Shown: positions 1 through 35,003 of the stretch, piece by piece | Position numbering within the stretch: the stretch's first letter is position 1 | Layout: every line of letters starts with the position of its first letter | Assembly (NCBI RefSeq): GCF_001311075.1 | Contig: NZ_BBAD01000029.1 | Coordinates: 1 to 35,003, forward strand | Length of the DNA: 35,003 nt | Source of the DNA: Secundilactobacillus similis DSM 23365 = JCM 2765 | GTDB taxonomy: Bacteria > Bacillota > Bacilli > Lactobacillales > Lactobacillaceae | Direction: 5' to 3' | The notes under the pieces: generated by a model | The model's input: the letters and a program-made list of their open reading frames with translations, nothing else | The model's database searches: none | What the model was told of the DNA's origin: nothing | Program-made: the position numbers and the translations under genes

Positions 1-338
1 GACTTTAGTGTTTGTCGACTCAACGTCAGTCGTTGTAATACTGTCGCAAGCTGTTCAGCTAAGCACTTGAGATGATCTGCAATAGTGCCGAATTGCGCAA
101 TGCGAGATGCAGGTAGGCGACTAGGTGGATGCTGTATCGCGATAATTGGTGGTTGTTGACGAACTTCCAACAACCGCCAATTATCGGGGACAAATTGAAG
201 ACTTGCACGGTTTTTGGCGAGGCTTCAATTTGAGGACTGAGACCGCCCTTTGGCTCAGGCCGGCCCCACAGCAGGAACCTAGTCGCCTACCGGAATCGAC
301 AGTTCAAACCAATCACCGCACTTCACAAACTAAACCGC
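1..338 (-). repeat. Structured repeat family I, copy A
   Basis: Reverse-complement copy of the sequences near 9302-9632 and 34551-34870. The closing helix is 112-125 paired with 278-291 (GGTAGGCGACTAGG with CCTAGTCGCCTACC, 14 perfect pairs). Inside it are a short TGCTGTG helix, a CTGAG/CTCAG hairpin, a 9-bp AAATTGAAG hairpin and a roughly 17-bp hairpin containing GATAATTGG. Copies B and C keep the same helices with different bases. Similarity continues to position 1, so the copy may extend beyond the window. No convincing protein is encoded. I do not recognise the family; a structured RNA or a DNA-structure repeat are both possible. Confidence 0.8.
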
Positions 339-380
339 ATTATGCTTACGCTGGACACGAACGACAGCAAGTCCCATCAA

Positions 381-442
381 TTGACACATGATACCGACTA
401 GTCTAATCTATTAGAATTATGCAATCATTCCGATGATATAAT
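381..442 (+). promoter_or_regulatory. Promoter region of the antiporter gene
   Basis: An extended -10 (TGATATAAT at 434-442) lies about 35 bases before the antiporter start, with only a weak -35. A second candidate upstream pairs TTGACA (381-386) with TAATCT (404-409) at 17-bp spacing. Either could drive the gene. Confidence 0.5.
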
Positions 443-477
443 TAGGGTAGAATAGGGCAAGAAAGCGGGGGACGGCT

Positions 478-2054
478 ATGACGTTGATGATATCGACCAG
501 CCTGTGGTTATTGGCGGCGGTCGTGAGTATTTTGGTGGCGCAGGTGGTGCCGCGGGTTTCGGCGAACTACGTGAGTTTAGTGATTGGGGCACTCATGTTT
601 TTGATTCCCGTGATTCGGCAGCACGTGGTGGCGTTTGATTCAGAGGTGTTTATGGGGCTGATCGTGGCGCCGTTGCTCTTTTTTGAAGGACAGAGCACCC
701 GAATGAACTTGGTTGGACGAAAGTTGCGCTATATTGTTCAATTGACGGTGAGCTTAGTCTTGATTGGACTGGCCGTCGTTGGCGTGAGTGTTTGGTGGCT
801 GGGTGGCATTAGCTTACCGCTAGCGTTTATGCTGGTGGCAATTGGTGCGCCAACGGATGCGACGGCCACGCAGTCGGTGACTAACGGGTTAAAGATGCCT
901 GCTTCAACTGGGACGCTGTTAAAACTAGAGTCATTATTCAATGATGCTTCAGGTATTATCCTATTAAACATGGCAGTGCTGTGGTACATCAACGGATACG
1001 TCAACGTTAAAGAAACGGCGGTGGATTTTTTAATCTCAGCCGGTGGTGGCGCAGTCCTTGGATTCGTTGCGGCGTGGGTGATCGTTTTGTGGCGCCAGCG
1101 GTTATTGCGAACGGCTTACAACGTGTTAAATGCGCAGGTGTTACTCTACATCGTCACGCCGTTTGTGCTCTATTACGTAGCGGAAGCGGTGCACGTTTCC
1201 GGCATCATTGCGGTGGTTTGTGCCGGGCTGGTGCATAACGCTGAGGCGCAACGAAGTCGGTTGATCAATTCGCCGCAGATTCACTTTAGTTTAGATTTAG
1301 TCACCATGATTACGGAAATCTTCAACAGTACGGTATTTGTGGTGCTGGGCTTTTTGTTCGTTCAAATCGTGACGAATCAGCGGTTGGTGGCGCATGCCGG
1401 TAACTGGGTGTTGATTGGGGTTATTTTGTATGTTGTTAGTGTAATCGTCCGGTATGGGTACGGGCGTTTGAGAATCCATCTTACTCGCCGATTGGCAACG
1501 ATTTTTTCGTTAGGTGGCGTTCATGGTGCGGTGACTTTAGCGTTAGCCTATACAATTGCGGAGCGCCACATTCAGCGGGGCGATTTTGATTTGATTCTGT
1601 TGTCGGCGAGTGTGTTGATTCTGTTAAGCATGATCGTGCCGACGATCGCGTTCCAATTTCTGTTAGAACCGGAACCAAGTAACCGGGATCTGGTCAGAGA
1701 AGTCGATGAAATTAAAGTGAAGATGGTACATCAAGCCATCGATGCGGTGCAATCGATGTACCTACCGGAGCGAGTGAAGCGTTCAGTTGTCTTTGATCTC
1801 ATGACGCAAAAACAAAAGACCCGGACGAGAGATTTCGTCCACGCCTGGCTGGATGTCTCAAGCACCCGGAATTTACGGACGCTGAAAAGGAACTGGAAAT
1901 GCGGGCGTTCATCAACGCGTTCAAGCAGGAGCGGGAGTATCTGGACATGATCTCGCAGAGTGAAGCGAAGTATCAGCAGTGTGTGTATCAGCTCTATAAT
2001 GAAGTCCTACTGGCAGAGTCGTTGGTGGTGGGGCCGAATGTGTTTGAGGAATAG
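478..2054 (+). CDS. Na+/H+ antiporter, CPA1 family (frameshifted near 1858)
   Basis: Membrane cation/proton exchanger expected to expel Na+ and support pH homeostasis. The protein has a run of hydrophobic helices across about residues 5-395 and a charged cytoplasmic tail. Family motifs are visible: GAPTDATA at 123-130 and ESLFNDASG at 151-159, where the Asn-Asp pair is the expected ion-binding site. GGGGGA precedes the ATG. The first frame stops early at 1950, but the next frame continues naturally (HPEFTDAEKELEMRAF and onward) to a TAG at 2052-2054. One base is missing around 1857-1861. Only the tail is affected. The TAG is also the first base triplet of a family II repeat. Substrate (Na+, K+ or both) is not decidable here. 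Confidence 0.85.
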
Positions 2055-2285
2055 AGAGTGGAACGAAGCGGTTAGAGATCGGAGCATAAGTCCCTCTTAC
2101 CATAAGCCCGGTTTTGGGGGCTTGTGGTAAGAGGGGCTTATGTGCAGATCTCTGCTTCGTGGAACTCATTTCGGCGCAGTAGCCAGAACGCAGTGTCGCT
2201 GACAAACTTCAAAATAGAACCGATAAGCGAAAAGGCGATTCCAAGCGGCGCCGAAACCAAAGTAATCGGAAAGCACGTCGCCAGT
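2052..2285 (+). repeat. Hairpin repeat family II, copy 1 (starts at antiporter stop codon)
   Basis: The element begins with the antiporter's TAG followed by AGAG. Tier 1 pairs GAGT/ACTC and ACGAAGC/GCTTCGT across a symmetric GGA/GGA internal loop. A 4-nt bulge (GGTT) follows on the 5' side only. Tier 2 pairs AGAGATC with GATCTCT. After a 4x4 internal loop, tier 3 is a roughly 25-bp stem starting CATAAG, closed by a GGTTTTG loop. Downstream, TTTCGGCGC at about 2169 can pair with GCGCCGAAA at about 2249, enclosing a 70-nt domain, followed by a box AAGCACGTCGCCAG. Arms of copies 2-4 differ but keep this plan. No T-run follows the stem, so it is not a standard intrinsic terminator. Confidence 0.85.
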
Positions 2286-2311
2286 AAGCAATTGGCAAGT
2301 ATTGAACTACT

Positions 2312-2492
2312 GGTTTTGGGGGCTTGTGGCAAGAGGGGCTTATGTGCAGATCTCTGCTTCGTGTAGCGCATTTCGGCGCAGTAGCCAGAACGCAGTGTCG
2401 CTGACAGACTTCACAATAGGATCAAAAAGCAGAAAGGCAACTCCAAGCGGCGCCGGAACCAAAGTAATAGTAAAGCGCGTTGCCGCAAGCAC
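2312..2492 (+). repeat. Hairpin repeat family II, partial copy 1b
   Basis: Direct repeat of copy 1 at a 202-base offset. It starts at the hairpin loop (GGTTTTGGGGG) and retains the 3' arms, the TTTCGGCGC box and the GCGCCG partner. The whole 5' half of the hairpin and the stop codon are missing, so the main stem cannot form within this copy. Confidence 0.8.
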
Positions 2493-2511
2493 ACCGTAAT
2501 AGCAAAGTTCC

Positions 2512-2570
2512 GGTTTTATGACTTGTAGCAGGAAGGGCTTACGTGCAAGTCTCATCCAACGTCCCTCAAA
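2512..2570 (+). repeat. Hairpin repeat family II, degenerate copy 1c
   Basis: Begins CGGTTTTATGACTTG, again about 200 bases after the previous unit. It resembles only the loop and 3' arm of copies 1 and 1b, with many changes, and fades out before the terminator at 2574. Confidence 0.6.
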
Positions 2571-2573
2571 TAA

Positions 2574-2629
2574 CAATTCAAAAAACGGTTCACACGCCCA
2601 ATCCGGTAGTGTGAACCGTTTTTGAATTG
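2574..2629. terminator. Bidirectional intrinsic terminator
   Basis: Near-perfect inverted repeat: CAATTC then a run of A, CGGTTCACAC, a loop, GTGTGAACCG, a run of T, then GAATTG. It sits just past the reductase stop on the minus strand and after the repeat array on the plus strand. Confidence 0.85.
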
Positions 2630-2635
2630 ATAAGA

Positions 2636-3663
2636 CTACACAATCCCCAAATCAATCATCGACTGCGCCGTCGCAATAATCGCGTCCTTCGCAGTCCCAT
2701 GTTGCCAGCCCAGTAACGTTGTGGCTTTGGCGTCACTAGTTTCCGCATACTTGCCCGCAACGGAGGCAACCATGCGCATCATCGGATTGGCTTTAGCGGC
2801 GAGTTTCAGCACGGGCGTTGGCACGACCTTGGTGGGTAACTTTGGCGCGTAGCTGGAAACGCCTCGCGAAGAATGTTGGCAACGTCCAACATTGAGTAAG
2901 TTTCACCAGTAGTGGCTAAGAACCGTTCACCAGCAGCCTTTGGTGAAGTCATGGCGAGTAAATGCAGACTAGCAACATCACGCACGTCAACGTAGCCTGA
3001 ATCAACTTCGGGCACGACCTTGGTTTTACCCGTCAACAGGTCCTGAATTTGGATGTTGGAGTGGGAGTAGTCGCTGGCGAGAACAGGTCCCATCACGGCA
3101 ACCGGGTTAACGGTACTGAGTTCAAGCCCGCTATCATCTTGGGCGATGAAGTCCCAAGCTGCACGTTCGGAAAGCGTTTTGGATTTTTGGTAGGGGTGGA
3201 TGCCCTTAGCGGAAAGATCTGACCAGTCGGCCTCAGTGTATGGAGTGGTCCGATGCTTGTGACCGGCAAAGATGGCGCCGTAAGCGGAGGTCAACACCAC
3301 CCGTTTCAAATGCGCGGCGCTGGCTGCCCGTAGGACGTACAGCACACCGTTGATGGCGGGTTGAATCATTTCGTTTTCATCTTTAAAGTTCAAGGTTGGG
3401 GTCGGTGACGCCGGGTGGATCGCGTAGGTTGCGCCGGCCATGACTTGGTCCCAGTTGTCTTCGTGTGTTAAATCAGCTTCGACAAACGAAAGGTCACTGA
3501 AATCAGTTTGACCGCCGTTAGCCAGCATGGTTTTGATCAATTCAGTTTTGGCAAGTGAACGGACGGTGGTTCGAACTGCGTAGCCCTGTTGCAAGAGTTT
3601 GAGAATGATGTGACTGGCAATGAAGCCACTGCCACCGGTAACGACAACGAGTTGTTTTGACAT
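2636..3663 (-). CDS. NAD(P)-dependent reductase, extended SDR family (frameshifted near 2852)
   Basis: Cytoplasmic oxidoreductase of the dihydroflavonol-reductase-like / aldehyde reductase branch of extended SDRs, expected to reduce a carbonyl with NADPH. The Rossmann motif TGGSGFIAS is at residues 9-17, Ser126 is in LTSAYG, and the catalytic YxxxK is Tyr158/Lys162. AGGAGG lies 9 bases before the ATG. The long frame ends in unnatural sequence after EAFPA. Restoring one base near 2850-2856 gives YAPKLPTKVV and a normal C-terminus ending DLGIV, about 342 residues in all. It is divergent from the TetR gene at 3954, which probably controls it. Substrate unknown. Confidence 0.85.
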
Positions 3664-3693
3664 GGATGATGCCTCCTGAATGAATTTTAATTA

Positions 3694-3707
3694 GTTACAA
3701 ATGTAAC
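3694..3707. promoter_or_regulatory. Candidate TetR operator
   Basis: Palindrome GTTACAAATGTAAC, with 5-bp arms, just upstream of the reductase ribosome binding site. A similar half site (TTGTAAC) overlaps the -35 of the regulator's own promoter. Assignment to the adjacent TetR protein is inference from position. Confidence 0.45.
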
Positions 3708-3887
3708 GTTAGTGGAGTCATCATAATCGGTATTGAGCGAAGTATCAAGTGGAATTGGGGCATCTGTGACAGAACCGATGAAGTGATATGACAGCTTGTA
3801 ATTCGGTATCAATGTGAATGACAGCAAAATAAGTAATTGAAATGAACAAGGATAATCATCGGTTTTAATGGCTAAGTAGAGTGACAC

Positions 3888-3916
3888 TTGTAACACTGTG
3901 AGAAATCAGGTATAGT
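3888..3916 (+). promoter_or_regulatory. Sigma-A promoter of the TetR gene
   Basis: TTGTAA (3888-3893), 17-bp spacer, TATAGT (3911-3916), about 38 bases upstream of the start codon. Confidence 0.7.
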
Positions 3917-3953
3917 AGCTTCAATTAACACGCTACTTTAGGAGGAAAGCCAC

Positions 3954-4541
3954 ATGTCAGCAACCAAGCACGCTCAACAGTTAAAACAAGATTCACAGGA
4001 TTACCTGACCACTGCGTTATTTCAGTTACTGGAGACTCACGACCTGCATGAGATTAAAATCACGGCGCTAGTGAAGCGGGCCGGCGTCAGTCGAATGGCG
4101 TTTTACCGCAACTATGAGTCTTTAGCTGATTTACTGCGGGCGTATTTTGAACCGAAAGTGACGGCATTATTTAACGATGTGATCTTACAGGTATCGCACG
4201 AAAAGAAGGCGGCGGATATGGCAGCCTTTTTCGAGGAATTTGAACACGCCCTGACACTGGCCGTTAACCGGCACTTTGAGGACATTATTCGTCAAATTTT
4301 TAACGAGAATATGGCCCGCTATTATCCGAAGACCGCAGTCTGGCAACAATTAACGCCTACTCAACAGACTTACTGGGTCGCCTTTATGAGTGACGGGGTG
4401 TATGCGATTTGGCGGCAGTGGTTTCTAGACGGCCGGCAAGCCCCAATCGAAACGATTCACGGGCTAGTAGGGGCGTTCCAGCGCGCCACCGCCGTTGCGC
4501 TAACGGCCGGGGGACCAAGCCCGCTAGAGCTTAAAAACTGA
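3954..4541 (+). CDS. TetR/AcrR family transcriptional regulator
   Basis: DNA-binding repressor of 195 residues. The helix-turn-helix lies at about residues 33-60 (ITALVKRAGVSRMAFYRNYE), and the rest is a helical ligand-binding and dimerisation domain. AGGAGG is well placed before the ATG. It is transcribed divergently from the SDR reductase at 2636-3663, a common arrangement in which the regulator represses both itself and the enzyme. The ligand is unknown. Length and composition are normal and no frameshift is seen. Confidence 0.85.
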   Translation: MSATKHAQQLKQDSQDYLTTALFQLLETHDLHEIKITALVKRAGVSRMAFYRNYESLADLLRAYFEPKVTALFNDVILQVSHEKKAADMAAFFEEFEHALTLAVNRHFEDIIRQIFNENMARYYPKTAVWQQLTPTQQTYWVAFMSDGVYAIWRQWFLDGRQAPIETIHGLVGAFQRATAVALTAGGPSPLELKN

Positions 4542-4637
4542 TGAGGATTCGTTCAAAATACCAGCGGGTGACCGGCTTTTGTGGCATAATATAGTTTCAA
4601 GGATTTTTAAAAACAGATCAAAGAAGGCATTCGAGCG

Positions 4638-5403
4638 ATGAACAACAATCCAATCGGGGTGTTTGACTCAGGTGTCGGCGGCATCAGCACGCTGAACGAG
4701 TTAACGAAGCAGTTCCCCAATGAACGGTTTATTTTCTATGGTGACACAAAGAATGCGCCCTACGGCAGTAAAACGCCGGATGAGGTTTTTCAGTGCACCC
4801 AGCGCGTCATGGACGAGCTATTGGCACAACACGTTAAGGCGGTTGTGATTGCTTGTAACACAGCAACCAGCGCAGCCAAGCCACGGTTGATGCAGGCTTA
4901 TCCGGAGACCCCAATAGTCGGGATCGAACCAGCGCTAAAGGAGGCCATTGATGATGGCAGCCACAATATTTTGGTGATGGGCACACAGTTAACGGTTCAC
5001 TTGCCAAAGTTTCAAACGATGATGGCCAAGTACCAAAGTGACCACAACATTTACGCCGTGCCGTGTCCCGGTTTAGCGGACTACGTTGAGCGGGATGACC
5101 GATCCGGCAGCGTTGAACGAGTTGCTGACGACGTTATTGGCACCGTACTTGGATAAGCCAATCGACGGGATCGTGTTAGGCTGCACCCACTATCCATTTG
5201 TGCGGGATGCGATTAGCGCGCTGTTTAAGCCGGGAATTCCGGTTCACACTGGGTTTGAAGGGGTTGCGAAACAACTTCGCCACGTGTTAGTTGAACATGA
5301 TGGCTTGACGGCTGCCACTACGCCGGGTGATGTGACTTGGATGAGTAGTGAACCTGATGCAGTTGATTATTATCAAAGTTTGTATGACATGTTGAAAAAG
5401 TAA
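4638..5403 (+). CDS. murI: Glutamate racemase (frameshifted near 5087)
   Basis: Converts L-glutamate to D-glutamate for peptidoglycan synthesis in the cytoplasm. Expected motifs are present: DSGVGG at residues 10-15, YGDT, the first catalytic Cys73 in ACNTATS, and the second catalytic Cys in GCTHYPF downstream. The reading frame breaks inside DYVE: the next frame resumes GMTDPAALNELLTTLL and runs to the stop. The total length needs one extra base removed or two restored. MurI is normally essential, so the break is most likely a sequence error. The rebuilt protein is about 255 residues, slightly short for the family. Confidence 0.9.
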
Positions 5404-5408
5404 GTAAG

Positions 5409-5455
5409 AAAAGGACACCCAAATCGCTTGAAATAGTGATTTAGGCGTCCTTTTT
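5409..5455. terminator. Bidirectional intrinsic terminator
   Basis: AAAAGGACACC and GGCGTCCTTTTT flank a loop, between the convergent murI and the secreted-protein gene. Confidence 0.8.
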
Positions 5456-5465
5456 ATTAAACATA

Positions 5466-6335
5466 TTATTCTGTACCGATGACGGTAAAGTAAGGTGTTC
5501 CGCCAAGATGATAAATACTAGCCACGGCTTTTTTACCACCGTAGGCATCATCGTTGTACTGGTATGGCGTATGCATGTTGGTGAGGGCTAAGCGGTATTT
5601 ATAGTTACCCGACCGGCGAACTTGTTGATCGTTCATGCCAGCTAAATGCTTAGCGTAATAGAGATAAACGGTGTTATTGCGCTTGATCGTATGCGTGATT
5701 TTAGCCGATGAGGTTGGCTTGGTGTCGTAGTGGGATTCCAGCGTGCCCCAAAACGAGCCGTATTTTTTAGGATCATTGTTATAGGTTTCAATGTAGCCAT
5801 CCGAAGTGAGCTTAACGGCGTCCACGTTTCGGTTCAGCGTCTTGATGCTCCCCAGACCGCCGGTGTACAGTGTGCCACTACCGTATGGCAGCGCGTAAGC
5901 GGGTCGGTGGATCTGAACGACCTGTTTCGGTGATAATTTAAATGAGACTGCGCCGAAGCCGTAGACGTGCTTGTTGACGAGTCGGGACTTTAAATGATAG
6001 CTGATGTTTGGCGTCATATAGCCTGTTGTATAGGCATCCTTTTGCGAGGCGGCCCCATGATGATACCGTTGCGCGCCAATGATCGTGCCCTTTGCCAGTT
6101 TCAGCGTTTTATTAATGGCATGAGAATTAGTCACGGCTGAGTAGGTCACGTTGACCTTAGTTGCGTGTTTGAGCCGATACCAGTTCGTCGCAAAGCCGCC
6201 GTCGTTAGCGCCGTACGTGTAGACGTCGATTTTGGTCCGTTTTGGTTGGCTTGAATTCGCCTGACCGGTTGATGTTGTTAGACCAATGCCGACCAGGGTG
6301 AGACTTGCGAGTACGATGGTGGTTAGTTTAGACAC
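5466..6335 (-). CDS. Secreted protein of unknown function
   Basis: I do not recognise a domain. The 289-residue product starts at GTG, with GGGGAGG 8 bases upstream. An N-terminal signal peptide is clear: Lys at residue 3, a hydrophobic core (TTIVLASLTLVGIGL) and a likely AxA-type cleavage before NSSQPKR. The mature part is rich in Tyr, Lys and Thr, lacks cysteines, and has the beta-rich look of lactobacillus surface or extracellular proteins. There is no LPXTG anchor or other wall-binding motif, so it is probably released or loosely associated. A TATAAT box at 6360-6365 may be its -10. Confidence 0.7.
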   Translation of the reverse strand: MSKLTTIVLASLTLVGIGLTTSTGQANSSQPKRTKIDVYTYGANDGGFATNWYRLKHATKVNVTYSAVTNSHAINKTLKLAKGTIIGAQRYHHGAASQKDAYTTGYMTPNISYHLKSRLVNKHVYGFGAVSFKLSPKQVVQIHRPAYALPYGSGTLYTGGLGSIKTLNRNVDAVKLTSDGYIETYNNDPKKYGSFWGTLESHYDTKPTSSAKITHTIKRNNTVYLYYAKHLAGMNDQQVRRSGNYKYRLALTNMHTPYQYNDDAYGGKKAVASIYHLGGTPYFTVIGTE

Positions 6336-6535
6336 GGTAATTCCTCCCCTTTAAACACCATTATATCATGGGAAATGGTGAGAAAATATTACACTTTATT
6401 GGCGTCGTCGGCAAGGAAAGTGATGAGGGACAGTGAATTTAGCTTGCCAAAAATGAGAAAATGGGGTAATTTAGACGGATAGCACCCTACATATACACAT
6501 CTAATTTTAATCTTATTTTTTCGGAGGTTTTTCAT

Positions 6536-7027
6536 ATGAGCAACGAAACGGCACCTTTGGGGTTGGAACCCATTACCCAATACTTATCGCATCACAATAA
6601 TGATTACCACAACATGGTTGTTGGTAATTTAATTAGCATCGCCAATGTGACCGGGGTCACGATGGAACAACTTATTAATGAGTTTGATACTCAGCGGGCC
6701 CAGTTACGAAAGCTGGCAGACATTGATGTGACCGAATTTGACGGCTTCCACTCAATGGCCTACGATGCCGGGTCAAACAGCTTGATCAAGGTGGCTTTTG
6801 GTGATAATCAAAATAACCGCCAGCCGAACTTCTTTGGCATGCTGAATCTGGCGCATGAAGAATACGAACGGGCGGCGAATGCGGATGGTGAACCCAACGC
6901 AGTTTTTGAAGCTAATCATGGCGATTTGTCGATTAAAATCACCGCTGATGGGGTTACCGTAACTGGTGGCGATGAAACGTTACAGAATTACGTGACCGCC
7001 GTAGTGACGACAGGGTACACGGCTTAA
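6536..7027 (+). CDS. Hypothetical cytoplasmic protein
   Basis: Family not recognised. The 163-residue protein is acidic, with no signal peptide or membrane helix. GGAGG lies 8 bases before the ATG, and a strong terminator follows at 7046, so it is a genuine single-gene unit. About residues 1-60 look helical, while the C-terminal half alternates short hydrophobic strands (LSIKITADGVTVTGG). Neighbours give no functional clue: upstream is a divergent secreted protein and downstream is leuC. Confidence 0.65.
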   Translation: MSNETAPLGLEPITQYLSHHNNDYHNMVVGNLISIANVTGVTMEQLINEFDTQRAQLRKLADIDVTEFDGFHSMAYDAGSNSLIKVAFGDNQNNRQPNFFGMLNLAHEEYERAANADGEPNAVFEANHGDLSIKITADGVTVTGGDETLQNYVTAVVTTGYTA

Positions 7028-7045
7028 TTGAATTGGAATAATTGT

Positions 7046-7092
7046 GCGAGTTCGAGACTTTCCAGTGCGGAATGGGCTTGAGCTCGCTTTTT
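7046..7092 (+). terminator. Intrinsic terminator
   Basis: GCGAGTTCGAG pairs with CTTGAGCTCGC (11 pairs including G-T), followed by a run of six T. Confidence 0.85.
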
Positions 7093-7255
7093 TGTGGTGG
7101 TTGCCCCCCATTTAGAGACAACGTTGAAATACGAGGTGAAGGGTTAAAAATGGCCCAGTATGAATTTCAGCGTTGTTTATGACCAACCACTTATTCAATA
7201 TCTAAGTTCACAACATATGCCAAAACCCCGTAAAAACACCCCTAAAAGTATGCTA

Positions 7256-7284
7256 TTGCAGCTCTCAGAACCCACTTGTATACT
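7256..7284 (+). promoter_or_regulatory. Sigma-A promoter of leuCD
   Basis: TTGCAG (7256-7261), 17-bp spacer, TATACT (7279-7284), about 70 bases before leuC. Between the terminator at 7092 and this promoter I see nothing else. No T-box or leader peptide rich in Leu codons is obvious. Confidence 0.7.
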
Positions 7285-7356
7285 GATGGTGAGAAACAGA
7301 TGAGATTAGCATGAGTTCGGTTAGCGGTACAAGACCATTAAAGGAGGGCGTTCGTT

Positions 7357-8730
7357 TTGGGCAAAACACTATTTGATAAACTTTGGGATCGGCACGTGGT
7401 GGCCGGTGAACCGGGGGAACCACAGTTGATTTACGTTGACTTGCAGATGTTGCATGAAGTCACCTCACCACAGGCCTTTGAAGGGTTACGGCAAAATCAT
7501 CGAACAGTTCGTCACCCGGAAAAGAACTTTGCTACGTTGGATCATAACGTCCCAACTGAGGATATTTTTAACATTCAAGACGCAATTCGCGAAAACAAAT
7601 TGAAACGTTGGAAGCTAACGTCAAGGAATTTGGAATTCACCTCTGTGACTTAGGCGATAAGGAACAGGGCATCGTTCACGTGATTGGCCCGGAATTAGGA
7701 CTGACGAACCCCGGCATGGTGATTGTTTGTGGTGATTCACATACCGCGACTCACGGGGCATTTGGCGCGATGGCCTTCGGAATTGGGACCAGTGAAGTGG
7801 AGCACGTGCTGGCGACGCAGACGATTTGGCAAACTAAGCCGAAAAATATGGGCGTTCACGTTCATGGCAAGTTACCAAAGGGCGTTTACGCTAAGGACGT
7901 TATTCTTGGGTTGATTGCCCGCGAAGGGGTGGCCTTTGGGAATGGTTATTCCGTTGAGTATTACGGTGAAACCATCGAAGGCTTAACGATGGAAGAACGG
8001 ATGAGCATCTGTAACATGACGATCGAAGGTGGCGCTAAATACGGTTGTATCAAACCCGACCAAACAACTTTCGATTACATTAAAGGCCGTAAGTATGCGC
8101 CAGAAGATTACGAAACGGCCGTGGCGGATTGGAAGATGCTATATACTGACAGTCCTGACGATTTTGATAAAATTATCGACTTTGACGTTAGTGACTTGGC
8201 ACCACAGGTTTCTTGGGGCACTAATCCGGGCATGACTGTGGGTGTCACAACGCCGTTCCCTGAAATCAAGGATGAGGACGATCGAAAGGCCTATGACTAC
8301 ATCGGCTTAAAACCCGGCCAAACCGCGCAAGATATTCCAGTAACTTATGCTTTCTTTGGGTCATGTACGAATGGCCGGTTATCTGATTTGAAGGCTGCCG
8401 CCAAGGTAATGAAGGCCACCACATTGATCCGAAAGTGACCGCTTGGGTGGTACCGGGGTCGCGGCAGGTTAAGCTTGCTGCTGAAGAGCTGGGATTGGAC
8501 AAAATCTTTACCGATGCGGGTTGCGAATGGCGCGAGCCTGGTTGTTCAGCCTGTTTAGCCATGAATCCCGATAAGATTCCAGCGGGTGAGCACTGTGCCT
8601 CGACTACTAACCGGAACTTTGAAGGTCGGCAAGGGTTGGTGCGCGGACGCATTTAGCCAGTCCTGCCATGGTTGCTTATGCGGCCTTAAACGGACACTTC
8701 ATCGACATCAGAAAGGTGGCAGAATCATGA
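7357..8730 (+). CDS. leuC: 3-isopropylmalate dehydratase large subunit (three frameshifts)
   Basis: Aconitase-family subunit that, with LeuD, isomerises 2- and 3-isopropylmalate in leucine synthesis. It starts at TTG, with GGAGGG 8 bases before it and the usual [13 protein letters not shown] start. Family signatures follow: [19 protein letters not shown], and the three [4Fe-4S] cysteines in GSCTNGR and [13 protein letters not shown]. Three single-base losses break the frame: A-run at 7592-7595 (restores [14 protein letters not shown]), near 8414 (restores [10 protein letters not shown]) and G-run at 8633-8635 (restores [11 protein letters not shown]). Repaired length is about 458 residues, normal. 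The stop overlaps the leuD start. No leuA or leuB lies nearby, so the true substrate could be another 2-hydroxy acid. Confidence 0.88.
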
Positions 8731-9302
8731 GCGCAATTGAAACGGTTGTGAGTCAGTTAGTCCCAATCATGGCGGATAATATTGCAACGGGTGAGCTCGT
8801 GTCACGGGATGTGTTAAAGGAAACCGATAAAGCGAGTTACGCGGATATGCTGTTCTATGGTCAACGCTACCTCGCTTCTGGCGCGAAAAATCCGACCTTT
8901 CCGTTAAATGATCCAGCTCGTCAAACGGCTAAAATTTTAGTCACTGGACGTAACTTTGGCTGTGGGTCATCGTGGGAACACGCTGCTTGGGCGTTGCGAG
9001 ATTATGGATTTCAAGTGGTGATTGCGAAAAGTTTTAGCGATATTTTCTACATGAATGCCATTAAGAACGGCATTTTGCCCGTCACTTTAACCGATGAACA
9101 ATGTGACTGGTTGGCCGCGTTACCAGTAACGGCCGAGGTCACGGTCGATTTGCCGAGTCAGACCGTTCAAGCTCAGGACCGGGTGTTTCAGTTTGAGATT
9201 CTTGATCAGCGGAAACAGCGGTTGACTCAAGGGTTGACGGATATTGATATTACCGACGGCTTTGCGGATGACATTGCGGCGTTTGAACGAAAAATGAAAT
9301 AG
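8727..9302 (+). CDS. leuD: 3-isopropylmalate dehydratase small subunit
   Basis: Small swivel-domain partner of LeuC. The 191-residue product begins at an ATG overlapping the leuC stop (ATGA), which implies translational coupling; AAAGGTGG precedes it. The family core [17 protein letters not shown] is intact at about residues 73-89, followed by [17 protein letters not shown]. The N-terminus differs from well-known LeuD proteins ([20 protein letters not shown] where DTDAIIPKQFL is usual), but the fold landmarks remain. The frame is intact, unlike leuC. It is followed almost immediately by family I repeat copy B. Confidence 0.88.
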
Positions 9303-9632
9303 CGGTTTGAAGTCCAGCTTGTGAAGTGCGGTAATTTGCGTAAACTGCCGATTCCGGTAGCCGGCCAGGTTCCTGCTGTGGGGCCGGCCTGAGCCGAAGG
9401 GCGGTCTCAGCCCTCGAATTGAAGCCTCGCCCAAAACCATGCGACTCTTCAATTCGTCCCCGATAATTGGTGGTTGTCGGAAAAACGCCAACAACCACCA
9501 ATTATCGCGACACAGCATACACCTGACCGGCTACCTCCATCTCACATTGCGCAGTTCGGTACTATCGCAGAGCATCTCAAGTGCTTAACTGCATGGCTTG
9601 CTGCAGTATTTCAACGACTATCGTTGATTCAT
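9302..9632 (+). repeat. Structured repeat family I, copy B
   Basis: Begins at the leuD stop codon. The closing helix is 9356-9369 with 9522-9535 (GGTAGCCGGCCAGG with CCTGACCGGCTACC, one mismatch). Inner elements are TGCTGTG/CACAGCA, CTGAG/CTCAG, the 9-bp GAATTGAAG hairpin (9416-9424 with 9447-9455) and the long GATAATTGGTGGTTGT hairpin (about 9461-9507). Downstream is a TCAACGA/TCGTTGA hairpin near 9611. The same helices occur in copies A and C with compensating changes. It could be a leuCD 3' UTR or an independent element. Confidence 0.82.
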
Positions 9633-9665
9633 TGTGGTTACTGAACATTGACCACAATCGTAACC

Positions 9666-9703
9666 AAAAAGCCATCACGATTAAATCGAATCGTGATGGC
9701 TTT
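9666..9703. terminator. Intrinsic terminator, stronger on the minus strand
   Basis: AAAGCCATCACGATT pairs perfectly with AATCGTGATGGCTTT. On the minus strand a T5 run follows, ending the EamA transcript. On the plus strand it may also close the leuCD/repeat transcript. Confidence 0.85.
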
Positions 9704-9718
9704 GCTAGTTAATCAGAA

Positions 9719-10650
9719 TTAACGTCGTCGTAGCAACCGGAAGTATTTTCGTAAATCTAACGTTAGACACATGACCGCAACGATGACCAGTAGGCTACCC
9801 GTGGCATCGAAGCCGGTAAAGGGAATACCGAGTAATAGTACGGAAAAGAGGGTGGCAGAGAGTGGTTCGAAGGCGTTGAGTAGGCTGGCGGTGGTTGGTT
9901 GAATGTAGCTGAAGCTGATGTTGTACAACGCTAATGCCAGAACGGTGCCAACGAGTACGATTGCCAGTACCAGTAAGACAATTGGTAAAGTCAGTGGTGG
10001 TCGCGATTGGCGCCACATGGGATGAGCCAAGTTAAGCACTGTACCGGCAATCAGTAACGCCCAACCGGTACAGTTGAGGACCCCGTATTTAGGTAAAATT
10101 GGGCGGGGTAACAGGGTGTTCGTCGCGGTGCCTAAAGCTGCCATCAAGCCCCAGAATAAAACGGCTGGAGAAATTGAGAGACTTTGAAATTGACCGTGGG
10201 TAACGATGAGGCAACGCCAATGAAGGCGAGGATCATCCCAACGACTTCGCTCCGCCGAGGTAATTGCCGATAGCGGAGAATGTAGTAGGCAACGATTGCG
10301 AACGGGCCTAAATACTGCAAGATAGTTGCGATGGACGCGTTGCCGGCTTGAACTGCTAAAAAGTAACAGAATTGAACCGGAATCGTACCAAACAAGCCGT
10401 AGATGATGACTTGTCTGGCGCTATGCCAGTGCTGCCAAATCGCGAATGGGTGCTGCCGCGTAAAGCCACTGATAAGCAGCAAGATGAGCCCAGCACTGAC
10501 CATCCGAACTTGACTCAGCCAAAGGGCGTCAAAGAGTGGATAGTAGCGAAATAGGGTGCTGGCGGCCACTCCAGAAAGGCCGAATGCGATTCCGGAAACG
10601 ATGGCAAAGGTAACACCAAGCCAGGTCCGGTGAGATTGAGCGGATGTCAT
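9719..10650 (-). CDS. EamA-family (DMT) transporter (frameshifted near 10184)
   Basis: Inner-membrane drug/metabolite transporter with about ten helices in two EamA repeats. The first half (start 10650) has typical features: GIAFGLSGVAASTLFRY, then an aromatic-rich helix, then LQYLGPFAIVAYYILR. The frame fails after VNFK. Restoring one base in the T3 run at about 10183-10185 (an A4 run on the coding strand) gives SLSISPAVLFWGLMAALGTA and the second repeat to the stop. Repaired length is about 310 residues, normal. The start has AAGGAAG upstream. Substrate unknown; family members export amino acids, metabolites or drugs. Confidence 0.85.
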
Positions 10651-11013
10651 GGGTAACGGTACTTCCTTTTATATTATGTATGGTATAAAAAACAACAATG
10701 CATCCATTGTAGCATGTGCATCAGTCAGATGTTGCCATTTTTGAGAATCAAATTGGTAAATGTCAAATACTGACGCTTGTGAAAACGACTTTCGGTGGGA
10801 AGTGAGTTGTGGGTTGGTTAAAGTTAGTGATGGAATGGCGACAACGATAAGTGGAATTAAAACGGTTTCAATTTAAATAAAAACCAACCGGCAATAAGTG
10901 TTGATTTCTAGGGAAAGTCAAGGTACACTAATGGCAAGTAACGGAATCGTTATTTTTTAGAATTATTAAAAATAGATTGAATTAACAACCCATTTGTTGC
11001 AAAATAAAGTTAG

Positions 11014-11019
11014 TATAAT
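11014..11019 (+). promoter_or_regulatory. Candidate -10 box upstream of the AP2 protein gene
   Basis: TATAAT about 140 bases upstream of the ATG at 11158, with only a weak -35. If used, the mRNA has an untranslated leader of roughly 130 nt. The rest of 10651-11013 is AT-rich and holds no feature I can support. Confidence 0.45.
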
Positions 11020-11157
11020 TCTGGTGACAGAGGATACTGATTTTTTCACAAAGTACTGGTTTTGGGGAAATTGGTACGGTTCGTGATTAGCGTGACGGGA
11101 CATGGTTGTTAACGTAGATTGGTTTTTGGTAATTCTGATTAGACGGAGGTAACAACG

Positions 11158-11610
11158 ATGACCCATATAATTGACATGACTGGACGTCAATTTGGGCGCT
11201 TGACCGTTATCGAGCGAGCTGGTCGTCGGCCTAATGGCAATGCCACGTGGCGGTGTCAATGTACGTGTGGCAATACCTGCGTGGTAGATGGTCACCGCTT
11301 GCGGGTTGGTGAAACGACAAGTTGTGGTTGTTTGCAACGTGAACAATCACGCCGAAATCTATTGGCCAATCCGGCAACTCGGAAGCGGATGGGTGATTAT
11401 CACTTGTTAGCTAAAAAGTGGCACCCAACGACAACCGAGCTGAGGTCGAGCAACCAAAGTGGTATCACCGGAGTCAGTTTTGATAAGCGCCGTCAAAAGT
11501 GGATTGCCCACTTATACTACAAAGGTCGCTATGTCTTGAATGAGAGCTTCGAAGACAAAGCAGATGCGATTGCTGCAAGGCAAGCGGCAGAGCGGAAGTA
11601 CCTTGCGTAG
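11158..11610 (+). CDS. Small AP2-domain protein with Cys-rich N-terminal module
   Basis: Probable DNA-binding protein of 150 residues. The N-terminus carries a phage-type Cys module: GRQFGRLTV, then WRCQCTCGNTCVVDG, then GETTSCGCLQRE, which suggests a metal-binding knuckle. Residues about 95-150 match an AP2-type domain: SSNQSGITGVSFDKRRQKW, then GRYVLNESFEDKADAIAARQAAE. Such pairs are common in phage and homing-endonuclease contexts, but no HNH nuclease domain is visible here. ACGGAGGT precedes the ATG and a terminator follows, so it is a single-gene unit. A paralogue lies at 33350. Function is unknown. Confidence 0.75.
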   Translation: MTHIIDMTGRQFGRLTVIERAGRRPNGNATWRCQCTCGNTCVVDGHRLRVGETTSCGCLQREQSRRNLLANPATRKRMGDYHLLAKKWHPTTTELRSSNQSGITGVSFDKRRQKWIAHLYYKGRYVLNESFEDKADAIAARQAAERKYLA

Positions 11611-11663
11611 TGTGGTTAACGCCTTACTTACTTTACTGAAAAGGTTAAGTGTCACGAAAAATG

Positions 11664-11711
11664 AAGCCATCAAAACTTCTTGAGCGAGGCGTTTTGATGG
11701 CTTTGTTTTTT
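11664..11711 (+). terminator. Intrinsic terminator of the AP2 gene
   Basis: AAGCCATCAAAAC pairs with GTTTTGATGGCTT, followed by GTTTTTT. Confidence 0.85.
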
Positions 11712-11789
11712 GTGGCTTTTTGAGTTGAGTGGGGAATGTGTGCGGTTGCCGCTTGGTTTGATATTGTATTTTTCGATAATTGAGTGGTA

Positions 11790-12028
11790 CTGGCGACGAG
11801 CACTACTATTACGTTATTTTCGGCTCGGTAGTAACTGGACTGGTTCCGCGTATCGGATACGTTTGTGAGGTCTTCTTAGTGAACATCTTTCTGGCTACCA
11901 CGCCAAAACGCGTTAAAACAAGCTGAGAGTTATGTATAAGGAAAGCCCCGCAAAATTACCCAAAAACCAGGTAATTTCGCGGGGCTTTCCTTATACGCCA
12001 CTCTCAAAGCGCTTGTTTTAACGCTCTA
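11790..12028 (-). repeat. Hairpin repeat family II, copy 4 (starts at asnA stop codon)
   Basis: Read on the minus strand, it begins with the asnA TAG followed by AGCG. Tier 1 is a perfect 14-bp stem GCGTTAAAACAAGC/GCTTGTTTTAACGC. The 4-nt bulge here is GCTT. Tier 2 is TGAGAGT/ACTCTCA, then a 4x4 internal loop (GGCG/CATA). Tier 3 is a roughly 26-bp stem beginning TATAAGGAAAGCCCCGC. Then come TTTTGGC with its partner GCCGAAA (one G-T pair) and the box TGCTCGTCGCCAG. No arm shares its sequence with copy 1, yet pairing is complete. Confidence 0.85.
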
Positions 12029-13031
12029 CAGCAAATGAATATGATTCTCCTCACACTGATCAATCATCTCTTGTGGCCAAAGCGATGCTTGCACTTCGCC
12101 CACGTGGGCCTTGCCCAACAACAGCATGCAGAGCCGTGATTGGCCGATCCCGCCACCGATGGTGAATGGCACTTCGCCGTTCAAGACCATTTGGTGGTAT
12201 GGGTATTGGAGCCGGTCTTCGGCGTCAGCTAACTTGAGTTGGCGCTTCAAGCGTCGGCGTCGACCCGGATGCCCATGCTGGAGATTTCGATGGATTGGTT
12301 TAATGGTTCGTACCAGAATAAGATATCACCGTTTAATGACCAATCATCGTAGTCAGGGGCGCGGCCATCGTGGCGTTTGCCACTCTTCATGGCGCCACCG
12401 ATCTTCATTAAGAAGACACAACCGAGTTCCTTGGTGATTGCATTTTCGCGTTCCTTTGGTGTTAAATCAGGGAAGCGGTCTTCCAATTCCTGAGTTGTCA
12501 CAAAGTGAATTTCGTCAGGTAAGTGGTGCACTGATTGTGGGAACTTATACCAAACTTCGTGTTCCATGTGCTTGATCACTTTGAAGATTTGACGAACGGT
12601 GTCCTTCAAGGTATCCAGATTTCGTTCATCGCGACTGATGACCTTCTCCCAGTCCCATTGATCCACGTAAGCGGAATGGTAGTTGTCCAGGTCTTCGTCT
12701 TTACGAATGGCGTTCATGTTGGTGTAAAGGCCTTCGTGCATGCCAAAGCCGTAACGCTTTAAAGCCACACGCTTCCACTTAGCCAATGAGTGAACGATTT
12801 CAATCGTGGCATCGCTTCGTCTTGCATGGTAAAGGAAACGGGTTGTTCAACCCCGTTCAGATTATCGTTTAAGCCGGTTGATTTTTCAACGAACATTGGC
12901 GCTGAAAGCCGGGAAAGGTTAAGTTGTTTGCCGAATTCATCTTGGAACGTCTCGCGGATGTAGCGGATGGCATCCTGGGTTTCCCGAACAGTCAATTTCG
13001 GGTTGTATGATTCTGGAATAATTAAATGCAT
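12026..13031 (-). CDS. asnA: Aspartate-ammonia ligase (two frameshifts)
   Basis: Makes asparagine from aspartate, ammonia and ATP in the cytoplasm. The enzyme resembles class II aminoacyl-tRNA synthetases. The N-terminus ([22 protein letters not shown]), the central [19 protein letters not shown] and the C-terminal [14 protein letters not shown] are all typical. Two single-base losses split it: near 12808 (restores [15 protein letters not shown]) and in the run at 12249-12250 (restores DADALKRQLKL). Repaired length is 335 residues, as expected. AAGGAG precedes the ATG. A TATAAT box lies at 13087-13092. The stop codon is the first triplet of family II copy 4. Confidence 0.92.
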
Positions 13032-13086
13032 CGTGTTGTGCTCCTTATTGCGAGTTGATTGGTTGTTACATGAGATTAATATTAAC

Positions 13087-13092
13087 ATTATA
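13087..13092 (-). promoter_or_regulatory. Candidate -10 box of asnA
   Basis: TATAAT on the minus strand about 56 bases upstream of the asnA start; the -35 is weak. Confidence 0.5.
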
Positions 13093-13306
13093 TGAGAGAT
13101 TCGGCTAGTTTATTACTAAGATAAGGTTAGAATTTAACAAATTCTCACGTGGCGATGTCTGATAGTTCGATAAATTCCGCATAAAAAAAGCCGGCTAAAG
13201 GTTGAAATAGCATTGTTTAGCGCCATCAAATACGGTATTCTAAAAGTAACATCATTTAGGTGCTAAACTAAATTTCAGTGGTCGATAAACCAGAAAGGAA
13301 TTGGGA

Positions 13307-14500
13307 ATGAACGCTGGTTGGATCAACGTTTCATTTTGGCTGTCATTAGTGACCAACCTCGTTGTTTTTAGCGGGGTGCTGTCGTTATTCTATTGGGTGC
13401 GCGGTGACATGACGAACGATTGGATTGCCCGCCACCGGCTTGCCATTGAATTAGGCATCAGTTTTACGTTTCACGCATACTTATTTATGGAGGCACTGAC
13501 CAATACATATTTAGGGCCGCATGCGTTCGGGTTACACTGGACCTTTTTGAACTTGATCATCGTGGCCTGCTTACTGTTTAACATCGTGCTCCAATCACGG
13601 ATTCAATTGGTATTTTCCATTGTGACCACGATTCTATACGTGGCGATGGCGTCAGCACACTATTCCGTCACGGGCGTCGCACTGACTGCGTTACTCGTTG
13701 CCATGCAGATTTGGTTTAACCGTTATGGTGACTGGGTGCGGCATGCACGGTGGTCGTATCATTTGGTGGCAATTGCGTATGCGGTTTGTTCGGTAGCCAC
13801 CGTGTATACCATGTCACCGGCAACGCTTGATGGCTGGTTCTGGGTGCGCCAAATAGTCGCCTTTCTAATCGTGAATACCGCGATGGGTGAGTACGCCCTT
13901 GCGCTGAGACGGCGAAATGACCGCATCGATAATTACTACGATGAAGCGATCATGGATCCGTTGACTGGAATTAAAAACATGGGGACGTTTAACACGGATG
14001 TGCACCGGTTATATGACCGTTATCAGCGAACGGGCGCGCCTTATATCATGTACGAGTTGGACATCGATTATTTTAAGCACGTCAACGATACTTACGGGCA
14101 TCCAGTTGGCAACGTCGTGCTTCAACGGGTCGCCGAAACGTTGCGAGAACTGGCGGACGATTTAGAAAACGAGGCCAGTGTTTACCGAATGGGCGGCGAA
14201 GAGTTTAGCTTAGTCGTTCAGGGTGAAGGCGCGGAAGGTAACATTGAATCGGCCAAGCGAATTGGGCGTGAAATCATGTCGCGAATCGACGCACTTCGGT
14301 TTGCGGCGGCCAACACTGAATTTGGCATCAACGTCTCGATTGGCTTGGAACGGGTCGTCCCGGAGGATAACAACTATCTGGACATCTATAATAAGGCGGA
14401 TAAATATCTCTACTTGTCCAAGCAAAACGGGCGCGATGCGATTACCTTTGATGGTGATACGTTTGAACGGGTCCACTTTGGTGCCAACGTTGGGCGCTAA
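13307..14500 (+). CDS. Membrane-bound diguanylate cyclase (GGDEF protein)
   Basis: Predicted to make cyclic di-GMP from two GTP at the membrane. About residues 8-200 form six or so transmembrane helices, a probable sensor. The GGDEF domain follows: DPLTGIKNMGTF at about 217-228, DIDYFKHVNDTYGH at 252-265, and the active-site GGEEF at 296-300. No RxxD inhibitory site precedes GGEEF, so product inhibition at that site is not expected. I chose ATG 13307 because AAAGGA is 7 bases away; TTG 13301 is too close. An EAL-domain gene lies 4 kb downstream at 18549. Confidence 0.88.
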   Translation: MNAGWINVSFWLSLVTNLVVFSGVLSLFYWVRGDMTNDWIARHRLAIELGISFTFHAYLFMEALTNTYLGPHAFGLHWTFLNLIIVACLLFNIVLQSRIQLVFSIVTTILYVAMASAHYSVTGVALTALLVAMQIWFNRYGDWVRHARWSYHLVAIAYAVCSVATVYTMSPATLDGWFWVRQIVAFLIVNTAMGEYALALRRRNDRIDNYYDEAIMDPLTGIKNMGTFNTDVHRLYDRYQRTGAPYIMYELDIDYFKHVNDTYGHPVGNVVLQRVAETLRELADDLENEASVYRMGGEEFSLVVQGEGAEGNIESAKRIGREIMSRIDALRFAAANTEFGINVSIGLERVVPEDNNYLDIYNKADKYLYLSKQNGRDAITFDGDTFERVHFGANVGR

Positions 14501-14513
14501 TGCGCTAGTCAAA

Positions 14514-14563
14514 TAAAAACGTTTCGAGTACGTTCCTCAAGAGTACGGCTCGGAACGTTTTTA
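14514..14563. terminator. Bidirectional intrinsic terminator
   Basis: ATAAAAACGTT and AACGTTTTTAT flank a second pairing block (CGAG/CTCG), between convergent genes. Confidence 0.85.
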
Positions 14564-14570
14564 TTGTGCC

Positions 14571-15759
14571 TTAATTGGATTTCGTTTCTTGAACGGCAGT
14601 AACTGGCGCAATCCGGGTCCGGTGCCGTTTTTGGGGCCGACCCACTAGGATGCCGAATGGCGCGACTTTGTAGCAGAACCAGGCTAACGCAAATGAATAG
14701 ACTAAAACGAAACCGTAACCTACTGGGATCAAGAGTGCTAGTTGCCAGTCAGCTAGGGTGAGGTGGGAGAGAATGGCCTCTAAGGTGGTTAAGCCGATGA
14801 TTTGATTCAGGTACATCCCAAAGCTAACTTTGGCGCAGCGTTGTACCAGATGATCCAGCCAAGCCGCATGCCGTGTTCGCGCCAACTGGCGTACTGCTTG
14901 CCCAACCAAAAAACTAGGACGATCATCATCGTATCGTAGATAAACATGTAGGGTTGGTGCGGGGTTGTGGCGAGGTCGGTGTTCAACCAAGCACCTTTTC
15001 GTTCCAGATTCGGTAGTAAACGATGGTACCTAGTGACAGGCTTAACGTCACGGTTGCGATGGCCTTAATGTGGCGTTTGATCAACTGATAAACTTCAGCG
15101 TGATGCAAGCTCATATAGGCGCCCGCAATGAAGTAGAATTGGTAAGAAAAGACGTTGATACTGTAGTTTTTGAACCAGTAAAGCCAGCTCGACGTGTCGA
15201 GGCCTTGCAGGTAGTATTTAATGGTGATCATCAAAACGAGTTGGGTCGCAAAACTGATTGCGAGGATCCGGTTATGGTGATCAGGCCAGCGCTTGAACAG
15301 CCAAACGATTGCTGGAAAGAGCAGATACAGCTGCATGACGATCAGCATGAAGTACATGTAGGACTGGTTGCCGTGGATGACGTAGCTGAGGTATTGCAGG
15401 CTGAATTTGGATACGTCCAGGGTTGTTGCGCTATTGAGGGTGGCGATGGCTAGGAGGATGAAGTTCCAGATGCTGCCTTTATAGCGTTTCTTGAAAAAGG
15501 TCGGCCAATCGTGGCGGTTGTAGTAGTTCATCATGAGGACGAGGCCGCTCATGAATAAAAAGCCCATCCGGGTATAGTGGAACATCATGCGGATGCTCCG
15601 GACGGTGTAGTAGGGCAGGTCGGTGTTTGAGGTCATGGCGTCAGTGAAGACGTTGATCGTGTGATTGAATAGGACACCGCAAATGAAGAAGAGGCGCATC
15701 AGGTCTACTTCGTGAAGGTACGGTTTTTTCGTGGTGGGGATTGACGTTGTGGTGGGCAC
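14571..15759 (-). CDS. Membrane acyltransferase, acyltransferase-3 family (two frameshifts)
   Basis: Integral membrane O-acyltransferase of the OafA type, likely to acetylate a cell-envelope or exported glycan. The N-terminus has the family pattern: LHEVDLMRLFFICGVLFNHTI, then RMGFLFMSGLVLMMNYY. Several helices follow, and KVSFGMYLNQIIGLT near the C-terminus is the conserved late motif. One-base losses occur near 14986 (restores LGLNTDLATT) and in the A6 run at 14908-14913 (restores VLVFLVGQAVRQL). Repaired length is about 396 residues. The gene ends in a Lys/Arg-rich tail. Acceptor not known. Confidence 0.8.
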
Positions 15760-15889
15760 GAGCTCGCCTCCTTAGTTAAGTTGGGATTAACGTTAGGGAG
15801 GTAAACTTAATGGGAGCTTAAAGTGGAGATTGTGCGAAGTTGTCAGCTATTGATGTACCGGGTGCGTCATGAATTGGTTAAGAAAATCT

Positions 15890-15940
15890 AAATAGGCCTC
15901 ACTAAGCGCATCAGTTGGTGTGCTTAGTGAGACCTATTTT
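15890..15940. terminator. Intrinsic terminator
   Basis: AAATAGGCCTCACTAAGC pairs with GCTTAGTGAGACCTATTT (one mismatch). It lies after the FMN-barrel gene on the minus strand. Confidence 0.85.
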
Positions 15941-15954
15941 GAATGGGTTAAAAT

Positions 15955-16377
15955 TTAGAAATTCAGCGTAACTGGTGCGCCGTCACCCGTGATCACGATT
16001 GCGGATGAGAAAGTCGCAGCGTAAACGGTAATGCTGGCCTTAGTGGCATCGTCAAAGTGACTGAAGGCTGGAAACTTAGCGCCAAGCGCGTTGAAAAATT
16101 CGGTCTTATCAGCAACCTTAGTCGTTGTTGCATCGGTGACGCGAACGGCTTTAGGGCCGATGGGCGTCGTCACGAAGGCTACGTGATTGTTTTGGGCGAG
16201 TTCCGCAACCTTATCCGTTGGACCGACTGACATGAAGTAAATGGTATTAGTATCTTGCGGTAACCGAAGTAAGTTGACGATTCGGACGTCGGGGTTGTGA
16301 CCAGCGGTTGATTCGGTGGCTAAAGCAATGGTTTCGGCGTTGGTTAATACGTCGTTGAAGATATCAGTAACTGTCAT
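15955..16377 (-). CDS. Pyridoxamine 5'-phosphate oxidase-like FMN-binding protein
   Basis: Small split-barrel flavoprotein of about 140 residues, probably an FMN-dependent reductase or oxidase; no specific reaction can be assigned. The usual opening is visible: ETIALATES, then PDVRIVNLLRLP, then IYFMSVGPTDKVAELAQNN. ATG 16377 is preferred, though TTG 16383 is nearer to AAGGAG. A paralogue at 17527 shares the ETIALAT-like start, VRxVN and IYF blocks and the VVITxxGxxxTLxF end. The two flank uppP on the same strand, which suggests a local duplication. Confidence 0.7.
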   Translation of the reverse strand: MTVTDIFNDVLTNAETIALATESTAGHNPDVRIVNLLRLPQDTNTIYFMSVGPTDKVAELAQNNHVAFVTTPIGPKAVRVTDATTTKVADKTEFFNALGAKFPAFSHFDDATKASITVYAATFSSAIVITGDGAPVTLNF

Positions 16378-16517
16378 GGGCAAGGGGCTCCTTTAAATTT
16401 AGTGTCCCCATTATAGCGCTAGAACGCGTGAATTAGTTAAAAAATATTCTAAAAGTATATAAAATGCTATTTAAAAAGCGATTATTTGTACAACGTGAAT
16501 TAACTCACGACAGTTGC

Positions 16518-17347
16518 TTAGTGCGCAAACAGGCTGAAATAGCCGACAACCACTAGCCCCAGTACGATGCGATACCAGCCGAACAGCTTGAAGTCGTTTT
16601 GCTTGATGTAGTTTAGCAGGAAGCGAATCGCAATGTAGGCCACGATGAACGAGACCAGCGTCCCGGTGATCAGGATGACGATTTGGCTATAGGTGAAGCT
16701 GTTACCGTGCACGAAGTATTTGACTAACTTCAACAACGACGCCCCAAACATGGTGGGAATCGCGAGGAAGAAGGAGAATTCGGTGGCAACGTAGCGGGAA
16801 GCGCCAATGAGAATTGCGCCTAAGATGGTGGCACCAGAGCGGGAGGTTCCGGGAACGAGGGAGAGAATCTGGAACAGGCCAATCGCAAGTGCCAGCTTGA
16901 TTGGCAGACTGTTCAGGTCGGTGAAACGGGCAGTCCGGTTTCGGTTGAAGTTTTCGATGATGATGAACAGGATCCCGTAGCCAATCAACGTGCTGGCAAT
17001 CACCTGCCAAGTGGTGAGGTGAGCGTCCATCCAGTCGTTAAGCGGCAACCCGATGACAACGGATGGCAGGACGGCCAAAATCACCTTGGCCCAAAGCGTC
17101 CAGGTCTGATGTCGTTCGATTCGATTCTTGCTGGGTGCCCAGGGATTAAGCTTGTTGAAGTAAAGCACCACCACGCTAAGATGGCGCCAAGCTGAATCAC
17201 CACCATAAACATGTTGATGAACGCGGTGGGCTGACTGAGGTGAATGAAATCATCAGCTAAATAAAGGTGGCCAGTTGAACTAATCGGGAGAAATTCGGTA
17301 ATCCCTTCAATGATGCCGAGAATGATGGCTTTAATAATGTCTAACAC
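16518..17347 (-). CDS. uppP: Undecaprenyl-diphosphatase (frameshifted near 17170)
   Basis: Membrane enzyme that recycles undecaprenyl pyrophosphate to the monophosphate carrier for wall synthesis, and often gives bacitracin resistance. The first motif [17 protein letters not shown] is at residues 11-27 and the second, PGTSRSGAT, is in the downstream frame. One base is missing in the GTGG repeat near 17167-17174; restoring it gives [16 protein letters not shown] and a 276-residue protein, the normal length. The gene is often essential, so the frameshift is probably an error. It is alone between two FMN-barrel paralogues. Confidence 0.92.
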
Positions 17348-17466
17348 GGTAAGATCGCCTACTTTACTGAGTATTGGTCGAGTTTAGTTTACCGGATGGG
17401 TGTAAAGGTTGTGTGTTGATGGGGTAAAGGTTTTGTAAATGTCTTGATTGAGTCAAATTTTGAAAC

Positions 17467-17503
17467 AAAAAAACTCGGCACCGGGGAAGGGCGTCGAGTT
17501 TTT
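17467..17503 (-). terminator. Intrinsic terminator
   Basis: On the minus strand AAACTCG pairs with CGAGTTT across a GC-rich loop, followed by a T-run. It closes the gene at 17527. Confidence 0.8.
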
Positions 17504-17526
17504 CTGAGTGTTGGGGTTAGATTCAA

Positions 17527-17946
17527 TTAGAAAGTCAGCGTCGTTTCACCCTTGCGAGTAATGACAACTGCTTCGTCAAAGGTGATCTTGAAAATTACCA
17601 GTTTTGACCGGAATTCAGGGGTGAAGTTCCGAATATGTTCGTACTTAGCGTCCAAGGCCGCGAAGACCTCATCGCTGTTGTCGGTACGGGTAACGTGACC
17701 TTCGTTGACTCGAACGGCAAGGTGATCGATGTCATCAGTAATGAAAGATACCGTATCGTGGACGAGGAATTCCTTAGTCTTGGCAGATTGACCGTTAGAC
17801 GTAAAGTAAATGGTGTTCGGCGTTTCTGGCAAATACACCATGTTGACGGTCCGAACCCGAGGCGCGTTGCCTTCGAGGTTAAGCGTGGCTAAGGCGATCG
17901 TGTCGGTGTTGGTTAAGCGTTCAGTGTAAATTTCTTCTGCAGTCAT
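17527..17946 (-). CDS. Pyridoxamine 5'-phosphate oxidase-like FMN-binding protein, paralogue
   Basis: A 139-residue split-barrel protein, clearly related to the one at 15955: TDTIALATLNLEG, then PRVRTVNMVYLPE, then TIYFTSNGQSAKTKEF, and the same ending (VVITRKGETTLTF). AAGGAG precedes the ATG. It is probably cytoplasmic and FMN-binding; the substrate is unknown. It has its own terminator at 17467, so it is transcribed separately from uppP. The frame is intact. Confidence 0.7.
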   Translation of the reverse strand: MTAEEIYTERLTNTDTIALATLNLEGNAPRVRTVNMVYLPETPNTIYFTSNGQSAKTKEFLVHDTVSFITDDIDHLAVRVNEGHVTRTDNSDEVFAALDAKYEHIRNFTPEFRSKLVIFKITFDEAVVITRKGETTLTF

Positions 17947-18060
17947 GTTCGAGTCTCCTTAAGTTAACTTGATAGGGTTATTATACTGCTGAAAGTTGAC
18001 AACTGTTTGTCAGGTTTTAGAAAGTATTTTGCGTTATTTTTATCCGCAATTCAAATACGT

Positions 18061-18066
18061 TATAAT
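18061..18066 (+). promoter_or_regulatory. Candidate -10 box
   Basis: TATAAT about 45 bases before the small membrane protein gene, with no clear -35. Confidence 0.4.
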
Positions 18067-18110
18067 AATAGCAGTATAAGCAACTAACCATTCTTTGGAG
18101 GAGAAATTAA

Positions 18111-18377
18111 ATGTTTAAGCAAGCGATTCGACACGCAAATCAATGGTTACTGATTATGTTGATCATGGACTTGGTTTTTGAGCCAATTTCGTGGCTACTT
18201 CACCGAGAAAGCGGTAGTTTGCGTGGCCTAGTTCGGTTGATCTGGCAAGCACCTGATCGCGGTCAGACGCTGCTCGTTGTTATCGGGATCGTACTCGTGA
18301 TTTGGGTGGCACTCGTGCTGTTCTTTTGGTTGATTGAGGGACTTCGACGGGCAATGGGTCGTCACGATGTTTATTAA
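18111..18377 (+). CDS. Small membrane protein of unknown function
   Basis: An 88-residue protein with GGAGG 9 bases before its ATG. Two hydrophobic segments are visible, about residues 12-30 (WLLIMLIMDLVFEPISWLL) and 55-78 (LLVVIGIVLVIWVALVLFFWL), joined by a basic loop. Family not recognised. It lies 170 bases upstream of the EAL gene and on the same strand, but a weak link only. The gap 18378-18548 has no obvious terminator, so co-transcription is possible. Confidence 0.6.
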   Translation: MFKQAIRHANQWLLIMLIMDLVFEPISWLLHRESGSLRGLVRLIWQAPDRGQTLLVVIGIVLVIWVALVLFFWLIEGLRRAMGRHDVY

Positions 18378-18548
18378 TGAGATGGCTGAGTTGAGGTAGG
18401 CGTTAATTGGCAAGAAAGTTGTCAAAAGCAAGCTGAACTTTCGAAATAGCGTTTTCGTTTAGTTTCGAGCGTTGTATAATGAATGAAATACTAGTGATTA
18501 AAACGTTTATTGGTCTAGATAAATCAGGCTGAGATTGGGGGAACTGCA

Positions 18549-19214
18549 GTGCTGAGATTTTGGGGACAACCAAAGTATGCTGACCGAGAACTGTTAGGGT
18601 ACGAGTTGTTTTTGCGTGAAGCCGTAGCTGATCAGTGGCAGTTTCCCAAAGATTTTGGGGCGTACAGTGCTGCTGAGATTGCCGATCTGTTGATTGAAAC
18701 GGTGAAGACACTCGGTAACCGGGCCCAACTTCTATCGTTGAACCTAGACCGACCGGAGTTCATTCGTGAAGACTACGTGAAGGAGATGGCTCGCGCGCAA
18801 CGCGCCTGTCCACAGGTCCAACTCTGCGTTGAATTAACCGAACGACCGGGGGACGTCTCGGCAAAACAGCTGATTGATGCCGCTTCCGGGTACGCATCGG
18901 CTAACCTGTGGGTGTGCATTGATGACGTGGGAACGGGCGACAACGAACTGGAAGTTGTGGGCGAGTTAGCGCCCTACGTCACGGAATATAAGTTTGCACT
19001 TCAAAATTTTCACGACCAAAAGGATTTCATTAGTCTGGTATCACCATTACTTCAATTCTGGCGAGAACAGGCGAAGATCAACGAGTTATTCTTCGCAATC
19101 GAAGGGTTTGAAACGAAGGCCGATTTAAAAATCGCGCAAAACTACCACGCGGATATTCTACAAGGCTACTACTTCGGCCGACCGAGTTTAATTAAACTGG
19201 CAACGGATGATTAG
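18549..19214 (+). CDS. EAL-domain protein, likely c-di-GMP phosphodiesterase
   Basis: A stand-alone EAL domain of 221 residues, starting at GTG with GGGGGAA about 7 bases upstream. Expected catalytic and metal-binding positions are kept: Glu19 in YELFLR (variant of EAL), Asn65 in LNLD, Glu95 in VELTE, Asp125-Asp126 in IDDVGTG, Lys148 in YKF, Glu185 in IEGF, and Gln205 in LQGYYFGRP. The loop is DDVGTG instead of DDFGTG, and the Asp normally two after the Lys is Ala. It probably still hydrolyses or binds c-di-GMP. The PTS-like gene starts 31 bases downstream on the same strand, so the two look like an operon. Confidence 0.82.
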   Translation: MLRFWGQPKYADRELLGYELFLREAVADQWQFPKDFGAYSAAEIADLLIETVKTLGNRAQLLSLNLDRPEFIREDYVKEMARAQRACPQVQLCVELTERPGDVSAKQLIDAASGYASANLWVCIDDVGTGDNELEVVGELAPYVTEYKFALQNFHDQKDFISLVSPLLQFWREQAKINELFFAIEGFETKADLKIAQNYHADILQGYYFGRPSLIKLATDD

Positions 19215-19245
19215 CGTGCTAGCGCCTTAGAAAGGACTCATGACA

Positions 19246-20664
19246 ATGACGACTGCCAAACACATCCAACAGCGACTGTTAACCTTTGGTAATTTACTCT
19301 CTGCAATGGTGTTGCCAAACATTGCGGCGTTTATTGCCTGGGGGCTATTAGCGGCCATTTTTTCGCCAAGCGGGTGGTATCCTAACGCGCAGATCAACCA
19401 AATCGTGGCTCCAATCGGCAACTACTTGTTGCCAATTTTGCTGGCATTTACCGGGGGTTCCAACGTTGCGGGACACCGGGGTGGCGTTGTTGCGACGATT
19501 GCGACAATTGGCATTTTGGCAGGTACCAACATGGTCGGCCTGATTGCGGCGATGATTATTGGACCGCTGGCCGGCTGGTGTGTGAACGTGGTTGATGATC
19601 GATTACGAGCACACGTGCCGCAAGGGTTTGAGATGCTGATCAATAACCTGTCTGCAGGTATCTTGGGGATTATTTTAGCAATCATCGGGTACTTAGGCAT
19701 CGGACCGTTACTGGAAGTTGTTGAACGAGCGTTGTTACACGGGGCAGTCTATCTGGTCGATCAGAATCTGTTGCCCTTGGCTAACGTGGTTATAGAGCCA
19801 GCGAAAGTCCTATTTATGAACAACGCCATCAACCATGGGCTATTGACGCCGTTGGGAACGCAGGATGCAGTTCATTTGGGCAAATCCGTTTTGTTTCTAG
19901 TGGAAACGAATCCGGGACCCGGGCTGGGCATCCTGTTGGCCTATGCGGTTTTGGGGCGCGGGACCCAGAAAAAATCGGCGTTTGGTGCCATCATCATTGA
20001 AGCGCTTGGTGGCATTCACGAAATTTACTTTCCGTTTGTCTTGATGCGGCCGGCTTTGTTTTTAGCCGTTATCGGTGGTGGGGTTACGGGGACGTTTGTC
20101 TTTGACTTATTAGACGTTGGTTTAAAGGCAACACCGTCACCCGGATCGTTGATTTCAATCCTGCTGTTAACGCCGCACGATGGCGGTGATTTTTTAGGGG
20201 TGCTCATTGGGATCACAGCTGCAACCATGGTGTCCTTCGCGGTTGCGATACTCGTTTTGGCGCGTGAAAATGCGCATCATCTGATTAAAACAACTGACCT
20301 CGATGTTTCAGTCGATAACGCCATTCGTAACATTGTCGTTACCGGGACGGATGGCATGGGCTCACCAGCAATGGGGGCGGCCGTTTTACGGCGAAAGCTG
20401 CGTCAATTACCTGACATTACGATCAGTGTGACGAGTAAACCCATCAACGAGTTGACCACGTCGGCTGAGACGATTTTTATCGTTCGACATGATTTACGTC
20501 AGTTACTGTGTGATCAGTTGGCAGAAAAGCCACGAATTATTAGCATCGAAAACTATTTAAATGCGCCAGAGTATGATGGCCTGCTGGATGAATTACGTGA
20601 GATTGCCAATCAGCGTGATATTTTCAGTGAGACTGGGCTTAAAGGATTGGGGCATGGTGTCTAA
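19246..20664 (+). CDS. Mannitol-type PTS EIICB homologue lacking the phosphorylatable cysteine
   Basis: Membrane transporter of 472 residues. The IIC part is clear: LLSAMVLPNIAAFIAWG near the start, NNAINHGLLTPLG at about 193-205 and EALGGIHEIYFPFVLM at 252-267. The IIB part begins near residue 360, but its P-loop reads VVTGTDGMGSPAMG where mannitol IIB domains read xxACDAGMGSSAMG: Gly367 replaces the Cys that carries phosphate. No mtlD or mtlF is nearby. A role as facilitator or sensor is possible. I chose ATG 19246, 9 bases after AAAGGA; ATG 19240 is too close. Downstream of an EAL gene, possibly coupled. Confidence 0.85.
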   Translation: MTTAKHIQQRLLTFGNLLSAMVLPNIAAFIAWGLLAAIFSPSGWYPNAQINQIVAPIGNYLLPILLAFTGGSNVAGHRGGVVATIATIGILAGTNMVGLIAAMIIGPLAGWCVNVVDDRLRAHVPQGFEMLINNLSAGILGIILAIIGYLGIGPLLEVVERALLHGAVYLVDQNLLPLANVVIEPAKVLFMNNAINHGLLTPLGTQDAVHLGKSVLFLVETNPGPGLGILLAYAVLGRGTQKKSAFGAIIIEALGGIHEIYFPFVLMRPALFLAVIGGGVTGTFVFDLLDVGLKATPSPGSLISILLLTPHDGGDFLGVLIGITAATMVSFAVAILVLARENAHHLIKTTDLDVSVDNAIRNIVVTGTDGMGSPAMGAAVLRRKLRQLPDITISVTSKPINELTTSAETIFIVRHDLRQLLCDQLAEKPRIISIENYLNAPEYDGLLDELREIANQRDIFSETGLKGLGHGV

Positions 20665-20667
20665 ATT

Positions 20668-20723
20668 AAAAAACGCTAACTGAGTTCTCTGAATGAATCG
20701 GAGCGACTTGGTTAGCGTTTTTT
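20668..20723. terminator. Bidirectional intrinsic terminator
   Basis: AAAAAACGCTAAC pairs with GTTAGCGTTTTTT between convergent genes. Confidence 0.9.
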
Positions 20724-20731
20724 AAAGTCGG

Positions 20732-21697
20732 TTAAAGTTGTGCGAGTTCGGTTACTAAATCGGGTGAGAGTTGCAACGCTTCAGCTGCCAAGATGTCATC
20801 GAAATAGCGAACCTTGCTGGCACCAAAGAGGGCGGTGGTGATACCTGGCTGTTTCAATAGCCAAGCGAATGCCAACTGGGTCATCGGGATACCAGCTTCG
20901 TCTGCCAACACTTTGAACCGTTGAACAGTTTCGGCTGTTTGGTCATTGAAGTAATCGTCAATCAACCGTTCACCGTGGGCGCGGCGACTATCTGCGGGGA
21001 CGTTACCTGTCAGGTATTTGCCGGTCAATACGCCCCGCGCCAGTGGACTGTAAGCCAGAAAGCCGATGTTATGGGTGTTGGCAAAGTCTAACCCGGGTTG
21101 ATTGGTCTGAGTCGTTAGCAGGTTATAACGGTTTTGGACCGATGTCATCGGGTGCAGGTGGCGCGTCTTGATAATGTCCAGAGCGGCCCGCAGCTGTTCA
21201 GCCGTGTAGTTGGACACGCCGTAGTAGCGAATCTTGCCGACATCGACTAGTTCACTGAGAGTGGTCAGTGTTTCTTCTAGTGGCACCTGATCGTCAAAGC
21301 GATGAGCTTGGTAGAGGTCCAGGTAATTCGTGTGCAGGCGAGTAAGTGACCCGTCAATTTGAGTACGGATGTGTGCCTTTGAAAGGCTGGGATGGTGATG
21401 TTCAGGGTCGGTATTTTGGCCAACCTTCGTGGCTAAAATCATGTCGTTTCGGCGACCGGGATGTTGTTGGAGCCAGTGACCGATGATGGTTTCGGAAGTG
21501 CCGTCACCAAAGGCGATGGGCTGATCCTGACCGGGGCCGTAGTAGTCGGCGGTATCAACGAGGTTGATGCCGTTGTCAAGCGCATGATCTAAAATGTTGA
21601 AGCTATCAGCTTCGGAGATCCAGCGACCGAATGCCATGGTTCCCAGGCCGATGCGAGAGATGTTGAGGTTACTAGTGCCAAGGTGTTGCGTTTGCAT
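20732..21697 (-). CDS. Aldo/keto reductase
   Basis: NADPH-dependent carbonyl reductase with a TIM-barrel fold, 321 residues and an intact frame. The catalytic tetrad residues can be placed: Asp and Tyr in LVDTADYYG, Lys in ILATKVG and His in LYQAHRF. The opening LNISRIGLGTMAFG and the cofactor end (LLKQPGITTALFGASK) are typical of the family branch that includes potassium-channel beta subunits and YajO/YghZ-like enzymes. It is divergent from the cupin gene. A TATAAT box on the minus strand (21767-21772) may be its -10. Physiological substrate unknown. Confidence 0.88.
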   Translation of the reverse strand: MQTQHLGTSNLNISRIGLGTMAFGRWISEADSFNILDHALDNGINLVDTADYYGPGQDQPIAFGDGTSETIIGHWLQQHPGRRNDMILATKVGQNTDPEHHHPSLSKAHIRTQIDGSLTRLHTNYLDLYQAHRFDDQVPLEETLTTLSELVDVGKIRYYGVSNYTAEQLRAALDIIKTRHLHPMTSVQNRYNLLTTQTNQPGLDFANTHNIGFLAYSPLARGVLTGKYLTGNVPADSRRAHGERLIDDYFNDQTAETVQRFKVLADEAGIPMTQLAFAWLLKQPGITTALFGASKVRYFDDILAAEALQLSPDLVTELAQL

Positions 21698-21803
21698 AAA
21701 AAGCGCCTACTTTCACGTTGAAATGAGTTGCAGGATGCGCATACTTGTTGGTGCGCAGTTACCTTTATTATACTGCAAACGGGTGCGGACCGAAAAAAGC
21801 CTG

Positions 21804-21831
21804 TTGAAATTAGCCCGCAAGCGACTATAAT
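21804..21831 (+). promoter_or_regulatory. Sigma-A promoter of the cupin gene
   Basis: TTGAAA (21804-21809), 16-bp spacer, TATAAT (21826-21831). Confidence 0.7.
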
Positions 21832-21902
21832 CAAAATTAATCACTGACGATATAGTTTTAGAATAACAAGTGATGACCTACATACAACAGGAGGATTTTG
21901 AG

Positions 21903-22202
21903 ATGAGAGTACTTTCAGCAAATCCAGAAGTCAAACAGGGACCAGATCGGTTATTATCGGAACGCCACTTGAGCATTGTGCGGTTAGTGATTCCTAAGGG
22001 CACCGACATTAAACGCCACCGGTCATTAATGACGGTAACGGTGGTCGGCATCAAGGGCGCCGTTGAATTCCATACGGATGACGACGTGACCACGATCGTA
22101 CCAGGAAAAGCAGTTGTCATGGAACCCGGTGAGTTTCACTGGCTTGAAGCGCCGGATGAAGATGGCGAAGTGATGGTGGTGCATGGGGTGTTGGCTCAAT
22201 AG
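21903..22202 (+). CDS. Small cupin-domain protein
   Basis: A 99-residue single-domain beta-barrel protein. The start at ATG 21903 is preferred because CAGGAGG lies 7 bases upstream; a longer start at 21870 has no ribosome binding site. Cupin-like features are the IPKGTDIKRHRSLMTVTVV strand pair, GAVEFHTDD, PGKAVVMEPGEFHWLEAP and a terminal His. Metal-ligand His residues at KRHR and FHW are plausible. Its function is not assignable. The final TAG (22200-22202) is also the first triplet of family II copy 2. Confidence 0.75.
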   Translation: MRVLSANPEVKQGPDRLLSERHLSIVRLVIPKGTDIKRHRSLMTVTVVGIKGAVEFHTDDDVTTIVPGKAVVMEPGEFHWLEAPDEDGEVMVVHGVLAQ

Positions 22203-22435
22203 AGCGTGGAACAAGGCGGTTAGAAGGTGAAATATAAGGGCGTCCCAAGTGAAACTACCGGTTTTTGGTAGGTTTACTTGGGACGCCCTTATATGCAACC
22301 TTCTGCCTTGTGGAACGCGTTTCGGCGCGGTGGCCTAAAACCGCTGAAATAACCAAACTTAGGATGAGACCTAAAAGCGGAACGAACAGTTCAATTGGCG
22401 CCGAAAACAACGGAGTAGGAAAGCACGTCGCCAGA
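22200..22435 (+). repeat. Hairpin repeat family II, copy 2 (starts at cupin stop codon)
   Basis: Begins TAG AGCG. Tier 1 pairs GCGT/ACGC and ACAAGGC/GCCTTGT across a GGA/GGA loop. The bulge is GGTT. Tier 2 is AGAAGGT/ACCTTCT. Tier 3 is a long stem starting TATAAGGGCGTCCCAAGT with a GGTTTTT loop. TTTCGGCGC near 22319 pairs with GCGCCGAAA near 22398, and the box AAGCACGTCGCCAG ends the unit. Tier 3 is nearly identical to copy 3, whereas tiers 1 and 2 differ. Confidence 0.85.
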
Positions 22436-22520
22436 ACCGGTTGGTAGTCGAAATGCACAGCACCAATAGCGCTCGGTAACAACTAACCACAAAAACGCTA
22501 CCGCAATTCACACAGCAATC

Positions 22521-22569
22521 AAAAAGCAGCCTTCAAATTCTCTAGATTGAGAGTTGAAGGCTGTTTTTT
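22521..22569. terminator. Bidirectional intrinsic terminator
   Basis: AAAAAGCAGCCTTCAA and TTGAAGGCTGTTTTTT flank a second short pairing TCTC/GAGA. It sits between the two inward-facing family II copies. Confidence 0.9.
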
Positions 22570-22607
22570 AGATTAATAAGCGTTGCATTGTCACTGTTAT
22601 TTAGCCT

Positions 22608-22826
22608 GTCCGGTGACAATTTTCGGCGCTAGGTGACTGGTATTTCTTGGGGTTAGTTTAAAGCGTAGGATTGGTTATTCGGGCGCATTTAGGCCACCGC
22701 GCCGAAACGTGCAAAAACAAGCAGGGCGTTATGTATAAGGGCGTCCCAAGTAAATCTACCAAAATTCGGTAGCTTCACTTGGGACGCCTTATACGCCACG
22801 CCCTAACCGCTTGTTTTTGCACTCTA
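22608..22826 (-). repeat. Hairpin repeat family II, copy 3 (starts at GDPD stop codon)
   Basis: Read on the minus strand, it begins with the GDPD gene's TAG followed by AGTG. Tier 1 is a perfect 14-bp stem GTGCAAAAACAAGC/GCTTGTTTTTGCAC. The bulge is GGTT and tier 2 is AGGGCGT/ACGCCCT. After the GGCG/CATA internal loop, tier 3 starts TATAAGGCGTCCCAAGT; one G is missing relative to its 3' arm. GTTTCGGCGC and GCGCCGAAAA follow, about 80 bases apart. The 3' box seen in copies 1, 2 and 4 is not recognisable. Confidence 0.83.
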
Positions 22827-24604
22827 ATCCAATGGCAAATTAGTCGTCGGTGCATCAATAATATAATCCATCAACCTTGTCGCATAGTTCGGATGACTCA
22901 CATTATCAGCGATGGTGCCCTGCAGTTGCTTCAGGTGGTCGGTGACGATGCCGTTGACGCCCTCGAACAGCATTTTTTGGGTTGTTGTATCATCATTGAC
23001 CGTCCAAGCATAGACCTTTTGATGCTGGCCTTGTGCTTCATCCACGAAGCTGTCCGTTAACGTCGTTGCTTCCATGGTATAGGCGTTGGCGTCCGTTTTC
23101 GGAAACGAGAAGTTATACGGTAGGATGAAGCTGACAAATTGTTTGGGGTCCTGTTTTTTTAACCCGGTCACAACATTGTAGTCCAACGAGTGGACCTGAT
23201 CGTGGTGTTGCCGCAACGTTGCACCATAGCGGTTAACGAAGCGGGATAACATGTCAGGTGAATCGTGTTTGGTGGTTTTAATTTCAACTAATAGCCGTTG
23301 GTGGAGCTGGTTGGCGGCGGCTAAATACGCATCAAAGGACGCTACCTTAGCGTGGTAGCCATTTTCGTGCGCCGTTAGCCGGGTTAGTTGTTTCAGCGTT
23401 AATTGGTACGGCGCTTTATTAACGCCGGTTAGAGCTTTCAGATTTTCATCGTGCATCACTACAAACTGGTGATCCTTCGTTTCGTGCAGGTCCATTTCAA
23501 CGAGGTCGGGATGTTCACGACTCGTTTTTCGGAGGGCCGGAATGGTATTTTGCACGCCATTGCCACTATCGACACCCCGGTGGGAAATCGTCAGTGGTTT
23601 GGTGACGGTGAGGCCGTTCAGGTAGATGACGTTAAAGCCCACAACGCTTAACGCAATCACGAGGAGGGCGCCGACCGTCAGAAACTTCGGAAAACGCCGG
23701 TGGTGCATCAGACTAAACACAGCCCGGTCTGGAATGACAACGTCTAATAAGAGGATTCGCATCAAACCGTAGATCGACATCAAAACGATGAACTGCGAAA
23801 TGAGTTGAATCAAAATTAGGTTAATGATTGCTGCAGTGAGCGCCAGTGGCTGATTAATCGCATCAATAACCGTTTGGGCAATGATCACGATGAGGTAACC
23901 TGCCCCAGCGGTGACGGAAACGCCAATCGACAAAGCCAAAATTTGGAAGAAGTGGTGCCGTGTGTGCCACCGGGTTTGTTGCCAACTCGCGGCAACGGCT
24001 TGACGAAGGGGTTGACGTTGAATCACTAACTTTGGTAGCACGAACAACAGGCGTAGTCCGAGGTAAAGGGTCACGAGGTAAAACAGGGTTAACCCTAGCG
24101 CCATCCAGGTATTGGCTTGTAGATAGCTGACGATAAAGTCGGGAATTTGGACTTTCGCTAATAACGGCGTTTTAAGTCCCAGTCCCGCAAATGGCAGGAT
24201 CAGGACAAAGTACCCCAGAAAGAAGCAGAAGGAGAACAGTGATAATTCTGGTCGCTGGGAGAACGTTTGTTGGATCAGTTCAAGCACCTGTAGCCGGTGT
24301 TGCGACTGAATTTGGTAAATCCCGCGCATCAAAATGGAAAATTGCCAGTAAATGAGGCAAGTGTCAGCAACAGTAGAAGCAGTAACGCGATGAGCACGAA
24401 CGGGTGGGCGAACAGGGTCGTCACATTGGTGTAGGAAATGTAGTCAATGTGTCCCAGTGCCAGGGCCTGAGCTGTGAACCAAGTCAGCAATGGGATAACA
24501 ATCCAAGCAATTGTGAGATTCGTGCCTAAAATCAGGCTGGTATACGCCACCCAGTCTCGGCGGTAGTCCCGAAAAAGGGTGCCTAAAAAGCGAAATGTAG
24601 TCAA
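22824..24604 (-). CDS. Membrane-anchored glycerophosphodiester phosphodiesterase (frameshifted near 24353)
   Basis: Expected to hydrolyse glycerophosphodiesters to glycerol-3-phosphate and an alcohol. About residues 1-330 form multiple transmembrane helices (a GDPD-associated membrane domain). The C-terminal catalytic domain begins ISHRGVDSGNGVQNT, continues VEMDLHETKDHQFVVMHDENL, and ends with VYAWTVNDD and GVNGIVTDHL. These contain the HR, ExD and H residues expected at the metal site. The first 85 or so residues are in another frame; one restored base near 24351-24355 joins LLLLTLA to IYWQFSILMRGIYQIQ. Repaired length is about 593 residues. The TAG stop opens family II copy 3. Confidence 0.87.
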
Positions 24605-24798
24605 AGTGGTGCCTCACTTAATTAAATTCTGATCTTAAGGTCAGTTTTGAATGTCGTTAATAGGTTAATCATATCATGGATGGTGTGGGTTGCGACCTTG
24701 AATTGGGTATCACGTGGGATTGATGAATTATCAAAGGGTGTAAAGACACAACACAATCCTTTTCTATAGATAGAATCTAAAATATTAAGTGACATGTC

Positions 24799-24826
24799 TT
24801 GACTTTTGAAATAATAAAAGTAAAAT
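24799..24826 (+). promoter_or_regulatory. Sigma-A promoter of the ECF operon
   Basis: TTGACT (24799-24804), 16-bp spacer, TAAAAT (24821-24826). It implies an untranslated leader of about 100 nt before the ATG. The leader contains short self-complementary pieces, but I match it to no known riboswitch. The rest of 24605-24798 is AT-rich with no clear feature. Confidence 0.7.
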
Positions 24827-24931
24827 ACACTTTAATGACTCGACAGGTTACTAATGACAGTGGATGACTCGGCGCCAGTGATCCGAAGTAGTGCTTGCAA
24901 GTCAACTTAAGCGGGAATGGGGAATTGAATC

Positions 24932-25522
24932 ATGCAAGAGAGTACCAAGACGAGTTTATGGAAATTCAAATTATCAACGGCGGTGATGGTGTTGATTCCA
25001 GCAGCGGTTGGTATCAACTATGTGGCCAAGGCATTAGCCGAAGGACTGAAATTACCACTTTGGTTAGGATCGTTGGGGACCTTCCTAGCTAGTATGTTGG
25101 CCGGTCCGATTGCGGGCGCGATTAGTGGCTTTATCAACAATATTATTTACGGTCTCACGCTATCACCAATTTCAACGGTTTATGCGATTACCAGTTTAGC
25201 AATTGGGATCGCAGTTGGTGTTTTATTCCATCGAGGTTGGTTTAGCACCGCGAAAAAAGTTTTTGTTTCTGCACTTATTATTGCGTTAGTGTCAGCGGTT
25301 ATCTCAACGCCACTTAACATCATCTTTTGGGGTGGTCAAACTGGGGTTGCTTGGGGCGATGCGCTCTTTGCTAGCATGGTGGCGAACCACTTACCCGTTT
25401 GGTTAGCATCGTTCACGGATGAGTTCGTGTTAGATATTCTCGATAAAGTTGCGGTGGCTTACTTAGCCTTCTTGATTTACCGGCAATTACCGCAGCGATT
25501 GGTGCAATTTTTTAAGGACTGA
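24932..25522 (+). CDS. ECF transporter S component (substrate-binding membrane protein)
   Basis: A 196-residue membrane protein with about six hydrophobic segments, placed first in a four-gene ECF operon. The stretch GTFLASMLAGPIAGAISGF followed by a helix containing AITSLAIGIAVGVLFHRGW is typical of S components that bind a small vitamin-like or nucleoside-like ligand in the membrane. The substrate cannot be named from sequence, and no biosynthetic gene is adjacent to hint at it. A GGGGAA sequence lies 8 bases before the ATG. T follows after 6 bases. Confidence 0.8.
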   Translation: MQESTKTSLWKFKLSTAVMVLIPAAVGINYVAKALAEGLKLPLWLGSLGTFLASMLAGPIAGAISGFINNIIYGLTLSPISTVYAITSLAIGIAVGVLFHRGWFSTAKKVFVSALIIALVSAVISTPLNIIFWGGQTGVAWGDALFASMVANHLPVWLASFTDEFVLDILDKVAVAYLAFLIYRQLPQRLVQFFKD

Positions 25523-25528
25523 GGATAA

Positions 25529-26326
25529 ATGGATAATTTAAGTCTGAATTTTGCGAAATCCACGGCGCAACAGCGGTGGTACCACGTGATCGATCCCGTT
25601 ACCAAGCTTTTATTGGTAGCGGTTTTCACGTTGGCGAGCTTTTTAACAGCAGCGTTGCCGGAATTGGCCGGACTGTTGGTAGTTGCTTTGATCCTACTAT
25701 TGACCGCTCGAATTGGCCGACAAGCATTATCGTTGATTGGGTTCAGTAGTTTTTTGATCGTCACGATGTTTGTGATTCAGGGGCTATTTTATAGTCGCAA
25801 TCAAACGGTTTTATTTAATCTCGGTGGACTTTCAATTTACCGCGAAGGGGTGCTGTACGCCACAACGTTAGGGTGTCGGGTGCTCGTCGTGATTTTGATC
25901 ACCAGCTTCTTTATCTTTACAACGACGATTTCCGAGAACACGCACTACCTAGAGCAGGTGGGTGTTCCACACCGAATTGTTTACGTGGTCATGTCGGTGT
26001 GCTACGTCTTGCCACAAATTATGGGTAATATGCGCCAGATTCAAACGGCGCAACGGGTCCGAGGAATCAACCCGCAAAAAACAGTGATCCAACGGGTACG
26101 TGCAATCGTCCCAGTACTGGTGCCATTGATCATTAAAACGTTGACGCAATCGATGGAACGGGCAATCGTTTTACAACTTCGTGGGTTTGATCAACCTCAC
26201 CGGCAACGGGCAACAGCGGTGCGTCATTACTGGCATCCGGCCGTGGGCCATATTGGTTTAAGTCTTGTCATGATTGGAATTGTGGGGTGGAAAATCGGAT
26301 GGTTGATTCTCAACAACTGGCATTAA
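25529..26326 (+). CDS. ecfT: ECF transporter T component
   Basis: Membrane coupling protein of 265 residues linking the S component to the two ATPases. It has five or six hydrophobic segments and the two cytoplasmic coupling motifs of EcfT: AQRVRG at about 172-177 and LRGF at about 219-222 (variants of the Ala-Arg-Gly signature). The start has GAGGATAA upstream. Its end overlaps the first ATPase gene by 28 bases, so translation is probably coupled. Frame intact. Confidence 0.88.
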   Translation: MDNLSLNFAKSTAQQRWYHVIDPVTKLLLVAVFTLASFLTAALPELAGLLVVALILLLTARIGRQALSLIGFSSFLIVTMFVIQGLFYSRNQTVLFNLGGLSIYREGVLYATTLGCRVLVVILITSFFIFTTTISENTHYLEQVGVPHRIVYVVMSVCYVLPQIMGNMRQIQTAQRVRGINPQKTVIQRVRAIVPVLVPLIIKTLTQSMERAIVLQLRGFDQPHRQRATAVRHYWHPAVGHIGLSLVMIGIVGWKIGWLILNNWH

Positions 26327-27150
26327 CGAACGTGGTCGTGCAGTATCCGGGAACCTCGGCACCACAGTTGACGATTCCCAGTGTAACGGCTCAAGTGGGA
26401 CAACTGATTGGCATTATTGGTGCCAGTCGATCTGGTAAAACGACGCTATGTCGAGTGTTAGCGGGCATTATCCCAAACATTGTCCACGGTAAGCTTACCG
26501 GAACCGTTCAACTTGGCAGCTATCAGCCGGTAACGGACTGGGCCGCATACCGGCAGCATTTAGGCGTTGTCTTTCAAGATCCCGCGGGTCAACTGAGCGG
26601 GTTATCTGAGACGGTTGCGGATGAGCTGGCATTTGATTTAGTCAATCAGGGCCAATCAGAAGCAACAATCGTCACTCGGGTTCACGAAGTCGCACAACAA
26701 TTGGGGTTAACGGCCCAACTTTCACAGGCGCCAACCGAACTTTCTGGCGGTCAACTGCAACGACTGGCAATTGGCTGTGCCCTGATCACCCACCCGCAAG
26801 TATTAGTCATGGATGACCCAACCAGCCAGATGGATCCGCAAGGACGGGCGGCGTTTTTTAAGTGGTTACGTCAATTGACGGACACCACGGTTCTCATTGT
26901 CTCCGATGAAATTGACGATCTCTGTGAAATTGCGGATCAATTGTGGGGGCTTGCTGATGGCGAGTTAGTGATCAGTGGAACGCCACGACAAGTCATAAAT
27001 CAACTCGTTCCTGAGTGGCACCTACCAGTTCCCGTGACCACCCAGTTAGCCCAGACCATGAGCTGGCGGTTGGCTGATCAATCTTGGCCGGTGACTCTGA
27101 CTGAATTGAAGGAGGCACGCTATGATCACGTTGCAGCAACTCAAGTTTAA
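26299..27150 (+). CDS. ECF transporter ATPase 1 (Walker B Glu replaced by Asp)
   Basis: ABC ATPase energising the ECF transporter on the cytoplasmic face. From ATG 26299, the Walker A is GASRSGKTT at about 41-49, the Q-loop is FQDPAGQ, the signature is canonical LSGGQ at about 148-152, and the Walker B ends VLVMDDPTS, where the usual catalytic Glu is Asp at about 173. The GTG at 26287 is a less likely start. The gene overlaps the T gene upstream and ATPase 2 downstream (by 29 bases). It is a dedicated module, not the shared genome-wide ECF cassette. Confidence 0.87.
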   Translation: MVDSQQLALTNVVVQYPGTSAPQLTIPSVTAQVGQLIGIIGASRSGKTTLCRVLAGIIPNIVHGKLTGTVQLGSYQPVTDWAAYRQHLGVVFQDPAGQLSGLSETVADELAFDLVNQGQSEATIVTRVHEVAQQLGLTAQLSQAPTELSGGQLQRLAIGCALITHPQVLVMDDPTSQMDPQGRAAFFKWLRQLTDTTVLIVSDEIDDLCEIADQLWGLADGELVISGTPRQVINQLVPEWHLPVPVTTQLAQTMSWRLADQSWPVTLTELKEARYDHVAATQV

Positions 27151-27913
27151 GTATCCGAATACAGCGTTTGGCCTCACCATCGATCAGCTCACACTGGATG
27201 CGGGACTAACGGCGATCGTTGGTCAAAATGGGGCAGGCAAGACGACCTTGATCAAATTATTAACGGGTCTTTTAACGCCTCAAACGGGGCAAATTCAACT
27301 GGCGGGGCACTCACTAGCTGAGCTGACACCAGCGCAGCGATTACGCCAAATCGGTATCACGTTTCAGGATCCGGATGATCAGTTATTTAACAGCACGGTG
27401 GAAAGCGAAGTGGCGTGGGGGCTTAAACAATTAGGAACTGACACTGAGACCATCACAGCGACCGTTGACCGAGTCCTGCTGGAAGTGGGGTTACAGGATC
27501 GGCGGGAACAAAACCCGTACGATTTGTCCTTGTCAGAACGTAAATTACTCGTTATTGCCACCGTTTTAGCGATTGACCCGGCGATTTACCTGTTTGACGA
27601 ACCGATGGTGGCGCTGGACTGGCAAAGTCGCCAACGGGTCATGGCGATTTTTCACCGGTTAGCCGAAGCTGGTCGGCAGGTGATCGTGATTACCCACGAT
27701 ATGGATCTCGTTGCGGCTGGCTTCGACTCAGTGACCGTCTTGCGTGCGGGTGAAGTGGTTTTCACTGGAACGCCAACGGCACTATTCCAAGATGCAGCGT
27801 TGGTGCAACGCGCGCAATTGATGTTGCCACGGTTGATGCAGATAACGGCGGCGTTGGGTGATAGCGGGGTCTATTTAGATGTTGCCGATTATGCGCGCCA
27901 ACATGAGGCCTAA
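27122..27913 (+). CDS. ECF transporter ATPase 2 (degenerate signature motif)
   Basis: Second ABC ATPase, 263 residues. Walker A GQNGAGKTT is at 35-43, the Q-loop is FQDPDDQLF, and Walker B IYLFDEP keeps the catalytic Glu160. The signature is unusual: DLSLSERKLL, where LSGGQ is expected (135-139). The switch His is in VITHDMD. AAGGAGG lies 5 bases before ATG 27122, inside the end of ATPase 1. Together with ATPase 1 this fits a heterodimer having one consensus and one degenerate ATP site. A terminator follows at 27928. Confidence 0.87.
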   Translation: MITLQQLKFKYPNTAFGLTIDQLTLDAGLTAIVGQNGAGKTTLIKLLTGLLTPQTGQIQLAGHSLAELTPAQRLRQIGITFQDPDDQLFNSTVESEVAWGLKQLGTDTETITATVDRVLLEVGLQDRREQNPYDLSLSERKLLVIATVLAIDPAIYLFDEPMVALDWQSRQRVMAIFHRLAEAGRQVIVITHDMDLVAAGFDSVTVLRAGEVVFTGTPTALFQDAALVQRAQLMLPRLMQITAALGDSGVYLDVADYARQHEA

Positions 27914-27927
27914 CGTTAATGTTAAAG

Positions 27928-27985
27928 AAAAAGGGACCATTCATTGCTCAACTCTAATTAGTTTGAGTAACGAATAGTCCTTTTT
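27928..27985. terminator. Bidirectional intrinsic terminator
   Basis: AAAAAGG and CCTTTTT enclose further pairing (ATTC/GAAT, CTCAA/TTGAG), between the ECF operon and the convergent HxlR gene. Confidence 0.85.
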
Positions 27986-27994
27986 ATGATGACG

Positions 27995-28381
27995 TTAGCT
28001 AGCCTGAGTTCCCGGTTCAAGGGTGACATCGTCTCGGTGGATCAACGTGATCTCTTCGCCTTCCGCACGCCGGGCGTCAATGTTGCATTCACCCCACTTG
28101 CAGAGTTGATTGAGGATCTTGTTGAGGCTTTCGCCACGGTCGGTCAAGGCGTATTCAACCTTGGGAGGCACTTGTTCGTACACGTGCCGACTGACGATGC
28201 CGTCAGCTTCTAATTCACGAAGTTGCTGTGTCAGCATCTTTTGGGTGATTTGGGGAATGGCCCGTCTCAATTCACTGGTTCGCATGGTTGCGTGGCGTAG
28301 ATGACAGAGAATGATGGCTTTCCACTTACCACCGATAATTTCCATCGTGGCTTCAACGCCAATATTGTAGGTTTTACTCAT
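27995..28381 (-). CDS. HxlR-family transcriptional regulator
   Basis: Winged-helix regulator of 128 residues. The family opening is clear (ATMEIIGGKWKAIILCHL at about 11-28), then the recognition region RTSELRRAIPQITQKMLTQQLRELE, the wing (VSRHVYEQVPPKVEYALTDRG) and a dimerisation helix. Members often sense electrophiles or redox state through a Cys, and Cys26 is in a position where that is conceivable. AGGGTC precedes the ATG. It is divergent from the MFS gene at 28531, its likely target. Confidence 0.87.
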   Translation of the reverse strand: MSKTYNIGVEATMEIIGGKWKAIILCHLRHATMRTSELRRAIPQITQKMLTQQLRELEADGIVSRHVYEQVPPKVEYALTDRGESLNKILNQLCKWGECNIDARRAEGEEITLIHRDDVTLEPGTQAS

Positions 28382-28396
28382 GATGACCCTCCATAG

Positions 28397-28429
28397 GCAC
28401 TAAAAGGTGCGTATCGTACTTTATAGTGC
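28397..28429. promoter_or_regulatory. Two tandem candidate HxlR operators
   Basis: GCACTAAAAGGTGC (28397-28410) and GTACTTTATAGTGC (28416-28429) share the pattern G(C/T)AC, six bases, GTGC, with centres 19 bp apart. They lie in the HxlR-MFS divergent region. Assignment to HxlR is inference from position and symmetry. Confidence 0.55.
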
Positions 28430-28530
28430 GTAATTGTTTCGTTCGCTGGTATCAGTATAATGGTTTCTTGTGCTAGAAACAACGTTAACTGAACAACCTG
28501 CAGAATTGAAATCATGGGAGGTAACAAAAT

Positions 28531-29187
28531 ATGTTAAACGAACAACGCCAAAGTGCAACGGCAACCTGGACGCTTCTCGCGCTCGCACTAAGTGCCTTTG
28601 CGATTGGTTCAACGGAATTTATTAGTGTTGGGGTGATGCCCTTAATTATCAAGACCTTTGGGATTAGTTTGAGTACCGCGGGTCTAACGGTCTCAATCTA
28701 CGCAGCTGGGGCACCGGTGCTAACTAGTCTGACTGGCCGATTTGAACGTAAGACACTCCTGTTAGCGGTGATGGTCACCTTCATTGTAGGGAACTTGATT
28801 ACGGCAACGGCACCAAGTTTTGCGTTATTATTATTTGGACGGGTGATTGCAGCGTTAGCGCACGGCCTGTTTATGTCAGTAGCCACGGTGATTGCTGCAA
28901 GCGTGGTCCCAGCTAACCGGCGGGCTTCAGCAATCGCAACCATGTTTACGGGTTTGACGGTGGCCACAGTGACCGGGGTGCCGCTGGGCACATTTATTGG
29001 CCAACACGCGAGTTGGCGGATGTCCTTTACCGTCATTGCTGCAATTGGCTTCGTGGCGTTAATTGCCAGTCAAATCTTAGTGCCAGCTAAGTTACCAAAG
29101 CCAGCAATGGGGCAACGTGGTGGCTTCTGGCGTATTTTGAAACAAAAGGAATTGCTGTTGGGATTGATCGTAACGGCAATCGGTTAC
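28531..29187 (+). pseudogene. MFS efflux transporter, N-terminal half (interrupted)
   Basis: Drug/metabolite efflux protein of the AraJ/PbuE-like branch of MFS. ALSAFAIGSTEFISVGVMP is the standard first helix, and helices 1-6 run on to GLIVTAIGYG at about residue 220. After this the sequence switches to non-homologous codons (RVSQFTES) and stops at 29217. GGGAGG precedes the ATG. The remaining C-terminal part lies beyond the TnpB element at about 30964-31181, and about 100 residues are absent. The pump is therefore non-functional, unlike genes here with simple one-base frameshifts. Confidence 0.85.
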
Positions 29188-30962
29188 GGGCGAGTTTCCC
29201 AGTTTACTGAAAGTTAGGCGTAATGCCCCGGTTTTTAAACCGGGGATGTTAGCCCGTTTGCTTAATGCAATTTTGATACTTAGCTTTATTAGCTTTAAAA
29301 TTTTCCACTTTTTAGCATTCTGGTGATTATTTCGCACATCTTGATATAATCGACAAAAAATGGGGCAATTTTTTCTCGGTGCACCGACTTTGTCTGAAAT
29401 GAACATATGTTCTTGATGGGCACTTCTTTTCTTAGTAAAATTAACTTATAAATTACGAAGGGAGGTGCTTATCATCAAAGGCAAAATGTCTAACGAACGT
29501 AAACAGGCTATCAAGGCTCGAATGAAGGCGGTTAAGGCAACCTTCACTTACAGTTTTGGTTTCCGAATTCGGGTCTATCCCAGTGCGCAACAAGCTGATA
29601 TTATGTTGTTCAACTGCCATACAGCACGGTATATTTATAACGCTAAAGTCTTTCGAGATTGGGGCTCTAAGCAACATGCCAAATGGCTGAAGACTGATTC
29701 TCGATTAGATACCAATATGCCAAGTATGGCAATCCGTAATTATCAGGCATCCTGGAACATGTGGCGGAAGGTCAACTCTGTGGGGACACCGAAACCCAAA
29801 CGTAAAGACCAATATCGATTCAGTTATCAAACGAAGAACAGTTATCCGGCCAAGTCTCGTAAGGCTGGTGAGGACATTTTTAACGGCGCTAAAGTTAAAG
29901 TGACCGATCCTCACCACATTCAGATTCCTAAAGTTGGCCGCTTGAAGCGTCGGCCAACAACATTAAACACCTACCACACGAAAAAGGGGTTCGAATTGGC
30001 GTAACCACTATTAAACAGGAACCAAATGGTGCTTGGTATGTATCCTTTCAAATCAAAGCAGATCATCCTTTAAAACAAGCGTTGCCGAAAACCGGTTCAG
30101 AAATCGGCATTGATTTAAATTTATCCAACTTCTTAACCGATGATCAAGGTCATCAGGTGCCGAATCCCCGCTATTATCGTAAGATGCTAACAAAACTGGC
30201 TAAACAGGACCGTAAAGTAGCTCGTCGGAGGCGGCGAGCGAAGAAAGAACATCGCCGTTTGTTAGACAGTCGGAATTATCAAAAAGCCCGGCGACAAAGA
30301 GCAAATCTTCATAGTCATATCGCCCATCAACGCAATGACTTCCTGCATCGCACTTCCACGGTACTGATCCAGAACCACGATTTGATCGTGTCCGAAGAAC
30401 TACGCGGGAAGAATATGTTGAAAAATCATGCCCTGGCGATGAGTATTAGCGATGTGGGCTGGCGTACCTTTATTAGTCAGTTAGCGTATAAGGCCGAATT
30501 GTATGGACGAACCTATATCACGGTTAATCCGGCTTATACGACCAAACGCTGCCATTGCTGCCTGGTGATCAATCATCAGGTTAAACTGGGTCAAGAAGAA
30601 TGGCGTTGCCCGAACTGTCATGTTTTTCATATTCGCGACCATAATGCTGCTATTAACATTAAAAATAAGGGATTGGCGCTGTTCCAAGAAGCCTAAATCT
30701 CACGAATAATCCATCGGTGCCGTGGCAACTCCGGATTCCGACTCCAAATGGCTGGGGGTAAAGCCCTGTAAATAGGTAATTAGCGTGTTAGACCGAAGTT
30801 GAACGATAACTGAGGCAGTGCTGTATCTAAGCAAGCAGAAACGGTCAGGTAGACTGATTATCGTTCAGGAATGCTTCCGAAACGGTTAAACGCGAAAGAA
30901 GATTGCTGCTCAATAACTACCGCTGTTTCAATCCACCTACTTTAGTGGGTGGTAGTTGAAAC
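29188..30962 (+). mobile_element. IS200/IS605-type element with TnpB only
   Basis: Left end: after TTAC (29184-29187, candidate target/TAM) comes a hairpin made by CCCCGGTTT and AACCGGGG at about 29227-29246. The element carries a tnpB gene but no Y1 transposase tnpA, so it would need TnpA in trans. Right end: a stem CCACC/GGTGG around ACTTTAG, then GTTGAAAC, after which host MFS sequence resumes. Exact ends are not proven. The interrupted gene also lost internal sequence, so insertion was followed by a deletion or arose through recombination between copies. Confidence 0.75.
29486..30696 (+). CDS. tnpB: TnpB RNA-guided nuclease (frameshifted near 29985)
   Basis: IS605-family TnpB, the ancestor type of Cas12 nucleases. 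The N-terminal part is basic and helical (RIRVYPSAQQADIMLF onward). The RuvC-like active site can be placed: Asp in GIDLNLSNF, Glu in LIVSEELRGKNM and the final Asp in IRDHNAAINI. Between the last two is a zinc ribbon with CHCC and CPNC. The frame breaks in the A5G4 run at 29981-29989; one restored base gives KKGVRIGVTTIKQE. Repaired length is about 404 residues from ATG 29486. GTG 29465 is another possible start next to GGGAGG. Confidence 0.87.
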
Positions 30963-30963
30963 G
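30697..30963 (+). ncRNA. Putative omega (re)RNA region of the TnpB element
   Basis: The 267 bases between tnpB and the right end are non-coding and rich in inverted repeats, as expected for the guide-RNA scaffold of TnpB. The terminal stem CCACCTACTTTAGTGGGTGG followed by GTTGAAAC resembles from memory the ACTTTAG-loop hairpin at the 3' end of the ISDra2 scaffold. The guide would then be host sequence starting GATGCAAATTGC at about 30963. Boundaries and activity are inferred. Confidence 0.6.
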
Positions 30964-31181
30964 ATGCAAATTGCTGAAATAAGTTACCCGCAGACGTTCA
31001 GTTGGCATCGTCACTGAACATTTCAGCGTTTAACGTCGGCGTTATGCTAGGGTCATTTACCGGTGGCCAAATTGTGAGCCAGTTCGGCTTGGCAATGACG
31101 CCGGTTGGTGGTCTGGTGTTGAGCTTGCTGGCCCTTGGTTTGATTGGGGTGGCGGTTCGGATGGCAAAAACAACGGCTTAA
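30964..31181 (+). pseudogene. MFS efflux transporter, C-terminal fragment
   Basis: Continues the gene interrupted at 29187: KLPADVQLASSLNISAFNVG, then MLGSFTGGQIVSQFGLAMTP and a last helix, ending RMAKTTA. This is the classic end of this MFS branch. Just upstream, MQIAE in another frame suggests one more indel near 30978. The fragment has no start signal and probably is not translated. A terminator follows at 31207. Confidence 0.8.
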
Positions 31182-31206
31182 TTAGGCGATCACACACTTA
31201 TTGAAT

Positions 31207-31253
31207 AAAAATGCTTGTTCGGCGACGTTAGCGTTGCTGGACAAGCATTTTTT
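31207..31253. terminator. Bidirectional intrinsic terminator
   Basis: AAAAATGCTTGT pairs with ACAAGCATTTTTT around a loop. It ends the broken MFS gene and the convergent marR-MFS operon. Confidence 0.85.
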
Positions 31254-31256
31254 CAA

Positions 31257-32421
31257 TTAAGCCAATAACTTGCGATTAGCTAAGTAGACGACAACGGTTA
31301 TTGGCAACGTTAACGCCATGACAGGGTAGAGCCACGCCCATGGTAAGAAAGCGGTAATCAGGCCCGCTATGATCGGGCCACCAGACATACCAAGGTCAAC
31401 CCCAATGTAGAAGGTGCTGTTGGCCAAGCCATGATCGGATTCTGGGACCAGCGTCAACGCTTTGGCTTGGCAAATGGAAAACATCAGGCCGTATCCGGCA
31501 GCGAAGCCGAATGCGCCCAAAATCAACATGAACCAGTTACTTAAATCAGTTAAACCAATGATGCCGAGTAGATTAAACCCTAAGCATATCCAAAAGAATT
31601 TTTTAAACGGGACGTGATCAAACGCATCTCGCAGAACTAGCCGCATGATCAATAAAATAACAGCGTAAGTTGGAAAGAAAGCGCCGGCTGGCACCGAAAA
31701 GTGCCGATGGGCAATGTAACTCACGATATAAGTTTCGGTGGCAAAATAGGGTAAGGAAATCAGTAACAGAATAACGGCCAAGGGCACCACTTTGGGTTGC
31801 ACTAAGCGAACCAGTTTGGCGCTGGTGGTCGTTGCTGGCGGTGTTGGTTTTGGAATACCGTGATTGCCGACAAACTGAATGACGATCAGTAGTAAAATAC
31901 TAAACGCAGCTGCCACCAAAAAGACGCTTCGATAACTGTAGTGTTGGTATAAATAAACACTGACCGCTGGGCCAACTGCCATTCCCAAGGCACTGGCTAG
32001 TCCGTAGATGCCCATCCCAGAACCAATTCGATCAGCTGGGAGTAAGGCTGCCATCCAGGTGGCCATGCAGACGGAACACAGGGTGTAGCCGATACCGTTG
32101 ATAATTCGAAGGAGCAAGACTAACAGTACGTTAGTCGTGAATGCGTAACCTAAGCTGGCCATTAAAATAAAGCCGCCACCAATAAAGGTAATAGTGTATT
32201 TTGAAACGTGATCGGTTAAATTGCCAGCCAGTGGTCGCAATACTAGGGCAGTTAAATTCATTGTCCCGGCGATAATACCTGCCAAGATACTGTTGGCACC
32301 GATATTGGTTGAAAATCCGGCAATCACCGGATTAATGAGCATCGGACTCATTAAATAGAAGAAACTGGCCACTAAAACTAAAGTGACATCTTTCGTATAT
32401 AACGTTGTTGCAAGCTGTCAT
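31257..32421 (-). CDS. MFS transporter (N-terminal frame uncertain)
   Basis: Twelve-helix major facilitator, probably an efflux pump. FFYLMSPMLINPVIAGFS is helix 1; RPLAGNLTDH with KYTITFIGGG is the helix 2-3 loop motif; and RIIGNGIGYT-like sequence follows in helix 4. The ATG at 32421 overlaps the marR stop (ATGA), so translation is coupled. The first codons do not run in frame with the transporter: one extra base or two missing bases near 32390-32415 must be assumed. If the clash is real, a GTG at 32372 would give a shortened protein. Repaired length is about 387 residues. Substrate unknown. Confidence 0.8.
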
Positions 32422-32843
32422 TTCCTTTCCAAGTTGGCATTGGCACGGCGCGCTAATGCTAAAAATTGTTGTTGCTCCTCTGGTGTAAAGCCGGCAAATA
32501 GTTCGGTGCTCGTTTGCCACCCGTGTTGATCTAACTGATTGTATTTACGCTTACCAAGTGGGGTCACGCCAACTAGTTTTGACCGACCATCATTAGGGTT
32601 AGGGGTTAAAGTCAGCACCCCCAAACGCACCATATGTTGGACGATCACCCGCGCAGTTTGATGGGTAATATCTTGATAGACCTTAAACGCGGCAATGGTC
32701 TGATGCGGGTGCTCATAAAAATACCGCAACGCATCGCCTTGGCTGGTCGTTAAATTCAAATCTTGAATATGTAAATTACGGCGTTGCTTAATTCGGCGCG
32801 CTAACTGAATTAACTGACGCGTAATCATGTCATCTTGGTTCAT
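32418..32843 (-). CDS. MarR-family transcriptional regulator
   Basis: Winged-helix repressor of 141 residues. The recognition part is QTIAAFKVYQDITHQTARVI, with the wing LTPNPNDGRSKLVGVTPLG (the Asp-x-Arg in the wing is characteristic). I chose ATG 32843, with GAGGTG about 7 bases upstream, over the longer start at 32864. It is the first gene of an operon with the MFS pump. A 22-bp palindrome covers its promoter, which indicates autoregulation. Confidence 0.87.
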   Translation of the reverse strand: MNQDDMITRQLIQLARRIKQRRNLHIQDLNLTTSQGDALRYFYEHPHQTIAAFKVYQDITHQTARVIVQHMVRLGVLTLTPNPNDGRSKLVGVTPLGKRKYNQLDQHGWQTSTELFAGFTPEEQQQFLALARRANANLERK

Positions 32844-32863
32844 TTTTTTCACCTCGCTAATCA

Positions 32864-32885
32864 ACTATACAGCATACTGTATAGT
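32864..32885. promoter_or_regulatory. MarR operator candidate
   Basis: Perfect inverted repeat ACTATACAG, CATA, CTGTATAGT. On the minus strand it contains TATAGT, a likely -10 of marR, so binding would block transcription of the operon. Confidence 0.7.
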
Positions 32886-33349
32886 CTTGTAAGGCTTAAT
32901 TAAAATAAATAAAATGACTAGGCCATTAGTGGCGCGTAGTTAAGCAGGTAGCATAAAAATGTGTCAGAAAAGTGACGGGATTATGACTATCTGCAACAAA
33001 AGTTACAGCAATGTAACAATGTTCATGAAATCTTCAAATTTTCGCCGTTTTTTAGACGTTTTATGTTATGATTAGGTACAACACTAGTAGTATGACTGTT
33101 CGAATTTGGACAGTGGAACATCAGTGACTAGGTATAGAACTGGTAATTTCACATTCCTTTGGGGAAGTCGACGTCATGGCTTGCTGGTGTTGAGAGGGTG
33201 ATCGATCGGGGGATAGTGATCACTGAAACCGCAACGAACGGGGATCGCTTTGTGCAATTAAGTCGTTGCTAAGTCAGTGTTACGATTACCCGCTTGATTG
33301 TTCTCGCCAGAATACACCAATTTTTTGGAGGAATATTGGGGGGAATGTT

Positions 33350-33835
33350 ATGGCTAGTAAGAAAGATATTACAAACCAGCGTTTTGGTCGGTTAGTTGCA
33401 CTGTCCGTGAGTGGTCGGGATGAGCGAAACGGCGATCTCATGTGGCGGTGTCAGTGTGATTGTGGCAACATCGTTAACGTCGATGGTGCCCGATTGCGTT
33501 CAGGTGCAACTCGGAGTTGTGGGTGCTTGCGACGGGAAACTAGTCGTCGGAGCTCACGGCAAAATGATCAATTCATCGCGCAAATCGGTGATGCAAGTTC
33601 ACTGAAGACCGTTGACGGTATTTCACTAGCATCCATTCGGATGTCACACCGCAACAAGTCCGGCATGATTGGGGTGTCTTATGATAAGGCAACCAATAAG
33701 TGGCTTGCGCGGTTGATGGTAAATGGTCGCTACGTGTTACTGAAGAGTTTTGACACCCGTAACGAGGCTTGCGAAGCTCGTCAGATGGCAGAACAGATGT
33801 ATCACGTGAAGCGCCAAGAAGCTGTCGAAGGTTAA
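33350..33835 (+). CDS. Small AP2-domain protein with Cys-rich N-terminal module, paralogue
   Basis: A 161-residue relative of the protein at 11158. Shared blocks are NQRFGRLVALSV, WRCQCDCGNIVNVDGARLR, SGATRSCGCLRRE, then a linker about 20 residues longer, and the AP2-like SHRNKSGMIGVSYDKATNKW with GRYVLLKSFDTRNEACEARQ. ATG 33350 follows GGGGGGAA; a longer frame back to 33266 has no homology to the paralogue. No nuclease domain is present. The upstream gap 32886-33349 is long and unassigned, so a structured leader is possible. Role unknown. Confidence 0.75.
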   Translation: MASKKDITNQRFGRLVALSVSGRDERNGDLMWRCQCDCGNIVNVDGARLRSGATRSCGCLRRETSRRSSRQNDQFIAQIGDASSLKTVDGISLASIRMSHRNKSGMIGVSYDKATNKWLARLMVNGRYVLLKSFDTRNEACEARQMAEQMYHVKRQEAVEG

Positions 33836-33864
33836 GGGACAACCGTTTGCCCCAAGGGATAAGT

Positions 33865-33909
33865 AGAATCTCAATGCTGCTAGGGAAGCAGCGTTGGGGT
33901 TCTTTTTTA
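33865..33909 (+). terminator. Intrinsic terminator of the AP2 paralogue gene
   Basis: AGAATCTCAATGCTGCT pairs with AGCAGCGTTGGGGTTCT (few mismatches), followed by a T-run. Confidence 0.85.
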
Positions 33910-34165
33910 TGAGTAGCGATCATTTGAGCCTCATTGGTGCGTAGATTGTGACTGCTGTGAGGGTGCTCACTGAACTCTAATCCGAAAAGAAGAATCGATG
34001 TTATCCCCCGAAATGATAGCGTTTTCGGAGCGCGGCAGGTAAGATAATAACGCCTTCAACTGCAACTGTTATAAAAAATTCGACTTTCGCCTGATTTTTC
34101 TAAATGATTATGATACTATATAGGGCGGAGCATAATTATGACAATTGTTCTAACATGTAACGATT

Positions 34166-34333
34166 ATGAGCGATTCAATTGTGCTCAACGCATACATGGT
34201 AGGCCTTGGAGGAATCATTAATGTTGAAGAGCGGTGCGCAATTGTGATGGGGAAAGTCACGATTGATGCAGCTAAGTTAGCAACACGAGTCAGTTTGGGG
34301 AAATTGGCTTTAGCTAAACGTCAGTTGGCTTGA
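34166..34333 (+). CDS. Possible small protein (55 residues)
   Basis: An open frame from ATG 34166 to TGA 34331-34333 gives MSDSIVLNAYMVGLGG and ends LGKLALAKRQLA, with a basic, probably helical C-terminus. Family not recognised. The start lacks a ribosome binding site. The only good one, GGAGGA at 34208, serves an 8-codon frame at 34221 whose stop overlaps an in-frame ATG at 34247, which could couple translation of the last 28 residues. A terminator at 34492 shows that something is transcribed here. It could equally be a non-coding RNA or a remnant. Confidence 0.3.
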   Translation: MSDSIVLNAYMVGLGGIINVEERCAIVMGKVTIDAAKLATRVSLGKLALAKRQLA

Positions 34334-34491
34334 AACGACCGGTCACCATCCGTGGCGGTTTTTGTGGTTCACTAGCTGACATGGAGGAGCCGAAGTAGGT
34401 CTCAAGCCGATCAATGAATGTTTTTCAAACAGATCAACGGTCGCCTTAAATGGGCAGGGTAAGATGAACGTGGTCTATCTTACTGGAAAGT

Positions 34492-34535
34492 AAAAGGACG
34501 TCAACCGGTTATGTGACTGGTTGACGTCCCTTTTT
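34492..34535. terminator. Intrinsic terminator
   Basis: GGACGTCAACC pairs perfectly with GGTTGACGTCC, flanked by AAAA and TTTTT. It ends the transcript of 33910-34491, or one from the opposite side. Confidence 0.85.
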
Positions 34536-34550
34536 GTCTGCTTATGTTTG

Positions 34551-34870
34551 TGAAATGTGATTTGCGTGAACTGTCGATTCCGGTCAGCGGCTAGGTTCCT
34601 GCTGTGGGGCCGGCCTGAGCCAAAGGGCGGTCTCAGACCTCGAAGTTAAGCCTCGCAAAAAAAACGCGCGAGTCTTAACTTCGTCCCCGATAATTAGCGG
34701 TTGTTGGAAGACCATCAACAACCACCAATTATCGCGACACAGCATCCACCTAGCCGCTGACCTCCATCTCACATTGCGTAATTCGGCGCTATTGCAGTTC
34801 ATCTCAAATGCTTAACTGAACGGCTTGCGACAGTATTACAATGACTGTCGTTGAGTCGACAAACGCTAAA
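34551..34870 (+). repeat. Structured repeat family I, copy C
   Basis: Closing helix 34582-34595 with 34749-34762 (GGTCAGCGGCTAGG with CCTAGCCGCTGACC, 14 perfect pairs). The inner hairpin has GAAGTTAAG/CTTAACTTC where copy A has AAATTGAAG/CTTCAATTT, a clear compensating change. The TGCTGTG helix, the CTGAG/CTCAG hairpin and the long GATAATTAG hairpin are all kept. Similarity to copy A continues to about 34870. It is inverted relative to copy A at the other end of the window. The rest, 34871-35003, shows nothing I can assign. Confidence 0.82.
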
Positions 34871-35003
34871 GCTAATTAACAGTCGATGTCTCGTCATCGT
34901 GACGGACAAGACGTCAATCTATTCTGAACGTTGACTTAATGCACTTGAACGGACTGTGACGCAATGTTGTAACGTTATCGTTTAACGTTTACTGAGATGT
35001 TCT

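What the first reader, a model, noticed from the sequence alone, without database searches (positions are those of the whole stretch)
28531..31181. TnpB-only element in an HxlR-controlled efflux pump, with loss of about 100 codons
The MFS gene stops matching its family at GYG and resumes at KLPADVQLASS, so roughly 100 residues are gone in addition to the insertion. Simple IS605-type insertion does not delete target DNA. Deletion after TnpB cleavage, or recombination between two element copies, would explain it. The right end keeps a plausible omega RNA hairpin, and the guide would be the flanking MFS sequence from about 30963.
Basis: partly seen in the sequence, partly recalled or inferred. 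Interest (0 to 1): 0.52.

Follow-up and report, generated by a model that had tools for sequence, protein, structure and literature searches.

The report
Jumping gene and deletion in transporter
A small RNA-guided jumping gene sits inside a drug-pump-type transporter gene of a lactic acid bacterium where 276 bases are missing, and its patchwork sequence suggests that two copies once sat in the gene and recombined; this is a tidy but ordinary kind of event.

Summary
In an unnamed Secundilactobacillus draft genome, an HxlR-adjacent MFS gene is interrupted by a tnpB-only IS200/IS605-type element (29208-30960) placed 3' of TTTAC. The match to relatives does not end at GYG: it continues one base out of frame to FPVY and resumes right after the element (T-MQIAE). 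Against 17 of 17 Lactobacillaceae homologues examined, 92 codons (276 nt) are missing. The same genome holds a near-complete second copy, a partial third copy, and one tnpA+tnpB element with like ends and the only Y1 transposase match. The window copy is a mosaic: like one sister copy left of about 30440, like the other to its right (0 of 5000 permutations as extreme). Not excluded: deletion before insertion, a transposase-made deletion, unrelated gene conversion, or assembly collapse. The single-base frameshifts are probably sequencing errors, since four housekeeping genes that I checked in the window are split the same way. No same-species empty allele was available. Ordinary kind; modest interest.

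The parts
27995..28381 (-). HxlR-family regulator gene, divergent from the MFS gene
   Evidence: Pfam HxlR 2.9e-38; a divergent HxlR motif lies beside the MFS gene in 14 of 17 relatives
28531..29207 (+). 5' part of the MFS transporter gene, up to and including target TTTAC; one base missing after GYG (~29189) and a 12-nt gap versus relatives
   Evidence: Pfam MFS_1; 82% aa identity to S. silagei residues 1-225; alignment to L010 and L025
29203..29207 (+). TTTAC target site / putative TAM
   Evidence: TTTAC precedes the left end in all 5 left ends seen in the genome (window, C23, C77, C3, C59)
29208..29250 (+). left end with CCCCGG...CCGGGG hairpin
   Evidence: seen in the 5 left ends, with small changes; 29208-29270 folded as RNA, z -3.5
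29486..30696 (+). tnpB (start codon inferred), frame broken by a one-base deletion near 29946
   Evidence: sister copy L002 reads through; indel located; Pfam OrfB_IS605 and Cas12f1-like_TNB; PDB TnpB 8h1j/8bf8 about 3e-43 for L002
30435..30447 (.). crossover point of the mosaic element
   Evidence: max chi-square 40.8; 0 of 5000 permutations reach it
30814..30960 (+). right end / putative omega RNA scaffold ending in the TTTCAA...TTGAA hairpin
   Evidence: fold z -2.2, 3 of 200 shuffles as good; sub-threshold Rfam CRISPR-DR15 match 30925-30962
30961..30978 (+). putative guide = right flank, MFS codons T-MQIAE
   Evidence: translation against relatives; only perfect match in the genome, with 7 further places at 2-3 mismatches
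30961..31181 (+). 3' part of the MFS gene, one base missing after GAA
   Evidence: 65% aa identity to S. silagei residues 328-392

Best explanation
Two co-oriented copies of a tnpB-only IS200/IS605-type element inserted at two sites 276 bp apart in one HxlR-adjacent MFS gene (left TTTAC|ACx at Val-Tyr|Thr; right, probably TTTAC|ACG at Leu-Tyr|Thr). They were presumably mobilised in trans by the TnpA of the related element on contig C59. Homologous recombination between the two copies, at about 30440, removed the 276 bp and one copy's worth of element, leaving one mosaic copy with the left flank of the first and the right flank of the second. Shown: 92-codon loss, element ends, mosaic structure, a single Y1 transposase match elsewhere in the genome. 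Inferred: that the right site carried TTTAC, that both insertions existed, and that the crossover caused the deletion.
For: Mosaic: of 121 informative sites, left of 30435-30447 the window copy agrees with L003 at 50 and with L002 at 18; right of it, with L002 at 45 and with L003 at 8. Max chi-square is 40.8 against a null maximum of 18.5 in 5000 permutations. The L002-L003 distance is about the same on both sides (9.2%, 10.5%), while window-L002 falls from 10.1% to 2.9% and window-L003 rises from 6.0% to 10.1%, so the window copy is most simply the recombinant. Both junctions lie at element ends, and the breakpoints are 92 whole codons apart in relatives. The right boundary ranks 5th of the 285 boundaries scored for resemblance to TTTAC among 17 relatives; the relatives L010 (best DNA match) and L025 (best protein match) have Tyr-Thr there. 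The genome holds several copies and one Y1 TnpA match, in an element with like ends.
Against: Mosaicism could come from gene conversion unrelated to the deletion; only three copies could be compared, and L003 lacks the left 475 nt or so. TTTAC at the exact right boundary (303) is found in 1 of 17 relatives; 5 of 17 have it two bases further on (305, the top-ranked boundary), which would fit only if the right end were two bases longer than the sister copies suggest. L010 and L025 are two changes from TTTAC there. Two insertions into one gene within 276 bp is a coincidence in itself. One base is missing about 18 nt to each side of the element; if these gaps are real the net loss is not a whole number of codons. 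No same-species allele was available, and the assembly looks error-prone.
Confidence: 0.55

Rival explanations
1. Deletion first: slippage or short-homology recombination between two Tyr-Thr-type stretches removed 276 bp in frame; the element then inserted at TTTAC of the fused site.
For: In relatives the three bases before the boundary are TAC or TAT at the left in 17 of 17 and T[AT][CT] at the right in 15 of 17; the fused empty site would be a normal TTTAC target.
Against: Does not predict the mosaic element. The repeat is very short. None of the 17 relatives examined shows the deleted gene without the element.
Confidence: 0.14
2. Transposase-made deletion: TnpA joined the left end of an element at the right site to an upstream TTTAC 276 nt away on the same strand, releasing the interval.
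For: Would need a left-hand TTTAC, which is present and occurs in 7 of 17 relatives; explains clean ends; a TnpA gene is present in the genome.
Against: Does not predict the mosaic. The reaction is my extrapolation from the peel-and-paste scheme, not something I found described.
Confidence: 0.1
3. Assembly collapse: the genome really holds element - 276 bp - element, and the assembler joined the left half of one copy to the right half of the other.
For: Draft of 176 contigs; three contig ends fall inside copies of this element (C77, C3, C134); four gene pairs picked as suspicious are all frameshift-split; one base is missing near each junction; the mosaic could be a chimeric consensus.
Against: The copies differ by 3-10%, and the crossover interval is only about 11 nt between informative sites; no contig gave a close match to the 276-bp piece, although a very short contig could have been discarded.
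Confidence: 0.13
4. TnpB cleavage of the gene followed by error-prone end joining removed the 276 bp.
For: TnpB-family protein and right-end hairpin present.
Against: Repair would be expected to nibble the element end or leave a random breakpoint; instead the right end matches the sister copies to its last base or so and the loss ends at a TTTAC-like boundary. tnpB is frameshifted as sequenced, though that may be a sequencing error.
Confidence: 0.06

Closest known systems
ISDra2 (IS200/IS605 family, TnpB RNA-guided nuclease; PMC8612924, passages read)
   Same: TnpB homology over 32-405 of the 410 aa given (E about 3e-43, L002 copy); insertion 3' of a pentanucleotide; right-end RNA with guide in the flank (here only inferred)
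   Different: TTTAC instead of TTGAT; no tnpA inside; tnpB frame broken as sequenced; 276-bp target loss
IS605-type element on contig C59 of the same genome (tnpA and tnpB divergent)
   Same: left end 90% over 48 nt and right end 94% over 31 nt; TTTAC target
   Different: carries an open tnpA frame and a clearly different tnpB
Recombined IS200/IS605 elements of Halanaerobium hydrogeniformans (PMC7290912, abstract and other passages read)
   Same: authors infer recombination between element copies, and describe hybrid inserts in tnpB that have lost the sequence between the two parent inserts, a closely similar deletion by recombination
   Different: in the passages I read that loss lies inside tnpB, not in a host gene between two elements
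IS-IS recombination and adjacent deletions (PMC11708052, abstract and passages read)
   Same: single IS left at a deletion joint
   Different: other IS families; 'IS200' does not occur in that text (IS605 not searched there)

Membership tests
IS200/IS605 superfamily, tnpB-only (IS1341-like; group name recalled) | TnpB with OrfB_IS605 and Cas12f1-like TNB domains | tested here: met
   Pfam, (window fragment; sister copy)
IS200/IS605 superfamily, tnpB-only (IS1341-like; group name recalled) | subterminal hairpins at both ends, insertion 3' of a short fixed sequence | tested here: met
   5 of 5 left ends follow TTTAC; hairpins folded as RNA; lack of terminal inverted repeats judged by eye only
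IS200/IS605 superfamily, tnpB-only (IS1341-like; group name recalled) | no tnpA in the element | tested here: met
   only one Y1_Tnp match in the genome, on C59
TnpB-omega RNA system | 3' non-coding RNA ending at the right end with the guide in the flank | tested here: inconclusive
   30814-30960 fold z -2.2, 30697-30820 z +1.2; no Rfam omega RNA family matched; no RNA data
TnpB-omega RNA system | RNA-guided cleavage with TAM | not testable with these tools
   no assay; TTTAC as TAM is inferred from the insertion site
Deletion by recombination between two IS copies | remaining copy is a hybrid of two copies, each with one original flank | tested here: inconclusive
   hybrid met: mosaic test; that each parent sat at one of these two flanks was not observed
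Deletion by recombination between two IS copies | an ancestral or sister allele with two copies, or with either copy alone | not testable with these tools
   no same-species genome found; 0 of 14 other genus genomes have the element at E<=0.001

The most novel reading that the evidence does not exclude
The exchange was driven by TnpB: cuts at empty donor joints, guided by the two copies, triggered repair from the wrong copy, so that RNA-guided homing between closely spaced copies made both the mosaic and the clean 276-bp deletion. TnpB-only elements would then actively carve deletions between neighbouring target sites.
Probability: 0.08. Interest if true: 0.5.

Novelty: new member of a known kind. 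Interest (0 to 1): 0.24.

Why it matters
It is a clear natural example of a tnpB-only element that is mosaic and sits at a clean gene-internal deletion, in a genome with a plausible trans-acting TnpA. It shows how transposons that by themselves do not delete target DNA could still remove gene segments once two copies lie close together. If TnpB cutting promotes such exchanges, it would add a deletion-making role to TnpB; that is untested.

Tried and rejected
Intact allele in the same species: the best match outside the window's genome is 74% DNA identity (59 other genomes); no match in the plasmid collection. The weaker matches (L014-L024) were not examined one by one. Missing 276 bp elsewhere in the assembly: no close match. 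Close relatives of the element elsewhere in the family: 73 of 397 genomes match at E<=0.001, but outside the window's own genome the listed matches are pieces of at most about 430 bases (64-100% identity) and none runs end to end, so statistics of flanking deletions could not be made; the search scored only two candidates per genome. Rfam: nothing above a gathering score; the CRISPR-DR15 resemblance of the right-end hairpin is below its cut-off. The region 30697-30820 does not fold better than shuffles (z +1.2). Reading the frameshifts as gene decay was rejected: four ORF pairs that I chose because they looked split (glutamate racemase, leuC, asnA, uppP) all hit adjacent parts of one family (4 of 4), which points to base-calling indels, though I saw no reads. 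MAFFT on joined flanks misplaced the right flank because of the gap; right-flank homology rests on translation and a protein search. Literature: four searches that ran; I read passages of PMC7290912, PMC11708052, PMC8612924 and PMC11870625 and only listings for the rest. I do not claim that the event type is unreported.

Full report
What is there. The window is contig C29 of an unnamed draft genome (3.45 Mb, 176 contigs, 93.3% complete, 6.9% contamination). An HxlR gene (27995-28381, minus) faces an MFS gene that starts at 28531. A divergent HxlR motif is found beside the gene in 14 of 17 relatives; of the three without (L028, L030, L041), L041 has only 43 bases upstream of the match. That HxlR controls the pump is an inference from this layout.

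Borders. The DNA however continues to match relatives for GASFPVY with one base missing, up to TTTAC at 29203-29207. On the right, 30961 onward reads ACG ATG CAA ATT GCT GAA, that is T-MQIAE of the relatives, then one base is missing, then KLPADVQLASS. The element between, 29208-30960, is defined by comparison with other copies: contig C23 (L002, full length, 93%), contig C134 (L003, 1.28 kb, 92%), and left ends at C77, C3 and C59. All five left ends seen follow TTTAC. Sister right ends agree to TTGAA (L003) or TTGAAA (L002), so the last base is 30960, give or take one. Left-end GTAA and right-end TTCAA, each 5' of its hairpin, are complementary to TTAC and TTGAA, which resembles guide-cleavage pairing in IS608-type elements (recalled; no call). 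TTTAC occurs 35 times on the plus strand of the window and four times in 28531-31181 (28945, 29026, 29203, 31056), so it is not rare.

Size of the loss. GYG and the right-hand Leu are 99 codons apart in all 17 rows (15 distinct loci), and the same spacing held for all 17 genes (L010 and the 16 Lactobacillaceae loci of the 80; the other 64 were not examined singly). In these 17 the left boundary follows Tyr in all (then Thr in 14, Ser in 3); the right one precedes Thr in all and follows Phe in 11, Tyr in 4, Leu in 1 and Met in 1. With these breakpoints 92 codons are missing. A search of the genome with the S. silagei protein found the two halves (82% and 65% identity) and otherwise only MFS paralogues at 18-30%.

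Element biology. The sister copy's TnpB (L002) aligns over residues 32-405 with ISDra2 TnpB (8h1j/8bf8, about 3e-43). The window's own tnpB has a one-base deletion near 29946. The only Y1 transposase match in the genome is on C59, in an element with divergent tnpA and tnpB, like ends and TTTAC. It is the likely source of TnpA in trans (inference). Folded as RNA, the right-end region does somewhat better than shuffles (z -2.2; 3 of 200 as good; L002 z -2.1) and the left end clearly so (z -3.5), but 30697-30820 does not (z +1.2). No Rfam omega RNA family matched. The 18-base flank has no other perfect match in the genome; seven places match with 2-3 mismatches.

Mosaic. Aligning the window copy with L002 and L003 gave 121 informative sites. 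Left of 30435-30447 the window agrees with L003 at 50 and L002 at 18; right of it with L002 at 45 and L003 at 8. None of 5000 permutations reached the observed chi-square (40.8; largest null 18.5). L002 and L003 are about equally distant on both sides (9.2% and 10.5%), so the switch most simply lies in the window copy. A second breakpoint in the left part was not supported (1208 of 2000 permutations as good); in the right part the best chi-square was 2.9 and was not permuted. About 475 nt at the left could not be tested since L003 is cut off there.

How it most likely arose. Two co-oriented copies 276 bp apart, then a crossover, would leave exactly this: one hybrid element, left flank of one site, right flank of the other, clean ends. 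The left TTTAC is present in 7 of 17 relatives. At the right, TTTAC stands exactly at the boundary in 1 of 17 and two bases downstream in 5 of 17; the boundary ranks 5th of the 285 scored for resemblance to TTTAC, the one two bases downstream first. L010 and L025 have Tyr-Thr there (TAT AC), two changes from TTTAC. That the right site was TTTAC in this species is a prediction, not a result.

What weakens it. The assembly looks frameshift-prone: four ORF pairs that I picked as suspicious are all halves of one gene, so the one-base gaps in the MFS gene and tnpB should not be read as decay. The two MFS gaps lie about 18 nt from each junction, which I cannot explain; they could also mark an assembly problem, and assembly collapse of a two-copy locus is a live rival. 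Gene conversion could have made the mosaic independently. Only three copies were compared.

Known or new. Recombination between IS200/IS605 copies, with loss of the sequence between repeated inserts in tnpB, has been inferred before (PMC7290912, passages), and deletion by recombination between IS copies is well documented (PMC11708052, abstract and passages). TnpB's proposed role in restoring the element at donor joints is described in PMC8612924 (passages) and PMC11870625 (passages). I file this as a new member of a known kind. The bold reading, that TnpB cutting at neighbouring sites drove the exchange, is not excluded but has no direct support.

Noticed in passing
window 4638-5400, 7357-8438, 12247-13088, 16518-17347: Glutamate racemase, leuC, asnA and uppP are each split into overlapping ORFs in different frames, suggesting base-calling indels across the contig.
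   Followed up: partly
L142 (G000:C59:13400-17400), 745-2668: IS605-type element with divergent open tnpA and tnpB frames, TTTAC target, ends like those of the window element but a different tnpB; the only Y1 transposase match in the genome.
   Followed up: yes
window ~29189 and ~30979: One base is missing from the MFS gene about 18 nt to each side of the element; symmetric and unexplained.
   Followed up: no
window 30925-30962: Right-end hairpin resembles a CRISPR repeat (Rfam CRISPR-DR15, 24.2 bits, below its cut-off of 36).
   Followed up: no
window 33266-33835: ORF with a weak AP2 DNA-binding domain match (below Pfam's cut-off), possibly phage or mobile-element related.
   Followed up: no
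window 28531-29207: The MFS gene lacks four codons (12 nt, in frame) present in L010 and L025 after YAAG.
   Followed up: no
L004 (C77 end): A left end of the element lies near a run of AAGCC-like short repeats at a contig end.
   Followed up: no
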